From Oscillospiraceae bacterium (GTDB lineage Bacteria > Bacillota > Clostridia > Oscillospirales > Ruminococcaceae), in contig JAGBCL010000108.1 of NCBI GenBank assembly GCA_018110825.1, forward strand, positions 1 through 64,000: 64,000 bases of DNA. The letters run 5' to 3'. The notes below the pieces were generated by a model. That model saw only the letters and a program-made list of their open reading frames with translations, did no database searches and was not told the origin of the DNA. Below, one piece after another: positions 1 to 64,000 of this stretch (the first letter of the stretch is position 1; each line of letters begins with the position of its first letter). The position numbers and the translations under genes were made by a program.

Positions 1-625
1 CTACAGCGTCCTTTGCACGAGCACCAACCTGGAGAGTAACTGTGCTGCCGTCATTGTAATCAGCCTGAACCTTTTTAGGGCTGGTAAGGTCAGTTGTAGC
101 ACCACCGAATGTGTTGGAAGTTGAAACAGTACCTGCTGCTGCTGGCTTAGTATCGACACCCTTATACTCAATTTTTGCACCATCTACTTCTGTACCGTCA
201 GCCATTGTACCGCCGTTAAGAAGAACCACACCGTTGAAGTCTGTATCAGCGATCTGATCAATTTCGTCCTTGAGCTGCTCGTATTCAAGCTGGATAGCAG
301 CACGGTCAACGCCTTCATCGTATGTACCGTTAGCAGCCTGTGTAGCAAGAGTCTTCATTCTCTGGAGAATGGAGTCAGTTTCTGTGAGAGCACCTTCATA
401 AGTCTGAACCATGGAGATACCGTCCTGAGCGTTCTTGACTGCCTGAGTCATACCAGCGATCTGGGATCTCATCTTTTCGGAAACTGCGAGACCTGCAGCG
501 TTATCGCCTGCGCGGTTGATTGCAAAACCGGAAGAAAGCTTTTCAAGGGATTTGCCGAGCTTGGTGTTGTTCATACCAAGATATCTGTTAGCGTTAAGGG
601 CTGTCATGTTGTGCTGTACGATCAT
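1..625 (-). CDS. flagellin, N-terminal part (3' end cut by window)
   Basis: Flagellin forms the flagellar filament after export through the flagellar type III apparatus. The 208 visible codons read as a typical flagellin N-terminus: MIVQHNMTALNANRYLG, then SLEKLSSGFAINRAGDNAAG, then a long D1 helix containing LQRMKTLATQAANGT and ending near DFNG. The ATG at 625 is preceded by CAGGAGGT at 633-640, a strong site. The residues matching the TLR5 contact helix (QRMKTL) and the later ELK/DEI helix keep the arginine, leucine and glutamate seen in stimulatory flagellins. The gene has its own sigma-28-type promoter and faces away from azlCD. The C-terminal D0/D1 half lies outside the window, so intactness cannot be judged. 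Confidence 0.95.
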   Translation of the reverse strand, partial: MIVQHNMTALNANRYLGMNNTKLGKSLEKLSSGFAINRAGDNAAGLAVSEKMRSQIAGMTQAVKNAQDGISMVQTYEGALTETDSILQRMKTLATQAANGTYDEGVDRAAIQLEYEQLKDEIDQIADTDFNGVVLLNGGTMADGTEVDGAKIEYKGVDTKPAAAGTVSTSNTFGGATTDLTSPKKVQADYNDGSTVTLQVGARAKDAV

Positions 626-761
626 AATATTTACCTCCTGTAATTGCATTAAGTGCGAGTCCATTCACACCGTTTGCTCCGTAAAAATTCAGAGCAATGC
701 ATTTCCATAATTTTATTTTGAGAACCTTGACTTAATCCTGTCTGTTCTCCTTACGTTTAAT

Positions 762-788
762 ATATCGACGTGTTTTCAAAATACTTTA
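762..788 (-). promoter_or_regulatory. sigma-28 (SigD/FliA)-type promoter of flagellin
   Basis: On the minus strand TAAA (788-785) is followed by exactly 15 bases and then GTCGATAT (769-762), against the Bacillus SigD consensus TAAA-N15-GCCGATAT, i.e. one mismatch. It lies 137 bases upstream of the flagellin start, giving an untranslated leader of roughly 125-130 bases. Confidence 0.75.
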
Positions 789-845
789 TGGTATTTAATT
801 TAACAAATTATGAACTTTTAGTTAATATCACAACATATTGCTTTT

Positions 846-1160
846 TTAAATTAAAGTGAGCACAAGTTCTGTCACAAACGCTCCGATACAACCTGCTGCC
901 GCAACGGGAAGCAAACCCTTACCCTTAAAGGCAAGGACGAGTGCCGCAGCAAGTCCTGCTACTGCCGAAACGACATTGCCCGTAGAAAAGAATACCGCGG
1001 GAATTGTCATTGCTCCGAGGACTGCATAAGGGACATAATATAGAAAATCCTTGACAAATCGTGATTTTATTTTCTTCCTGAAAATGACAAACGGCAGCAT
1101 TCTTATAAGATATGTAACCCCTGCCATTACAGCTATATATGCAGCTATTGATATTTTCAC
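846..1160 (-). CDS. azlD: AzlD-family branched-chain amino acid transport subunit
   Basis: Small integral membrane partner of AzlC-type exporters (known roles: efflux of branched-chain amino acids or analogues). The 104 residues contain three to four hydrophobic segments and the usual family signature near the N-terminus, GVTYLIRMLPFVIF, where an arginine-leucine-proline follows the first segment. It overlaps the upstream azlC gene by 4 bases, so the two are translationally coupled, as is normal for this pair. Substrate cannot be read from sequence. Confidence 0.88.
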   Translation of the reverse strand: MKISIAAYIAVMAGVTYLIRMLPFVIFRKKIKSRFVKDFLYYVPYAVLGAMTIPAVFFSTGNVVSAVAGLAAALVLAFKGKGLLPVAAAGCIGAFVTELVLTLI

Positions 1161-1870
1161 TGCTCATCAGCCTCCTTCCGTGGAAAGAAAACTGCACCGG
1201 CTGCAGCTGCGGCAAGTGTACATATTATGATTGCAAAACCTGATGACACGCTTTCAAAAATCGGAATAAATTCCAGACAGCAGCTCATTGCCGCTGAAAT
1301 TACAACCGTCACGAACACACCTATTGATTTTCTTGCAGGTGGAATAAAGATTGCTACAAACATTCCGTAAATGGCAATTCCCAGTGCTGAGCAAAGCATT
1401 TCAGGAAGAATACTTCCCACGATGCCACCAAGAAGCGTGCCGCTGCTCCAGCAGATAAAAGGAAGCAGAATAAGACCATACATATATTGTGGAGTAACAT
1501 CTTTTGGTTTGCCTGCGGACACCGCAAAAATTTCGTCGGTTATTCCGAATGCGGCAAGAAAACGGTGAGGTGTAGTGAAACTTGCATCAAGCTTTTGAGA
1601 AAGTGACAGACTCATCAGCGCATAACGCATGTTTATTATAAGCTGAGCAAGTGCCATTTCGAGAAGTGTACCTGCGGCAGTAATAATGCTAAGTCCAGCA
1701 ACCTGACCTGCCGAAGTAAGGTTTGTCATTGAAATAAGGGTTGCCGCAAACCATGGCAGTCCCTGAGAAACAGCCGCAATTCCAAAGCTGAATGATACTG
1801 AAAGATATCCGAGACCGATTGGAATACCATCTTTAAGTCCCTCTTTAAAAGTTAATTTATCCGAGTTCAT
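1157..1870 (-). CDS. azlC: AzlC-family branched-chain amino acid exporter subunit
   Basis: Main membrane subunit of an AzlCD-type exporter, 237 residues with several hydrophobic helices. The family opening FKEGLKDGIPIGLGYLSVSF and the internal LINMRYALMSLSLSQKL are typical of AzlC. An in-frame start at 1891 exists, but AAAGGA lies 9 bases before the ATG at 1870, giving the natural N-terminus MNSDKLTFKEG, so I chose 1870. It forms a two-gene operon with azlD (4-base overlap). No regulator gene is adjacent. Confidence 0.9.
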   Translation of the reverse strand: MNSDKLTFKEGLKDGIPIGLGYLSVSFSFGIAAVSQGLPWFAATLISMTNLTSAGQVAGLSIITAAGTLLEMALAQLIINMRYALMSLSLSQKLDASFTTPHRFLAAFGITDEIFAVSAGKPKDVTPQYMYGLILLPFICWSSGTLLGGIVGSILPEMLCSALGIAIYGMFVAIFIPPARKSIGVFVTVVISAAMSCCLEFIPIFESVSSGFAIIICTLAAAAAGAVFFPRKEADEQ

Positions 1871-1961
1871 ATTTTCATTTCCTTTCTGCACAAACAGATT
1901 TAATTATAGCAGATTTTATACGGCAATTCAAGCATATAGAGTAAAAACCATCTGCATTTTG

Positions 1962-1990
1962 TTGCATAAATTGTCAGATGGTGCTATAAT
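1962..1990 (+). promoter_or_regulatory. sigma-A-type promoter of lipoprotein gene
   Basis: TTGCAT (1962-1967), 17-base spacer, TATAAT (1985-1990), 32 bases upstream of the ATG at 2022. Confidence 0.7.
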
Positions 1991-2021
1991 AAGTTTATAA
2001 ATCATTTTTGGGAGAATTAAA

Positions 2022-3317
2022 ATGAATAAGAAAATACTTGCTTTACTTACGTCAGCAGCACTTTGCCTGACAGGATGCAGCGCAAAGATAACCATAGATG
2101 ATGCCGACGAGGACGTGCTGGAGCTTCTTGAAGACTGCGATTATGATATTGAGGATTTCTCTGAGGTTGCTCTTACCACCCTTTATTCAATGGATATGGA
2201 CGAATTCCTTGCTCTGCATGACATGGACGATGAAGATGAATTTGAAGAGTATGTATATGACGTAACATCTTATTATGATTGGTACAATTTCGACAGTAAA
2301 AAAGACATGGAAAAAGCATTGAATGCTACACTCGAAGATACGCTTCTTGTGTATAAATTTTATTCTGCCTATCTTAATTCCATGGCAGTGGGTTATCTTG
2401 CTGAAACATATGCAGTTATATGTGATTCCAACGATGTGTCAATTGATGATATTGAGTTCAGCGGCAAAATCAAAGCTAAATCGCCTTCAGGTAAGGTAAA
2501 GTTCAATGGTGAAGAAAAGGACCTTAATCTTTTTATTCAGCAATGCATTAACGAAAAAGCACGAAACGGTTATTATTATGTCGAACTTGATGATTCTGGT
2601 GAAACAGATAAAGCATATTGGTCTGATGACAAGGACTTAATTAAAGACGACAGCAACTTTGAAGACGAATATGAATATGATTTGAGAGATATTGCCGAGG
2701 GTGAGCCTATAATATGCGGCTTTGATTCAGACTTTACTTTTAAAGGCACAAACGCATACAAGATAGCAAAGAAGCAACAAGGATTCTCCGATTATGATGA
2801 GGAAACCTTTATCAATAACTGGTTTTATCTTCTCGGTGATTATTACTTAGAAGAGCTTATTTTAGAAGAAGTCAACGACAATATCGAAGACATCGCCGAT
2901 GATAATTTTGTAAATCCTCATGATATTACTGAAGCTAATTCCAACGCTAAAGCAGTAAATACCGCTGCCGCTTGTGTTCTCACCCTAGCGAGCATTGATG
3001 GTTATGATTTCGGCGAAGTATATTCTTTTGGAAATGAATCTCAATATGAACTTGAGAATATTCAAATAGGAAATGAAACTTTTGACTTTTCCGAATATCT
3101 CGGTTCTGAATTTCCGGGATATTTTTACGTTACTTTTAACCCAAATACATATTCTGTATATACTGCAATGTGGTCAGAAGACCCTATACCTGACAAATAC
3201 AAGGTGCCACATGAGGAATTGATTGAAATATTCGATGAGGACGAGCAAATGGATGCTGCTAAGGATGGAAATCTAATCGGTATACATCCTTCTATAGAAT
3301 ATTGGACGAATTACTAA
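2022..3317 (+). CDS. putative lipoprotein, acidic, function unknown
   Basis: 431 residues. The N-terminus is a lipoprotein signal peptide: two lysines, a hydrophobic stretch and the lipobox LTGC with the lipidated cysteine at residue 19. The mature part is strongly acidic (DDADEDVLELLEDCDYDIEDF near the start is typical) and rich in tyrosine, with no other membrane segment and no motif that I recognise. It is expected on the outer face of the membrane. GGGAG lies 8-9 bases before the start. It stands alone between azlC (divergent) and paaK (convergent), with its own promoter and a shared terminator. Confidence 0.75.
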   Translation: MNKKILALLTSAALCLTGCSAKITIDDADEDVLELLEDCDYDIEDFSEVALTTLYSMDMDEFLALHDMDDEDEFEEYVYDVTSYYDWYNFDSKKDMEKALNATLEDTLLVYKFYSAYLNSMAVGYLAETYAVICDSNDVSIDDIEFSGKIKAKSPSGKVKFNGEEKDLNLFIQQCINEKARNGYYYVELDDSGETDKAYWSDDKDLIKDDSNFEDEYEYDLRDIAEGEPIICGFDSDFTFKGTNAYKIAKKQQGFSDYDEETFINNWFYLLGDYYLEELILEEVNDNIEDIADDNFVNPHDITEANSNAKAVNTAAACVLTLASIDGYDFGEVYSFGNESQYELENIQIGNETFDFSEYLGSEFPGYFYVTFNPNTYSVYTAMWSEDPIPDKYKVPHEELIEIFDEDEQMDAAKDGNLIGIHPSIEYWTNY

Positions 3318-3324
3318 AATAAAC

Positions 3325-3360
3325 AAAGCTGCTTTTGAACAAATCAAAAGCAGCTTTTAT
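3325..3360. terminator. bidirectional terminator
   Basis: A 14-bp perfect stem (AAAGCTGCTTTTGA, loop ACAAA) between the convergent lipoprotein gene and paaK, with T-rich flanks on both sides. Confidence 0.85.
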
Positions 3361-3361
3361 T

Positions 3362-4663
3362 TTACTTATTTTCGTTTCTGAGGTCAACAATTCTCTTTGC
3401 CTTGCCCTGGAAACGTTCAAGGGACTTGTACTCAACAAGTGAAACCTTTGTATCAATACCAAGCACAGTCTTGAGGTTGTGGTGGATACCGTTGCGGAGA
3501 TTTTCAAGGTCACCGAAGTTTTCCAGCAGAGCGTTGTTGGAAAGCTCAACCTTGACTTCAAGACGGTCGGAGAAGTTCTGTCTTGTGATAACAAGCTGAT
3601 AGTGAGGAGCAACCTCCTCAAAGCCCATGAGTACGGACTCAATCTGTGATGGGAACACGTTTACGCCGCGGATTTTGAGCATATCGTCGCTTCTGCCCTT
3701 GATTTTATCCATTCTTGCAAATGTTCTTCCACACTTACATGTTTCATAATTAATCTTAGTGATATCCTTTGTTCTGTAACGAAGCATAGGGATACCTTCC
3801 TTGGTGAGTGTTGTGATAACGAGTTCACCTGTTGAGCCCTTAGGGAGCACCTCGCCTGTTTCGGAGTTGATAACCTCAGCAAGGAAGTGGTCCTCGTTGA
3901 TGTGCATACCGTCACGTTCTTCACATTCACCGGATACACCGGGACCCATAAGTTCACTCATACCGTAGTTGTCTGTAGCGAAAAGGTTAAGTGTCTTTTC
4001 AATCTGCGAACGCATTTCCTCTGTGCAGCCCTCAGAGCCGAACAGACCAAGTCTGAGATTGAGGTCACCGAGGATACCCATTTCCTTGGCAAGCTCGCCG
4101 ATATACTGAGCATAGGAAGGAGTAGCAACAAGAGCAGTTGTCTGGAAATCCTTCATAAGCATAAGGTTCTTTTCAGTGTTGCCGCTTGAAGTAGGAACAA
4201 CGGTTGCACCGATTTTTTCAAGTCCGTAGTGCAGACCGAGAGCGCCTGTGAACAAGCCGTAACCGAAAGCGATATGTACGATATCGTCGCTTGTTGCACC
4301 TGCCGCTGTAACAAGACGAGCCATACAGTCGGACCAGTTTTCGATATCATTCTTTGTGTAACCAACAACAGTAGGCTTGCCTGTTGTACCTGAAGAAGCG
4401 TGAATACGTACGATATCCTTCAGCGGTGTACCGAAAAGACCGAACGGATATGTGTCGCGGATATCTGCCTTTGTTGTGTAAGGGATATACTGGATATCCT
4501 CAAGGCACTTGATTTTATCGGCAGTAACACCTGCTTCTGTAAGACGCTTGTTGTAGAAAGGGATATTGTCCATACAGTACTTTACGAGCCACTTCAGACG
4601 CTCCAGCTGGAGCTCCTCAAGTTTCTGTCTTGGCATTGTTTCTATGTCCTTCTGAAAAAACAT
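3362..4663 (-). CDS. paaK: phenylacetate-CoA ligase family enzyme
   Basis: AMP-forming acyl-CoA ligase, 433 residues, the normal length for PaaK. It would activate phenylacetate or a related aryl acid with ATP and CoA. The P-loop HASSGTTGKPTV lies near residue 90, GMSELMGPG around 240 and the adenylate-binding LRYRTKDI further on; the C-terminal domain ends in FQGKAKRI with the expected lysine. GGAGGAAT precedes the ATG at 4663. No other phenylacetate-catabolism gene is nearby. In anaerobic Firmicutes such ligases often accompany oxidation of aromatic amino acids, so aryl-acid activation or salvage is more likely than aerobic degradation (inference). Confidence 0.9.
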   Translation of the reverse strand: MFFQKDIETMPRQKLEELQLERLKWLVKYCMDNIPFYNKRLTEAGVTADKIKCLEDIQYIPYTTKADIRDTYPFGLFGTPLKDIVRIHASSGTTGKPTVVGYTKNDIENWSDCMARLVTAAGATSDDIVHIAFGYGLFTGALGLHYGLEKIGATVVPTSSGNTEKNLMLMKDFQTTALVATPSYAQYIGELAKEMGILGDLNLRLGLFGSEGCTEEMRSQIEKTLNLFATDNYGMSELMGPGVSGECEERDGMHINEDHFLAEVINSETGEVLPKGSTGELVITTLTKEGIPMLRYRTKDITKINYETCKCGRTFARMDKIKGRSDDMLKIRGVNVFPSQIESVLMGFEEVAPHYQLVITRQNFSDRLEVKVELSNNALLENFGDLENLRNGIHHNLKTVLGIDTKVSLVEYKSLERFQGKAKRIVDLRNENK

Positions 4664-4665
4664 TT

Positions 4666-5073
4666 TTATTCCTCCAATATATTTTTAGGGCTGACAAGCT
4701 TTAAATTGCTAAATTGACATATACATACATTATATACCTTTTTTGCCACAATTGCAAGGGATTTGAGGAATAAAGTTGTTTTATCAGTAAAATATTTCAT
4801 AATCGAAAGATGTTGTAATTGAACTTTTTTTCTCTCCTTATTTTTTTCTAAAAGTTTAATCAGCATTTCAACAGCAGGTTTTAAGTCCTTATTTACTGTT
4901 CCTGCACCCAATACTGTAACAAATTGCTTTGAACAATCAACTGTCAGACAATCCCAGAACGCATCCCAGTTTGCCCCATAATAATCAGGAAAATCAAGAG
5001 CTTTTTTTATTCTTTCATGGAACTCACGATAATACTTGCAGCCTGTTAAATCAAGAATAGCTTTTTCTTTCAT
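4666..5073 (-). CDS. barstar-like RNase inhibitor family protein with long C-terminal tail
   Basis: Barstar-family proteins are small inhibitors of barnase-type RNases. Residues 1-80 carry the family pattern: DLTGCKYYREFHERIKKAL, then YYGANWDAFWDCL, the most conserved segment. A normal barstar ends after about 90 residues. This one (135 residues from the ATG at 5073) carries about 50 further residues encoded by AT-rich DNA and without family similarity, which suggests a frameshift or loss of the original stop. No barnase-like toxin gene is next to it. The ribosome site is weak, the start lies just after the terminator of the preceding operon, and the end abuts paaK by 2 bases, so expression is uncertain. 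Confidence 0.65.
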   Translation of the reverse strand: MKEKAILDLTGCKYYREFHERIKKALDFPDYYGANWDAFWDCLTVDCSKQFVTVLGAGTVNKDLKPAVEMLIKLLEKNKERKKVQLQHLSIMKYFTDKTTLFLKSLAIVAKKVYNVCICQFSNLKLVSPKNILEE

Positions 5074-5086
5074 ATTTGTATCTACT

Positions 5087-5121
5087 AAAAAAGGCGTTCC
5101 GAAAAATACGGAACGCCTTTT
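5087..5121 (-). terminator. terminator of the PilZ-ParA-ComFB operon
   Basis: 13-bp perfect stem (AAAAGGCGTTCCG) with a 7-base loop, directly after the stop of the ComFB-like gene and followed by a T-run on the minus strand. Confidence 0.85.
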
Positions 5122-5123
5122 CA

Positions 5124-5783
5124 TCAATCATGTTTAGGAAGCGGTTTTCTCTCCAGCGCAAGACGTACCAGCGTCATCATAACGTCCTTACGGTGCTGGT
5201 CCTTCATCTTTTCAACCATCTTCATATCTTCCTTGCCGTTGATTTTCACCTTTATCGTCGGCACACGGTTACCCGCCTCTGTAACGGCGTCAGCGTAGCA
5301 AATCGGACACTGACAGCAGTTGAAACGCTGTAAAACCTGCGGCATAAGCTCTGTAATAAGCTCACCTGTGACGTCTATCTCAACAACGCTTGGCTGTACA
5401 ACAACCTGCGGTTCAGGCTGTACAACCACCTGTGGCTTAGGCTCGGGCTGTACAACGGCCTGTGGCTGTGGCTCTGGCTGTGCAACTACCTGCGGCTGTG
5501 GCTCGGGCTGTGCAACTACCTGCGGCTGTGGCTCGGGCTGTGCAACTACCTGCGGCTGTGGCTCTGGCTGTACAACAACTTGCGGCTGTGGCTCTGGCTG
5601 TACAACTACCTGCGGCTGTGGTTCAGGCTGAACAACAGCAGGCTGTTCAACAACCTTTGGCTCTATATTTTTCGGCGCTGTTTCCTCATCCTTGAGGTTG
5701 CTGCCCAGACTTGGATTTGTAGCGACCTTTTTCCCAGTCAGCAGGCGCATAACAGCTTCCGTTTTATTGCTTTTATGCTCCAT
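5124..5783 (-). CDS. ComFB-like protein with proline-rich decapeptide repeats
   Basis: 219 residues in three parts. Residues 1-50 are a charged head. Residues 53 to about 130 are about eight tandem PEPQPQVV(V/A)Q repeats, probably an extended rod. The C-terminal ~85 residues resemble the late-competence ComFB family: LITELMPQVLQRFNCCQCPICYADAV, split here as the helix LITELMPQVL and the cysteine cluster NCCQCPICYADAV, which in ComFB binds zinc. ComFB proteins have recently been reported as cyclic dinucleotide receptors, so a signalling role is plausible. It is the last gene of the operon after the PilZ and ParA genes (21-base gap) and has a good AAAGGA site. Its exact function is unknown. Confidence 0.75.
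   Translation of the reverse strand: MEHKSNKTEAVMRLLTGKKVATNPSLGSNLKDEETAPKNIEPKVVEQPAVVQPEPQPQVVVQPEPQPQVVVQPEPQPQVVAQPEPQPQVVAQPEPQPQVVAQPEPQPQAVVQPEPKPQVVVQPEPQVVVQPSVVEIDVTGELITELMPQVLQRFNCCQCPICYADAVTEAGNRVPTIKVKINGKEDMKMVEKMKDQHRKDVMMTLVRLALERKPLPKHD
5394..5627 (-). repeat. 30-bp tandem repeat encoding PEPQPQVVxQ units
   Basis: About seven full and one partial 30-base units inside the ComFB-like gene, encoding a ten-residue Pro/Glu/Gln/Val repeat. Copies are near-identical at DNA level, so copy number is likely to vary between strains by slippage without changing the frame. Confidence 0.9.
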
Positions 5784-5804
5784 TTTTCAGGATTCCTTTC
5801 TGAT

Positions 5805-6581
5805 TTATCTTTTCTTTTTTGCGGATATGATTTCGGGATAAAGATACTCTGCAAGCTTGGTGTAATTCCTTGATGCACGGCTGTTAGGAGAATACTTTGT
5901 GAGCACCTGCTGATGCGCAGGAGCTTCCGCCGCCGCAATGGAAACCGCAATCTTTATATCAAGAACCTGCGTCTGAAGCTGATCTGCAACAATCTGAACC
6001 ATTTCCTCTACTTCGTGTGAAAGAGCATATCTTGGCACGAATTTGGTAAGAAGAATACCTCTGATATTCAGATTTTTATTATAATATTTCTTAACCGCAA
6101 GAATTGTTTCCCTGAGCTGAGCAATACCCTGAAGTGAAAGGATTTCAGGTGTCATCGGGATAATCAGGTCGTTTGCGGCAGTATATGCATTGATTGTGAG
6201 AATCGAAAGCGCCGGAGGTGTGTCGATAATTATATAGTCATAATCATCTTTTACCGTTTCAAGTGCTCTCTTGAGAATGAATTCTCTCCTGTCAGAATCA
6301 AGCTCCAGCTCACTTCCCGAAAGGAGAATATTTGATGTAATGACATCGCAGATATGAGTCGTTTTTATTGCCTCACGTATACTGCATTTTCCTGTCATAA
6401 CATCATGGATTGTATATCCCTCGTCCTCTGCTCCGAGAGAAAAGGACAGGTTACCCTGAGGGTCCATATCAATAGCAAGAACTTTCTTGTCTCTGCTTCT
6501 GAAAATACCCGTCAGCGCTGCGCAGGTAGTGGTTTTACCAACGCCGCCTTTCTGATTTGTAACAACAATTACAGTAGCCAT
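5805..6581 (-). CDS. ParA/MinD-family ATPase
   Basis: Deviant Walker-A ATPase of 258 residues. The N-terminus has NQKGGVGKTTT (signature lysine at residue 11, P-loop lysine at 16), Walker A' is LAIDMDPQGN, and the Walker B segment is DYIIIDTPPALS. This class positions chromosomes, plasmids, flagella, pili or chemoreceptor arrays by ATP-dependent dimerisation. There is no ParB gene in the window. It sits between a PilZ gene (19-base gap) and a ComFB-like gene (21-base gap), a context that favours positioning of a surface or signalling structure rather than DNA segregation (inference). Confidence 0.9.
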   Translation of the reverse strand: MATVIVVTNQKGGVGKTTTCAALTGIFRSRDKKVLAIDMDPQGNLSFSLGAEDEGYTIHDVMTGKCSIREAIKTTHICDVITSNILLSGSELELDSDRREFILKRALETVKDDYDYIIIDTPPALSILTINAYTAANDLIIPMTPEILSLQGIAQLRETILAVKKYYNKNLNIRGILLTKFVPRYALSHEVEEMVQIVADQLQTQVLDIKIAVSIAAAEAPAHQQVLTKYSPNSRASRNYTKLAEYLYPEIISAKKKR

Positions 6582-6600
6582 ATGCCCTCTGCTTCCTTAC

Positions 6601-7257
6601 TTAAAAAATACTTTCTTTTGCTTTTCTGCGTTCTCTTTCAAGAACCTGACAGTCGAAAATAAATCTTGCCAGGCGTTCCTCCTGAGACTGATTTACATCA
6701 AGAAATCTGCATCCGTAACCGTCAATTTCGCCTTCATCATTTTTCTGAACACGGAGAATTTCAGCCAGCAGCTGCATTTCACCATCAAGGAAATTCAGCA
6801 TCACCTGGTCACCAACTTCAAACTCAGATGTTGAATTGAAAAATACACCGCCAAGATTAATATTTACAAAATGAAGCAAAACAGGGTCATCAAAAGCATA
6901 CATCTCCTCGCCTCTGATATAGAATGGTGACATTCCGTTGAAATCAACGGACACCTTAAAGCTTCTGCGGCGTTCTGCAAGAACCTCGCCCTGACCTGCA
7001 TGGAAATTCACCTGATATTCGGTGCACAAGTCGATGGTTGTATCATATTTCACACGATTGCCGTTAATATATTCAAAAATAATTTCAACATTTTCTCCCT
7101 TGGAAATAAGCGGAAAATCAGAACCCTTAAGCATTACAAGTTCTTTACCCTTCAGCTTGAAAAAATCCTTTGGAAAAAATACAGACTTTGTAGAAATAAG
7201 CAACTTGCCGTTTGAATCGTAAACCAGCACCCTGCTGATTTTATCCTTATTTACCAC
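6601..7257 (-). CDS. PilZ-domain protein (putative c-di-GMP receptor), first gene of PilZ-ParA-ComFB operon
   Basis: 218 residues with the two-domain layout of YcgR-like proteins: an N-terminal beta-rich flagellar-brake-like part (about 1-90), then a PilZ domain. The PilZ nucleotide-binding arginine cluster appears as AERRRSFKVSV near residue 97, and the second motif as NINLGG in place of the usual (D/N)xSxxG, so c-di-GMP binding is probable but not certain. The start is GTG at 7257, fixed by AAGGAGGT 6 bases upstream; no ATG is available there. It is the first gene of the operon, behind a sigma-A promoter at 7298-7326. Confidence 0.78.
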   Translation of the reverse strand: MVNKDKISRVLVYDSNGKLLISTKSVFFPKDFFKLKGKELVMLKGSDFPLISKGENVEIIFEYINGNRVKYDTTIDLCTEYQVNFHAGQGEVLAERRRSFKVSVDFNGMSPFYIRGEEMYAFDDPVLLHFVNINLGGVFFNSTSEFEVGDQVMLNFLDGEMQLLAEILRVQKNDEGEIDGYGCRFLDVNQSQEERLARFIFDCQVLERERRKAKESIF

Positions 7258-7297
7258 GCACAGACCTCCTTATTTCAAAAATACTAAACCATCTTTT

Positions 7298-7326
7298 ATT
7301 ATACTAAAAAATTACTTGTTTTGCAA
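7298..7326 (-). promoter_or_regulatory. sigma-A-type promoter of PilZ-ParA-ComFB operon
   Basis: On the minus strand TTGCAA (7326-7321), 17-base spacer, TATAAT (7303-7298), about 40 bases before the GTG start. No sigma-28 motif is visible here, so the operon is probably not in the flagellar late class. Confidence 0.7.
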
Positions 7327-7459
7327 TAGTAATTTTTTATCTTATGAAATATATTAAAACGCAGCTGCTTTTTTTGTATAAAATATAATAAAAAGCGACT
7401 GTACAAACTGCTCGAAAAATGCTATAATTATTATAAATAAACATTTGGAGCTTAACATT

Positions 7460-8062
7460 ATGAATAAACAATATATTTATCTTGTACTTACCCGTACAGG
7501 TACAATATTTTCCAGAGTAATCGGTCTTGCAACAGGTAAACAGTACACCCATGCGTCCATCGCTTCCAATGAGATGCTTACAGATATGTACAGCTTCTGC
7601 CGTGACCATAAGGAACGTCCGCTGCCTGCCAATTTCAACCACGAAGATATCTTCACTGAGGTTTTCGGTGCCTGTAAGACTATCCCAAGCGAGGTTTACC
7701 GTATTCCGGTTACTGATGAACAGATTGAACGTTATCACACCCTGATAAGACATTTTGTGCTTAACCGCGAAAAATATTCTTACGACCTCGGAGCACTTCT
7801 TCCGATGGCACTTCATATCCCTTACAAAATGCGAAACAACAAATTCGTATGTTCAGTATGGGTCGGTTTTATGCTTGGTAAATCGGGAATTGTGAACGAC
7901 ATGAAAAAACACCCGTCACTTGTTGAACCTGAGGATTTCCGCAGCGTAAAGGGTGCTGAACTGATATATAAAGGTGATTTGAAAAAGTACCGTGACTACA
8001 TAAAGGAAGTACGTGAAAAGAAAAACGGAAAGATTCCTGTCCTGCAGACGGAAACTGCCTGA
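7460..8062 (+). CDS. permuted papain-like (YiiX/NlpC-P60 type) hydrolase, putative
   Basis: 200 residues. It has the order of catalytic motifs expected for permuted papain-fold enzymes: an early TGKQYTHASIA with a candidate histidine, and a late NKFVCSVWVGFML with a candidate nucleophilic cysteine. Members cleave amide or ester bonds in lipids or peptidoglycan. No signal peptide is present, so it is cytosolic or depends on its neighbour for membrane access. The ATG at 7460 has GGAG 9 bases upstream; a TTG further up (7445) lacks a site. A promoter (TGTACA-N17-TATAAT, 7400-7428) precedes it. The next gene follows after 17 bases, so they form an operon. Confidence 0.65.
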   Translation: MNKQYIYLVLTRTGTIFSRVIGLATGKQYTHASIASNEMLTDMYSFCRDHKERPLPANFNHEDIFTEVFGACKTIPSEVYRIPVTDEQIERYHTLIRHFVLNREKYSYDLGALLPMALHIPYKMRNNKFVCSVWVGFMLGKSGIVNDMKKHPSLVEPEDFRSVKGAELIYKGDLKKYRDYIKEVREKKNGKIPVLQTETA

Positions 8063-8079
8063 TAACGGAGGTGCGGCAA

Positions 8080-8811
8080 TTGCATAAAATGATAAGGATC
8101 AACGAAAAACGTCTTGCCGCAAAATATAACAGACGTATTTTTCTGGCTGCATTGCCCGCTTTAAGTATACTTATTTCACTGCTTATCGTTGTGCTGATTT
8201 TTGTTATCAAACTCGGTACGGCTCTTCCGCAGCAAATGTACAGAACAATCATTTACCTTGCTTATGCGGCAATTGCATACGGTTTTATTGTATGCCTGAT
8301 AGGTTCTGTACTTGAAGATATTCTTATCCGTGCTCACCGTGAACACACCTACATACACATTGCAGATTCGGTAATGGTTGTTTCGCAGCACTGCCGCACG
8401 GTATTCCGTGACTGGAAATGGGTTCATTACAAAAAAATGTGGGTTATAAAACTCTCTGAGGTTGAAAATGCGGAATGCATACGAAACCATATTACCTTAA
8501 CTGCCCCTGCCCGTTATTTCAACGAAGATTCAAGCTGGCTTGGATATACAAAGGCCGATGAAGGAATCAACTTCGACCGCTGGTGGTATGACACAAACGG
8601 CGGAAAAAACGTTGACAGTCTCGAAATTACAGATTTTTATACGCACGGCGAACGAATTGTAAGACATATTCTTCACTGTGCCAATAAGGTTCGTGCACGT
8701 GAACAACGTCGTGCACAGTTCCGACGTGAAATGCTGGAAATTGCCAGAAATGTCAATTACCCTCACAAGCTTAAAGACCGTTACCAACCGAAAACAAAAA
8801 GAAAAAGATAA
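8080..8811 (+). CDS. membrane protein of unknown function, partner of papain-like hydrolase
   Basis: 243 residues. Two adjacent hydrophobic helices lie near residues 20-45 and 60-85, followed by a soluble, tryptophan- and histidine-rich domain and a very basic C-terminus (many RR/RK pairs, ending KRKR), probably cytoplasmic. I do not recognise the family. Start choice: GGAGGT at 8067-8072 is 7 bases before a TTG at 8080, while the ATG at 8089 is 16 bases away, so TTG is preferred. It forms an operon with the hydrolase gene. Confidence 0.65.
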   Translation: MHKMIRINEKRLAAKYNRRIFLAALPALSILISLLIVVLIFVIKLGTALPQQMYRTIIYLAYAAIAYGFIVCLIGSVLEDILIRAHREHTYIHIADSVMVVSQHCRTVFRDWKWVHYKKMWVIKLSEVENAECIRNHITLTAPARYFNEDSSWLGYTKADEGINFDRWWYDTNGGKNVDSLEITDFYTHGERIVRHILHCANKVRAREQRRAQFRREMLEIARNVNYPHKLKDRYQPKTKRKR

Positions 8812-8844
8812 CCGTACCGAAAAAAAATTCAGTACGGTTTTATT
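8810..8844. terminator. bidirectional terminator
   Basis: AACCGTAC / GTACGGTT stem with an A/T-rich loop between convergent genes, with a T-run after the plus-strand arm. Confidence 0.75.
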
Positions 8845-8846
8845 TG

Positions 8847-9359
8847 TTATTTCTGCATACTTTCCGCAACCTCTTCCTTAGTAGGAAGCGGAGTAAAATC
8901 AGGATATCCGGGTTGCTCTGAAATAGCCTTGTGAAGCGGAATAAGCGTCAGAAGTTTCAGATTTGCAATAACTCCGTAAAAAGCAAAAGGCATAATCCAC
9001 ACACATGGCATACTTATCATCACTGTAAACAACATTGCTGTACAAAGCAGAACTTCAACAATAAGTGCCTGCTTATTCATAGTTCCCGCAACAAAATTCA
9101 GCAGGAAAATTGCAACTGCAATAAACGGAATCACAAACGGAAGCTGTGGAAGCATTTTGCCCATACGCATACAATAAGTTACACTAAAAATTGAATAAAT
9201 AGCAAAGAAAGCAAGGCACCCCAAAGAAAAAATCATTGTGTATTTAAATGCGGAGTTGATAATTGAATTCAACACGTCAACACAGTCGCGCTTGTGTTTA
9301 TCATCAAGATTCGGTATAGTCTCCGGCTCAATGTCCATCATAAAACGAAACCTTGCCAT
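8847..9359 (-). CDS. four-helix membrane protein, unknown function
   Basis: 170 residues. About four hydrophobic helices occupy residues 40-130, flanked by a soluble N-terminal segment and a proline-rich C-terminal tail (PDFTPLPTKEE). No family recognised. It starts 11 bases after the stop of the upstream coiled-coil membrane gene, so the two are co-transcribed, and both probably follow greA-lysS in one transcription unit. AAGGAG precedes the ATG at 9359. Confidence 0.7.
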   Translation of the reverse strand: MARFRFMMDIEPETIPNLDDKHKRDCVDVLNSIINSAFKYTMIFSLGCLAFFAIYSIFSVTYCMRMGKMLPQLPFVIPFIAVAIFLLNFVAGTMNKQALIVEVLLCTAMLFTVMISMPCVWIMPFAFYGVIANLKLLTLIPLHKAISEQPGYPDFTPLPTKEEVAESMQK

Positions 9360-9370
9360 AAAATCTCTCC

Positions 9371-10324
9371 TTATTTTCTGTAACTTTCTGCATCAGGGTC
9401 AATCATATTGCCATTGATATAATTTGTCCACAACTCAATTGCATTCTCAAAATTCTTTTCAATTCTGTCACTGCCTCCAAGTCCCGGTGCAAAAGGATAT
9501 CTGAATCCGACATACAATTCATCAGACAGTCCCTCGTATCCAATATCATCCTTCATGCTTGTGGCACTGAGCTTATAACCTATTTCCGAGATATTTTCAT
9601 CATCAGGGAAGTATTCGCTCAGGTCAGCAAGCACGGTATCCTCCGGCTCAATTCCGATTACTCCGAAAGAAGTATAATCACCGATTACCATAATCGTATC
9701 GCTGCCCATGAATTCAGCTGAAAGCTTCACCTGGTCTCCGCCATGATAATACATAGAAGACATCTGGTCCAGATCAGGTGCTGCAGGAGTATAGCTTACA
9801 CGGATCTGAATTTTCCCGTCGCCATTGTAATCCTTCGCATACTTAGCCAAAACATCTTCCATATCTTCAGCAAGGAACTGCATCTGCGGGTCATCAGCAA
9901 TAAACAGCACCGCAACATCGGGTTTTACAGTTGTTACAAGGTCATAAATCAGGAAAATTGCAATTGCTGCAATTGCCGCACCTGCAATTACGTAAATTTT
10001 ATTGTGATAGAAAAAGTTGCTGATTTTCTCCCAGATGGAATATTCCTTCTGCACAACCTCTTCCTTGGGAATATCAGCTTCAGAGATAATTCCCTGCTTC
10101 AGCTTCATCAATTCCAGTCTTTCCTGACGGAGCCTTTCATTGTATGCCGCACGAGCCTGACGCTCACGCTCAGCCCTTGCCGCCTCAGCCTCGCTCTCAC
10201 GCTTCAGCTCCTCGGCACGTGCCTTCTCGTTTACCTCACGGTAGGTCTGCAAAAAGGATTTGCCCTTTTTCTTCTCGTTATTTTCAGCAGACTCAGCCTG
10301 CTCATTCTTTTCTTTTTCAGCCAT
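9371..10324 (-). CDS. membrane protein with N-terminal charged coiled coil, unknown function
   Basis: 317 residues. A highly charged Lys/Glu/Arg/Ala segment at about residues 1-95 is predicted to be a cytoplasmic coiled coil. It is followed by one transmembrane helix (about residues 122-142, VIAGAAIAAIAIFLIYDLV) and an outer domain of about 170 residues containing PDVAVLFIADD and DYNGDGKIQIRV. I chose the ATG at 10324 because AAAGGAAT lies about 9 bases upstream; the longer reading frame to 10393 runs through a hairpin. Gene order suggests it functions with the following four-helix protein. Confidence 0.72.
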   Translation of the reverse strand: MAEKEKNEQAESAENNEKKKGKSFLQTYREVNEKARAEELKRESEAEAARAERERQARAAYNERLRQERLELMKLKQGIISEADIPKEEVVQKEYSIWEKISNFFYHNKIYVIAGAAIAAIAIFLIYDLVTTVKPDVAVLFIADDPQMQFLAEDMEDVLAKYAKDYNGDGKIQIRVSYTPAAPDLDQMSSMYYHGGDQVKLSAEFMGSDTIMVIGDYTSFGVIGIEPEDTVLADLSEYFPDDENISEIGYKLSATSMKDDIGYEGLSDELYVGFRYPFAPGLGGSDRIEKNFENAIELWTNYINGNMIDPDAESYRK

Positions 10325-10359
10325 TGAAGTAAATTCCTTTCGATAACAGTATACAACAC

Positions 10360-10389
10360 GGACGGTTACACCGAATCGGTGAACCGTCC
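10360..10389 (-). terminator. hairpin downstream of lysS
   Basis: GGACGGTT / AACCGTCC stem with an inner CCGAATCGG pairing just after lysS. The T-run on the minus strand is poor, so it may only attenuate read-through into the membrane-protein genes. Confidence 0.5.
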
Positions 10390-10417
10390 CCATTTTTATT
10401 TTACCTCAATATTATTC

Positions 10418-11995
10418 TTACATATCAAGACTCTTCATTGTAGGGAACAACAGAACATCTCTGATAGCAGGTGAATTTGTCAGCAGCATAACAAGTCTGT
10501 CGATGCCGTAGCCGATACCACCCGTCGGAGGCATACCGATTTCAAGTGCACGGAGGAAGTCCTCATCGATTCTGTTTGCTTCTTCGTCACCCTTCTTGAG
10601 CAGCTCTTCCTGAGCAATGAAACGTTCTCTCTGGTCGATTGGGTCATTAAGCTCGGAATAAGCGTTACACATTTCCCAACCGTTGATGAACAGCTCGAAA
10701 CGTTCAACATAGTCAGGGTTTTCAGGCTTTCTCTTTGTAAGCGGAGAAATCTCAACAGGGTGGTCCATAATGAATGTAGGCTGGATAAGGTGCTTTTCAA
10801 CGAATTCCTCAAAGAACAGGTTGAGAATATCGCCACGCTCATGTCTGTCCTCGAATTCAATATGGTGTTCCTTAGCAAGCTTCTTAGCCTCGGCAGTATC
10901 CTTAACCTCGGCAAAGTCAACACCTGAATATTTCTTTACAGCTTCAATCATTGTAAGACGCTCGAAAGGCTTGCCCAGGTCAATCATATGCTCGCCGTAA
11001 GGAATTGTTGTTGTACCGCAAACCTCTGTAGCAAGGTGGCGGAACATATTCTCGGTCAAATCCATCATACCGTAGTAGTCGGTGTAAGCCTGATAAAGCT
11101 CCATAAGTGTGAACTCAGGGTTATGACGTGTGTCAACACCTTCATTTCTGAATACACGGCCGATTTCGTAAACTCTTTCAAGACCGCCTACGATAAGACG
11201 CTTGAGGTAGAGTTCAAGGGAAATACGGAGTCTTACATCCTCGTTGAGAGCGTTGTAATGTGTTTCGAAAGGTCTTGCGGAAGCACCGCCTGCGTTAGCA
11301 ACAAGCATCGGTGTTTCAACCTCGATGAAGTTCTGCTCATCAAGGAAGCGTCTGATTGTAGAAATAATCTTGGAACGCTTTCTGAATGTGTCAGCAACGT
11401 CAGGGTTAACGATAAGGTCAACGTATCTCTGACGGTAACGCATATCCTGGTCCTTAAGGCCGTGCCACTTTTCAGGGAGAGGGAGAAGGGACTTGGAAAG
11501 GAGAGTGATTTTCTGTGCGTGAACGGAAATTTCGCCCTTTCTTGTACGGAAAACAAAGCCCTCAACACCAACGATATCGCCGATATCCCACTTCTTGAAA
11601 TCAGCGAATTCGTCAGCACCGATATCGTTCATTCTTACATAAACCTGCATACGGTCGCTGCCGTCACGAACGTCGATAAAGTTTGCCTTACCCATATCTC
11701 TCCAGGACATAACACGTCCTGCGATTCTAACATTGATTTTAGCAGCTTCGAGAAGTTCCTTGAGCTTTTCGTCGTCGCCGTTTGCTTCAGCAATAGCCTT
11801 AGCCTCGGATTCTTCGTAAGCCTTACGAAGTTCAGCGTTGCAGATAGTAACGTCAAACTTAGTGATTTCAAACGGATTCTTACCGCTTTCCTTCATTTCG
11901 TCAAGCTTTTCAATACGGATTTTCTTCAGGATATGCACATCCTGCTCGGTCTGTTCTTCCTCAGGAACAACATTGTTCTGGATTTCTTCGGACAT
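10418..11995 (-). CDS. lysS: lysyl-tRNA synthetase, class II
   Basis: Charges tRNA-Lys with lysine in the cytosol. 525 residues. An N-terminal extension of about 20 acidic residues precedes the conserved start (RIEKLDEMKESG), then the OB-fold anticodon domain (RIAGRVMSWRDMGKANF), then the class II core with motif 2 (YEIGRVFRNEGVDTRHNPEF) and motif 3 (GIGYGIDRLVMLL). Length is normal. AAAGGA precedes the ATG at 11995, 37 bases after greA, which gives the common greA-lysS operon of Firmicutes. Confidence 0.97.
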   Translation of the reverse strand: MSEEIQNNVVPEEEQTEQDVHILKKIRIEKLDEMKESGKNPFEITKFDVTICNAELRKAYEESEAKAIAEANGDDEKLKELLEAAKINVRIAGRVMSWRDMGKANFIDVRDGSDRMQVYVRMNDIGADEFADFKKWDIGDIVGVEGFVFRTRKGEISVHAQKITLLSKSLLPLPEKWHGLKDQDMRYRQRYVDLIVNPDVADTFRKRSKIISTIRRFLDEQNFIEVETPMLVANAGGASARPFETHYNALNEDVRLRISLELYLKRLIVGGLERVYEIGRVFRNEGVDTRHNPEFTLMELYQAYTDYYGMMDLTENMFRHLATEVCGTTTIPYGEHMIDLGKPFERLTMIEAVKKYSGVDFAEVKDTAEAKKLAKEHHIEFEDRHERGDILNLFFEEFVEKHLIQPTFIMDHPVEISPLTKRKPENPDYVERFELFINGWEMCNAYSELNDPIDQRERFIAQEELLKKGDEEANRIDEDFLRALEIGMPPTGGIGYGIDRLVMLLTNSPAIRDVLLFPTMKSLDM

Positions 11996-12032
11996 CTCTT
12001 TACAATCCTTTCGATTTATATGTTAATTATGA

Positions 12033-12509
12033 TTATATTCTGATTTCAAGAATTTCCATCTTGATGATACCGATAGGTGCTTCAACTTCAACCACATCGC
12101 CGACCTTCTTCTTCATAACAGCGATACCGATTGGTGAGTCGTCGGAAATCTTGTCATTTTCAGGGTCAGCTTCTGTAGAACCAACAATCTGAAGTTCCAT
12201 TACTTCATCAAGTTCAAGGTCCTTGATTTTAACGATTGAACCAACGCCAACCTCATCGTTTGAAAGCTCAGACTCATCAACAACAATAGCATTAGCAATA
12301 GTGAGCTCCATTTCCTGAATTTTTGCTTCAAGGATACCCTGCTCGTTCTTAGCTTCATCGTATTCAGCGTTTTCGGAAAGGTCACCGAAAGCTCTTGCTT
12401 CCTTAAGTTTCTGAGCAACCTCAGCACGTCTTACGGTAACGAGATAATCAAGCTCAGCCTCCAGTTTCTTCAGACCTTCAGCAGACATTCTAACCTTTTT
12501 TGCAGCCAT
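12033..12509 (-). CDS. greA: transcription elongation factor GreA
   Basis: Rescues backtracked RNA polymerase by stimulating transcript cleavage. 158 residues, standard length. The N-terminal coiled coil carries the acidic tip motif [13 protein letters not shown], where the catalytic acidic residues act, and the C-terminal FKBP-like domain contains GSTEADP and [11 protein letters not shown]. The ATG at 12509 has AAAGGA upstream. It is the first gene of the operon and is driven by a near-consensus promoter. Confidence 0.97.
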
Positions 12510-12543
12510 TTCAATCCAATCCTTTCGTTCATTCTAAAATCTT

Positions 12544-12572
12544 ATTATATAGTATATTTCAAACCTTGTCAA
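12544..12572 (-). promoter_or_regulatory. sigma-A promoter of greA-lysS
   Basis: Perfect elements on the minus strand: TTGACA (12572-12567), 17-base spacer, TATAAT (12549-12544). Confidence 0.88.
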
Positions 12573-12595
12573 TAGCGAAATTTCTGTGCTTTACG

Positions 12596-13564
12596 CTATT
12601 CTTCCTCTGTATCTGACTCTGCTGTCACTTCACTTTCGCTGTCCGATGCCGTCACTTCATTTTCGATTGCCTCAATCTGACTCAGAACGTCAAAAACCGC
12701 CGTTTCCAGTCTTGAAGTAGGACGTTCAATTCTTTCCATCAGATTTTCATCAAGGTAAATTATTCTGTTGTTTTTTACAGCTGAAAGAACCGCAGTTTCC
12801 TCCGACAGCTCATATTTGCTCATATAATCGGGAAATATAAGCCATTCGGGGTCAAGCTCAATCAGTTTTTCCGTGCTTAAAGAAAGTTCCTCCGTATCAC
12901 CTGCGGCATTTGTACCGAAGTGAGAAAAGAAATTTCCTGCAAATGTAGCATCAGAAGCCACCGCCAGGTCAGGCGACATGACATACACATAGCTGTCAAT
13001 AGCGCCATTTGCGTCAGCAAAAGCTTTTTTTAGCGGTTCAACTGCATTTTCTGCAACATCTGCACAATCAATACTGCCGCCGAATACTGCTGCAATATCG
13101 TAATAGCAGTTGTACATTTCCTCCGCAGTTGAAGGCGGCGCAATAATCCAGACCCGTGTTCCGGCTGCCTCGATAGCGGTAATGTCCTTTTTGGCAATCG
13201 GGCTCATTGAAATCAGCAGCTCAGGTGCAGCTGCGATAATTGCATCAACATCAGGGTTTGCGGCTGAACCAAGTTTATTTTTACTGCTTATGTTTTCAGG
13301 ATAATTACAATAACTGCTTATGCCGATAATTTTATTTCCATAGCCAAGCTCACAGATTATTTCCGTAACTGCAGGTGAAAGCGAGCCTACTGTTTCAGGT
13401 GCCTGCTCAAACAGAAGGGAGCCTGCCTGAACCGGATAAGGCTGTGCCTCAGGCGCAGTAGTTTCTGTGTTCGGCAACGGTATTTCTTCTGCAATCTCTG
13501 TACATCCGCAAAGCATTGTCATTGCAATTACAGCAGCAAATATACATTTTAACAATCTATACAA
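12596..13564 (-). CDS. BtuF/FepB-like ABC transporter substrate-binding lipoprotein
   Basis: 322 residues. The signal peptide ends in a lipobox (MTMLCGC), then comes a single binding-protein domain of the metal-siderophore/cobalamin type: VGSLSPAVTEIICELG, GIGISSY-like GIISSYCNYP, NPDVDAIIAAAPELLI and AGTRVWIIAPP are typical. It would capture a cobalamin, haem or iron complex outside the membrane. No permease or ATPase is nearby, so it must work with a distant transporter. Start: a TTG at 13564 is 8 bases after GGAGG and gives a clean signal peptide, whereas the upstream in-frame ATG at 13597 overlaps the promoter -10. The C-terminus is a Ser/Glu-rich tail. Confidence 0.82.
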   Translation of the reverse strand: MYRLLKCIFAAVIAMTMLCGCTEIAEEIPLPNTETTAPEAQPYPVQAGSLLFEQAPETVGSLSPAVTEIICELGYGNKIIGISSYCNYPENISSKNKLGSAANPDVDAIIAAAPELLISMSPIAKKDITAIEAAGTRVWIIAPPSTAEEMYNCYYDIAAVFGGSIDCADVAENAVEPLKKAFADANGAIDSYVYVMSPDLAVASDATFAGNFFSHFGTNAAGDTEELSLSTEKLIELDPEWLIFPDYMSKYELSEETAVLSAVKNNRIIYLDENLMERIERPTSRLETAVFDVLSQIEAIENEVTASDSESEVTAESDTEEE

Positions 13565-13595
13565 AGCGAAGTCCTCCGTTAACAATCTACCCTTC

Positions 13596-13624
13596 ATTAT
13601 AGCACATCACGCAAAAAATTACAA
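13596..13624 (-). promoter_or_regulatory. sigma-A-type promoter of binding-protein gene
   Basis: Minus strand TTGTAA (13624-13619), 17-base spacer, TATAAT (13601-13596). The -10 overlaps the upstream in-frame ATG, which supports the TTG start at 13564. Confidence 0.7.
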
Positions 13625-13640
13625 TACCATTTAAAAATAA

Positions 13641-13672
13641 AAAGGCTGCCGAAGGTTACCCTTGACAGCCAT
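13641..13672 (-). terminator. rpsT terminator
   Basis: GGCTG/CAGCC stem with an inner CGAAGG/CCCTTG pairing, followed on the minus strand by TTTTTATTTTT. Confidence 0.85.
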
Positions 13673-13686
13673 AAATATCATTACTA

Positions 13687-13950
13687 TTAAGCCTTAGCAG
13701 CATTGAGCTTCTTAGCAAGCTGAGACTTCTTTCTTGCAGCAGCATTCTTGTGAATGAGGTTCTTAGCAGCAGCCTGGTCAACCTTCTTCATAGCAAGTCT
13801 GATTGCTTCTTCGGAATTGTCAGCCTTGTTAGCGCAAGCGAGATCAGCATTCTTGAGAACAGTCTTGAGGTTGGACTTTCTAGCCTTGTTCTGCATTGTC
13901 TTAGTAGCGATAACCTTTACTCTCTTCTTAGCGGATTTAATATTTGGCAT
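13687..13950 (-). CDS. rpsT: 30S ribosomal protein S20
   Basis: Primary-binding protein of the 16S rRNA 5' domain. 87 residues, very basic and alanine-rich, starting MPNIKSAKKRVKV and containing NKARKSNLKTVLKNA and AAKNLIHKNAAARKKSQLAKK, all family hallmarks. The ATG at 13950 is preceded by AAGGAG. It is a single-gene unit with a leader of roughly 190 bases that contains several hairpins, and it is divergent from gpr, an arrangement shared with other Firmicutes. Confidence 0.97.
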   Translation of the reverse strand: MPNIKSAKKRVKVIATKTMQNKARKSNLKTVLKNADLACANKADNSEEAIRLAMKKVDQAAAKNLIHKNAAARKKSQLAKKLNAAKA

Positions 13951-13984
13951 AGTGTTTCTCTCCTTAAATAATTTGATTTTTTAC

Positions 13985-14137
13985 GGTCATAATAACATAA
14001 AATCGGCATAACCATCGCAGGACGTGACACGGAATGTCCTGTCGGAGGTGTAATGACCCACCTTGTAGTTATCAGGTACCGTTAAGGATTTGACAGCACG
14101 ACTGCCTTAACCGCGCACAGTTACCTGCAAAAGCCTA
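13985..14137 (-). ncRNA. structured 5' leader of rpsT, candidate regulatory RNA
   Basis: The minus-strand transcript from about 14137 can form several stems. They are GTTAAGG with CCTTAAC (around 14104-14110 / 14081-14087) enclosing a CAG..CTG mini-stem; CAGGTA with TACCTG (14122-14127 / 14073-14078); GGTG/CACC; and CAGGAC with GTCCTG (14037-14042 / 14018-14023). The 5' GCAGG can also pair with the last CCTGC, excluding two of the local stems. No U-run follows, so any control would more likely be on translation, for example S20 feedback (inference). It does not match T-box, SRP or tmRNA signatures. Confidence 0.5.
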
Positions 14138-14143
14138 AATATA

Positions 14144-14172
14144 ATATTAACATTTTTCGCTGTCATTTTCAA
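14144..14172 (-). promoter_or_regulatory. sigma-A-type promoter of rpsT
   Basis: Minus strand TTGAAA (14172-14167), 17-base spacer, TAATAT (14149-14144). It sets the 5' end of the leader near 14137. Confidence 0.75.
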
Positions 14173-14254
14173 TAGGCAACTTCAAAAAACAGTGAAAATT
14201 TTTATTGTATTTTTTAGTCATTTTGCCGAAAATTTCTGAAAGGATTATAGAATT

Positions 14255-15112
14255 ATGTCAATTCGTACCGACCTCGCCATTGAAATGGTAGATGAGGATG
14301 CAAAAAGCCTTCCCAAGGGGATCCGCCGCAAACTCCGCAAAAGTTCTGCATGTTCCATCACTGAAATTATCGTAACAGATTCCATAGCTGGACTGCGTAT
14401 TGGAAAAAACAAAGGACGCTACATCACTGTTGAAACTGACCGTCTTTCCGCAAGTCCCGAAGACTTTGACGAACAGGTTGCAAATATCTCAGCCGAAATA
14501 ATTTCCCTTAAAGGTTCCGACCGAAAAACTGCACTTATTGTTGGACTTGGCAACTCTGACATAACCCCCGATGCCCTGGGTCCTCTCGTTATTTCGCAGG
14601 TTATCGCAACCCGTCATCTTCACGATGCACTTCCCGCAGGACACGACCTGCGGAAGCTTAACCGTGTTTCCGCAATTGCCCCAGGAGTACTTGGACAAAC
14701 CGGTATTGAGGTTGCGGAAATTGTCCGCACATTATGTCAGGAAATCAAACCTGACTGTGTAATCGTAATTGACGCTCTCGCCTGCTCCGATGTATCTCGC
14801 TTAGGAACAACAATTCAGCTGACTGATACGGGAATTTCCCCAGGGTCAGGCGTTCAAAACAGACGAAAAGAACTGTCGGAAACGACGCTTGGCATACCCG
14901 TAATTGCAATCGGAGTACCGACGGTTGTCGATATGCATACCATTGTAGAGAGCATCACAGGCAACCCGCCCGACAAGCATCTGCCAAATATGATGGTTAC
15001 CCCCCGTGACGTTGACAAGCTCATCGAGCGTTCGGCACGTCTTATCGCATACGCAATCAACAAGGCTGTTCAACCTATGCTTTCAATTGAGGATATTACT
15101 GCGTTATCATAA
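14255..15112 (+). CDS. gpr: GPR endopeptidase (spore germination protease)
   Basis: Degrades small acid-soluble spore proteins during germination; made as a zymogen in the forespore. 285 residues, somewhat shorter than Bacillus GPR. The N-terminal RTDLAIEMVD is the family's signature and resembles the substrate cleavage site. The catalytic core contains GLGNSDITPDALGP, VIVIDALACSDVSRLG and GISPGSGVQNRRKEL, with candidate catalytic aspartates in the first two. AAAGGA precedes the ATG at 14255. It is direct evidence that the lineage makes, or recently made, endospores. The short promoter region contains no clear sigma-G site that I would commit to. Confidence 0.95.
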   Translation: MSIRTDLAIEMVDEDAKSLPKGIRRKLRKSSACSITEIIVTDSIAGLRIGKNKGRYITVETDRLSASPEDFDEQVANISAEIISLKGSDRKTALIVGLGNSDITPDALGPLVISQVIATRHLHDALPAGHDLRKLNRVSAIAPGVLGQTGIEVAEIVRTLCQEIKPDCVIVIDALACSDVSRLGTTIQLTDTGISPGSGVQNRRKELSETTLGIPVIAIGVPTVVDMHTIVESITGNPPDKHLPNMMVTPRDVDKLIERSARLIAYAINKAVQPMLSIEDITALS

Positions 15113-15115
15113 AAA

Positions 15116-15139
15116 CAAGGGACTACGAATAGTCCCTTG
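15116..15139. terminator. bidirectional terminator between gpr and yabR
   Basis: 10-bp perfect stem CAAGGGACTA with a CGAA tetraloop between convergent genes. Confidence 0.75.
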
Positions 15140-15152
15140 CTACATATATCTA

Positions 15153-15617
15153 TTACTTTCTTCTTGAAGGGCTTCTGCGCTTGTTGTCAAGCACCTTCTT
15201 CAGGTCGCCCATACGCTCGTCGGAGCTCTGCTTGAACTTGTTGAGCATGTCCTCAAAAGCAGCTTCGGGAGTCATCGGAGCTTTTTCCTGCTGCGGCTTT
15301 GCATTTTCCTTGTCAAAGCGTCTGCCGCCATTACCGCCGTTACCGTTATTGTTCCTTTTGAAATCCTTACGTGGCGGAGGATTATCAACAGCCTTCTTGA
15401 TGGACAAGGAAATCTTTCCGTCCTCTCCTACTGTCAGCACCTTTACCTTTACCGTCTGGCCTTCTGTGAGATGGTCCTTAATTTCGTTTACGAAAGTATT
15501 CGCAACCTCACTGATATGTACCATTCCTGTTGTTCCCGGTTCAAGCTCAACAAATGCACCGAACTTTGTAATACCGGTAACCTTACCCTCATAAATCTTT
15601 CCTACATCCAACTGCAT
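15153..15617 (-). CDS. yabR: S1 RNA-binding domain protein (YabR family)
   Basis: 154 residues. The N-terminal S1 OB-fold (about 1-75) has GKVTGITKFGAFVELEPGTTG, with the sheet signature GAFV and VHISEV, and ends in DGKISLSIKK. The tail is a basic, Gly/Asn/Arg-rich low-complexity segment ending RRSPSRRK, likely to add nonspecific RNA affinity. It is the last gene of the yabP-yabQ-divIC-yabR cluster in the same order as in Bacillus subtilis. Specific RNA targets are unknown. Confidence 0.9.
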   Translation of the reverse strand: MQLDVGKIYEGKVTGITKFGAFVELEPGTTGMVHISEVANTFVNEIKDHLTEGQTVKVKVLTVGEDGKISLSIKKAVDNPPPRKDFKRNNNGNGGNGGRRFDKENAKPQQEKAPMTPEAAFEDMLNKFKQSSDERMGDLKKVLDNKRRSPSRRK

Positions 15618-15677
15618 AAAAAACTTTTTATTCCTCTCGTTTGATAATTTATCTGACCCCTAAGGGACAAAGCCATA

Positions 15678-16037
15678 TTAATTTCCTGTGGTATCATAGA
15701 AACGTCTTTCGTTAGGATAAGCGTAACCCAGCACCTCAACAGCATAACGTTCCATAAATTCACGCTCGTCATCCTCAGAAAGAATGCTCAAATATTCATC
15801 ATTGGCATCTTCAAGCAGCTCTGCCTCTTCCACAAGGACATTCAGCTCCTGCTTCTTCTCAGCAATATCCGCCTGCGTGCGCACTATTTCCAACAAGCAC
15901 GCTACCACGAAAACCATGCTTGTTACTGTAATAATAAACTTCATAAAGGGATTTCTCTGCTTTTTCTTTTTCAGAGTGTAACCGCTTTTGCTGTTTTTTT
16001 TGGAATTATGAACATCTGCCTCGTTCAACGCGGTCAC
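15678..16037 (-). CDS. divIC: DivIC/FtsB-like septum formation initiator
   Basis: Bitopic division protein linking the FtsL/DivIB complex to septal peptidoglycan synthesis. 119 residues: a basic cytoplasmic head (about 1-32, KKKKQRNP), one transmembrane helix (about 33-50), and an outer leucine-zipper-like coiled coil (AEKKQELNVLVEEAELLEDAN spans this, about 55-80), followed by the conserved region ending YAYPNERRFYDTTGN. It follows yabQ by 3 bases, with which it is probably translationally linked. Confidence 0.88.
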   Translation of the reverse strand: MTALNEADVHNSKKNSKSGYTLKKKKQRNPFMKFIITVTSMVFVVACLLEIVRTQADIAEKKQELNVLVEEAELLEDANDEYLSILSEDDEREFMERYAVEVLGYAYPNERRFYDTTGN

Positions 16038-16040
16038 CTC

Positions 16041-16583
16041 CTATTTCTTTTTCAGCATAGACGAACCCAATTTAGCTTTTTTATTATACACCAAGCGACA
16101 CACATTTTTCAAGTGGTTTTTTCCACTTATCCCTTTGTTTTCAACATTTTCATGACTTCCCACAAAAACGCAACCGGCTTTTTGACAAATATTTCTTGAT
16201 AAATTTACAATCGGTTCAATTATGCCGGAATATACTTTTCGTAAACCCTTATAAAACGCACCGAAAACGCATCTCAGCACGCCTGTAATGATATTTCCTA
16301 TTGTCAGAATATACAGCACAAATCCCAGAATTGACCCGAGAAAAACAAAAAATCTGATTTCTCCCCTTACAAAAAACGTGGAGTAACAGAAAAAAAACAA
16401 TCCGTAAATCAGCCAGAAAATTATATCCTGTACCAGCACCGCACCGTTCCCTGCAGCAGGAGGAAAAATTATTCTAAGTGCCCTGAAGCAGTCATATACA
16501 ATTCCCATTGCTGCGCCAAGAACTACTGCCATCAGGAACTGGCTTACCTGCTGTGAAACAGAGAAAAAAGTTTCTAACTGCAA
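16041..16583 (-). CDS. yabQ: spore cortex biosynthesis protein YabQ
   Basis: Membrane protein needed for spore cortex formation in Bacillus. 180 residues with about four hydrophobic helices in the first 115 residues and a soluble tail. The opening SVSQQVSQFLMAVVLGAAMG followed by YDCFRALRI is characteristic of the family. The C-terminal portion (about 140-180) is basic and variable. It lies 9 bases after yabP and 3 bases before divIC. Confidence 0.88.
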   Translation of the reverse strand: MQLETFFSVSQQVSQFLMAVVLGAAMGIVYDCFRALRIIFPPAAGNGAVLVQDIIFWLIYGLFFFCYSTFFVRGEIRFFVFLGSILGFVLYILTIGNIITGVLRCVFGAFYKGLRKVYSGIIEPIVNLSRNICQKAGCVFVGSHENVENKGISGKNHLKNVCRLVYNKKAKLGSSMLKKK

Positions 16584-16592
16584 AATCTCACC

Positions 16593-16874
16593 TCATCGGA
16601 AAATCTTACCCAAAAACGTTAACGGCGAATGTCTGTCAGGGTCACCGTAAACAATACTTCTGATTTCACCTTCAATATTCATCTCACCGTTTTCCACGGA
16701 AAGGTCGTTGACGTGCAAATCAGTTCCGCACACTGTCAGCTCACCCATTGACGTGTAAAGCATCACCGTGCTCTCATCAAATTTGTCCACATCTGTAACT
16801 CCGGATACAGACAACTTTCTTCTTCCTTCAAGGATAATATTGTGTACCGCAGTTTTCTTGTTAACTTCATTCAT
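16593..16874 (-). CDS. yabP: sporulation protein YabP
   Basis: Small outer-forespore-side protein acting with YabQ in cortex assembly. 93 residues; the family core is HNIILEGRRKLSVSGVTDVD, then STVMLYTSMGELTVCGTDLH. The ATG at 16874 has AAGGAG 8 bases upstream. A longer frame to 16916 runs through the promoter region and is unlikely to be used. It opens the sporulation/division cluster; divIC and yabR would also need an additional vegetative promoter, which I could not place. Confidence 0.9.
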   Translation of the reverse strand: MNEVNKKTAVHNIILEGRRKLSVSGVTDVDKFDESTVMLYTSMGELTVCGTDLHVNDLSVENGEMNIEGEIRSIVYGDPDRHSPLTFLGKIFR

Positions 16875-16895
16875 AATCAGCACTCCTTTTTGATT

Positions 16896-16922
16896 ATTAT
16901 ATGCTGACATTTCCAAAATAAG
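16896..16922 (-). promoter_or_regulatory. possible sigma-E-type promoter of yabP
   Basis: On the minus strand CATATAAT (16903-16896) fits the sigma-E -10 pattern CATAnAnT; CTTATTT (16922-16916) is a weak -35 with a 12-base gap. Known sigma-E control of yabP in Bacillus makes it plausible. Confidence 0.4.
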
Positions 16923-16930
16923 AACAACAA

Positions 16931-16962
16931 AAAACCACTTTCATTGTTATGAAAGTGGTTTT
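16931..16962 (-). terminator. terminator of the EAL/beta-helix gene
   Basis: 14-bp perfect stem (AAAACCACTTTCAT) with a TGTT-type loop, followed by a T-run on the minus strand. Confidence 0.85.
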
Positions 16963-16966
16963 ATTT

Positions 16967-19900
16967 TTATACTACATGTCTGTGAATCTCCGAAAGATTT
17001 TCACCAACGCTTACAATTTCAAGTGCTTCTCCGTCAGGTGTTGTTGCGTTGATTTTTCCTCTTCCGTCATAAATGATATCTATTTCCGAAACAACTGCCT
17101 TACCGCCATTTGTTCCAATACCGAGTTCAGCAGATGCAGCAGTGTGGAGCTTCATTCCGGCATTAATAATTTCAATGTTTCCTGAGCCCATTCTGTCACC
17201 GATACCGGTTACGTCATTGCCTTCGCAGCTGAGAACATACTCACCGCTGATGATTTCAACGTCCACCTTACCTCCGACGCCTCCGATTACTGATGCGTTC
17301 TTAGCATTTGCAGAAAGCTCATATTTTCCATCACGGAGGGAAACTGAACCACTGCCGCCGTCAAGTGTTCCTATTGCACAGCATCTGTCGCCTGCGCAGG
17401 CAATCGTAATATCAGTTGCACACTCAACAGATACCTTTCCGTTCATTGAACCGATACCAATAACATTTCTTCCTGCACCGTCTATCGAAACATTTCCGCC
17501 CTTGACACTGACATTTGATGCGCCTGAAACTGAACCCATTGCAACAATATTTACTCCTCGAAGCTCTGAAGTTACAGTTCCTGAAACAACCTCAACAACC
17601 GAATTTTCTCCGCCTATGCTACCGCCGATTGCAACGATATTCGTAGTTTCAACATAAATATCGAGTTTTCCTGAATGTTCAAGATGGATTTCTCCGTAAT
17701 CCTGGAAGTAATTGCCTCCAAGAACAATACCATCATCACTGCTTACATCAAGCTTCAGAGTTCCGTCGCCCTTCAATGTGAATTTACTGCTTTCCGGAAC
17801 TCTTATGCCCTCATAGCTGAATATATTGTTTCCGCTGATTTCAAGGACAACGTCACAATTTTTACCCAATGTAAGAACAGGACCCTCAAGACCGAAAATA
17901 TTCACATCAGTCATACTGATTTTTCCGATGTATTCATCTTCACAAGCAATTCTCATATTTACCGAACGTGTAAGATTACCCTTAAAGGCTACCTCATTGC
18001 TGCAAATAATTATATCGGTATAACCCTGAACTGCAAGTGATTCAACGTCTATAGTTTCACTATTTTCAATTCTGTAGACTTTTTTCTTATATCCTACATT
18101 ATTAAGGTTGATATCAAGAATTTCGTTCCTGATATCAGCAGCAATATCCGGAAGAACAATAGGATTCGGTCTGCCTGTATAGTAGCCCTGGATATAATCA
18201 ATTCCAAGGGTAATTACCGTTTCAAGCTCGCCCTTTGTTTCTACGCCTTCGCTAAGGGTTTTTATACCATGAATTTTTGCAAAATTAATCATATTTGCAA
18301 CAAGGTGTCGCTTCTGCGGGTCTTTTTCGATTTCAGAAATCAGTGAACGGTCAATCTTAATAAAGTCAGGCTGAATGGAAAGAAGCGTCGATTCGTTTGC
18401 ATATCCTGTACCGTAATCGTCCAGCGCAAAAAGAGCATGCTTACTGCTGTATCTGTTTCTCATTGTATTGATGCTTTCAGGAGTAATCTGACTTCCCTCT
18501 GTTATTTCAATAATTATTCTGTCGAATACACTGCCGAATTCATTGTACAAAGCTCCATACTCATCATCTGTGATAAAGCAGTTCGGTATTGTATTTATAA
18601 ACAGTCGTTTGCCCTTAAAAAGTTCCTGATTTGCTGAAAGGAATTTCAGAGTATTGTACATTGTAAGATGTTCAATCTTATCTGTCATATTCTGTTCCTT
18701 AGCAATCTTTATTGTCTCTGTCGGGTTAAGTCTTATGCCGTTGATTTCCTGTGGACGCATAAGAGCTTCATAACCGAATATTTCGCCTGTATTTGCATCA
18801 ACAACAGGCTGGAAATGATAATCAATCTTATTTTCAGATATTACTGCATTGAACACCTGAATCTTTTCAAAGTCATGCGCACGGATAACATAATTTGCCT
18901 GGTCAAATTTTACCGGAACAGCTGCACCTGAAGATTTAGCTTCGAAAGCTGCATAATCCGCAGCAGAAATCATTGTTCCCGCATCTGATTCACGGTCATT
19001 GAAAAGTGCGTATCCGCAGTAAATATGGATATACTCATTATTATCCATCATCGCAAACGCTTCTGTAAGGCTCTTGTAAAGCTTATTTGCGTATTTTTTA
19101 CAGCCTTCGTCATATGTATCTGTCAGAAGCAGGCACATTTCATTTGTTGAAGTTCTTCCCGCAAAGGCATTGTGCGGATTTTCAAATCTCTTCAGAACTG
19201 ATGTTACCTTTCCGATAACCTTATCTGCCGCAGCGGTACCCTTGAATGAAGAAACCTTGTCAAGACCGCTGATAAGAATACTTATAAGACCGATTTCGCC
19301 CCTGTTTGTTTCCGTCACAGAACGCACCTTTGCAATAAATGCATCACGGCAGAGCATACCTGTATCGCTGTCGTAATATTTCAGACTCTTTATGATGTTA
19401 CGGCAGGAAACATACTCTGAAACATCAGAAATCAATGTGAATTCATAATATTCATTCTCAAACGTCGATACACGCACCCAGCTTTCCGGACGTGCTGACA
19501 TATAGATATCAGAACCTGCATCAGACGGACTTGAAACAAGTTCAGTCATGATTCTCTTGTAATCAACATCATCAATGATTTCGCTTGCAACATCAATGCC
19601 TGTAATAGCTGAAAACTTTGCAGAAACATATGCTGTCTCATCATTCTTATTGTATTTCACCTCAGCATATCCGGATATTCTGTCAACAATCTCCTCTATG
19701 CTTCTGAACTTATTATCAAAAACTATGAAAACATTTCTTATCATCATAACCATTCCTGCAGCAAACAGTACAGCAAGAGTTATTACAACACTTTCAAAAG
19801 TTTCAAGGAAAGCGGCTGCCACTGCTACCAGAAAGAGTAAAGCTACACCTGAATACAACAATATTTTTAATGTTTTTATGCGTTTATTCTCATCTTTCAT
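16967..19900 (-). CDS. membrane GGDEF(degenerate)-EAL phosphodiesterase with C-terminal beta-helix-like array
   Basis: 977 residues, predicted to hydrolyse c-di-GMP. Two transmembrane helices lie at about residues 10-55, then a PAS-like region, then a GGDEF domain (about 160-320) whose active motif has become RTSTNEM, so it cannot make c-di-GMP. The EAL domain (about 345-590) keeps GYEALMRP, ITEGSQI, LDDYGTGYA, FIKID, SEGVET and YIQGYYTGRP, i.e. the metal and catalytic residues. The last ~370 residues are an unusual run of short Gly/Val/Ile beta-strand repeats (VAIGGSIGGENS, IGIGSMNGKVSV, CAIGTLDGGSG, IGGVGGKVDV) resembling a right-handed beta-helix. With no further membrane segment it should be cytoplasmic. 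Confidence 0.88.
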   Translation of the reverse strand: MKDENKRIKTLKILLYSGVALLFLVAVAAAFLETFESVVITLAVLFAAGMVMMIRNVFIVFDNKFRSIEEIVDRISGYAEVKYNKNDETAYVSAKFSAITGIDVASEIIDDVDYKRIMTELVSSPSDAGSDIYMSARPESWVRVSTFENEYYEFTLISDVSEYVSCRNIIKSLKYYDSDTGMLCRDAFIAKVRSVTETNRGEIGLISILISGLDKVSSFKGTAAADKVIGKVTSVLKRFENPHNAFAGRTSTNEMCLLLTDTYDEGCKKYANKLYKSLTEAFAMMDNNEYIHIYCGYALFNDRESDAGTMISAADYAAFEAKSSGAAVPVKFDQANYVIRAHDFEKIQVFNAVISENKIDYHFQPVVDANTGEIFGYEALMRPQEINGIRLNPTETIKIAKEQNMTDKIEHLTMYNTLKFLSANQELFKGKRLFINTIPNCFITDDEYGALYNEFGSVFDRIIIEITEGSQITPESINTMRNRYSSKHALFALDDYGTGYANESTLLSIQPDFIKIDRSLISEIEKDPQKRHLVANMINFAKIHGIKTLSEGVETKGELETVITLGIDYIQGYYTGRPNPIVLPDIAADIRNEILDINLNNVGYKKKVYRIENSETIDVESLAVQGYTDIIICSNEVAFKGNLTRSVNMRIACEDEYIGKISMTDVNIFGLEGPVLTLGKNCDVVLEISGNNIFSYEGIRVPESSKFTLKGDGTLKLDVSSDDGIVLGGNYFQDYGEIHLEHSGKLDIYVETTNIVAIGGSIGGENSVVEVVSGTVTSELRGVNIVAMGSVSGASNVSVKGGNVSIDGAGRNVIGIGSMNGKVSVECATDITIACAGDRCCAIGTLDGGSGSVSLRDGKYELSANAKNASVIGGVGGKVDVEIISGEYVLSCEGNDVTGIGDRMGSGNIEIINAGMKLHTAASAELGIGTNGGKAVVSEIDIIYDGRGKINATTPDGEALEIVSVGENLSEIHRHVV

Positions 19901-20042
19901 ATTATACCCCTGTATGTAATTTTAATAAAGTATTAACAATGCTTAAATTGACACAACTATTATACAATATATCCTTAATAATATCAATAACTTTTAAATA
20001 TTTTTGTCAATTTAAACAATTTATTTTAGCCTATTAAACAAA

Positions 20043-20071
20043 ATGCACATCTACATTATGCAGATGTGCAT
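20043..20071 (-). terminator. terminator of the GH26 gene
   Basis: 10-bp stem ATGCACATCT / AGATGTGCAT just downstream of the mannanase stop. Confidence 0.7.
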
Positions 20072-20078
20072 CATATAT

Positions 20079-21728
20079 TTATTCAAGCGGGTAATTTTTC
20101 AGATCAGGAAGTTCCTCAAGTGTAAGGGTTCTGTCGCTCTGATATGCCTTATCAAGGGTATCAAATGAAGTATATTCGTCATTGAGCATTTTGTTTTTCA
20201 GAGTAAACGGGTCGCTCCATGTTCCCCAGTAAAGCCAGCGGCTGTTTGTATCCATAACCTTGTCAGGGTCCATTACACAACCGTTTTCAGAAAGAGCAAC
20301 AAGCTTGTTTTCATTCGGAATCTCTGCAAGCTGTGCAAAACTTCCGCTGAAGCTTGAATCAACAAGATTTCCTGCGTAAATATCAGTGGAAATGATATCT
20401 ACTGTTTCATCTCCCGGATACCATTCAGGGTCCTGAGCATTCCATACCCAGATAAGATTTGTCAGGCCATGCTCGTTTGTCATCTTGTCATACATAACAT
20501 TCCAGAGCTTGATGTAGCTTTCTGCTTCACAGTTGCCCCACCAGAACCAGCCGCCTGAAGCCTCGTGGAGAGGTCTCCACAGAACAGGTACGCCTGCGTC
20601 ACGGAGTCTTGCCAGCTGTTCGGAAATGAGGTCTATATCCTGCATAAGAAGCTCATAGCCTTTTTCGTCCTCGCCATTCATAATCTTGTCAAGGTCAAGT
20701 GTTGAAGCTTCCTTGTAGAAAGACCTGTACCACGGATTATCCTCATCATTGACCTGATATTCAACGGGAGAATGCCAGTGCCAGCAAAGAGTTACAATAC
20801 CGCCGCCGTTTGTGTAGAAATCATATGCGTACTCAATAGTCTGAGAAGTGCTTCCATGGGCAACCGAACCAGAATTGTAGTTCATCATGTCCATACCAAG
20901 CACTGCAAAATGTCCGCCTGTCTGCTTATGGATACGTTTAAATTCGGTAGAAAGACGACCTTCATCCGCATACTGTCCTGTAAGGCTGTACTTTCCGTAG
21001 ATATCGCAGAGAAACTTGTAAAGACGCTGTGTATGGTCATCAGCATCAGGATTGGAAAGCGGCGCTGTAACATTATATGTATCAGCAGTAATTGAAGTAT
21101 TTGCAGTAAGTTTCAGGCAGTCATAATCTGTATAGCCCCATGACGGAACAATTGCAACCTTATGTTCTCCTGCTGTGAGGTAGACATTTTTAAGGTAGCT
21201 GTCACCGAAAACTCCGTTGTTGGTGCAGACAATTTTTCCGATTTCTTCACCGTCAAGGTGAATATTGTTCTCACGCTTTGCATCATCACTGGACTTACAG
21301 ATGAAATTCATATCATAGAAGCCTGTATATTCGGCATTTACAGTAAATATAAGGCTGTCACTATTACCGTTATTGACACCGTTTACCGCAGAACCGCCTG
21401 AAGCACCGTCAATTGCGTATGCTGCAGCAGAACCGACCATTTCGGCATTTTCAGCCTCATAGACAGACTCATAATCGACAGGCACTTCGCTTGGAGTCAG
21501 CGGATAATCGGAAAGGTCCACTGTACCGAATTCCGTTTTGATTTCGTCATAAATAACCTTCAGTTCTTCCTTTGCTTCAGTTTCCACTGTCGTTACAACT
21601 GTGTTATCGGCAGATGATATGCTTGTTTCAGCCACACTTCCACCTTCTTTTTCTGCACAGCCTGAAAAAGCTGTCGCTGTCATTGACAGTGCCGCCGCAA
21701 GAGCGATTATTTTTTTTATCTTATACAT
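20079..21728 (-). CDS. GH26 beta-mannanase lipoprotein with N-terminal CBM35-like domain
   Basis: Surface-anchored endo-beta-mannanase, 549 residues. The signal peptide ends in the lipobox TAFSGC. Residues about 90-215 look like a CBM35-type module (YEAENAEMVGSA, then NGVNNGNSDSL). The GH26 catalytic domain follows: RPLHEASGGWFWWG carries the acid/base glutamate and VALSENGC the nucleophile glutamate; CWHWHSP is also typical. The ATG at 21728 is chosen for the AAAGG about 10 bases upstream. Its promoter contains a candidate operator. Lipid anchoring fits cleavage of mannan at the cell surface, with products taken up by an unlinked transporter. Confidence 0.92.
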   Translation of the reverse strand: MYKIKKIIALAAALSMTATAFSGCAEKEGGSVAETSISSADNTVVTTVETEAKEELKVIYDEIKTEFGTVDLSDYPLTPSEVPVDYESVYEAENAEMVGSAAAYAIDGASGGSAVNGVNNGNSDSLIFTVNAEYTGFYDMNFICKSSDDAKRENNIHLDGEEIGKIVCTNNGVFGDSYLKNVYLTAGEHKVAIVPSWGYTDYDCLKLTANTSITADTYNVTAPLSNPDADDHTQRLYKFLCDIYGKYSLTGQYADEGRLSTEFKRIHKQTGGHFAVLGMDMMNYNSGSVAHGSTSQTIEYAYDFYTNGGGIVTLCWHWHSPVEYQVNDEDNPWYRSFYKEASTLDLDKIMNGEDEKGYELLMQDIDLISEQLARLRDAGVPVLWRPLHEASGGWFWWGNCEAESYIKLWNVMYDKMTNEHGLTNLIWVWNAQDPEWYPGDETVDIISTDIYAGNLVDSSFSGSFAQLAEIPNENKLVALSENGCVMDPDKVMDTNSRWLYWGTWSDPFTLKNKMLNDEYTSFDTLDKAYQSDRTLTLEELPDLKNYPLE

Positions 21729-21761
21729 TTTATCGTAACCTTTCATAATGAGTTTGAAAAA

Positions 21762-21790
21762 ATTATAAAACATTTAACCGGTTCAGTCAA
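21762..21790 (-). promoter_or_regulatory. promoter and candidate operator of the GH26 gene
   Basis: Minus strand TTGACT (21790-21785), 17-base spacer, TATAAT (21767-21762). The palindrome AACCGGTT (21776-21783) sits inside the spacer, in the position and with the central CG typical of LacI-family operators. Confidence 0.6.
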
Positions 21791-21840
21791 CAAAATATTG
21801 TAGCATTATTTTGTAATTTTTAAGTACAAAACGTTTAAGC

Positions 21841-21878
21841 AAAAACGGTACCCGAAAAATTCGGATACCGTTTGAATT
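21841..21878 (-). terminator. terminator of glgP
   Basis: AAACGGTA(C)CCGA / TCGG(A)TACCGTTT stem directly after the glgP stop, followed by T-rich sequence on the minus strand. Confidence 0.75.
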
Positions 21879-21881
21879 TTA

Positions 21882-24278
21882 TTACTTGAGCTTCCAGATG
21901 TCGCGAGCGTAGTCCTCAACAGAACGGTCTGCAGAGAAGATACCTGCGCCTGCGATGTTGTGAAGGGACATCTTGTTCCACTTTGTAACATCCTTATAGC
22001 ACTCGGAAACATACTGCTGTGCACACTGATATGCGTCGAAGTCAGCGAGAACCATGTATGGATCCTTGAACTTGAGGGAGTTAGCAACCTCTTCAAATGT
22101 ACAGCCATTGATGCCGTGGTACATTCTGTTGATTGCCTTGTTGATAACGTCGTTGTTGTTGCAGTAGTCCTCAGGACGGTAGCCCTGTGCCTGCTTAGCA
22201 AGAACTTCATCAGCATTCATACCGAAGATGAAGATGTTGTCGATACCAACCTGCTCCTTGATTTCAACGTTAGCGCCGTCGAGTGTACCAAGTGTAAGAG
22301 CACCATTGAGCATGAACTTCATGTTACCTGTACCTGAAGCTTCCTTACCTGCGAGGGAAATCTGTTCAGAAACTTCGGAAGCAGGCATGATAAGCTCAGA
22401 AAGGCTTACGCAGTAGTTTTCAACGAAGTAAACCTGAAGCTTTTCGCTGATCTTAGGATTCTTTCTGATTTCTTCACCGAGAGCCCAGATCATCTTGATA
22501 ATCTGCTTAGCAAGGTAGTAACCAGGAGCAGCCTTTGCAGCGAAGATATATGTCTTAGGTACGAAGTCTGCATCCGGATGTTCGAGGAGATAGTTGTACT
22601 CAGCGATGATGTTCAAAGCATTGAGGTGCTGTCTCTTGTATTCGTGGAGACGCTTAACCTGAACGTCAAAGATAGAGTCTGTGTTGAGTGTTGTGCCGAA
22701 ATTTGTCTTGATATACTTTGCAAAACGCTCCTTGTTGGCCTTCTTGATTTCAGCAAGCTGCTTGATAACAGCTTCGTCATTTTCAAACTTGTTGAGGTTG
22801 ATAAGCTCAGCAGCATTCTTCTTGAAGCCGTCACCAATTGTATCCTCAAGAAGCTTTGTAAGGCCCGGGTTAGCCTGGAGAAGCCATCTTCTGTAAGCGA
22901 TACCGTTTGTAACATTCTTGAACTTGTATGGTGTATCAGCGTATTCGTTGGCGAAAACGTCCTTCTTGATGATATCGGAGTGGAGCTTGGATACGCCGTT
23001 TACGCTGTGTGAAGCGCATACGCAGAGCAGAGCCATGTGAATCTGGTTGTTCTGGATGATGGACATTCTTGTAACCTTAGCGCTGTCGCCAAGACGTTCC
23101 ATAAGATCAGCGCAGTAACGGTTATTGATTTCAACGATGATGGAGAAAATTCTCGGAACAATCTGCTTAACGAGGTTAACATCCCACTTTTCAAGTGCTT
23201 CAGCAAGAACAGTGTGGTTTGTGTAAGCAAATGTGTTTGTAACGATGTGCCAAGCCTTGCTCCAGCTGTATCCGCAGTCATCGAGGAGGATACGCATAAG
23301 CTCAGGGATAGCGAGTGTAGGGTGAGTATCGTTGATGTGGATAGCAACCTTTTCGTGGAGGTTGTCGAGTGTGCCGTAAACTCTCATGTGACGGTCAACG
23401 ATGTCACCAACGGAAGCTGCACACATGAAGTACTGCTGACGGAGACGGAGGCTCTTACCTTCGAGGTGGTTATCATTAGGGTAGAGAACCTTGGAAATAG
23501 CCTGAGCAACAGTGTTCTGGCTGAGAGCCTTAGCGTAGTCACCCTGATTGAACATAGCCATGTCAAAGGAAGGTGCCTTTGCCTGCCACAGACGGAGCAC
23601 GGAAACGGAATCGTTGCCGTAGCCGGGAACGTACATATCGTAAGGTACAGCCTGAACTGTGTTGTAGTTTGTATAGGAAATGTGGTGATACTTGTCATCC
23701 CAGTATTCTGTCAGTTCGCCCTCAAAGTGAACGTCGATAGTCTTGTCAGTCTTAGGAACAAGCCATGTTTCGCCGCCTGGGAGCCAGTTGTCAGGGAGCT
23801 CTGTCTGCCAGCCTTCTTCAATCTTCTGCTTGAAGATACCGTATTCGTAGCAGATGGAGTAACCCATTGCAGGGTAACCGTCTGTAGCAAGACCATCAAG
23901 GTAACAAGCAGCAAGACGGCCGAGACCGCCGTTGCCGAGACCAGCGTCTGGTTCATATTCGTAAATTCTGTCGATATTTACACCGAGTTCGGAAAGTGTT
24001 TCTTCGGCAATATCGTTAATCTGAAGGTTGAAAAGGCTTGTCTTGAGGGAACGTCCCATAAGGAATTCCATAGAAAGGTAATAGATTTCCTTCTGACCCG
24101 CAGACTGTGTCTTTGCACGAGCCTTACGACGTCTTTCACGGAGTATTTCAACAACTACTGCGGAAAGCGCCTTATAGTACTGGTTGTCGGAAGCTTCGTT
24201 AGGAGCAACGTTGAACTCAACCTGGAGTTCGTTGACAAGCTTTTCCTTGAAAGCTTCCTTGCTGATAACAGGCATCAT
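21882..24278 (-). CDS. glgP: glycogen/starch phosphorylase
   Basis: PLP-dependent phosphorolysis of alpha-1,4-glucan to glucose-1-phosphate. 798 residues, normal for GT35. Signatures include YEYGIFKQKIEEGWQ and GNGGLGRLAACYLDGLAT near the N-terminus, and EASGTGNMKFMLNGALT with the PLP lysine near residue 655. Several possible starts are crowded together; a TTG at 24296 and ATGs at 24287, 24278 and 24275 are in frame, and I prefer 24278 by distance from GGAG. It lies between two polysaccharide hydrolase genes but has its own promoter and terminator. Confidence 0.95.
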   Translation of the reverse strand: MMPVISKEAFKEKLVNELQVEFNVAPNEASDNQYYKALSAVVVEILRERRRKARAKTQSAGQKEIYYLSMEFLMGRSLKTSLFNLQINDIAEETLSELGVNIDRIYEYEPDAGLGNGGLGRLAACYLDGLATDGYPAMGYSICYEYGIFKQKIEEGWQTELPDNWLPGGETWLVPKTDKTIDVHFEGELTEYWDDKYHHISYTNYNTVQAVPYDMYVPGYGNDSVSVLRLWQAKAPSFDMAMFNQGDYAKALSQNTVAQAISKVLYPNDNHLEGKSLRLRQQYFMCAASVGDIVDRHMRVYGTLDNLHEKVAIHINDTHPTLAIPELMRILLDDCGYSWSKAWHIVTNTFAYTNHTVLAEALEKWDVNLVKQIVPRIFSIIVEINNRYCADLMERLGDSAKVTRMSIIQNNQIHMALLCVCASHSVNGVSKLHSDIIKKDVFANEYADTPYKFKNVTNGIAYRRWLLQANPGLTKLLEDTIGDGFKKNAAELINLNKFENDEAVIKQLAEIKKANKERFAKYIKTNFGTTLNTDSIFDVQVKRLHEYKRQHLNALNIIAEYNYLLEHPDADFVPKTYIFAAKAAPGYYLAKQIIKMIWALGEEIRKNPKISEKLQVYFVENYCVSLSELIMPASEVSEQISLAGKEASGTGNMKFMLNGALTLGTLDGANVEIKEQVGIDNIFIFGMNADEVLAKQAQGYRPEDYCNNNDVINKAINRMYHGINGCTFEEVANSLKFKDPYMVLADFDAYQCAQQYVSECYKDVTKWNKMSLHNIAGAGIFSADRSVEDYARDIWKLK

Positions 24279-24331
24279 AATCTTCATCTTCTCCAATCTT
24301 GTATTTTGATTTCATCATACATATAGAAATA

Positions 24332-24360
24332 ATTATACCTTATTTTGCACTTTAAAACAA
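24332..24360 (-). promoter_or_regulatory. sigma-A-type promoter of glgP
   Basis: Minus strand TTGTTT (24360-24355), 17-base spacer, TATAAT (24337-24332). Confidence 0.65.
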
Positions 24361-24454
24361 CCGTAATATTAAACAAATTTAATCGTTTTCGGACAAAGCC
24401 GATATAGGTTTGTTACAAAAATAACGATAATTTTTTATGCAAAAAGTCAACTTG

Positions 24455-27178
24455 TTAAGCAAAAACAGCGTCAAGAGCCGTGGTTTCCACGGTCTGCTCG
24501 GGCTTGAAAGCATCGGAAGCAACATAATCACAAAGACTTTCCATAAGCTGTCTGCAAGGCAGAGAATTTGTTTCGGTATCTATATTTGCGGTACATACCA
24601 GCAGGCTTCCGCCGCCTGTCTTAACCTCGAAAACAGTGCCAAGATTGTGGTTGCGCTGGCAGTTATCAATGGTACGCACAATAGGCTCAATGCCCGTGCC
24701 GTCGAGGATTGCCACTCTCGAAGCGGAAACAATGTCGTACCACTGAGCTGTAGAATAGGTTTCGGACGGAAACTTTGCAAGTGCAGGGTGGCTGTTATCC
24801 ACCAACAGACCAAGCGTGCCGACGGGGGTAGCCTTGTTCATTGAAAGGGAAATGGAGTTGAACATAGGGTAGTTCCAGAAATCGGTGCAGTAGGTGCCCT
24901 CAACAGACTTGTCCTCGCTAAGCTTTTCAGGAACAAACAGAACTCTCTTACCCTCGGAAAGTGCAGATTTAGCGTCGTTCCATGCCTTTGTCACAACAAT
25001 ATTTTCAGGTGTGCAAGCTGCCGTTTCTGGATATATCCAAAGTATATATTTGTTACAAATATCCTTACAGTTAAGTGTAAGTACAACCTTTGCAGGCTTT
25101 CTAACCATAGGAATTTCAAGGTCAACCTTTCCCAAATCAAAGGTGCCGCCCTTGAATTCACCCTTTGCGGTAAGGCTGTACTCGGAAATCACGTCGCCGT
25201 TCACGGAAAGACGCACATCAACCTTTGGGTCAACGTCAGCCTTTGCGGCATAGTTGTAAAGCTGTACAGGCATTTCAATCCTTTCACCTGCGGCAAAGAC
25301 AAACTTCGGAAGCAGGCCGAGAATTACACGCTCGGAGCAGAAGCCGCGCCACTCGATTGACGTGATAACACCCTTGCTTTCCATAAACGAGTTCAGCACG
25401 CCAACCAGCGCCGTGCCCTGACCTGTGAAGTCCTGAATGTCAAGCAGCTGGAAGCCTGAAAGTTCTTTGGAGCGGAGTGCGGTTTCGATTTCGTTCTTGT
25501 AGCACTCAGCCGCAAAGCGTCCGCTTGCACGAAAGAACTTGTCCGAATATTTCAGCAGACCCGCTTTTTCAAGGCGTTCACGAAAAATTTCCAGGTTATA
25601 CGGCTTCAGCACGCCTGTGTACTTTTCGATTTCGTTGTAGTCGGGGTACATAAAATACTGACCGACCTCGTGGGAAACAACAGGAATTTCCGACACAAAT
25701 TCTCCCCCAGCGTTGTCGAGGGAAACGGTTTTTACACCTGTGCCGTACTGGATTTCGATAGTACCGCCTGCGCTCTGTTCGTCGCTTACTGAAGACGGAC
25801 GGATGTGTGCATCGTAGCTGTAGTTTGAATTCGGCGCATCGGTCTGGATGTGACCGAGAGGTGCGTCGCACATTGCATAAGAGCCGCGGAAAAGGCGCTC
25901 CTTGGAGAAACGTACACCAACAAAGAAATCGTCATTTTCCACGATGCATGGCCAGAACTGGAAGTTGTTCGAGCCTTGTGTATAGAGGTGGCGGTTGTCG
26001 TAAGCCTTGTAGCCGCCGAGAATTTCGTTCAGACGCTCCTTGCTTCCCCAAAGCTCGTTGCCGAGGGACATTGCAAAGAAGGACGGATGGTTACCAAACT
26101 CGTCAAGAATACGGAAGCCCTCGTCGATAAGGTATTGCTGACCGTCGGTGATTTCCTCCTCAACCGTGCCCCAGAATGGAAGCTCAGGCTCCATATAGAT
26201 GCCCAGCTGGTCAGCGGCACAGAATGCAGCGTCAGGGGGACAGCAGGTGTGGAATCGATAGTGGTTTATGCCGTGCTCCTTGGCGGTTTTCATAACCGCA
26301 AGCCAGCTTTCGGTATCGGTCGGTGCAGCACCTGTCATAGGGAAAATCATACCGTCGTGCTTGCCACGCAGGAATACCTTTTCACCATTCACAAGGAACT
26401 CAGTGCCGCGTGTTGAAAAGTCACGTATGCCGAAAGAAACAGACTGCACATCACCGTCATTTGCGATATTCATTATATATGTAACAGGATTGTGCTCACT
26501 CCACAGAGTTGCCTTTTCCATTTCGTAGGTAAATTCGGGGCAGTCCTTTGTTACGGTTACTGTCTTTTTCGAGAACCCGCTTACGTCAACATTCAGCTCA
26601 AAGCTTTCAGCACCTACAAGTCCGCCCTTTACGGTAACGGTTTTTGTTTCAGCGTCGGTGTAAAGTTTCGGATTAACAAAACGTGCCTCGTTGACACATT
26701 CGATATACAGCCCGCCCGTGATACCAAGCCAGTTTGTCTGTGTATCCTGGGAGGTCATATGGCCTCCGGGAACAGGACATGTAACGTTGTCAATCATAAT
26801 TGTGATACGGATTTCCTCGCCGCTCACAAATTCGGTTATATCGTAGCGGTGAGCGGTGCAGAGGCTGTTCTGCGTGCCCACAAATTCGCCGTTTATCCAC
26901 AGATTGCTTGTACGTGTACGCTCCATAACAAGGTACACCTTGCACCCCTGCTTTTTAGGGGTAATTTTCATCGTACGCTCATAAAGTGCGTAACCCTCAA
27001 AGCGGTGCGGGTCAGTAAGATATCCGTCGCTTCTCTCATCGGTAACAGGTGACTTTTTCATCTGCTGAATGGTAGAGGGCAGAGTGATTGTTTCCTCAAA
27101 ACCAACATTTATATCAGGCTTTTCTTTGCTCAGAAGAAAATTCCATTTTTCATATGTAAGATGAATTTTTTCAATCAT
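24455..27178 (-). CDS. glycoside hydrolase family 2 enzyme (beta-galactosidase/mannosidase-like)
   Basis: 907 residues, no signal peptide, so it acts on imported oligosaccharides in the cytosol. The GH2 layout is visible: a jelly-roll sugar-binding domain (about 40-190), an immunoglobulin-like domain, a TIM barrel (about 290-560) and beta-rich C-terminal domains. The acid/base candidate is the glutamate in MSLGNELWGS and the nucleophile candidate the glutamate in VVSHEVGQY. MTSQDTQTNWLGITGGLYI matches the family. GGAGAGG 6 bases before the ATG at 27178 sets the start. Beta-galactosidase, mannosidase or glucuronidase specificity cannot be separated by eye. Confidence 0.85.
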   Translation of the reverse strand: MIEKIHLTYEKWNFLLSKEKPDINVGFEETITLPSTIQQMKKSPVTDERSDGYLTDPHRFEGYALYERTMKITPKKQGCKVYLVMERTRTSNLWINGEFVGTQNSLCTAHRYDITEFVSGEEIRITIMIDNVTCPVPGGHMTSQDTQTNWLGITGGLYIECVNEARFVNPKLYTDAETKTVTVKGGLVGAESFELNVDVSGFSKKTVTVTKDCPEFTYEMEKATLWSEHNPVTYIMNIANDGDVQSVSFGIRDFSTRGTEFLVNGEKVFLRGKHDGMIFPMTGAAPTDTESWLAVMKTAKEHGINHYRFHTCCPPDAAFCAADQLGIYMEPELPFWGTVEEEITDGQQYLIDEGFRILDEFGNHPSFFAMSLGNELWGSKERLNEILGGYKAYDNRHLYTQGSNNFQFWPCIVENDDFFVGVRFSKERLFRGSYAMCDAPLGHIQTDAPNSNYSYDAHIRPSSVSDEQSAGGTIEIQYGTGVKTVSLDNAGGEFVSEIPVVSHEVGQYFMYPDYNEIEKYTGVLKPYNLEIFRERLEKAGLLKYSDKFFRASGRFAAECYKNEIETALRSKELSGFQLLDIQDFTGQGTALVGVLNSFMESKGVITSIEWRGFCSERVILGLLPKFVFAAGERIEMPVQLYNYAAKADVDPKVDVRLSVNGDVISEYSLTAKGEFKGGTFDLGKVDLEIPMVRKPAKVVLTLNCKDICNKYILWIYPETAACTPENIVVTKAWNDAKSALSEGKRVLFVPEKLSEDKSVEGTYCTDFWNYPMFNSISLSMNKATPVGTLGLLVDNSHPALAKFPSETYSTAQWYDIVSASRVAILDGTGIEPIVRTIDNCQRNHNLGTVFEVKTGGGSLLVCTANIDTETNSLPCRQLMESLCDYVASDAFKPEQTVETTALDAVFA

Positions 27179-27219
27179 AGACTGCCTCTCCAATCAATTT
27201 TCAAATAAGATTAACAGCA

Positions 27220-27248
27220 ATTATATCATACAAATATTAACATTTCAA
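27220..27248 (-). promoter_or_regulatory. sigma-A-type promoter of the GH2 gene
   Basis: Minus strand TTGAAA (27248-27243), 17-base spacer, TATAAT (27225-27220). Confidence 0.7.
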
Positions 27249-27286
27249 CAAAATACTTGGACATATCTTTGCAAAATAGTAAACAC

Positions 27287-27321
27287 AAAACCGTTCCCAC
27301 CCAAAAGGCAGGAACGGTTTT
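27287..27321 (-). terminator. terminator of the amino-acid ABC operon
   Basis: 11-bp perfect stem AAAACCGTTCC / GGAACGGTTTT immediately after the ATPase gene. Confidence 0.85.
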
Positions 27322-27323
27322 AC

Positions 27324-28097
27324 TCAATCCTTGAAATCATTGTTATATCTCTGAAGGAACTGCTTTGTACGCTCGTTCTGCGTGTCGCCGAATACCTGGT
27401 CGGGAGTGCCCTCCTCAACGATTACGCCGCCGTCCATAAAGATAACATGGTCGGCAACATCCCTTGCAAAAGCCATTTCGTGTGTAACGATAACCATTGT
27501 CATCTTTTCCTTTGCAAGCTCCTTGATAACCTTGAGGATTTCGCCTGTCAGTTCAGGGTCAAGTGCAGAGGTAGGCTCGTCAAAGAATAGCACCTCAGGG
27601 CTGAGTGCAAGTGCACGTGCAATGGAAACACGCTGCTGCTGACCGCCCGAAAGCTCGCATGGATAGGAATTTGCCTTAGCCGCAAGTCCCATTTTTTCGA
27701 GAAGCACCTTAGCTGTTTCCTCGGCCTCCTGTCTGCTCTTTTTCAGCACGCACATCGGTGCCTCGGTAATATTCTTCAGCACGCTCATATGCGGGAAAAG
27801 ATTGAAGTTCTGGAAAACAAGTCCGATTTTAAGACGTATCTCACGGAGAACGTCAGCAGGGGCATAAATCGGCTTGCCGTTCTTGTACCCCTCAATAAGG
27901 TCAAGCTCGCAGACCCTTACCGTACCTCCGCTTGCCTTTTCAAGCTGATTTATGCACCGCAGAAGCGTGGACTTGCCGCTTCCCGACGGTCCGATAATTG
28001 CCACAACCTCGCCCTTTTCCACGTCGAAGGAAATATCCTTCAGAACTTCAAGCTTGTCAAAGCTTTTGGAAAGGTTGCGCACTTCAAGTATTGCCAT
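27324..28097 (-). CDS. polar amino acid ABC transporter ATP-binding protein
   Basis: Energising subunit of a PAAT-type importer, 257 residues. Walker A is [13 protein letters not shown], the Q-loop lies in [15 protein letters not shown], the ABC signature is [15 protein letters not shown], Walker [14 protein letters not shown] and the switch histidine is in VIVTHEM. All are intact and typical of GlnQ/HisP proteins. AAAGGAG precedes the ATG. It is the last gene of the operon, separated from the permease gene by two paralogous unknown genes. No substrate-binding protein is encoded in the window. Confidence 0.93.
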
Positions 28098-28101
28098 AAA
28101 A

Positions 28102-28237
28102 ATCTCCTTTACTCTGCAAACGGCGGTATGCCGAATAAGATGTCCGCAATAATCTGCTCATACACTTCCTTGTGTGTGGCAGGCACATATTCGTTGTTCA
28201 TAAGCATATCGAAAGCGGATGCGTTGGGGTCTATTCC
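28102..28237 (-). repeat. 136-bp direct repeat, copy 1 (3' end of paralogue 1)
   Basis: Identical over 136 bases with 28853-28988. It covers the last ~43 codons, the stop and the following ribosome site. Perfect identity at silent positions next to a diverged centre indicates recent duplication or gene conversion. Confidence 0.92.
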
Positions 28238-28846
28238 GCCAAAGAATTCTGACTTGGGTTTGGTTACTACACAACCCATACTTACTTTCATATCGGTAAT
28301 CATTGATACAGCTGTATGGTGTCCGTATTTATTTGAAAGAACTCCGGATGTAAATAATTCACCGAACAGATTGAGTTGGTCTTGAAAACCTGTTTTGCCA
28401 ACATATTTTTCTTTAATAGTTGCCTCAATTTCATCATAACTCATACCCTCATAACCACGGGCATCATTATAAAATTCAAATGAATTATCAATACCGATTT
28501 TACTTCGTATCTCGTCATTATATTGTTCAAGCATCATTGATTGTTCCTTGGTTGCACACACAGTTCTTGCCATATAATAATCATCAAAAGCCTCTTTGTA
28601 ACGATTTTCAATTTCCGCAAAAATCTCTGCCTTAGTCATACCGCTGTAATCAACGGCACGTCCAGCCGCCGCAACCTTGTCAAGCTTCAGCTGTGTTTCA
28701 GCAATGCCGAGGTCAGCGGGCGCTGTCCTTGTGAATGTGTCTGTGTTCTGAGCCTTCTGCAATTCGTCACAGAAGGTTGCCTTGCCTGTTTTTGCATGTG
28801 TGTATGCTGTAGTTCTTGTGTAAGCGTTTATTCCTGTGATGTTCAT
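28109..28846 (-). CDS. unknown protein, duplicated pair member 1 (conserved ends, variable centre)
   Basis: 245 residues, soluble, no signal peptide. Residues about 30-65 ([20 protein letters not shown] onward) and the last ~43 ([20 protein letters not shown] onward) are almost identical to the neighbouring gene, while the middle (about 75-200) is only moderately similar. The short head [13 protein letters not shown] resembles the MSIxGIxxY-type starts common in multicopy intracellular proteins of Clostridia. I cannot assign a function. The ATG at 28846 follows AAAGGAGAT. It lies 11 bases upstream of the ABC ATPase gene and is co-transcribed with it. Confidence 0.75.
28629..28759 (-). repeat. 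131-bp direct repeat, copy 1 (5' part of paralogue 1)
   Basis: Matches 29383-29513 with two substitutions. It encodes the conserved N-terminal segment of both paralogues. Confidence 0.9.
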
Positions 28847-28852
28847 GCATTC

Positions 28853-28988
28853 ATCTCCTTTACTCTGCAAACGGCGGTATGCCGAATAAGATGTCCGCAA
28901 TAATCTGCTCATACACTTCCTTGTGTGTGGCAGGCACATATTCGTTGTTCATAAGCATATCGAAAGCGGATGCGTTGGGGTCTATTCC
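28853..28988 (-). repeat. 136-bp direct repeat, copy 2 (3' end of paralogue 2)
   Basis: Second copy of the repeat at 28102-28237; it contains the stop codon of paralogue 2 and the ribosome site used by paralogue 1. Confidence 0.92.
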
Positions 28989-29606
28989 ACCGTATAATTC
29001 CGCTTCACTTTTTCTAGGACGTCCACCAATACTTTCAGATAATTCTCCTGTCATAAAAGCTGCTGTTTTTCCTCCATATTTTTCTGAAAGAACACCTGCA
29101 GAAAAAAGCTCACCGTACATATTTAACTGGTCTTTAAAGCCGAGTTTGCCAGCATATTTTTCTTTGATTTCTGTTTCTATTTCCTCTGCCGAAGTACCTT
29201 TATATCCTCTTGCATTCCTCACTAATTCAGAATTTATATTGCTAATGCCTACTTTTTCTTCTGTTTCAGCATTAAATTGGTTTAAAATCATTATTTGTTC
29301 TTTGGTTATACAAACCGACCTTGCAGTATAAAAATCATCAAAAGCATCTTTATACCTATTTTCAATTTCTGCATAGATTTCCGCCTTAGTCATACCGCTG
29401 TAATCAACAGCACGTCCAGCCGCCGCAACCTTGTCAAGCTTCAGCTGTGTTTCAGCAATGCCGAGGTCAGCGGGTGCTGTCCTTGTGAATGTGTCTGTGT
29501 TCTGAGCCTTCTGAAGCTCAGTCTGAAAGCCTGTGCCTGTTTCTTTTGCAACTGTATTGTATGTATAAACCGCATTGTTGTAATTACCGATACCCGAAAT
29601 GCTCAT
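28860..29606 (-). CDS. unknown protein, duplicated pair member 2 (conserved ends, variable centre)
   Basis: 248 residues, paralogue of the next gene. The head is MSISGIGNYNNAVYTYNTVA, then the shared N-terminal block, a diverged central block with helical, charged character (EEIETEIKEKYAGKLGFKDQ), and the shared C-terminus ending [11 protein letters not shown]. The shared parts are nearly identical in DNA while the centre has changed in many places, including insertions and replacements near NSELVRNARGYKG. It sits 17 bases after the permease gene, so transport operon and pair are one unit. Function unknown. Confidence 0.75.
   Translation of the reverse strand: MSISGIGNYNNAVYTYNTVAKETGTGFQTELQKAQNTDTFTRTAPADLGIAETQLKLDKVAAAGRAVDYSGMTKAEIYAEIENRYKDAFDDFYTARSVCITKEQIMILNQFNAETEEKVGISNINSELVRNARGYKGTSAEEIETEIKEKYAGKLGFKDQLNMYGELFSAGVLSEKYGGKTAAFMTGELSESIGGRPRKSEAELYGGIDPNASAFDMLMNNEYVPATHKEVYEQIIADILFGIPPFAE
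29383..29513 (-). repeat. 131-bp direct repeat, copy 2 (5' part of paralogue 2)
   Basis: Partner of 28629-28759, differing at two positions only. Confidence 0.9.
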
Positions 29607-29623
29607 AAAAACACCCTTTCAAT

Positions 29624-30322
29624 TTATTTGTAATAATCCAGCTTCTTTTCAACCGCCGCAAACAGCGTTGTGAGAATTGCGTTCATTATGAAATAGAACA
29701 CGCCCGCAATGAAAAGCGGGGTAAGGTTACTGTAGGAAACCATCTGCTCCTTTGCCTTACGGAAGATTTCAGCGTAAGCGATAACCGACGCAAGCGAGGT
29801 ATCCTTTACAAGCGTGATAACCTCGTTTGAGCTTGCTGGAACAATTCTCTTGATAACCTGCGGAAGAACAACACGGAAAAATGTCTGACTCTTTGTCATA
29901 CCAAGAGCCGCCGCCGCCTCGTACTGTCCCTTAGGGATTGACTCAATACCGCCTCTGAAAATTTCAGCGAAGTACGCCGCATAGTTCAGTGCGAACGCAA
30001 CAATCAGCGCATTGAACTGGTAGCTTTCGCTCTTGATGTCAATTCCCGCAAAAAGGTTCTGGAGAAAAGCAGAATCCGAAACCTTCATCATTGGAATTGC
30101 GTAGTAAATTGTGATAATCTGAAGCATAAGAGGCGTACCTCTCATAATCAGTATGTACACGTTGATAAGCCAGGAAACAGGCTTGAATTTGCACATTTTA
30201 AGCAATGCAACAACCATACCAAGCGGAATGGAAAACAGAAGAGTGAAGCCGAAAACCTTGAGCGTAGGCACAAGATATTTCAGGATAACCCCTGTACACT
30301 GGAGAATTTCTTCCCAAGTCAA
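29624..30322 (-). CDS. polar amino acid ABC transporter permease
   Basis: Membrane channel subunit of a PAAT importer, 232 residues with about five helices. The N-terminal half carries LKVFGFTLLFSIPLGMVVAL and the cytoplasmic EAA loop reads EAAAALGMTKSQTFFRVVLP, the site that docks on the ATPase. The start is a TTG at 30322 following GAGGTGAT at a short spacing; no ATG lies nearby. The operon order is permease, two unknown paralogues, ATPase. A single permease gene implies a homodimer. Confidence 0.92.
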   Translation of the reverse strand: MTWEEILQCTGVILKYLVPTLKVFGFTLLFSIPLGMVVALLKMCKFKPVSWLINVYILIMRGTPLMLQIITIYYAIPMMKVSDSAFLQNLFAGIDIKSESYQFNALIVAFALNYAAYFAEIFRGGIESIPKGQYEAAAALGMTKSQTFFRVVLPQVIKRIVPASSNEVITLVKDTSLASVIAYAEIFRKAKEQMVSYSNLTPLFIAGVFYFIMNAILTTLFAAVEKKLDYYK

Positions 30323-30435
30323 AAAATCACCTCATATCAGAATTGCCATAATAATACGGCATCGCTTTATTACGATATTACAACTAATTATACAACATTT
30401 TATTCCGCTTGGCAATAGCTGACGGAAAATTTAGC

Positions 30436-30464
30436 TTGCAAAACAGCGCTGTATGTGATAAAAT
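30436..30464 (+). promoter_or_regulatory. sigma-A-type promoter of the U32-like gene
   Basis: TTGCAA (30436-30441), 17-base spacer, TAAAAT (30459-30464), 31 bases before the ATG. Confidence 0.65.
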
Positions 30465-30494
30465 TATTGTATATTCTTATTTCGGAGGAACACT

Positions 30495-31421
30495 ATGGAT
30501 ATCAACTTTCACATTCCAGATTTTACATATCATATGTATCTCAATTCCCTGCTAATCAACACACTGCGCAAAAATCCAGAGTATTTCCATGACGGACTGA
30601 AAATTGCTTCCGTTTTCGGTAATTTTTACGGCAGTGTTTGGAACGGCGGACGTTATCTCGGCGGAATAACCGAACCGCAGATGCTTACTGCCGTAACCAA
30701 GGCACTGAATGACAAGGGTATAGCTATGCGCTTTACTTTTACCAACCCGCTTATTACCGAAGAACACCTTGATGACGCTTTCAGCAATGCAATTCTTCGT
30801 GTCGCACACAATGGTCTTAACGAGGTAATCGTGGTATCTCCGATACTTGAAGAGTACATCCGTGAGAAGTACCCCCGCTACAAGATCACTTCCTCGACTT
30901 GCAAGGAAATCCGTGATATTAAGGGCGTTAAGGCAGAGCTGAAAAAGGATTATAAGTACGTTGTGCTTGATTACAATTTCAACAATCAGTTTGACAAGCT
31001 GGAGCAGATTGACGAAGCTGACCGTTCACGCTGTGAAATCCTTGTAAATGCCTGCTGTACACCGAATTGCCCACGCAGAGGTGAGCACTACCGTACAATC
31101 GGTCAGGACCAGATTGACGAGTGGACCTTCAAGAAAACGGGCAAGGACCCACGCACCTATGCTTCCAAAGAATTTAAATGTCAGTCAATGCTGCTTAATC
31201 TTTACGATACCGTGGGATTTTCCACACACATTTCACCCCAGGCTATCTTTGAAAAGTATCTGCCTATGGGTTACAACAACTTCAAGATTGAGGGACGTAC
31301 AATGCCTGATATCAACCTGCTTGAAACTTATATTTACTATATGGTCAAGCCTGAGTATCAGAATGAGGTGCGTCTGAAAATGGCACTTGCACTTACCAAA
31401 CGTCATAAATATTTTATCTAA
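30495..31421 (+). CDS. peptidase U32-like TIM-barrel protein
   Basis: 308 residues. It resembles the U32 family in its C-terminal half: a cysteine cluster NACCTPNCPRRGEHY, a further Cys in EFKCQSML and the signature FKIEGRTMPDI. U32 relatives are RNA-modification or ubiquinone-hydroxylation accessory proteins rather than clear peptidases, and the cysteines may hold an Fe-S cluster (inference). GGAGGAAC precedes the ATG at 30495. It is a single-gene unit with its own promoter and a shared terminator; its substrate is unknown. Confidence 0.6.
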   Translation: MDINFHIPDFTYHMYLNSLLINTLRKNPEYFHDGLKIASVFGNFYGSVWNGGRYLGGITEPQMLTAVTKALNDKGIAMRFTFTNPLITEEHLDDAFSNAILRVAHNGLNEVIVVSPILEEYIREKYPRYKITSSTCKEIRDIKGVKAELKKDYKYVVLDYNFNNQFDKLEQIDEADRSRCEILVNACCTPNCPRRGEHYRTIGQDQIDEWTFKKTGKDPRTYASKEFKCQSMLLNLYDTVGFSTHISPQAIFEKYLPMGYNNFKIEGRTMPDINLLETYIYYMVKPEYQNEVRLKMALALTKRHKYFI

Positions 31422-31426
31422 AACAA

Positions 31427-31454
31427 ACGGCGTACCGTTAATTCGGTACGCCGT
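31427..31454. terminator. bidirectional terminator
   Basis: 11-bp perfect stem ACGGCGTACCG / CGGTACGCCGT between convergent genes. Confidence 0.85.
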
Positions 31455-31458
31455 AATT

Positions 31459-32409
31459 TTATGTATAGTCAATTCCTGCTTCATCAAGCATTCCGCGGAC
31501 TTTTTCGAGGTGTTTTTTCAGTGAAGGTTTGTCGGTGTTTTCGAAGCGTTCAAGTGCAACGCGGAAGCTTTCCGCGGATTTTTCTTTTTCGCCAAGCTTG
31601 CAGTAAAGCATTGCGTAATCAAGGCAGCACAGATTTTTTGCTTCATCTGTCAGAGCGAACACCTTATTGATTTGCGCCGCTTTATCGTGAATTTCCAATG
31701 CCAGATTATACAATTCAAGAGATTTTTCAAATTCCTGATTTATCATAGTATAATTAAGATAACTATGAAAAACACCTAATTGTTCCGATAAAGTCATATC
31801 CCACTTCAGTTTTAAAATGTCATCATTTTTGGAATATGTACGAAGGTAATTTTCTGCATCATCCTTATAATCGTAATACATCAGCTGTGTTTCAAGATAC
31901 ATTATTTTCTCAGCTTTTTTCTTTGGTGATATTTGTGAAAGCAACTTAAAACATTCATCAGCTTCATTGTCCATACAACTTTCAGCATACACCTGAATGA
32001 GAAAATAAACAGCATTAAGCTTTTCATATGGCGTTTTTGCTTTTGACAAGGTGGCTTTCAACCATTTGATTTTATCATCAGTACCCAGCTTCATTGCTTC
32101 GGTATATTTTTTTCCAAGCACCGCACTCTTAATTATATCCATTACTGTCATTTTATGTTGTCTTGCAAAGCTTATCAGAAAAACAATTATTCCAACAATT
32201 ACAAGAACTGCAATCATAGCCAACCAGCGTAACAGCTTTGTGCCAAAGCTGACACCAATAGGTGCAAAAAAGAATATAAAGCCCGATATAACACCAAAAA
32301 TCAACAGACACGGAGGCAGAAACTTAGTTACATTTTTATTTAATTTGTCAAACTTTCCCCGCTCCTCCTCCAGAGCCTTTTCCAGCATCTCCCTCGTAAC
32401 CTCAAACAT
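31459..32409 (-). CDS. membrane protein with cytoplasmic TPR-like domain
   Basis: 316 residues. Two transmembrane helices lie at about residues 32-52 and 62-83 (FGVISGFIFFFAPIG, WLAMIAVLVIVGIIVFLI), followed by an alpha-helical region of repeated ~35-residue units typical of TPR repeats (AVYFLIQVYAESCMDNEADE, LDYAMLYCKLGEKEKSAESF). No enzyme motif. TPR arrays mediate protein contacts, so it may tether partners at the membrane (inference). AAAGGGG precedes the ATG at 32409. It stands directly downstream of the valS terminator. Confidence 0.75.
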   Translation of the reverse strand: MFEVTREMLEKALEEERGKFDKLNKNVTKFLPPCLLIFGVISGFIFFFAPIGVSFGTKLLRWLAMIAVLVIVGIIVFLISFARQHKMTVMDIIKSAVLGKKYTEAMKLGTDDKIKWLKATLSKAKTPYEKLNAVYFLIQVYAESCMDNEADECFKLLSQISPKKKAEKIMYLETQLMYYDYKDDAENYLRTYSKNDDILKLKWDMTLSEQLGVFHSYLNYTMINQEFEKSLELYNLALEIHDKAAQINKVFALTDEAKNLCCLDYAMLYCKLGEKEKSAESFRVALERFENTDKPSLKKHLEKVRGMLDEAGIDYT

Positions 32410-32435
32410 ACCAAAACCCCTTTACGTCATAGTAT

Positions 32436-32465
32436 AACAGCACACTAAAAATATAGTGTGCTGTT
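32436..32465 (-). terminator. valS terminator
   Basis: 12-bp stem AACAGCACACTA / TAGTGTGCTGTT. Confidence 0.8.
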
Positions 32466-32497
32466 GTTATGTTATCAAAACTTATTTCACAAGAACC

Positions 32498-35119
32498 TTA
32501 TTTCATAAGGGCAGCAATTGATTGTTCAATCTTTGCCATCTTTTCCTGTGCCTTTGCAAGCTTAGCCTTTTCAGCTTCAACCTGCTGTGCAGGTGCCTTT
32601 GCAACGAAGCCTGCGTTGTTGAGCTTGCCCTGTGAGAAGTCGATGTCCTTCTGAACAGCAGCCTTTTCCTTGTTAAGACGTGCAAGCTCCTTTTCCTTGT
32701 CAACCAGCTCGTCCATAGGAATGAAAATTCTTGCGCAGTCTGTAACAACTGTTACAGCGTCAGGCATATCAACCTTGTCAGCGATAACAATTTCAGCCGC
32801 AGAAGCAAGACGCTCGAAGAAGAGTCTGCCCTGCTCGAAGATTTCAGCTTCAGCTGTTTCAATGTGGAGAGCAGCCTTCTTGGAAGGCGGTACGTTCATC
32901 TCTGCACGGCGGTTTCTGATGCCGCGGATTGCAGCGATAATCTTTTCAAACTGTGCTTCCTCTACAGCAAAGTCAAGCTTTTCATCGTAAGTCGGGAATG
33001 TGGAGAGGATACAAGGTACGTCACTGTCAGAAACAGCAGACCAGATTTCCTCTGTGATATAAGGCATGAATGGGTGGAGAAGCTTGAGCATACCCTGCAT
33101 TACCCAAACGAGAACAGCCTGTGCAGTCTCAGCAGTTTCGCCGCCTGCAGCAATTCTTGGCTTTGTAAGCTCAATGTACCAGTCACAGTAAACGTCCCAG
33201 ATAAAGTCATAAAGCTTTGCAACAGCAACGCCAAGTTCGAATGCTTCGAGATTTTCGTTTACTTCCTTGGCAAGACGGTTGAACTTGCTGATAATCCACT
33301 TGTCCTCAACGTTGAGGTTGGCAGGAATACCATTAAGTTTGAAATCGTCAGGAAGATTCATCATAATGAAACGGGAAGCGTTCCAGAGCTTGTTTGCGAA
33401 GTTTCTGGAGGCCTTTACCTTGTCTTCGATGTAACGCATATCGTTACCCGGTGCATTACCTGTAGCAAGCATAAAGCGGAGTGCGTCAGCACCGTACTTT
33501 TCAATTTCTTCCAGTGGGTCAACGCCGTTGCCCAGGGACTTGGACATCTTTCTGCCCTGTGCGTCACGAACAAGACCGTGGATAAGAACTGTATCAAAAG
33601 GAACTTCACCCATATGTTCAAGGCCGCTGAACATCATTCTGATTACCCAGAAGAAGATGATGTCATAGCCTGTTACGAGTGTGTTTGTAGGGTAGAAGTA
33701 TTTGAGATCCTCAGTATTCTCAGGCCAGCCGAGTGTAGAGAATGGCCAGAGAGCAGAGCTGAACCATGTATCGAGAGTATCCTCGTCCTGACGCATTGGC
33801 TTGCCGCACTTAGGACAAACTGCACCGTTTTCCTTTGTTACAACCATTTCACCACACTCGTCGCAGTAGAATGCAGGAATCTGGTGACCCCACCAGACCT
33901 GACGGGAAATACACCAGTCCTTGATGTTTTCAAGCCAGTGGTAGTAAATCTTGTCAAAACGTTCAGGAACGAACTTTGTCTTGCCTGTCTTTACGGCGTC
34001 GATAGCAGGACCTGCGAGAGGTTCCATCTTAACGAACCACTGTGTGGAAACCTTCGGTTCAACAGTTGTTCCGCAGCGGTAGCAAGTACCAACATTGTGA
34101 GCGTGGTCCTCAACCTTGATGAGTGCGCCTTCAGCTTCAAGGTCAGCAACGATTGCCTTTCTTGCGTCGTATCTGTCCATACCTGCGTACTTAGGATAGT
34201 CAGCAACAATCTTAGCGTCATCTGTCATAACGTTGATAACAGGGAGGTTGTGACGAAGACCAACTTCAAAGTCGTTAGGGTCGTGAGCAGGTGTAATCTT
34301 TACAACACCTGTACCGAAGTCCATTTCAACATAAGTATCAGCAACAATAGGGATTTCACGGTGTACAAGCGGAAGAATAACTGTCTTGCCAATCATATCC
34401 TTGTAGCGCTCATCATCAGGGTGAACAGCAACAGCTGTATCGCCGAGGAGTGTTTCAGGACGTGTTGTAGCGAGTTCAATGTAGCCGCTGCCGTCGGAAA
34501 GAGGGTAGCGGAGGTGCCAGAAGTGGCCTGCCTGATCCTCGTAGTTAACCTCAGCATCGGAGATAGATGTCTTACAGTGCGGACACCAGTTGATAATTCT
34601 TTCGCCGCGGTAGATAAGTCCCTTGTTGTAAAGATTTACGAAAACCTCACGGACAGCCTTGTTACAGCCTTCGTCCATTGTGAAGCGTTCTCTTGACCAG
34701 TCGCAGGAACAGCCGAGCTTCTTGAGCTGTTCAACAATTCTGCCGCCGAACTTAGCCTTCCAAGCCCAAGCACGTTCCATAAATGCTTCACGGCCGATGC
34801 CTTCCTTAGTAAGGCCTTCCTCAGCCATAGCCGCAACAATCTTTGCTTCAGTTGCGATAGCAGCGTGGTCAGTACCCGGAAGCCACAGTGCAGCATAGCC
34901 GCTCATTCTCTTCCATCTTACAAGGATATCTTGCAAGGTTTCGTCGAGAGCGTGTCCCATATGGAGCTGACCTGTGATGTTTGGCGGTGGGATAACGATA
35001 GTGTAAGGCTTCTTGTCAGGGTCACGGTGAGCCTTGAAGCAGTCGTTGTCCATCCAGAATTTATATATTTTATCCTCTACTTCCTTTGGGTCATAGAGCT
35101 TTGAAAGCTCCTTCTTCAT
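32498..35119 (-). CDS. valS: valyl-tRNA synthetase
   Basis: Charges tRNA-Val; class I enzyme with editing domain. 873 residues, normal length. The HIGH motif appears as PPPNITGQLHMGHAL near residue 45, the KMSKS motif as GRKMSKSLGNGVDP near 525, zinc-knuckle-like CxxC pairs around 405-425 (FYCDECGEM, CPKCGKPM), and a C-terminal coiled coil (LARLNKEKAAVQKDI). GAAAGGATT precedes the ATG at 35119; the frame extends upstream but through the promoter. No T-box leader is visible. Confidence 0.97.
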   Translation of the reverse strand: MKKELSKLYDPKEVEDKIYKFWMDNDCFKAHRDPDKKPYTIVIPPPNITGQLHMGHALDETLQDILVRWKRMSGYAALWLPGTDHAAIATEAKIVAAMAEEGLTKEGIGREAFMERAWAWKAKFGGRIVEQLKKLGCSCDWSRERFTMDEGCNKAVREVFVNLYNKGLIYRGERIINWCPHCKTSISDAEVNYEDQAGHFWHLRYPLSDGSGYIELATTRPETLLGDTAVAVHPDDERYKDMIGKTVILPLVHREIPIVADTYVEMDFGTGVVKITPAHDPNDFEVGLRHNLPVINVMTDDAKIVADYPKYAGMDRYDARKAIVADLEAEGALIKVEDHAHNVGTCYRCGTTVEPKVSTQWFVKMEPLAGPAIDAVKTGKTKFVPERFDKIYYHWLENIKDWCISRQVWWGHQIPAFYCDECGEMVVTKENGAVCPKCGKPMRQDEDTLDTWFSSALWPFSTLGWPENTEDLKYFYPTNTLVTGYDIIFFWVIRMMFSGLEHMGEVPFDTVLIHGLVRDAQGRKMSKSLGNGVDPLEEIEKYGADALRFMLATGNAPGNDMRYIEDKVKASRNFANKLWNASRFIMMNLPDDFKLNGIPANLNVEDKWIISKFNRLAKEVNENLEAFELGVAVAKLYDFIWDVYCDWYIELTKPRIAAGGETAETAQAVLVWVMQGMLKLLHPFMPYITEEIWSAVSDSDVPCILSTFPTYDEKLDFAVEEAQFEKIIAAIRGIRNRRAEMNVPPSKKAALHIETAEAEIFEQGRLFFERLASAAEIVIADKVDMPDAVTVVTDCARIFIPMDELVDKEKELARLNKEKAAVQKDIDFSQGKLNNAGFVAKAPAQQVEAEKAKLAKAQEKMAKIEQSIAALMK

Positions 35120-35159
35120 TTCAAAACCAATCCTTTCGTGAAAATAAGTATACTTTGTA

Positions 35160-35188
35160 ATTATATCACATTTTTTTGGAACAATCAA
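35160..35188 (-). promoter_or_regulatory. sigma-A-type promoter of valS
   Basis: Minus strand TTGATT (35188-35183), 17-base spacer, TATAAT (35165-35160). Confidence 0.75.
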
Positions 35189-35338
35189 CAATTTTGGTAA
35201 AAAAATAATCACGGTGTCAATTCTTGACAATAGATACCGACAATGCTATAATTTTAACATATTATACATATTTGGAATGAAAAATTCTGCTGTTCTGAAT
35301 TGTTTTAATCATATATGACATTGAAAGGTTGTGCTGTA

Positions 35339-37042
35339 ATGAATAAAAACATAGCAATATTTATCACAGTTATATTTACTGTAATTATGCTGTTTCCTGC
35401 GGTGTGCGTTTCGGCAAAGGAAGCTGAACTGAACGTTTCGTTCACATCTACAGAAAACAGTATTACCCTTGAATGGGAAGCGACAGGAGAGAAAATACTG
35501 CAAAGTACGGTTTACAAGTACAATTCCGCAAAGAAGAAGTATACAAAGCTTACTTCAACCTCAAAGAAAAGCTATACCGAAAAGAAGCTTGACGCAGGCG
35601 AAAGGGTGCAGTATAAAATTACCGCAAAGCTCAGAGGCGGAAAAACCGTTTCTAAAATTATAACAGCAAATACCCTGCTTGAAGATATCCCTATGCACGA
35701 CGAAGATTATCAGGGAAGCACAAAGGCGTTTGTATACAGCCGTTATGACACAAATACGAATTACCTGATTTACCGAAATTGCAGCGGTGAAAAGGTTATT
35801 TACAAATCAAACAAGTATTTCGATTATGAAATATCCATTTCCGAGGACGGAACAACGGTTTATTACGCTATAAATGATATCCTTTACCGCTACTCATATG
35901 CGGAAGGCAAAAGCAAAAAAACAACCGCATTGCCAAGCGATGATGAAACTGTTCGTAACAGCGGTCATACCGTCATTTCGTCCTCCAATGGTGAATATTG
36001 TCTTGTCAGAAGCTGGAAGTCTTTCCGAGGAGATACTGATTGCTATAAAAATTATTTTACAATCTGGCACGACGGTAAAACCGTTACATCGGAATACACA
36101 AGTTATTATCCTATTAGTGTTAAAGGTATTTCAAACGACGGAAGAGTTTTTTACATCGACGACCCTGAGGAAAAATTTGAACTGCACTTATTCAGCTTTG
36201 ATACGGGAAAGGATGAAGTGTTTGCCGAAATAGACTTAGAGGGATACCCTTACAGAACCGATGTATTCTTTGATAAAAACAGCTACATTATTGAAAGTTT
36301 AGATCTTATTTACGGAAAAATCGGGTCTGCATACCAAAATGCAGTCAGCGATTTATACCGTGTTATTAAATATGATGGAAAAAGTGCAATAGTTACAACG
36401 GATGATGACACCGTTTACCGTTTGAATTTGGAAAACGGCGACTCACTGGAACTTGTGAACGGTTTTTCATACTTTGCTTGCACCGAGGATATGGACACGG
36501 CTGTTCTCTGTGATTACCAAAGTAAAAAACTTGTGCGGCTTTCAGGCTGGAATGAAAAGGAAAACTGCTACAAAAACAGGCAGGAAATTTCTGTGCCCGA
36601 GCTTACCCATTGTCACACTATTGGCAGCTATTCCCCCGATTTGAATATCGTATGTATCAAAAATGAGTCAATTGAAGGCTCAAGCCTTATCGCATATTTT
36701 GACAGCGGAATTTTTCAGGAAACAAAGTGCAGTTATTACCCCATTATTGACCGTTTCGGAAACGTACTGCTCCGTGAAAATGGAGCTAATTGGTATTTAT
36801 TAAAGCCTGACGGAAGTGAAACGTACATTTTCAATGACGGAAACACTTACTACAATATGTGTGATGAACGCATAGGCGGCTTTGTTATTCTTGGTCGTGA
36901 GGAAATAGTAAGTGAGGGTGACGGCTGGGACTACGGTTATTACGTTGAATACTACATTGACGAAAACGGAAAGCCCGTTTACCTCTGGGATGACAGAGAA
37001 GATTTTGAAATTACCTACGCTCGTGATCCTGAAGAAGAATAG
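35339..37042 (+). CDS. secreted protein with fibronectin-III-like N-terminal domain, unknown function
   Basis: 567 residues. A Sec signal peptide (IAIFITVIFTVIMLFPAVCVSA) is cleaved near residue 30. Residues about 35-115 look like an FnIII module (SITLEWEATGEKILQSTVYK, AGERVQYKITAKLRGGKTVS). The rest is a series of beta-rich segments with recurring short aromatic strands, consistent with a propeller (for example YLIYRNCSGEKVIYKSNKYF). No catalytic motif and no cell-wall anchor was seen. The ATG at 35339 has AAAGG 10 bases upstream; the frame could start at 35315 without a site. Single-gene unit. Confidence 0.7.
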   Translation: MNKNIAIFITVIFTVIMLFPAVCVSAKEAELNVSFTSTENSITLEWEATGEKILQSTVYKYNSAKKKYTKLTSTSKKSYTEKKLDAGERVQYKITAKLRGGKTVSKIITANTLLEDIPMHDEDYQGSTKAFVYSRYDTNTNYLIYRNCSGEKVIYKSNKYFDYEISISEDGTTVYYAINDILYRYSYAEGKSKKTTALPSDDETVRNSGHTVISSSNGEYCLVRSWKSFRGDTDCYKNYFTIWHDGKTVTSEYTSYYPISVKGISNDGRVFYIDDPEEKFELHLFSFDTGKDEVFAEIDLEGYPYRTDVFFDKNSYIIESLDLIYGKIGSAYQNAVSDLYRVIKYDGKSAIVTTDDDTVYRLNLENGDSLELVNGFSYFACTEDMDTAVLCDYQSKKLVRLSGWNEKENCYKNRQEISVPELTHCHTIGSYSPDLNIVCIKNESIEGSSLIAYFDSGIFQETKCSYYPIIDRFGNVLLRENGANWYLLKPDGSETYIFNDGNTYYNMCDERIGGFVILGREEIVSEGDGWDYGYYVEYYIDENGKPVYLWDDREDFEITYARDPEEE

Positions 37043-37054
37043 TATTGCGTTGAA

Positions 37055-37087
37055 AAAGGGTATCGGAACAAAAATCCGATACCCTTT
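37055..37087. terminator. bidirectional terminator
   Basis: 13-bp perfect stem AAAGGGTATCGGA / TCCGATACCCTTT between convergent genes. Confidence 0.88.
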
Positions 37088-37090
37088 ATT

Positions 37091-37675
37091 TTATAGCTTT
37101 ACTTTCATAAACCCATGTTTGTTGCAATAGAAATACAGCACACCGCCGCCAATACGCGGTAGCCTTATTGCCGCTTCCTGCTCGGGATAGAGCTTCACGA
37201 GGTGCACCCTGTCACAGCCTGCGTATGCCGCAAAGGTGATGTAGTGCGCCTTGCTCATTTCGTGGGAAAACGTCACGTAGAATTCGCCGTCAATGTCCTC
37301 GATTTTCGGCGTGTGCCCCTCATCAGGTGCAACAGCTTCAAGGGGCGCAAGCTTTCTTCCGCAGCAGGAAATTTCCCCGCTTGCCGCTGCCGTAAAAATG
37401 TTTCCGCACTCGGTGCAGATGTAGAATTTAACTCTTTTCATATTTCCTCCGATTGTATTGTTGCTTGTGATTTTGCCGTCAAGGAGAGTTTCAACGGGAA
37501 CTCCGAACAATTCCGCAATATCGTTCAGCACGGAAATGTCGGGACAGCCCAGTCCACGCTCCCATTTTGAAACAGCCTTGTCGCTGACAAGAAGCTTTTC
37601 GGCAACCTGTGCCTGTGTGAAACCTTTTTCGGTACGGAGCTTTCTGAACAGCGCTCCCATTTTTACGGAATCCAT
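37091..37675 (-). CDS. XRE-type regulator fused to desulfoferrodoxin/superoxide reductase-like domain
   Basis: 194 residues. Residues about 5-65 form a Cro/CI helix-turn-helix (FTQAQVAEKLLVSDKAVSKW). After a short linker, residues about 78-194 resemble desulfoferrodoxin: a desulforedoxin-like knuckle (YICTECGNIF and SCCGRKL, four cysteines) and a superoxide reductase centre with the ligand pattern GHTPKI, FSHEMSKAHYI and YFYCNKHGFMK (four histidines, one cysteine). The fusion suggests a transcription factor that senses superoxide or redox state through its iron sites. AGAAAGGAAG precedes the ATG at 37675. Targets are unknown. Confidence 0.85.
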   Translation of the reverse strand: MDSVKMGALFRKLRTEKGFTQAQVAEKLLVSDKAVSKWERGLGCPDISVLNDIAELFGVPVETLLDGKITSNNTIGGNMKRVKFYICTECGNIFTAAASGEISCCGRKLAPLEAVAPDEGHTPKIEDIDGEFYVTFSHEMSKAHYITFAAYAGCDRVHLVKLYPEQEAAIRLPRIGGGVLYFYCNKHGFMKVKL

Positions 37676-37747
37676 AGTCATCTTCCTTTCTGTCACAATT
37701 ATAGCAGACAGCATAGAATAAAGCAATAAACCAAACGTAGAGAAAAA

Positions 37748-37768
37748 CGGCAGGGACAAGCCCTGCCG
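37748..37768 (-). terminator. terminator of the diguanylate cyclase gene
   Basis: 8-bp GC stem CGGCAGGG / CCCTGCCG just after the stop, followed by TTTTTCTC on the minus strand. Confidence 0.75.
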
Positions 37769-37773
37769 CAAAA

Positions 37774-40116
37774 TTATCTGAGAATGGATTTCTTGTTTTT
37801 CTTCTGGTCGTAAAGCACGTTGTCAGCCTGAGCAAGAATTTTTGAAAGTTCAACATCGTGACCGCACTTGAAAGCGTACATACCGACACTCATATGGACG
37901 ATATACGGTTTATCATGAGTCCTGTTGAAAGCATCCGTTGCCGCTGCAACTCTGGCTTTAACAATGTCGATAACCTCTTCGCTTGTTGCGTTTTCAACCA
38001 TTGCAAGAACTGAGAATTCGTCGCCGCCGATTCGTCCGATTATATCGGAGCTTCGGAATGAATCGTGGAGAATTTTTGCGGCATTTCTGATAGCAAAGTC
38101 GCCGTCCTCATGGCTGAATTGGTCATTGATGATTTTCAGGCTGTCAAGGTCAGCAAAGACGATAAGTGCGTCCCTGCCCTCGTTCATAGGGGAGCATATT
38201 ACGCTGTTTGCCTGAGTAAAGAAGCCTCGTCTGTTGTAAACGCCAGTAAGCTCATCGATTTTGGAAATTGTGTCAAGAAGAAGATTTCTTTCCTTAATCT
38301 GGAGCAATGTCTGTTCAAGTTCCTGACGGATATTTTCCTTATCCTGGATAAGACGGAGAATCTTCATTGCCGCACAAAGCTGTGCTGAAAGTGAACTTAT
38401 ATAGTAGAAGTAATCATATTCAAGTTCACAGAGGAACAGTCCATAGTGGTCAACATTAAGGAAAATCGATGACAGAATCATCGTAACGCGTCTGTCCTTA
38501 GGCATATACTTATGGTCAAACAGGTGACGGATTGAAATTTCCTGCTCTTCCAAAGGAACAGTTTCAGCGATATCCTTATTATGGTATGACTTCAGAAGAA
38601 CCTTTGACGGTGGGAGCCATTTTTCATTCTTTCGGTTAGAAAGTGTTTCAGGGAAAATATATATGTAGCTGCTTGCCATATTGAGCCGCATAAGCTTATC
38701 GGTTACAGAACCGTATCCCATATCGTCGTAGCTGTCAAAAAGAAGCATATCCTTTGTAATGGAGTTGGACTGCCATGTAAGGAATTCCACTTCTTCAACA
38801 CGCTTGTTATTGAAGTTTACAACCGCACGCATCATAATCTGGTACAGGCTGATAAAAACAGAAGCAAGACGTTTCTTGTCATCGGGATTGTCAAGTCCTG
38901 CCGCAAAGCGCTGATTAAGATAGTCAATAACGCTGCACAGCTTGTCATGTGATGTGCTGTTCATCATTTCCGCTGTAAGCAGATTTTCAAACATTTCAGG
39001 AATAGACTCGACTGCCTTGTCAGTAAGTGTGATTCCGCCATGGTCATCGGAATTCAGAACCGCAAAAACATCTCTGAGGAATTGCTCAAAATCAGCTTTA
39101 ACATCAGAAATCTGATTTGATGTTCTGTAAATATCAAACAGATATTTGCTTACTGCAATAACCGTCTGTGAGTCTGAACGGCACCAGCAATAGTTGAATA
39201 CAAAAACATCTTTATATGAGAAGTCTGCTGAAATATCAGCTTTACAGCCGCAGGATTTACGCTTGACCATTGATGTACATACTTTTCTGCTGTTAAGCTT
39301 TCCGGTTTTACCGTATTCAAAGCATTCCATAACTGCGTCATATCCCAGTTCGGAAGCATCAGCCTTTACCGTGGTAAGGGGCGGAACAAGATTTGCTGCA
39401 ATCGGTGAATCATCGAAGCCTGTTACATAAATATCCTTGCCGATTTCAATGCCTCTTTCCTCAAATACCTCATAAGCACCGCTTGCCATTGCGTCATTAG
39501 CAAATGCAATAGCCTCAAGGTCAGGACAGCGGTCAAGCAGTTCGCTTACAACACTGTATGAATAGGGAGAAAATCTTCCGTAGGCAACCCTATCCTCATT
39601 ATACTGGATACCTGAATTTTTGAGTGCATCAATATATACGCCCAGTCTTTCATTGGCATCTTCATTTGTTTTAGGACCGCTTACAAAGCCTATTTTGCGG
39701 CAGTTATGGTCATTGATGAGGTGTTCTATACATTCCTTTATGCCGCTTTTGTTGTCAAAGCAGACCGAAGCATAGCCCTCAACCTCGGAAGCAATGGTAA
39801 TGACGGGTATACCGTTAAACTGTGCGAGAAAGTCTTTTTTACGTTCGCTTGAAAGGGAATTTCCGATTGTGCCGACAAGAACAAGCAGAATATCGATATC
39901 CTCGGGGAATGCATAGGAAAACAAAGTATTATACTGATATTCATATTCTGTACGCTTTTTATCTGCGTAAACGCCGTCTATATATCTTCCCGGAAAAATA
40001 AATAAATTCGCATCTATTTCCTTAGCGCCGATAATTGCGCCCCGGCACACTGCACTGGCAAAATCATCTTCAAGGTGGCTTATCATAAGGCCTATATTCA
40101 TGCGTTTTTCCATTTT
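37774..40116 (-). CDS. diguanylate cyclase with N-terminal LacI-type ligand-binding domain
   Basis: 780 residues, no signal peptide or membrane helix, so cytoplasmic. Residues about 5-280 match the ligand-binding domain of LacI/PurR regulators without a DNA-binding head (NIGLMISHLEDDFASAVCRG, GFVSGPKTNEDANERL, YVTGFDDSPIAANLVPPLTT). A helical linker of about 300 residues follows, then a GGDEF domain with FADLDSLKIINDQFSHEDGD and GRIGGDEFSVLA. The allosteric I-site RSSD sits exactly five residues before GGDEF, so product inhibition is expected. It should make c-di-GMP in response to a small ligand, probably a sugar (inference). AAGGAG precedes the ATG at 40116. Confidence 0.88.
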   Translation of the reverse strand, partial: KMEKRMNIGLMISHLEDDFASAVCRGAIIGAKEIDANLFIFPGRYIDGVYADKKRTEYEYQYNTLFSYAFPEDIDILLVLVGTIGNSLSSERKKDFLAQFNGIPVITIASEVEGYASVCFDNKSGIKECIEHLINDHNCRKIGFVSGPKTNEDANERLGVYIDALKNSGIQYNEDRVAYGRFSPYSYSVVSELLDRCPDLEAIAFANDAMASGAYEVFEERGIEIGKDIYVTGFDDSPIAANLVPPLTTVKADASELGYDAVMECFEYGKTGKLNSRKVCTSMVKRKSCGCKADISADFSYKDVFVFNYCWCRSDSQTVIAVSKYLFDIYRTSNQISDVKADFEQFLRDVFAVLNSDDHGGITLTDKAVESIPEMFENLLTAEMMNSTSHDKLCSVIDYLNQRFAAGLDNPDDKKRLASVFISLYQIMMRAVVNFNNKRVEEVEFLTWQSNSITKDMLLFDSYDDMGYGSVTDKLMRLNMASSYIYIFPETLSNRKNEKWLPPSKVLLKSYHNKDIAETVPLEEQEISIRHLFDHKYMPKDRRVTMILSSIFLNVDHYGLFLCELEYDYFYYISSLSAQLCAAMKILRLIQDKENIRQELEQTLLQIKERNLLLDTISKIDELTGVYNRRGFFTQANSVICSPMNEGRDALIVFADLDSLKIINDQFSHEDGDFAIRNAAKILHDSFRSSDIIGRIGGDEFSVLAMVENATSEEVIDIVKARVAAATDAFNRTHDKPYIVHMSVGMYAFKCGHDVELSKILAQADNVLYDQKKNKKSILR

Positions 40117-40391
40117 TTCAGCTCCTTTCATTCAAATCATACATATTCCTTGTTATTATAACACATATTTTATGCACATTAATACTATATGTTATATACA
40201 AATTATGAACAATTCATAAATTAGTAATTATTACGCATTTTATATACTATCCGAAGTGAATACAGAACAAGATAGTTTTGTGATGAAAAAAGAAAAATTT
40301 TATAATATTTTGCAAAAAGTATCGCCATTTGTCTTTTTTTGTGATATAATATAAGTTAATTGAATTATTTTACTGAAAGGACCGCTCTGAT

Positions 40392-41444
40392 ATGGAACTT
40401 GACATAATCAATTTGCTGAAACAGCTTTACGGCGCTGCAGACCTTCCGGTTGCTGCCGCTGATGCAAAGCTTGATATAATCTGGAAAAATCAGCTTGCGG
40501 AAGATTCGGATATTTTTAAAGAAGCCTCTGCGTCCTTTCTTGCGGAAAATGAGTTTCCGAACGGAATCACATCTGTCAGGATAGACAACGATTTTCATTT
40601 GTTCAATATTATAAAATATTCAGCTGATGAAATTTGTTTCATAATTGAATATCTTGGGCCTGATTCCTCACGGTGTGTTTCATACATGGAAAATTATTTT
40701 GGTTTTCTCTGCGCAAGAATCAGAGAATCTGCAGGACAGATTACAATGGCTTCTGATGATATAAATTCTTCCGTCAAGGCAGGAGATATGAACGTTGCTA
40801 ATTCTCTGAACCGAATCAACCGAAATGTTATGCTTCTTCTGAACGAAGCTGTTGTTCCTGAACAAATATATTACCTGCTCAGTCCCTATTGCAAGGACGC
40901 TGCTGTAAATGTTGCTGATGAAGTTGCGGTTGCGGTTTCTGATGCAGAATACACCTTCGGCAGAAATACGGAAGTATGGCAGAACAGTGACAACGATATT
41001 TATGCTGAAATAAACAGAACTGTTCTTGAAACAGTGCTTGCGTGCATGACAGCGGCATGCTGCAATGGTGAATTGTTTCCTGAAAAGCTTGATTTCAGAG
41101 TTGAAAGAATTGATGAAGGCCATGCATTTATTTCTGTGCACAGCATAAATCTTTCCGGCAAAAAGAATATCACTTCCAATCTTTCTCTGCTGAAAACAGC
41201 TGATTTCTTTACTGACACGTTTTTCGCAGATCTTCTCAGAACTAAATACGGGGCTGAATTCGAAAAGATAAATCATTCCGATGGAATTGAATGCATCATG
41301 AAATTTGATATTCTGCCGATACAGAACGGAATTGTAAAAAGCGGTTCAAAATTCGGTATTCATGAACAGCGTTTTTCACCTATGGCAGTTATGCTGTCTG
41401 AAAAGCATTGTTCAGAACACTACAAAAACATAAAAATGGAATAA
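40392..41444 (+). CDS. degenerate sensor-kinase-like protein, unknown function
   Basis: 350 residues. The arrangement is kinase-like: an N-terminal PAS-type region (VAAADAKLDIIWKNQLAEDS), a helical segment (INRNVMLLLNEA), then a C-terminal alpha/beta part in the place of the ATPase domain. No phospho-acceptor SHELK-type or N/G-box motif is recognisable, so it is probably inactive as a kinase. It is divergent from the diguanylate cyclase gene (275 bases between the starts). GAAAGGA precedes the ATG at 40392. The next gene, for a surface protein, follows after 28 bases, so the two are likely co-transcribed. Confidence 0.6.
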   Translation: MELDIINLLKQLYGAADLPVAAADAKLDIIWKNQLAEDSDIFKEASASFLAENEFPNGITSVRIDNDFHLFNIIKYSADEICFIIEYLGPDSSRCVSYMENYFGFLCARIRESAGQITMASDDINSSVKAGDMNVANSLNRINRNVMLLLNEAVVPEQIYYLLSPYCKDAAVNVADEVAVAVSDAEYTFGRNTEVWQNSDNDIYAEINRTVLETVLACMTAACCNGELFPEKLDFRVERIDEGHAFISVHSINLSGKKNITSNLSLLKTADFFTDTFFADLLRTKYGAEFEKINHSDGIECIMKFDILPIQNGIVKSGSKFGIHEQRFSPMAVMLSEKHCSEHYKNIKME

Positions 41445-41472
41445 TTATGCATATAAGAAAGGAAAATTCATA

Positions 41473-42249
41473 ATGAAAAAAAACAGACTTGCTAAACTTG
41501 CTGTCCTCCTTGCGGCAGCTATGACTCTGACAGTCAATTCTCTTGCTGTGAATGTATTTGCTGAGGACAACGGTGCTGTTACAAGCGAAATCGTAATTGA
41601 TGGCAACAGTATTCCCGGAAACGATATAGCAATAACAACCCGTGCACTTGAAGAAGGGGATACTTATGCTATCAACAAAATCAATCCGAAAACAACGGGT
41701 GATGTCCTTGCAGGCGGATACCAGCTTGTAGACGAAAACATAGACGCTCAGGGCAAGCTTTATATGAATGGCGGCTCTAAAGTAATTATCCGTGCACAGA
41801 ATTACAATGAGGATATGCAGGACATGACAACATGGGCAGATAATGCCTGTGCAATGATGAGAATTGCCAATTTTACATCTGCCTGCGATACAGTTTTCGC
41901 AGAACCTCAGCAGGTTAAGGTTTGCGGTTACGATGCAATCATGTATGATTATGATGTTATTCAGTATGAATTTATTGATAACACTACCAAACAGCAGATT
42001 GATACATTCAAGGGCAGAAACTACTATTTCTACTCTGATAAGGACGCTTATGTAATAATGTTCGACACAAACGATGAGACTTATGAAGAACAGCTGAAGA
42101 ATTTTGAGGAATTTGTTGATGACCTTCAGGTACAGAAAACTACTAAGAAAATAGATATCAAAATCATAATTTCTGCATGTGCTGCTGTAGCAATTGTGGC
42201 TGTTGTTGCAGTGATATGCGTTTTTTCAAAGAAGAAGAAAAAAGAGTAA
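41473..42249 (+). CDS. secreted protein with C-terminal membrane anchor, unknown function
   Basis: 258 residues. A signal peptide (LAVLLAAAMTLTVNSLAVNVFA) is followed by an outer domain of about 190 residues and a C-terminal transmembrane helix (IIISACAAVAIVAVVAVICV) with a KKKKKE cytoplasmic stop, so the protein faces outside. The domain contains a repeated asparagine/aspartate-rich beta pattern and resembles no family I can name. AGAAAGG precedes the ATG at 41473. It is co-oriented with and close to the degenerate kinase-like gene. Confidence 0.7.
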   Translation: MKKNRLAKLAVLLAAAMTLTVNSLAVNVFAEDNGAVTSEIVIDGNSIPGNDIAITTRALEEGDTYAINKINPKTTGDVLAGGYQLVDENIDAQGKLYMNGGSKVIIRAQNYNEDMQDMTTWADNACAMMRIANFTSACDTVFAEPQQVKVCGYDAIMYDYDVIQYEFIDNTTKQQIDTFKGRNYYFYSDKDAYVIMFDTNDETYEEQLKNFEEFVDDLQVQKTTKKIDIKIIISACAAVAIVAVVAVICVFSKKKKKE

Positions 42250-42259
42250 AATTATTCTG

Positions 42260-42288
42260 TTGCATTTTTTCAGGCATTGTGATATAAT
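42260..42288 (+). promoter_or_regulatory. promoter of the cys T-box operon
   Basis: TTGCAT (42260-42265), 17-base spacer, TATAAT (42283-42288). Confidence 0.75.
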
Positions 42289-42299
42289 AATATAAATAG

Positions 42300-42554
42300 T
42301 ATTTCAAAGACGTAGCAGTCAGAGTAGCTTACTATGAAGCTTACAGAGAGTATCGGGTCGGTGCGACGATACAGCGGATGGTTTGTGAAGTGCGGCTGTC
42401 AGTCCGGACGGGGAACATTTTGAGTATCCGTCTGCGTGAGCTCACGTTACAGGGCACAGAGGGAGCGTCAAAAATATTGCTCCGAATTGAAGTGGAACCG
42501 TGGTAAATGTATGTTGCCGCCTTCATAGTATATTCTATGGAGGCGGTTTTTGTT
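42300..42554 (+). promoter_or_regulatory. T-box leader, cysteine-specific
   Basis: Uncharged-tRNA-sensing leader upstream of cysE. The specifier-loop side has GAAG followed by TGC (42391-42393), a Cys codon. The T-box core is AGTGGAACCGTGG (42491-42503), a variant of AGGGTGGAACCGCG. A terminator hairpin GCCGCCTTCATAG / CTATGGAGGCGG (42516-42546) with a following T-run completes it. It would let transcription proceed when tRNA-Cys is uncharged. The 337 bases between the preceding gene and cysE hold only this leader and its promoter. Confidence 0.88.
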
Positions 42555-42586
42555 TAACGTAAATATCGAATGAGAGGAGATTTGTT

Positions 42587-43267
42587 ATGTTTGAAAAGCT
42601 TATTGAAAGTGTAAAATCCGACATTGAGTCGGTTAAAAGACGTGACCCTGCGGCAAGAAGCACGATAGAAATTCTGCTGACCTATTCGGGTCTGCACGCT
42701 ATTATAATGTACCGTGCGGCTCATTGGTTCCATACAAAAAAGATGTTTGTCATAGCACGATGTATTTCACAGTTTTCGCGTTTCCTGACGGGTATTGAAA
42801 TCCACCCTGGTGCAAAAATCGGCAAGGGCTTCTTCATTGACCACGGCTCAGGAGTTGTAATCGGTGAAACAACGGAAATCGGCGATAACTGCCTTATCTA
42901 TCAGGGCGTAACCCTTGGCGGTACAGGTAAGGAAAAGGGCAAGCGTCACCCTACCCTCGGCAACAATGTTATGGTTGGCTCGGGTGCAAGAGTTCTTGGT
43001 CCGTTCAAGGTCGGCGACAACGCTAAGATTGCGGCGAATGCGGTTGTGCTGGAGGAAGTTCCTCCCAACTGTACAGCGGTTGGTGTTCCTGCGAGAATTG
43101 TAAAGCGCAACGGCAAGAAGGTTACCAACAGCGACCTTGACCAGGTGCACATTCCCGACCCAGTTGCACAGGAGCTTTGTGCGCACCTTATGCGTATTGA
43201 AAAGCTTGAAAAGCAGATGAACAAGATTGAGATTGCAGAATTGGGTAACAGATTGAACAATAAGTAA
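42587..43267 (+). CDS. cysE: serine O-acetyltransferase
   Basis: First step of cysteine synthesis: acetyl-CoA plus serine to O-acetylserine. 226 residues, within the Firmicute range. The N-terminal helical part precedes the left-handed beta-helix with hexapeptide repeats (IGKGFFIDHGSGVVIGETTEI), the conserved HPTLGNNVMVGSGARVLGPF and the C-terminal VGVPARIV. The catalytic histidine and aspartate pattern in FFIDHGSG is present. GAGAGGAG precedes the ATG. It is controlled by the Cys T-box and followed by cysS, which fits feedback by charged tRNA-Cys. Confidence 0.95.
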   Translation: MFEKLIESVKSDIESVKRRDPAARSTIEILLTYSGLHAIIMYRAAHWFHTKKMFVIARCISQFSRFLTGIEIHPGAKIGKGFFIDHGSGVVIGETTEIGDNCLIYQGVTLGGTGKEKGKRHPTLGNNVMVGSGARVLGPFKVGDNAKIAANAVVLEEVPPNCTAVGVPARIVKRNGKKVTNSDLDQVHIPDPVAQELCAHLMRIEKLEKQMNKIEIAELGNRLNNK

Positions 43268-43271
43268 AATG

Positions 43272-43355
43272 TGAAATTTGGAACGTGGAATGAGGAATTA
43301 ATAATTATTACTTTAGGTGGTTATAACAATTCCACTTTTCACTTTCCAAATTTCT
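43272..43355 (+). repeat. imperfect inverted repeat in the cysE-cysS gap
   Basis: GAAATTTGGAA (43273-43283) pairs with TTCCAAATTTC (43344-43354), and GTGGAAT (43285-43291) with ATTCCAC (43329-43335). The ~84-base palindromic cassette resembles a small non-autonomous (MITE-like) element or processing hairpin; similar GGAAT-rich text occurs at 55026-55060. Confidence 0.55.
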
Positions 43356-43380
43356 AATTTGATATGAAAGGAAAATTGAA

Positions 43381-44793
43381 ATGAAACTATACAACACACT
43401 TACAAGAACAAAGGACGAATTCAAGCCACGCTTTGAGAACAAGGTGAGTATGTACACCTGCGGTCCTACAGTTTACCACTATGCACACATCGGTAACCTC
43501 CGCAGCTATATTATGGAGGACGTGCTGGAGAAATATTTCCGTTACGTTGGCTATGATGTGACAAGAGTTATGAACATCACAGACGTTGGTCACCTTTCCA
43601 GCGACGGCGACACAGGCGATGACAAGATGCTAAAGGGTGCAAAGCGTGAGCACAAGACAGTTATGGAAATCGCTAAGTTCTACACAGACGCTTTCTTTGC
43701 TGACTGTGCAAAACTGAACATCAAGACTCCTGAGGTTGTTGAGCCTGCTACAAGCTGCATCGACGAGTTTATCCGCGTTATCACTTCCCTTATCGAAAAG
43801 GGCTACGCTTATGAGGCTGGCGGCAACATTTACTTCGACACCTCCAAGCTTGATAAGTATTACGTTTTCAACGATTTCACCGAGGAAGACCTTGCTGTAG
43901 GTGTTCGTGAGGGCGTTGAGGAGGACTCCAACAAGAAGAATAAGGCTGACTTTGTTCTTTGGTTTACCAAGTCCAAGTTTGATGACCAGGAACTGAAGTG
44001 GGACAGCCCTTGGGGTGTTGGTTACCCGGGCTGGCACATTGAATGTTCCTGCATAAGTATGAAAAATCTTGGCGAATACCTGGATATCCACTGCGGCGGT
44101 ATCGACAACGCATTCCCGCACCACACAAACGAAATTGCACAGAGTGAAGCATACCTCGGTCACGAGTGGTGCAACTACTGGTTCCACGTACACCACCTGA
44201 ACACAACAGGCGGCAAGATGAGCAAGTCCAAGGGCGAGTTCCTGACAGTTTCCCTTCTTGAAGAAAAGGGCTACAATCCGCTTGTTTACCGTTTCTTCTG
44301 CCTCCAGTCCCACTATCGCAAGTCACTTGTTTTCAGCTACGAAAATCTTGACAACGCAGCTGTTGCATACAACAAGCTTGCTGCAAAGGTTGCAACACTT
44401 TTCGATAACAGCGCTGTTGACAAGGCTGCATTTGACAGTTTAAAAGCTGGTTTTACAGAAGCTATGGACAACGATTTGAATACTGCTCTTGCTGTAACAG
44501 CGGTTTATGACGTACTTAAGGCTGACACAACAAACGCAACAAAACTTGCTCTTATCGAGGACTTTGACAAGGTGCTTTCCATCGGTCTTGTTGATGCAGC
44601 TAAGAAGCTTGCTGAAAGCAATTCTTCCGCAAATGATGACATTCCTGAGGAAATCACAAAGCTTATCGAGGAGCGTAAGGAAGCAAGAAAGGCTAAGAAT
44701 TTTGCACTTGCTGACGAAATCCGTGATAAGATTGCTGAGATGGGTTATGTTATTACTGAAACCCGTGAGGGCACTAAGGTTACTAAGAAATAA
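43381..44793 (+). CDS. cysS: cysteinyl-tRNA synthetase
   Basis: Charges tRNA-Cys; class I. 470 residues. Motifs: [19 protein letters not shown] (zinc cysteine and HIGH region) near residue 27, a second zinc-site region [16 protein letters not shown] as [11 protein letters not shown] near 280, and a C-terminal helical domain ending in [26 protein letters not shown] precedes the ATG. It is the second gene after the Cys T-box and probably shares that transcript through the 113-base cysE-cysS gap. Confidence 0.97.
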
Positions 44794-44808
44794 TTATGGT
44801 TATTACGT

Positions 44809-45042
44809 CCCAAACGTGCCACTGGCACGTTTGGGAGGGTAGATTATTTTAAATTTGCAACAAAGGAGGGGCGGTCTTGTTCGCCCCTCCTCGAAAATCT
44901 GTCGATTTTCTCACCTCCTGCTCCGTTTTTATAGCAGGGGGGAATTTCGCTCTCTGCGGAGAGCGACCAAAGGGCTTTGCCCTTTGGAAACCCACAGCCT
45001 TGAAAGGCTGGCGAACTTTTTGATGTCGCCGCATTGCGGCGA
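44809..45042 (+). repeat. array of seven consecutive palindromic hairpins
   Basis: Between cysS and hflX lie stems at 44809-44835 (13 bp, CCCAAACGTGCCA), 44864-44891 (10 bp), 44893-44910 (7 bp), 44948-44965 (7 bp), 44967-44987 (8 bp, CCAAAGGG), 44995-45010 (7 bp) and 45026-45042 (7 bp, TCGCCGC). The first may act as the cysS terminator. No reading frame is plausible here. The density and GC content differ from other gaps, so the array may be a cluster of REP-like elements or a structured RNA leader of hflX. Confidence 0.75.
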
Positions 45043-45068
45043 GGGAGTTCAGGAAGGAAGTGAAATTT

Positions 45069-46319
45069 ATGACTGAAAATACAACCGAAATCATCACACG
45101 TGCGGTGCTGGTTTCCGCTGACACTGGTGAATTTGATGCGGAACGTTCCCTTGATGAGCTTAAGGAGCTTTCTGCCACGGCTGGAGTTGAAGTCGTTGGC
45201 AGGGTTATTCAGAAGCGTCCCGCCTGCGACAGTGCAACCGTAATCGGCTCGGGACGTCTTGAACAGCTTGTTGAAGAAGCTGAGGCTTTACAGACCAACC
45301 TCATCATTTTTGACTGTGAGCTTACCGCAAATCAGACCCGTAACATTGAGCGTATACTTGATATCCGTGTTATAGACCGAACGACCCTTATTCTCGATAT
45401 TTTCGCACAGCGTGCTCTGACCAAGGAAGGTCGCTTGCAGGTTGAGCTTGCACAGCAGAAATATCGTTTGCCACGTCTTGCGGGCAAGGGTGTTGAGCTG
45501 TCACGTCTCGGCGGCGGTATCGGTACACGTGGTCCCGGTGAATCAAAGCTTGAAACTGACAAGCGTCACATCCGAAGACGTATCGAATCCCTTGAAGCTG
45601 AGCTGAAAGAACTTGAACGCAGACGTGAGCTTCACCGTGCAAGAAGAAAGAAAGACAACGTACTTTCTGCGGCGATTGTTGGTTACACCAACGTTGGCAA
45701 GTCCACGCTTCTCAACGCACTTACCGATGCTGGTGTACTTGCTGAAAATAAGCTTTTCGCAACGCTTGACATTACATCACGTTCGATAGAGCTTCCCGAT
45801 GGAAGAAGCGTGCTTCTTATCGACACGGTAGGACTTATCCGCAGACTTCCTCACAATCTTGTAGAAGCTTTTAAGAGCACCCTTGAAGAAGCGGCTTCCG
45901 CTGACATCATCATCAACCTTGTTGACATCAGTGCAGATGACGGCTATGAGCAGGCTGAGGTTACGGCTGAGGTACTGAAGGATTTAGGCTGTGACGGTAT
46001 TCCGAGAATTGACGTGCTGAACAAGTGCGACCTTCTGCCTGAGGCGGCAAATATCAAGTGTGATGAGCGCACCGTTAAAATTTCCGCAAAGCAGAAAAAG
46101 GGCTTCGACGACCTGCTTGACTGCATTGCGAGAAATCTTCCCGAAACCTCGGTACGCGGCAAATTTGTTATCCCATATGACAAAACAAGTATAATTAATA
46201 CTATACGTATAGACGGAAAGATACTTTCCGAGGAATATCTTGCGGAGGGCACACTGATTGACGCAGTTGTTGACAAAAAGATTTACTACATGGTTGAGCC
46301 GTACAAAGCAAATATATAA
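45069..46319 (+). CDS. hflX: ribosome-associated GTPase HflX
   Basis: Splits stalled or heat-damaged ribosomes. 416 residues, typical. An N-terminal domain (about 1-170) is followed by the glycine-rich linker LSRLGGGIGTRGPGESKLET, then a coiled region, then the G domain: Walker A GYTNVGKST near 200, switch II DTVGLIRRLP and NKCD as LNKCDLLPEA. AGGAAGGAAG is 8 bases before the ATG at 45069; an in-frame GTG at 45060 lies too close to that site. The 5' leader contains the hairpin array. Confidence 0.94.
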   Translation: MTENTTEIITRAVLVSADTGEFDAERSLDELKELSATAGVEVVGRVIQKRPACDSATVIGSGRLEQLVEEAEALQTNLIIFDCELTANQTRNIERILDIRVIDRTTLILDIFAQRALTKEGRLQVELAQQKYRLPRLAGKGVELSRLGGGIGTRGPGESKLETDKRHIRRRIESLEAELKELERRRELHRARRKKDNVLSAAIVGYTNVGKSTLLNALTDAGVLAENKLFATLDITSRSIELPDGRSVLLIDTVGLIRRLPHNLVEAFKSTLEEAASADIIINLVDISADDGYEQAEVTAEVLKDLGCDGIPRIDVLNKCDLLPEAANIKCDERTVKISAKQKKGFDDLLDCIARNLPETSVRGKFVIPYDKTSIINTIRIDGKILSEEYLAEGTLIDAVVDKKIYYMVEPYKANI

Positions 46320-46323
46320 AACG

Positions 46324-46350
46324 AAACGCACCCTTATTATGGGTGCGTTT
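46324..46350. terminator. bidirectional terminator after hflX
   Basis: 10-bp stem AAACGCACCC / GGGTGCGTTT followed by a T-run. Confidence 0.85.
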
Positions 46351-46351
46351 T

Positions 46352-47512
46352 TTATGACTTTACATTTCTTCTGAGGGTTTCAGCCCATATCAGCATTACC
46401 GCTCCGGCTGCGGCAAGAGTTGTACCTATGCGGTACATGTCGGGGGAAATTACGTCGCAGGTACACTTTATTATGCTCCTTACAAGTCTGTCGCTTTCAT
46501 TGTATGGAAGCTGTGCTGAAAAAAGGAATGTCACGGCAAGCACTGCTGCCCCGCCTGCAAGAATTGTTCCGCCTCCCCATGTCAGTACGCGAGTGCCTTT
46601 TTTATTTATTGCATAAAACACTATAAGCATCGTTACGGCAAGCACTGACGTTACGGCGATAGCGGGAATAGAGCCGAATATCCTTAAAAATGTCAGTGTG
46701 TTTCCGCCAAGATTGTATTCGATATTTTCCGCAGAAATTACTTCAAGAAATGGTTCAGCACGCTCAATTTCCGAGCAGGCAAGTTCAATATCGTGATTAT
46801 TAAGGGAATAACCGAGCGTATTATCAATCAAAGAAACATTTTCACGAAAAACATTTTTCAGGCTTTCCGATGTAATCTTTTGAGGACTTTCCCCGCTTCG
46901 GATATATTCTGCATAGCCTGAAAGCTGTACTGCAAGAAAATTCTTCATGGTTGAATTTTCATAAATCGAACGGATATCATCTCTTGAAAGTCCCGTCCCC
47001 GATGACATGACATAAATCGCATCCTGAACGGTTGCGTCATCAGGTAAACCGCTGTCTGCGGAAAGAATTGAAGAACTAACAGCAGGAAGTGCCATTACAT
47101 CAAGTGTATGCGCAAATTCAGAAATGCGTTTTTCATCTGTCACAAGTCTGAATAAACCTGCGGCTACAGATAAAAATATAAATGCCAGCATAAGCACGGA
47201 TGTTATCAGCGAACCTGTAAATTTTACTGCACCTGACAACATGGTTGTGTTTGCACGGTTATACACGGGAACAATAATTTCGTTGCTCTGACTTTCTCTT
47301 TTCCCTGCATATCCCGAGCTGTCAATAATTTCAGCTGACAATTCATCTTCACCGAGGCTTTCGGGAATAAGGGGTTCTGTTCCGCATTCCTGCTGCGAAA
47401 TATCCATAGCTGTCTGTTCGCTGTCTTTATCAAATGGAACAAGGTCTGCTCCGCAGCTTATACAGCAGGTCATTTTTTCGTTGTATTCCTTTCCGCAGTT
47501 TGGGCAAATCAT
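46352..47512 (-). CDS. zinc-ribbon membrane protein, unknown function
   Basis: 386 residues. The N-terminus is a four-cysteine zinc ribbon (CPNCGKEYNEKMTCCISCGAD). An acidic region follows, then a transmembrane helix at about 93-115, a ~160-residue outer part with serine/isoleucine-rich text, and three or four further hydrophobic segments in the last 120 residues (IFGSIPAIAVTSVLAVTMLI, GGTILAGGAAVLAVTFLF, TLAAAGAVMLIWAETL). The ATG at 47512 has AGAAGGA 9 bases upstream; earlier in-frame TTG/ATG codons are too close to it. I do not recognise a family. Confidence 0.7.
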   Translation of the reverse strand: MICPNCGKEYNEKMTCCISCGADLVPFDKDSEQTAMDISQQECGTEPLIPESLGEDELSAEIIDSSGYAGKRESQSNEIIVPVYNRANTTMLSGAVKFTGSLITSVLMLAFIFLSVAAGLFRLVTDEKRISEFAHTLDVMALPAVSSSILSADSGLPDDATVQDAIYVMSSGTGLSRDDIRSIYENSTMKNFLAVQLSGYAEYIRSGESPQKITSESLKNVFRENVSLIDNTLGYSLNNHDIELACSEIERAEPFLEVISAENIEYNLGGNTLTFLRIFGSIPAIAVTSVLAVTMLIVFYAINKKGTRVLTWGGGTILAGGAAVLAVTFLFSAQLPYNESDRLVRSIIKCTCDVISPDMYRIGTTLAAAGAVMLIWAETLRRNVKS

Positions 47513-47652
47513 TTTCATCAATCCTTCTCTTTTTGGAATATTATGGGTATTACAGTAATATAATATACCATTTTATTCCAAAAGTCAACGAGAAATATTC
47601 GACAAAATCCGACATATACAAGGCTTGGCGCACGAATAATAATCCGCTTGTC

Positions 47653-47681
47653 TTGACGATTTATTCCTGCCATGATATAAT
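47653..47681 (+). promoter_or_regulatory. sigma-A-type promoter of the methyltransferase gene
   Basis: TTGACG (47653-47658), 17-base spacer, TATAAT (47676-47681). Confidence 0.75.
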
Positions 47682-47710
47682 TTTCTAAAAAACAAACGGA
47701 GATTGAACCT

Positions 47711-48871
47711 ATGAATGATATAAAGTCCTGCCTTGATATAATTTTCAGCGACACTCCCTCAAAAATCATAATCAGCAAGCCACCTAAGACATCTGATTTC
47801 CGCAGAATTTCCGTTCTGAAAAAGTCAGTTAATTATCAGATTGAAAAATATACCGAAAAGCAAGTTTTTCACGAAAATGTTTCCTGCACAGATGCACTTT
47901 CCCGCTGCGTGGAATTCTTTAACGACGGATTTGGTCAGCTCAACGCATGGGGTGTAAATTACGAATATGCTCTTTCCGTATCAAAAAAAGGAAAGGTGCT
48001 TTTCAACAAGAAAAAAATTGCTGCTGAGCATGTTGCAGCTGACACTCACAACAGAAAAAAGAATTACATCATTTCTGAGGATAAGCCCTTCCCTGCCCTT
48101 GTGGATATGGGCGTTTTCACAAAGGAAGGAAAGGTTGCAAAACCGATGTATGACAAGTTCCGTCAGATAAACCGTTTTACGGAAATTATTGATGATGCTG
48201 TCCGTGAAAAGGGTTTGTCGGGAAAGAAGCTGAAAATTGTTGATTTCGGCTGTGGAAAATCCTACCTCACTTTCGTACTGTATCACTATTTTACAGAAAT
48301 TCTCGGCACGGAAGTTGATATGCTGGGGCTTGACCTTAAAGCGGACGTTATTGAAAAGTGTAATGCTGCCGCTGAGAGATACGGTTACAAAAATCTGCAT
48401 TTCGAAATGGGCGACATAAGCGGCGCCTCCGTTCAGGGCAAGGTCGATATGGTTGTAACGCTTCACGCCTGCGACACGGCTACTGATTTTGCACTGCACA
48501 ATGCGATTATGCGTAATGCGGATATGATTTTTTCCGTTCCCTGCTGTCAGCACGAACTCAACTCGCAGATGAAATCGGACAAGCTTTCACTTCTGACCCG
48601 CTACGGAATTATAAAGGAACGTACAGCGGCTTTATGCACTGATGCAATCCGTGCAAACCTGCTCGAATACTGCGGCTACAAAACTCAGCTGCTGGAATTT
48701 GTAGGATTTGAACACACGCCTAAAAATATACTTATCCGTGCGGTAAAGCGAAGCGGCACGCCACGCGGACGTGAACAGTATCTTACTGAAGCTGTTAACC
48801 TTATGAATGAATTTTCATTCGAACCGACACTATACAAGCTTCTGAAGGAAAGCGGAAAAATTGAGAAATGA
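47711..48871 (+). CDS. class I SAM-dependent methyltransferase (Methyltransf_32/RRNAD1-like)
   Basis: 386 residues. The N-terminal ~170 residues are of unclear fold. Motif I, binding S-adenosylmethionine, is VDFGCGKSYLTFVLYHYF, then LGLDLKADVIEKCNAAAERY (motif II region), and the late VVTLHACDTATDFALHNAI with a PCCQHELN segment that matches this sub-family. Substrate is unknown; RNA or protein are both possible. It overlaps the following YfhO-like frame (start 48868 or 48880), so the two are co-transcribed and possibly coupled. Confidence 0.8.
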   Translation: MNDIKSCLDIIFSDTPSKIIISKPPKTSDFRRISVLKKSVNYQIEKYTEKQVFHENVSCTDALSRCVEFFNDGFGQLNAWGVNYEYALSVSKKGKVLFNKKKIAAEHVAADTHNRKKNYIISEDKPFPALVDMGVFTKEGKVAKPMYDKFRQINRFTEIIDDAVREKGLSGKKLKIVDFGCGKSYLTFVLYHYFTEILGTEVDMLGLDLKADVIEKCNAAAERYGYKNLHFEMGDISGASVQGKVDMVVTLHACDTATDFALHNAIMRNADMIFSVPCCQHELNSQMKSDKLSLLTRYGIIKERTAALCTDAIRANLLEYCGYKTQLLEFVGFEHTPKNILIRAVKRSGTPRGREQYLTEAVNLMNEFSFEPTLYKLLKESGKIEK

Positions 48872-48879
48872 GGATTGAA

Positions 48880-51207
48880 ATGAGCCTTAATGAAAAAATA
48901 CCCGCAGGCAAAAAATATTACTGGGCAGCTTTTGCGGCAGGATTATTCATATTCCTGATTGCGGCAATTCCCTTTGCAATTGAAAATAACGGTATATTCT
49001 TTTTTTACGGTGATTTCAATGCTCAGCAAATTCCGTTCACGCTTTACATGACAGAAAATATTTCGGAATTCAAATTCCCGCAATACGATTTTTCGGCAGG
49101 TACGGGGCTTGACTATTTTAATGCATACAGCTTCTACAATATGTTCAGCCCGTTCACTTTGCTTACAGCATTGATTCCTGAGGCTGTGAGACTGTATGCA
49201 TACACCTTTGTAATTGCACTGAAATTCGGTGTGTGTGCAGTTTCCTCATATCACTACGCAAAACGTTTCTGCACCAAAAACGAAACCGCCCTGATTGCGG
49301 CTTTGCTTTACACGTTTTCGGGAAGTCAGATGGTCAATTTTATTTATCACTATCTTGACGGATTTGCACTTTTCCCGTTCCTTCTCAGCAGCCTTGAAGA
49401 AGCTGTAACCGAAAAGAAAAGAGGAATTTTCGGAATTACTGTTGCGGTATGTGCGCTGACAAACTACTACATATTCGGTACAGCAGTTGTTTTTATTGTG
49501 TTGTATTTTCTCGTACGTCTTACCGACAGCCGTTTCAGAATCAACTTCAAAGATTTTCTTTGTCTCGGAACGGAATCTGTTCTTGGCGTGCTTGCGGCGG
49601 GAATTGTAATTATCCCTGCGGCGGCAATGCTGCTGAACAGTCCTAAATATGATGCGGGTTTCGGAAGTATTGCTGAAATGCTTGCTTATGAAACGCCATG
49701 GAGATATCCCAGAATTGTTCAAAGTTACTTTATGGCACCAGACCTTATGGGATATACAAACTTTTTCCCCGATTACAAGGGGGAATACCCATTGGGTTCT
49801 CGTTTCTCATCGCTGTCAATTTTTATTCCGTTTTTCGGAATGTCAGGCGTTTTTGCTTTTGTATCTGCAAACAGAAAAAGCTGGCAGACAAAGCTTATTG
49901 CAATATGCATAACCGCTTCATTCATACCTGTATTGAACAGCCTTTTCTCAATGGGCAGTCCTCTTTATTACGCAAGATGGATGTTTGCACCGACTCTTAT
50001 TATGGCTGTTATGACGGCTTGTGCACTTGAAAATGAACCCAAGCACTTCCGTATCGGATTGATTGTAAATGCGGCAGTTGTTATACTTATAATGCTGTTT
50101 GACATTATCTTCCCTATGGAAGAATTGACACGCTGGCAAAGCGGTGCATATTACAGCCTTATTCAGAACTGGGTGCAGGTTGGTTTCACGCTTGCTGGAC
50201 TTGGCATTACTGCACTGATTCTGTTCAAAATGAAGCGTGACGAAAGTTTCTATCAGAAAATAATGGTGCTGACGATAATGTTTGTTTTTTCGTTTACAGA
50301 AATTACGCTTCTTTTCGGTATAGGTGAAACAGCTATTCCTTCATCAACAATAGCTTCATTTACTCAGCAGCCTGAATTTGAAGAAAAGGAATATGGAAGC
50401 AGGATAGCACTTTCTGAATCATATTTCAACAGAAATCTGTTGTGGAATCAAAACAGCATTTACACATTTAACAGTGCGGTAAATCCTTATGTTGAAGAAT
50501 ACCTGAACTATCTGGATGTAACAAATGCAAAAATGGTATCGTGTTATCCGCTTTGCTGTCTGCTGTCGGTTGATGAGTTTGTTACTATTTCACCTAAAAA
50601 TACGATAATAAAAGGTTTTCCTGATGAAGCCGCTTATTCAAGAGACAGCGGGAAATATATAATTTTTGCTCCGAATGATTTCATTCCTATGGGATTTTGC
50701 TATGATTACTGCGTATCAGAATCTGACTGGCTGACGCTTCCTATTGAGGAACGAGGAAAATTTGCACTCAAGGCAATGATTGTCAACGACACGTCAAGCG
50801 TTTCAGATTACCTTGAGGTTATTGGCAAGGAAGAAATCACTTCTCTCAGCACGGAAGAATTTTCGGAGGAATGCCGAAAGCGTGCTGAATATTCCGCACA
50901 CAACTACATCACTTCAGACGATACTGCTTCCGCAGAGATTACGCTTGATAAACCTGAGCTTGTGTTTTTCAGTATTGCCTACGATGAGAATTTCACTGCC
51001 TATGTTGACGGAAAGAAAACTGAAATTATAAATGCAAATGTAGGTTTTATGGCTGTTCCCGTTCCTGAGGGCACTCACACGATTGAGCTTGTTTATCACT
51101 CAGATATAAGAACCGCAGGCATTTTTGCAAGCATAACCGGTATTGCAGGACTTGTTATTTATGCGGTGATTATTAAAATAACCATACAAAAAAACAAAGC
51201 AAATTAA
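48880..51207 (+). CDS. YfhO-family membrane protein (putative GT-C glycosyltransferase)
   Basis: 775 residues. About eleven hydrophobic helices fill residues 15-480, with the family's first outer loop FFFYGDFNAQQIPF (acidic residue in GDFNAQ) and QYDFSAGTGLDYFNAYSFYN. The C-terminal ~270 residues form an outer beta-rich domain before one last helix. YfhO proteins add sugars to lipoteichoic acids or related envelope polymers; the donor and acceptor here are unknown. AGGA 5 bases before ATG 48880 is the best site; the ATG at 48868 is an alternative that overlaps the upstream gene by 4 bases. Confidence 0.85.
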   Translation: MSLNEKIPAGKKYYWAAFAAGLFIFLIAAIPFAIENNGIFFFYGDFNAQQIPFTLYMTENISEFKFPQYDFSAGTGLDYFNAYSFYNMFSPFTLLTALIPEAVRLYAYTFVIALKFGVCAVSSYHYAKRFCTKNETALIAALLYTFSGSQMVNFIYHYLDGFALFPFLLSSLEEAVTEKKRGIFGITVAVCALTNYYIFGTAVVFIVLYFLVRLTDSRFRINFKDFLCLGTESVLGVLAAGIVIIPAAAMLLNSPKYDAGFGSIAEMLAYETPWRYPRIVQSYFMAPDLMGYTNFFPDYKGEYPLGSRFSSLSIFIPFFGMSGVFAFVSANRKSWQTKLIAICITASFIPVLNSLFSMGSPLYYARWMFAPTLIMAVMTACALENEPKHFRIGLIVNAAVVILIMLFDIIFPMEELTRWQSGAYYSLIQNWVQVGFTLAGLGITALILFKMKRDESFYQKIMVLTIMFVFSFTEITLLFGIGETAIPSSTIASFTQQPEFEEKEYGSRIALSESYFNRNLLWNQNSIYTFNSAVNPYVEEYLNYLDVTNAKMVSCYPLCCLLSVDEFVTISPKNTIIKGFPDEAAYSRDSGKYIIFAPNDFIPMGFCYDYCVSESDWLTLPIEERGKFALKAMIVNDTSSVSDYLEVIGKEEITSLSTEEFSEECRKRAEYSAHNYITSDDTASAEITLDKPELVFFSIAYDENFTAYVDGKKTEIINANVGFMAVPVPEGTHTIELVYHSDIRTAGIFASITGIAGLVIYAVIIKITIQKNKAN

Positions 51208-51279
51208 GCAATGAAGAATTGCACAAAATTGCACCGTAAAATCCGACATTTTTCTAACCTCATGTTCACGAAATAATAC

Positions 51280-51308
51280 TTGACTAACGGGCGGTAAAGT
51301 GATATCCT
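51280..51308 (+). promoter_or_regulatory. sigma-A-type promoter of guaB
   Basis: TTGACT (51280-51285), 17-base spacer, TATCCT (51303-51308), 49 bases before the ATG. No purine riboswitch is seen. Confidence 0.65.
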
Positions 51309-51336
51309 TATAGAAATATATTTTTATAAGTGTTAA

Positions 51337-52839
<1,503 letters not shown>

Positions 52840-52851
52840 CCCAATGCTTTT

Positions 52852-52877
52852 AACCGCTCCGAATAATCGGGGCGGTT
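52852..52877 (+). terminator. guaB terminator
   Basis: AACCGCTCCGA / TCGGGGCGGTT stem (one G-T pair) followed by seven or more T. Confidence 0.88.
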
Positions 52878-52929
52878 TTTTTGCTTGTCAGGGGAAATGT
52901 GAAAATCAGGAGAAATTTCTTAAAAGGTA

Positions 52930-52957
52930 TTGACAAATGGGAAAAGCGGTGTATAAT
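52930..52957 (+). promoter_or_regulatory. groESL promoter
   Basis: TTGACA (52930-52935), 16-base spacer, TATAAT (52952-52957), just upstream of the CIRCE operator. Confidence 0.88.
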
Positions 52958-52962
52958 ATTAA

Positions 52963-52989
52963 TTAGCACTCAGAAAGAAAGAGTGCTAA
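52963..52989. promoter_or_regulatory. CIRCE operator (HrcA binding site)
   Basis: Perfect inverted repeat TTAGCACTC (52963-52971), 9-base spacer, GAGTGCTAA (52981-52989). It matches the consensus without mismatch and overlaps the expected transcription start, so groESL should be repressed by HrcA. Confidence 0.97.
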
Positions 52990-53051
52990 CACATTCGGAC
53001 ATAAAGTGCTAAAATCTGCTGAAAAGTCCGAAATTACTTATGTTAATATAG

Positions 53052-53363
<312 letters not shown>

Positions 53364-53387
53364 TCAGAATTGATATACTATATTTAA

Positions 53388-55025
<1,638 letters not shown>

Positions 55026-55066
55026 TAATTCGGATTTCGGAATGCGGAATTCGGAATGAAAATGAT

Positions 55067-55095
55067 AAAAGGCACCGAGATTTTCGGTGCCTTTT
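55067..55095. terminator. bidirectional terminator after groEL
   Basis: 12-bp perfect stem AAAAGGCACCGA / TCGGTGCCTTTT between groEL and the convergent XRE gene. Confidence 0.88.
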
Positions 55096-55096
55096 G

Positions 55097-55342
55097 TTAT
55101 TTCTTATTATATTTTATAATCTCGTCAGGTGAGCAATCCAGAACATAGCAAATTCGTGCAAGAACATCAAGGTCAAGCTTTTCAACTTCGTTGCTGTACC
55201 ATTTGTTTATAACCTCAAATCGTGTATTTGCGGCTTTGGCAAGGTAATTTCGTGTAATATTTCTCGCTGACATAATCTCTTTAAGGCAGATGTCAATTTT
55301 ACCGTATTCGTTTATTGAAACAACAGACTTTGAATTACTCAC
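55097..55342 (-). CDS. small XRE-family transcriptional regulator
   Basis: 81 residues, nearly all a Cro/CI helix-turn-helix: IMSARNITRNYLAKAANTRF, then EVINKWYSNEVEKLDLDVLA and CYVLDCSPDEIIKY, the YozG-like type. The start is GTG at 55342, set by GAGGTGATT upstream. It is divergent from the SLOG-family gene, with two inverted repeats between them that are plausible operators. Confidence 0.85.
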   Translation of the reverse strand: MSNSKSVVSINEYGKIDICLKEIMSARNITRNYLAKAANTRFEVINKWYSNEVEKLDLDVLARICYVLDCSPDEIIKYNKK

Positions 55343-55355
55343 ATAATCACCTCAT

Positions 55356-55377
55356 ACTTTAATTCTATTATTAAAGT
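55356..55377. promoter_or_regulatory. inverted repeat near the XRE gene start
   Basis: ACTTTAAT (55356-55363), 6-base spacer, ATTAAAGT (55370-55377). Perfect 8-bp arms between divergent genes; possible regulator binding site. Confidence 0.5.
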
Positions 55378-55383
55378 TACAGG

Positions 55384-55412
55384 TTGACAATATACATATA
55401 TGATGTTACTAT
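55384..55412 (+). promoter_or_regulatory. promoter of the SLOG-family gene
   Basis: TTGACA (55384-55389), 17-base spacer, TACTAT (55407-55412). The -10 is covered by the inverted repeat at 55406-55423. Confidence 0.75.
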
Positions 55413-55423
55413 GTTAATAGTAA
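55406..55423. promoter_or_regulatory. candidate operator overlapping the -10
   Basis: TTACTAT / ATAGTAA arms with a 4-base centre (GTTA), covering the -10 box. This position fits repression by the divergently encoded XRE protein. Confidence 0.55.
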
Positions 55424-55436
55424 TGAGGTGATTAAT

Positions 55437-55907
55437 ATGAAGCACATTTGCTTTACGGGACACAGAAACATAAAAATCAATCAAGACCTTGCACCACACC
55501 TTGAAGAAATTTTGCGTAAGCTTATTCAAGAAGAAAATGCTGTAGAATTTTATTCGGGCGGTGCAATAGGCTGGGATATGCTGTGTGCTCAAACTGTCTT
55601 AAATTTGCGAAATGAATTTCCGCATATCAGATTGAATTTAATTCTTCCTTGCGGAAACGAAGAACAGACAGCTTTATGGAATGCCACTGATAAAAAGCTG
55701 TTTATGGAAATTCTGTCTGATGCGGACTCGATTGAATTTACATCTGACAAATATTATAACGGCTGCATGAAAAAGCGTAATCAACGTCTTGTAGAATTAT
55801 CAGATTGCTGTGTTTGCTACTACAATATACGAAACAAATTCAGCGGAACAGGGCAAACGGTCAGGATGGCTGAAAGCAAAGGAGTTCCTATAATTAATTT
55901 ATATTAA
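55437..55907 (+). CDS. SLOG-superfamily protein (YpsA/DUF1273-like)
   Basis: 156 residues. The Rossmann-like SLOG fold is marked by the opening KHICFTGHRNIKI, then FYSGGAIGWDMLCAQTVL with the phosphate-binding GG pair, LNLILPCGNEEQT and a late GTGQTVRMAESKGVPIIN. Such proteins bind nucleotide-like ligands and some belong to defence or signalling systems. The ATG at 55437 follows GAGGTG with a 6-base gap. The paired, divergent XRE regulator indicates dedicated control. Ligand and role unknown. Confidence 0.8.
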   Translation: MKHICFTGHRNIKINQDLAPHLEEILRKLIQEENAVEFYSGGAIGWDMLCAQTVLNLRNEFPHIRLNLILPCGNEEQTALWNATDKKLFMEILSDADSIEFTSDKYYNGCMKKRNQRLVELSDCCVCYYNIRNKFSGTGQTVRMAESKGVPIINLY

Positions 55908-56010
55908 CAAGTACAATTATAAATATTAAGGCACTCTCAGTTGAGGGTGCTTTATTTTGTTACATCATTGTAAATATTATACATAATTGTATTAAATTCG
56001 TGGAAATATA

Positions 56011-56039
56011 TTGACTTTTGCTACAAAAAGTGCTACAAT
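56011..56039 (+). promoter_or_regulatory. sigma-A-type promoter of the STAS-like gene
   Basis: TTGACT (56011-56016), 17-base spacer, TACAAT (56034-56039). Confidence 0.75.
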
Positions 56040-56075
56040 TTCACCATACAATAATTTTGAATGGGAGATGTTCTT

Positions 56076-56471
56076 ATGACATTTAATCACGGTGCACAGA
56101 CTATTACTACTTACACAGGCAAGAGGGTTATCAAATCCGCTGCTGTTGGTGCTACAACCGTTGAGGAAGTAAACTGGCTCATTGACAAGCTTATTTCCCT
56201 TTCCGCACCCTGGAAGAATTCAGGCTGGGCTTACATTGTTGAAATCAGCAAGATGTCACCTGCTTCTCCTGAGGTAAGCGAGGTGCTCGTTACTCTTCAC
56301 AAACGACTTGCAGATGCAGGCTGCAAGGTTATGGCTTTCGTAAACTTTGCTTCCTTTATCACCGGTGCTCAGGCTAAGGAGCATCAGAAGAAATCACACA
56401 CAGGTATTATTGAAAACACTTTCCGTACTGAAGATGAGGCAATGAAGTGGATTGAAACTGTACTTAAATAA
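56076..56471 (+). CDS. small STAS/SpoIIAA-like protein, putative
   Basis: 131 residues, soluble. The alternation of strands and helices (WAYIVEISKMSPASPEVSEV, then DAGCKVMAFVNFASF and the end FRTEDEAMKWIETV) resembles SpoIIAA-like STAS domains, but no defining serine region can be confirmed by eye. GGGAGATG is 8 bases before ATG 56076. Single-gene unit with a promoter and a strong terminator. The assignment to STAS is tentative. Confidence 0.55.
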   Translation: MTFNHGAQTITTYTGKRVIKSAAVGATTVEEVNWLIDKLISLSAPWKNSGWAYIVEISKMSPASPEVSEVLVTLHKRLADAGCKVMAFVNFASFITGAQAKEHQKKSHTGIIENTFRTEDEAMKWIETVLK

Positions 56472-56475
56472 TATC

Positions 56476-56500
56476 AAGGGACACCGTCACGGTGTCCCTT
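56476..56500 (+). terminator. terminator of the STAS-like gene
   Basis: 12-bp perfect stem AAGGGACACCGT / ACGGTGTCCCTT with a one-base centre, followed by TTTTCTG. The DNA from here to the response regulator start (56501-56785) is AT-rich; a TATAAT at about 56641 has no good -35. Confidence 0.8.
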
Positions 56501-56785
56501 TTCTGTTTTCCTAAACCTGTTCCCCCCCAAAAATGAATTTTTTATTTGAGAATTATAAGCATTATGGCAACAATTTGTTAAATTTACAAACAAGAATTAA
56601 TATGTACACAATTTGTTCATTTATCATATGGCGGTTTTTGATATAATTAATGTATATAAATATAATTAAATAGAATTCTCTGTTGTCTAATGCTAACGTA
56701 TTGTCGGCGCTGCAAATTCTCTGTATTACGCTGTACCAATGTTTACACACCGGCATCGAAACGGAATTCTGAAAGGATGGTTAAT

Positions 56786-57490
56786 ATGTCACTCGGAAAA
56801 GTATTAGTAGTTGACGACGATAATAATATCTGCGAGCTTCTGAAGCTTTATCTTGAAAAGGAAGGCTGGAGCGTTATCATCTCACACGATGGTGATGAGG
56901 CTGTTGTTAAGTTCAACGCCCTTAAGCCTGATGTTGTTCTTCTCGACATCATGCTTCCTGAACTTGACGGCTGGCAGGTTTGCCGTGAAATCAGAAAGAA
57001 GTCCAATGTTCCGATTATTATGATTACTGCAAAGAGCGAAACTTTCGACAAGGTTCTCGGTCTTGAACTGGGTGCTGATGACTATATCGTAAAGCCTTTC
57101 GATACCAAGGAAGTTATTGCAAGAATCAAGGCTGTTTCCCGTCGTATCGGTCAGTCCAGTTCCGAATCCGAAATTAAGGAAGTACGCTACGACAAGCTCA
57201 TTGTCAATATGACAAGATATGAGCTCCGTGTTGACGGCAAGGTTATGGATACTCCTCCTAAGGAACTCGAGCTTCTGTTCTATCTTGCTTCCAATCCTAA
57301 CAGAGTTTATACACGTGACCAGCTTCTTGATGAAGTATGGGGCTTTGAATACTATGGTGACTCCAGAACTATTGACGTGCACATCAAGCGTCTCCGTGAA
57401 AAGCTTGAAGGTGTTTCCGAAAAGTGGGCGCTCAAAACCGTATGGGGCGTAGGTTACAAGTTCGAAGCTGAAGAAGATATCAATGCGTAA
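56786..57490 (+). CDS. OmpR/PhoB-family response regulator
   Basis: 234 residues. The receiver domain (about 5-115) has the acidic pocket VLVVDDDNN, the phospho-acceptor aspartate in DVVLLDIMLPELDGWQ, and the lysine in YIVKPF. The winged-helix DNA-binding domain (about 135-234) contains RVYTRDQLLDEVWGFEYYGD and RTIDVHIKRLREKL. AAAGGA precedes the ATG at 56786. The sensor-kinase gene overlaps its end by 8 bases, so the pair is coupled. It probably controls envelope-stress genes, given the HtrA gene downstream (inference). Confidence 0.95.
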   Translation: MSLGKVLVVDDDNNICELLKLYLEKEGWSVIISHDGDEAVVKFNALKPDVVLLDIMLPELDGWQVCREIRKKSNVPIIMITAKSETFDKVLGLELGADDYIVKPFDTKEVIARIKAVSRRIGQSSSESEIKEVRYDKLIVNMTRYELRVDGKVMDTPPKELELLFYLASNPNRVYTRDQLLDEVWGFEYYGDSRTIDVHIKRLREKLEGVSEKWALKTVWGVGYKFEAEEDINA

Positions 57491-58907
57491 AAGCGTTTTT
57501 TCTGAATTCTTTTGTCTTTGTGCGGCGGTTATTTCTGCAGCGGTTATCTGCGTCGGTGCTGTAATGCTGATTGTTTCATGTGAACATTACAAAGCAGACC
57601 GTATTGAGTACATGCAAAGCAGGTCGGAAGCTATGATTACTGCTACCGTTTCTGCAGTAACCGACAGCGGTGAATTTGATTTTCAGGAATTACAAAAAAT
57701 CTACAACGATATGTCCGTATATATCGGAGTGGATTTAACACTTACTGATTCTGACGGCGTTGCTTTGGTTTGCTCCGAAGCATCGCCGTGTTCGCATACT
57801 GACAAAAATATTGAGAGAAGTGTTCTGAACCGTATCACGGAGGACGGTATTTTCGAGTTGAGTACACTAAACGGATTTTATGATGCCGACAGCTTTATTT
57901 TTGCACAGAAAATTATAATCAACGGTAGAATATATTTCTTTATTTCTGTTCTTGGATACAATATGCTGCCCAATTATATGTTTCATCTTTTCCTTACGCT
58001 TTTTGTAACCGCTTCACTTATTCTTGCGGGTGCATTGACTATCATGTATACGTCAACCAAGCGTCTGGTTACACCAATTAAGGAAATGACTCTTGCGGCA
58101 AGACGTTTCGGCGAAAGTGATTTTTCTCACAAGCTTCACATTGCTGACGAAAACGAACTTGGATATCTTGCCAATGCTCTTAATGAGATGGCAAGTTCCC
58201 TTGAAGAAATCGAGGAAACAAGAAAAACTTTTATCTCTAACGTATCTCATGAGCTTAAAACTCCGATGACTACAATCGGCGGCTTTATTGATGGTATTCT
58301 TGATGGAACAATTCCGAAAGAACAGCATACCCATTACCTGAAAATTGTTTCCAAGGAAGTAAACCGACTTGCAAGACTGGTCCGTTCAATGCTGAATATT
58401 TCCAAATATGAGTCGGGTGAACTTGCTCTTTCTACAAAGGATTTTGATGTTCTTCCTGTTATCCTTCAGACGCTGCTCAACTTTGAAAAGCGTATCGAAG
58501 AAAAGAATATCGACATCCAGGGACTTGATACCGACGCTGTAAGACTCAACGCTGACCCTGACCTTGCTCAGCAGGTTATTTATAACCTTGTTGAAAATGC
58601 AGTTAAATTCGTCAACAATGATGGATATATTCGTTTTGAATTCAGTGAGGAAGAAGATGGCATGCAGAAAATATCCATCAGAAACAGTGGTGAAGGTCTT
58701 AAAGCTAAGGAAATTTCAAAGGTTTTTGAACGATTCTATAAAACTGATGAGTCAAGAGGCATTGACCCCGGCGGAGTCGGTCTGGGACTTTCTATTGTCA
58801 GTTCGATTATCAAGCTTCACGGCGGAACAATCCGTGTAAGCAGTGAACCAAATCAGTTTACAGAATTTTCTTTCAGCCTGAAGAAGGCTGTCAATAACCG
58901 CAAATAA
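57483..58907 (+). CDS. membrane sensor histidine kinase
   Basis: 474 residues. Helices at about 8-33 and 165-190 enclose an outer sensor domain (about 34-164). A HAMP segment (about 191-243) leads to the HisKA domain with the phospho-acceptor in SHELKTPMT (His256). The ATPase domain follows, with YNLVENAVKF (N box), ISIRNSGEGL (G1) and GGVGLGLSIV (G2). All catalytic boxes are intact. It starts at ATG 57483 inside the response regulator gene. The outer domain has no recognised fold. Confidence 0.93.
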   Translation: MRKSVFSEFFCLCAAVISAAVICVGAVMLIVSCEHYKADRIEYMQSRSEAMITATVSAVTDSGEFDFQELQKIYNDMSVYIGVDLTLTDSDGVALVCSEASPCSHTDKNIERSVLNRITEDGIFELSTLNGFYDADSFIFAQKIIINGRIYFFISVLGYNMLPNYMFHLFLTLFVTASLILAGALTIMYTSTKRLVTPIKEMTLAARRFGESDFSHKLHIADENELGYLANALNEMASSLEEIEETRKTFISNVSHELKTPMTTIGGFIDGILDGTIPKEQHTHYLKIVSKEVNRLARLVRSMLNISKYESGELALSTKDFDVLPVILQTLLNFEKRIEEKNIDIQGLDTDAVRLNADPDLAQQVIYNLVENAVKFVNNDGYIRFEFSEEEDGMQKISIRNSGEGLKAKEISKVFERFYKTDESRGIDPGGVGLGLSIVSSIIKLHGGTIRVSSEPNQFTEFSFSLKKAVNNRK

Positions 58908-58917
58908 CGGAGGTTTT

Positions 58918-60294
58918 ATGGATAATAACTTTGATGAAAACAAGTTGAACAGCGGGGCATCTGGTGAGGAAATTCCTGCAGAAGAAAATTTTCAACAGGA
59001 ACCATTTTACACAACTCCCGAACAATCAGGTATGCCTCCGCAGAATGAATATATTCCTCCCGAACAGCCCCCAAAAAGACGCATTTCAATGGGCTGCTTC
59101 TGGGGCCTTATTTCAGTAATTATTGTACTGATTATTATTGTCGTTGTGCTGGTTGTTCTGATTGCAAAAATAAGCGGCAAATCTTCTGAAATGCCTCCTC
59201 TCTTTTTTAACAACACAGCTCAGGCAGAACATGTTGTAATTGAACTTCCGATAGCTGAAAAACCGGTTCTTGAAGAGGAATTCTACGAAAACAAGGAAAC
59301 CGGTTTGCTTACACCTGTAGGAGTTGCTAAAACAATCCTTCCCTCTCAGGTTCAGATTAAAACCTTTGATGAAGTTCCATACACTCCCGTTTCAACAGGC
59401 TCGGGTGTAATTGTTACCGCTGACGGATATATCGTAACAAACGCTCATGTTGTTGACGGAAAAACAGATTTTGCTGTTGAATTCTATGACGGAACTGAGG
59501 CGGAAGCTGTTATTGTCGGCATGGACAAGAAAAGCGACCTCGCTGTAATCAAGGTTGATAAGGACGGGCTCACACCTGCTCAGTTCGGTACTTCTTCAAA
59601 TCTTGTAATCGGTGAAGCTGTTGCGCTTGCAGGTGCAGGTGCAGGCTTTGAAAACACGGTTACTTATGGATACGTTACCGGTTTAGGACGTGAAATAAGC
59701 ACTGATTACATCAACAGCTCAACAATTCTCTGTATTCAGTCCGACGTTGCTCTTAATCCCGGAAATTCAGGCGGTGCACTTGTAAATATGTACGGTCAGG
59801 TTGTGGGAATTGCTGTTGCACTTATGGACCACGAAACTTACGAAAATATCGGCTTCAGCATTGCTGTTGATGACGCTGTTCCGATTATTGAGGACCTGAT
59901 TGCAAAAGGATATGTTTCTACAAGAACAAAGGTGGGTATTTCCTACGTTGAAATAGGTGATGCTCTTGCAAGCAGTTACGAAATTGAATCGGGACTCTGC
60001 GTAATGGATATCGACCCGACTTGTAATGTTGCAAGCTCCGGAATTCTCCCTTATGATATCATTACTCAAATGGACGGAATAAGAGTTCATGGTGCTGACG
60101 AAATCGGCGAAATTCTTGCAGGCAAGCTTCCCGGCGATTCACTTACCCTGACAGTTTTCAGAAAACCTGTTGCAGGCGAGGGATATGAGTTTACAGTTGA
60201 TATTATTCTTGAAGCTGATACCAATTCCACTTCAGGATATTCCGTTGAAACAACACCCGAAGAAGAACAAAGCGACCCGTTTGTTATTGAATAA
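58918..60294 (+). CDS. HtrA/DegP-type membrane serine protease
   Basis: Envelope quality-control protease, 458 residues. A proline- and glutamine-rich cytoplasmic head (about 1-57) precedes one helix (about 60-84). The outer trypsin-like domain has the triad His177 (TNAHVV), Asp207 (KSDLAV) and Ser284 (NPGNSGGALVN). One PDZ domain covers about 330-425. A Glu/Thr-rich tail ends the protein. Third gene of the operon, 10 bases after the kinase gene, as in CssRS-HtrA-type secretion-stress units. Confidence 0.94.
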   Translation: MDNNFDENKLNSGASGEEIPAEENFQQEPFYTTPEQSGMPPQNEYIPPEQPPKRRISMGCFWGLISVIIVLIIIVVVLVVLIAKISGKSSEMPPLFFNNTAQAEHVVIELPIAEKPVLEEEFYENKETGLLTPVGVAKTILPSQVQIKTFDEVPYTPVSTGSGVIVTADGYIVTNAHVVDGKTDFAVEFYDGTEAEAVIVGMDKKSDLAVIKVDKDGLTPAQFGTSSNLVIGEAVALAGAGAGFENTVTYGYVTGLGREISTDYINSSTILCIQSDVALNPGNSGGALVNMYGQVVGIAVALMDHETYENIGFSIAVDDAVPIIEDLIAKGYVSTRTKVGISYVEIGDALASSYEIESGLCVMDIDPTCNVASSGILPYDIITQMDGIRVHGADEIGEILAGKLPGDSLTLTVFRKPVAGEGYEFTVDIILEADTNSTSGYSVETTPEEEQSDPFVIE

Positions 60295-60300
60295 AAAATT

Positions 60301-60326
60301 AATCTCCTGTGAAATCACAGGAGATT
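60301..60326. terminator. bidirectional terminator
   Basis: 12-bp stem AATCTCCTGTGA / TCACAGGAGATT with T-run, between the htrA gene and the convergent lipoprotein gene. Confidence 0.88.
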
Positions 60327-60332
60327 TTTTTA

Positions 60333-60917
60333 TCAGAATTTACTGTATTCTATTTTAGTAACAATATCATCATTTCTGTTTACAATAAGCTGAAGAAATC
60401 CCGTATCCCCAGACATATCCCCATAGGAAATATAGTCATGTTCACCATCGGTAAGCACCCACATTTCCTCATCCTCGGAAAGTGCCTTACCTTTTTCACC
60501 AAAATATGCTTCTGCTTTTGCTTCTGCGTCAGCAATTGTATCACCTACACAGATTCCGAAAATCGAATATTCGGAAGGAACATATGTAAAATCCTCAAAG
60601 CTGATTGAGGAAAGCGAAACACCTGCAACCTTGCTGCCGCTGAAAGTCAATTCAATCAGGTCATACTCCATATCAGAATCGCTGTGAGCAAAGCTGTATG
60701 AATAGAAGTCCGTACCAGTCATTGCCATAGCCTGCTGAAGCATTTCGTTGTCAACCTCATCAGCACCGCCATTGACATCCATATCGTCAAAGACATCTTT
60801 CTTTACGCCAATTGCTTCGGTAAGCTCATACTGAGAGAAGTCATAGCTTTTTCCGCAGGCTGTCATAAGCACGGCGGCAAGCAATGCGGCGGTTAATGTT
60901 ATAAACTTTTTAAGCAT
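60333..60917 (-). CDS. small lipoprotein, unknown function
   Basis: 194 residues. The signal peptide ends in the lipobox LMTAC (lipidated cysteine at residue 21). The mature part is acidic with short beta-strand text (DYISYGDMSGDTGFLQLIVN) and no recognised family. Its gene converges on the htrA operon and has no close co-oriented partner. The start at ATG 60917 is preceded by AAAGGGG. Confidence 0.72.
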   Translation of the reverse strand: MLKKFITLTAALLAAVLMTACGKSYDFSQYELTEAIGVKKDVFDDMDVNGGADEVDNEMLQQAMAMTGTDFYSYSFAHSDSDMEYDLIELTFSGSKVAGVSLSSISFEDFTYVPSEYSIFGICVGDTIADAEAKAEAYFGEKGKALSEDEEMWVLTDGEHDYISYGDMSGDTGFLQLIVNRNDDIVTKIEYSKF

Positions 60918-60982
60918 AATATTACCCCTTTACAAAATATTACGAAATTTATTATAACATATTGCGAAATTGTTGTCAAGAA

Positions 60983-61019
60983 AACTCCCGTCTGAACAAC
61001 AAAGTTTCAAACGGGAGTT
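60983..61019 (-). terminator. terminator after aspS
   Basis: AACTCCCGT / ACGGGAGTT stem with an additional TGAAC/GTTTCA pairing immediately after aspS. Confidence 0.8.
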
Positions 61020-61031
61020 GCTGTTTATAAA

Positions 61032-62822
61032 TTATTCCTCTTCCTTCTTTTCCTCTACAGTAACAGCGATACCGAGAATATCAAGACTTTCCTTGTCAAC
61101 TGTTGCAGGACAAGCAGACATAAGCTCGGAAGCGTTCTGTACCTTAGGGAATGCGGTTACATCACGGAGGCTGTCAGCGCCGCACATAATCATTGCAAGA
61201 CGGTCAAGACCGATACCCATACCGCCGTGTGGAGCTGCACCGTATTTGTATGCGTCAACAAGGAAGCCGAACTTCGCTTCGATTTCCTCATCAGTAAGAC
61301 CAAGAGCCTTGAACATTCTCTGCTGGAGCTCGTAGTCTGTGATACGGATTGAACCGCTGGAAAGTTCTGTGCCGTTGAGCACAAGGTCGTAAGCCTTAGC
61401 GTAAACCTTGCCAGGGTCGCTGTCGAGGTACTGGATGCACTCGTCCATAGGCATTGTGAATGGGTGGTGCATAGCGAGCCACTCGCCGCTTTCCTCGTCC
61501 TTTTCAAAGAATGGGAACTCGGTAATCCAGAGGAAGTTGTACTTGCCCTCAGGAATCATATCAAGCTGCTTTGCAACCTTAAGACGGAGTGCACCGAGAG
61601 TTGAAAGTGTTGTACTGTTCTTGTCAGCAACGATGAGAACAACGTCGCCCTTTTCTGCACCGATTTTTGCAAGGATTGCGTCAACCTCGCCCTCACCCAT
61701 GAACTTTGCGAAGGAACAGTTTGGTGCGTCATCAACCCAACGAACGTAAGCAAGACCCTTTGCACCGATGCCGCGAACGTACTCGGTAAGCTTGTCGATT
61801 TCCTTTCTTGTAAGCACGGAAGCACCATTCTTTGCAACGATTGCACGAACAGAGCCGCCTGCTTCGATTGCGGAAGTGAATACGCCGAAGCCGCAGGATT
61901 TTACCATATCGGAAATATCCTGAATTTCCATACCGAAGCGTGTATCAGGCTTGTCTGAGCCGTAACGGTTCATAGCGTCTGTGTAAGTGAGTCTTGGCAG
62001 CGGAGTCGGGATTTCGATATTCATAACTTCGTTGAAAAGACGCTTGATAAGTCCCTCGCCGATGTCCATAATATCGTCAACGTCAACGAATGACATTTCA
62101 AGGTCAATCTGTGTAAATTCAGGCTGTCTGTCAGCACGGAGGTCCTCGTCACGGAAGCAGCGTGCAAGCTGAATGTAACGGTCAAAGCCGGAAATCATGA
62201 GGAGCTGCTTGTAAATCTGCGGGGACTGTGGAAGAGCGTAGAACTTGCCGGGGTGAACTCTTGAAGGAACAAGATAGTCACGTGCACCCTCAGGTGTGGA
62301 CTTAATCATCATTGGTGTTTCAATTTCAATGAAGCCGTTCTCGTAGAAGTAGTCACGTGCAACCTTGGCAATCTTGCTTCTCTTGATGATGTTTTCCTGG
62401 AGAGGACGGCGACGGAGGTCGAGGTAACGATACTTCAGACGGAGTTCCTCGTTTGTGTTTGTTTCATCAAGAATTTCAAACGGAGGAGTCTGTGCCTTTG
62501 CAAGAATACGGAAATCGTCAACGAAGATTTCGATGTGTCCTGTTGGAATCTTGTCATTGATGCTTTCACGTGTGCGAGCCTCGCCCTTAGCCATAATAAC
62601 ATATTCAGCGTGGCAGGAAGCTGCCTTTTCGAAGATTGCAGGGTCGGTTGTTTCGTTGAAGGTAAGCTGAACAATACCTGTTCTGTCACGGATTACCATA
62701 AAGATAATGCCGCCCTTGTTTCTTACTGTGTCAACGTACCCGCCGACTGTAACTGTTTCGCCTGCGGTAAGAACCTCGCCGCAGTAATGGGTTCTTTTAA
62801 GACCCTTCATATTGTCTGCCAT
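61032..62822 (-). CDS. aspS: aspartyl-tRNA synthetase
   Basis: Charges tRNA-Asp; class IIb. 596 residues, typical of the bacterial form with the insertion (GAD) domain. Anticodon OB-fold first (TVTVGGYVDTVRNKGGIIFM), then motif 2 (LARCFRDEDLRADRQPEFTQ) and motif 3 (GGMGIGLDRLAMIMCGADSL). The ATG at 62822 has AAAGGAAG upstream; the longer frame lacks a site. It directly follows hisS in one operon, the usual Firmicute pairing. Confidence 0.97.
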   Translation of the reverse strand: MADNMKGLKRTHYCGEVLTAGETVTVGGYVDTVRNKGGIIFMVIRDRTGIVQLTFNETTDPAIFEKAASCHAEYVIMAKGEARTRESINDKIPTGHIEIFVDDFRILAKAQTPPFEILDETNTNEELRLKYRYLDLRRRPLQENIIKRSKIAKVARDYFYENGFIEIETPMMIKSTPEGARDYLVPSRVHPGKFYALPQSPQIYKQLLMISGFDRYIQLARCFRDEDLRADRQPEFTQIDLEMSFVDVDDIMDIGEGLIKRLFNEVMNIEIPTPLPRLTYTDAMNRYGSDKPDTRFGMEIQDISDMVKSCGFGVFTSAIEAGGSVRAIVAKNGASVLTRKEIDKLTEYVRGIGAKGLAYVRWVDDAPNCSFAKFMGEGEVDAILAKIGAEKGDVVLIVADKNSTTLSTLGALRLKVAKQLDMIPEGKYNFLWITEFPFFEKDEESGEWLAMHHPFTMPMDECIQYLDSDPGKVYAKAYDLVLNGTELSSGSIRITDYELQQRMFKALGLTDEEIEAKFGFLVDAYKYGAAPHGGMGIGLDRLAMIMCGADSLRDVTAFPKVQNASELMSACPATVDKESLDILGIAVTVEEKKEEE

Positions 62823-62855
62823 TTTTATTACTTCCTTTCGATATATCAATTAAAA

Positions 62856-64000
62856 TCAGTTTCCAAAATTCTCCATAACTCCGTCAAACATCTCGCTTAC
62901 AACAGCGTTGGAAAATGCATCGATGAAGCCGTCGCCGAGAGTAATGTCGCTCTGCTCGCCTGTTGCCATATTCTTCAGCTTTGCAGAGCTTGTTTCAAGC
63001 TCGTTGTCGCCGAGAACAATTGTGAATGTAGCGCCGATTTTGTTAGCGTACTTCATCTGTGGCTTAAGGCCTCTGTTCGTTGTGTCAAACTCAACGAAGT
63101 ATCCCTCGTCACGAAGCTGCTTTGCAAGAACGATAGCCTTGTTCTGTGCAGCCTCGCCCATTGAAGCGATGTAAAGGTCGCACTTCTTTGCAGGAGCAAA
63201 CTCTGCACCCTTGCTTTCCATTGTCATAATAAGTCTTTCAAGACCCATTGCGAAGCCGAGAGCAGGGGTTGGGTTACCGCCGAGCTGTTCAATCAGACCA
63301 TCATAACGTCCGCCGCCACAGACAGTACCCTGTGCACCGATGTCATTTGTGATAAACTCGAATACTGTCTTTGTGTAGTAATCAAGTCCACGAACGATTT
63401 TCGGGTTGATGTTGAACTGAATATCCATAGCTGTGAGGTGTTTCTTCAGCTTTTCAAAGTGGTCAGAACATTCCTCGCAGAGAAAATCAAGAATTACAGG
63501 AGCGTCAGCGGCGATGCCCTGACAAATCGGGCTCTTGCAGTCGAGAATTCTCATAGGATTGCGGTCAAGTCTGTCAAGGCAGGTCGGGCACAGGTCAGCC
63601 TTCTTGCTCTCAAAATAAGCCTTCAGTGCCTTGTGGTATTCAGCACGGCAGGTCGGACAGCCGATAGAGTTGATGAAAAGGTCAACGTTGTCAAGTCCGA
63701 GGCGGTCAAGGAGAGCCTTAGCCATTGCAATAACCTCTGCGTCAGCGCTTGCGTCCTTACTTCCGTACATTTCCGCACCGAACTGGTGGAACTCACGAAG
63801 TCTGCCAGCCTGTGGCTTTTCGTGACGGAAACAAGAGATAATATAGTAAACCTTCTGTGGAAGTGCTTCGTTAAGCAGGCCGTTTTCAATTGCCGCACGA
63901 GCCGCACCTGCTGTACCCTCAGGACGGAGTGTGAAATCGTCAGGGTCCTTGCCGTTTGCGGGGCTCTTAGCGGTTACGCCGTACATTTCCTTCTGAACAA
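62856..64000 (-). CDS. hisS: histidyl-tRNA synthetase (5' end outside window)
   Basis: Charges tRNA-His; class II. The C-terminal 381 codons are visible. Motif 2 reads FRHEKPQAGRLREFHQFGAE; the histidine-binding segment is PKIVRGLDYYTKTVFEF and GGGRYDGLIEQLGG; motif 3 is LGFAMGLERLIM. The anticodon domain (about the last 95 residues, DLYIASMGEAAQNKAI onward) is intact. The start codon lies beyond position 64000. Upstream gene of the hisS-aspS operon (33-base gap). Confidence 0.97.
   Translation of the reverse strand, partial: VQKEMYGVTAKSPANGKDPDDFTLRPEGTAGAARAAIENGLLNEALPQKVYYIISCFRHEKPQAGRLREFHQFGAEMYGSKDASADAEVIAMAKALLDRLGLDNVDLFINSIGCPTCRAEYHKALKAYFESKKADLCPTCLDRLDRNPMRILDCKSPICQGIAADAPVILDFLCEECSDHFEKLKKHLTAMDIQFNINPKIVRGLDYYTKTVFEFITNDIGAQGTVCGGGRYDGLIEQLGGNPTPALGFAMGLERLIMTMESKGAEFAPAKKCDLYIASMGEAAQNKAIVLAKQLRDEGYFVEFDTTNRGLKPQMKYANKIGATFTIVLGDNELETSSAKLKNMATGEQSDITLGDGFIDAFSNAVVSEMFDGVMENFGN

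Follow-up and report, generated by a model that had tools for sequence, protein, structure and literature searches.

A PilZ-ParA-ComFB operon was found in a stretch of 64,000 nucleotides of Oscillospiraceae DNA (hereafter the window) and recurs in many Clostridia, in which it may represent an undescribed way of deciding the place or number of flagella. Gene order and co-occurrence make a role of the operon in the flagellar or chemotaxis machinery highly likely, and from the sequence data its cargo is very probably flagellar. Chances are about even that it forms a flagellum-dedicated ParA system standing in for FlhF-FlhG with c-di-GMP as input, in which both the positioning and the ligand binding would be predicted properties.

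In the window, the three tightly spaced genes described in the initial annotation were confirmed on the minus strand, with intergenic gaps of 19 and 21 bases (Table 1). The protein identities given there were upheld as well, by Pfam for PilZ and ParA and by homologues and a structural match for the ComFB-like protein (see below). In addition to its AAA_31 match, the ParA has a deviant Walker A motif (KGGVGKTT) near the N-terminus. None of 200 shuffles gave a hairpin as good as the one located 3′ of the ComFB stop codon. This hairpin was not listed by the pattern scan for promoters and terminators, probably because A/T pairs lengthen its stem; the numbers of promoter- and terminator-like sites in that scan were inside the spread of shuffles. 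Since the hairpin follows the ComFB stop, the transcription unit probably ends there and is limited to the triplet, so that the barstar-like gene below would lie outside it.

Table 1. Features of the PilZ-ParA-ComFB operon in the window
Feature	Position	Strand	Properties
PilZ-domain protein, YcgR-like	6601-7257	minus	GTG start, 218 aa; PF07238 48.8 bits (cut-off 22.5)
ParA ATPase	5805-6581	minus	258 aa; AAA_31 184.3 bits (cut-off 27)
ComFB-like protein	5124-5783	minus	219 aa; Pfam ComFB 18.1 bits (below cut-off 25)
Conserved basic N-terminal segment of the ComFB-like protein (SNKTEAVMRLLTGKKVATNP)	5676-5783	minus	candidate ParA-activating peptide
Linker array QPEPQPQVV[VA]	5416-5636	minus	30-base unit, 7.4 copies, 90% matches (Tandem Repeats Finder)
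ComFB domain	5127-5384	minus	zinc-type ligands C157, C159, C162, H218
Hairpin with U-run, intrinsic-terminator-like, 3′ of the ComFB stop	5088-5122	minus	-22.1 kcal/mol, z -5.9

Despite its score below the Pfam cut-off, the third protein was assigned to the ComFB family because PF10719 recognises 22 of the 41 homologues in the alignment (threshold E 0.01, best E 1.1e-20) and because the family profile matches the Bacillus subtilis ComFB structure 4wai (E 2.7e-8). The ComFB proteins linked to ParA have a three-part build, consisting of a basic N-terminal segment, a variable linker and the ComFB domain. The N-terminal pattern [NSH]KT..[VIM][ML].L[LI] was present in 42 of 55 linked proteins and a related form, DK..MF.KIMP, in 10; the three with neither pattern were those of loci L195 and L197, which are without the motif, and L199, which falls outside the pattern yet has SNKT. 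A net positive N-terminal stretch (up to 30 residues) was present in 53 of the 55. In seven standalone ComFBs from other Clostridia the domain begins at once, with no N-terminal extension, and the N-terminal net charge is negative in five, zero in one and +1 in one. The linker varies widely in length and composition, the whole proteins ranging from 132 to 414 aa. In the window it contains a 30-base tandem array, which agrees with the decapeptide-repeat rod noticed at first inspection; this array was not seen in near relatives, the proteins of which have 132-140 aa (e.g., L161-L164 and L166-L168), and a plasmid DNA search returned six records, every one matching the repeat stretch.

CxCxxC was observed in 53 of the 55 linked proteins and was absent from L189 and L190. 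In alignment A4, which holds 41 of 52 linked ComFBs with L189 and L190 among those left out, the three cysteines were present in 41 of 41 rows, and the distant position was His in 40 and Cys in one. This ligand pattern, a group of three neighbouring cysteines plus a remote Cys or His, is that of the zinc site described for B. subtilis ComFB (PMC4381287), the domain of which forms a zinc dimer. Zinc is not universal, as the L189/L190 lineage (identical to L017/L018) has no Cys cluster. Partner proteins of ParA/MinD ATPases are described as having, in general, a basic disordered N-terminus and a separate cargo-binding body (PMC10241942). On the basis of this layout and of adjacency, the ComFB-like protein is fairly likely to be a ParA partner, and this appears to be a better reading than that of a second receptor beside ParA.

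Conservation of the triplet across Clostridia had been set beforehand as a check, and the triplet was found far outside the strain. A search with the ComFB protein found 48 matching genomes among the 197 from the family of the window, some only via the low-complexity rod; 30 loci were fetched, and L022 and L030 were dropped as matches of this kind. Adjacency of ParA was inspected in the remaining 28 family loci, in 18 loci from a draw across the class and in 80 loci from named genomes (the best 80 of 432). ParA adjoins ComFB in 27 of the 28 family loci, with PilZ within the examined 1.5 kb in 16, and was adjacent in 3 of the 18 class loci. With ParA as the query against named genomes, ComFB was located downstream in 51 of the best 80 of 432; the distance is at most 300 bases in 50 and 1.7 kb in the other, L207. 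PilZ lies directly before ParA in 32 of these 51 loci and one gene further up in 5, giving 37 PilZ-ParA-ComFB loci among the best 80 of 432; it was not found in the examined flank before ParA in the other 14, several of which are at contig starts, nor beside the ParA-ComFB pair of genomes G314, G355 and G438. Thus PilZ is not a fixed part of the system.

The ATPase is of ParA type, which would suit an ordinary ParABS partition locus. We regard this reading as scarcely credible here, since the neighbours are PilZ and ComFB with no ParB beside the window ParA, which already contradicts it, and ComFB is downstream in 51 of the best 80 of 432 relatives. A separate ParA-ParB pair (ParB_N, 122.9 bits) was found on contig C1 of the window's genome (G000), and the initial description of a ParA without ParB stands. 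A tree was built from 61 ATPases, comprising 36 ComFB-linked ParAs, 22 ParAs without ComFB and 3 FlhGs; the sample included 32 of the 51 linked and 21 of the 29 other ParAs (best 80 of 432), the window ParA, the ParA with ParB of the same genome, and six proteins from further genomes. In this quick tree, with SH-aLRT support only, the ParAs without ComFB and the FlhGs were each recovered as a single clade with a support of 100, and the group labels required the minimum possible number of changes, the direction of which is not given by the tree. The partition reading was dropped on account of the contig C1 pair and this separation of the ParAs without ComFB.

Gene neighbourhoods connect the operon with flagella. 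Of 20 regions examined in the family, 10 have ComFB followed by flgB-flgC-fliE-fliF-fliG-fliH-fliI-fliJ-fliK-flgD to the end of the examined stretch; the names were taken from L047, in which nine of the ten genes were identified by Pfam and the first (133 aa, no Pfam match) was called flgB by place and size. Gene sizes had suggested that this neighbouring cluster encoded a type IV pilus, a reading rejected when Pfam gave flgC-fliE-fliF-fliG and the others. The order in L201 and L202 is fliQ-fliR-flhB-flhA-sigD-flgG-flgG-fapA-PilZ-ParA-ComFB-cheC-cheD, labelled by similarity to genes of the window's genome and, for FapA, by Pfam. At least two flagellar labels were present in the examined flank of 16 of 51 ParA-ComFB loci versus 1 of 28 ParA loci without ComFB (best 80 of 432, without L200, the ComFB side of which is cut by a contig end). 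In the window's genus (three genomes), the operon and FliG are on different contigs.

Co-occurrence gave a similar picture. In the family draw of 197 genomes, the ComFB domain was detected in 62, in 60 of them within an open frame of at least 125 aa, taken as long; the frames run from stop to stop, and their length may have other causes in some. FliG was present in 59 of these 60 (p 2e-38, with genomes treated as independent), the exception, G047, being 73% complete. Conversely, 10 of 69 FliG-bearing family genomes had no long ComFB (8 none, 2 short), after G097 and G171, with partial FliG matches (E about 5e-4), had been dropped from 71. Across Clostridia as a whole, ComFB tracks flagella: in the class draw of 391 genomes, ComFB was found in 112, FliG in 148 and FlhF in 134, and 110 of the 112 ComFB genomes had FliG and the other two had FlhF, in counts that treat genomes as independent though they are not.

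A flagellum, a pilus or a signalling cluster had been named as possible cargo in the initial annotation; of these, the flgB neighbours and the co-occurrence with FliG point to the flagellum. A type IV pilus or Tad system seems to be encoded in the window's genome, in which six T2SSE-type ATPase matches (PilB/PilT/TadA family) exceeded the cut-off, and a cyanobacterial ComFB is reported to act on pili (PMC12313861). Such a cargo is nevertheless very unlikely, as flagellar genes adjoin the operon in many relatives and no pilus gene appeared among the neighbour genes scanned with Pfam.

The usual flagellar positioning pair appeared to be missing from these genomes. None of the 197 family genomes, including that of the window, reached the cut-off of the FlhF model TIGR03499; weaker matches occurred in all 197, which we read as coming from SRP-type GTPases, and an FlhF search of the window's genome gave no match at E 1e-32. 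At 10 of 10 junctions (L069, L071, L074, L076, L199-L202, L244, and L245), flhA directly adjoins sigD with no gene between. Both genes were named by NCBIfam in L069, L071, L076 and L201, and sigD alone in L074; the other labels were assigned by similarity to these, and flhA of L074 by size and order. At the equivalent place, all three control Clostridia bearing FlhF have flhA-flhF-flhG-PilZ. The DQAxxLR motif, also described in PMC12826062, was present in the FlhGs of these controls (3/3) and absent from the window ParA, which is therefore not FlhG-like at its N-terminus. Other ParA/MinD-type proteins identified in the window's genome were the ParA with ParB and four that score under the NCBIfam cut-offs, of which two resemble ParA, one MinD and one Mrp. 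No FlhG was recognised among them; further AAA_31 matches exist, and an FlhG elsewhere in this genome is unlikely.

Outside the family, three flagellates without FlhF (G314, G355, and G438) have ParA and a long three-part ComFB beside fliD, and the other FliG-bearing genomes drawn from the family of G438 (f31) all have FlhF (12/12). In the class draw, a long ComFB, here one in an open frame of 200 aa or more, was found in 4 of 16 flagellates without FlhF versus 0 of 134 FlhF-bearing genomes (p 9e-5); the single frame above 200 aa in a genome with FlhF, that of G277, had been set aside because it is masked sequence that continues into another gene. The other 12 of the 16 had no long ParA-linked ComFB; G351, G435, G442 and G538 among them are less than 85% complete and the remaining eight are not. 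With these 12 exceptions and the 10 of 69 in the family, loss of FlhF does not require the ParA-ComFB system. That ParA and ComFB have taken the place of FlhF-FlhG in setting the number or site of flagella is a proposal for which we judge the arguments on both sides to be equally strong. More tentative is a broader scenario, to which we give somewhat less than an even chance, in which a clade of flagellated Clostridia swapped FlhF-FlhG for a nucleoid-based ParA with a ComFB-type receptor partner, c-di-GMP directly gating the place or number of flagella.

ParC/ParP and PpfA/TlpT are ParA-type systems for chemotaxis clusters, both with special partners for their protein cargo. The cargo of the present operon might likewise be the chemotaxis array, with a system resembling these two spreading or anchoring CheA-CheW clusters and ComFB as the partner. 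Chemotaxis clusters are among the known cargoes of ParA/MinD ATPases (PMC10241942), cheC-cheD lies directly after ComFB in L198, L201 and L202, and it is close to the ParA-ComFB pair in G355 and G438. However, cheC-cheD is itself part of the large flagellar cluster, which makes its nearness non-discriminating; the neighbour is flgB in 10 of 20 family regions, and the component missing from these genomes is FlhF. We therefore consider a chemotaxis cargo unlikely, though a serious alternative to a flagellar one.

The signal input was evaluated from the two putative receptor domains. The consensus of c-di-GMP-binding PilZ proteins comprises RxxxR and [DN]xSxxG, and three control YcgRs all carried RxxxR and DxSxGG. 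The operon PilZ proteins do not match this consensus. The window protein has ERRRSFK (RxxxK) and NINLGG; RxxxK replaces RxxxR in 38 of 38, and N replaces the Ser of DxSxxG in 35, mostly as NxNxGG, S being kept in three (L198, L201, and L202). The sole other PilZ match of the window's genome has the same variant motif, so that either the variant binds or the genome has no motif-true PilZ. The motif counts were made on all 38 proteins and alignment A3 contains 34 of them, none of which matched PF12945; no PDB entry was matched by the PilZ profile at E 0.01. Homology over 163 columns was detected to the PilZNR+PilZ proteins encoded after flhG in three Clostridia (hhalign probability 97.7).

As for ComFB, the protein of Synechocystis is reported to bind c-di-AMP and c-di-GMP (PMC12313861) and CdgR of Anabaena to be a c-di-GMP receptor (PMC13075795), these cyanobacterial proteins having effects on cell size or on pilus proteins. 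B. subtilis ComFB and cyanobacterial CdgR have an ALNxLPPxY-like stretch, of which the window protein has a degenerate form; a pattern search detected the stretch in 6 of 41 linked ComFB proteins, that of the window not among them. The c-di-GMP receptor 8hja gave a weak match to the ComFB family (E 0.034) and has no Cys cluster in the alignment. With a variant PilZ motif and a degenerate ALNxLPPxY-like stretch, the earlier picture of two receptors flanking one ParA stands unproven. The general link of the operon to c-di-GMP gained strength, as the gene between PilZ and ParA in six relatives (L193-L197 and L081) encodes a GGDEF protein in every case, with PAS and HAMP matches in 6/6 and the GGDEF motif intact; the window's genome has 22 GGDEF matches. 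Whether or not a cyclic dinucleotide, c-di-GMP or another, gates the ParA-ComFB pair seems to us evenly balanced.

These data also bear on the possibility that nothing is positioned and the operon is a c-di-GMP-responsive switch on flagellar expression or assembly, with ParA as a nucleotide-dependent regulator and ComFB as a signalling receptor. The cyanobacterial receptors and the GGDEF gene within the operon of relatives are consistent with it, as is the reported action of Escherichia coli MinD on flagellar transcription (PMC12826062). An N-terminal extension carrying a basic motif, which is present in ParA-linked and not in the inspected standalone ComFBs, suits a ParA partner better, and we hold the switch to be quite unlikely.

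For the positioning system that we favour, the following sequence of events can be envisaged. ATP-bound ParA dimers would coat the nucleoid, and the ComFB-like protein would dock on ParA by its basic N-terminal peptide, which would trigger ATP hydrolysis, as with other ParA/MinD partners. The ComFB domain, carried on the linker, would hold the cargo, for which the basal body of the flagellum or its export/switch complex is the likeliest candidate. PilZ, and perhaps the ComFB domain too, would feed the level of cyclic dinucleotide into the ParA cycle and thereby set the number or place of flagella.

No description of a ParA-ComFB pair, or of ComFB as a flagellar protein, was found in a literature search conducted at the level of abstracts and passages and including few subscription papers. 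The operon offers a concrete, testable candidate for ParA-type positioning in a large group of Clostridia, and ComFB, deletion of which is reported to have no effect on DNA uptake in B. subtilis (PMC4381287), gains a proposed job. If the proposal is true, a second messenger would be coupled directly to a ParA positioning cycle, with the cyclase encoded in the same operon in some species.

Compared with known systems, the operon resembles FlhF-FlhG in that an ATPase gene of ParA/MinD type lies within or next to the flagellar cluster and has a PilZ gene beside it, as with the YcgR-like PilZ after flhG in three FlhF-bearing Clostridia. It differs in that the family has no FlhF over the cut-off (197/197), the ATPase is without DQAxxLR and outside the FlhG branch, and a ComFB-like protein is added. 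The PilZ protein is similar to the flagellar brake YcgR in length, in its domain and in the 163 homologous columns; unlike YcgR, it has no PF12945 match (0/34) and carries RxxxK and mostly NxNxGG in place of RxxxR and DxSxGG. With the ComFB/CdgR receptors the linked ComFBs share the domain and, in 53/55, the CxCxxC known from the B. subtilis protein, and they differ from them in the long N-terminal extension, the ParA neighbour and the rarity of the ALNxLPPxY-like stretch (6/41). As in McdA-McdB and ParC-ParP (PMC10241942), and in PpfA-TlpT, a ParA without adjacent ParB is combined with a neighbouring protein with a basic N-terminus and separate body, whereas the candidate partner here is a ComFB-domain protein. 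ParA/MinD positioning with special partners is already known; the partner family would be new here, and the input of a second messenger would be possible.

The operon is flanked on its upstream side by two divergently oriented proteins and, just below its terminator, by a Barstar-family protein. Relatives of the two divergent proteins also adjoin the operon in related genomes, with protein clusters c13 and c2 being present in 5 and 16 of 21 sets, respectively. These neighbors are listed together with the other features of the window.

Features of the window outside the operon
Feature	Position	Strand	Remarks
Barstar-family protein	4666-5127	-	matches PF01337 (66.7 bits)
Protein without significant Pfam match	7445-8062	+	divergent from operon
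Protein without significant Pfam match	8071-8811	+	divergent from operon
GGDEF domain	18926-19378	-	one of two in window
GGDEF domain	37789-38262	-	one of two in window
T-box leader	42304-42527	+	103.1 bits

The genome had 22 GGDEF matches, including the two in the window. Its only other PilZ match (contig C101:29714-30019) also carried the variant motif RRRSFK and NINLGG.

The Cys cluster was missing from two ParA-linked ComFB proteins, those of loci L017 and L018 (lineages same as those of loci L189 and L190), and, judging from this loss, the zinc site is dispensable in that lineage. The genome of the window carries another ComFB frame on contig C14:56898-57146, a short one of 113 aa scoring 63.3 bits, apart from the operons studied.

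In the class-wide draw of 391 Clostridia genomes, the majority of ComFB proteins were standalone frames, roughly 90-130 aa long. FliG was detected in 110 of the 112 genomes possessing ComFB, and FlhF in the remaining two; this co-occurrence points to a flagellar role of ComFB in Clostridia, rather than one in competence.
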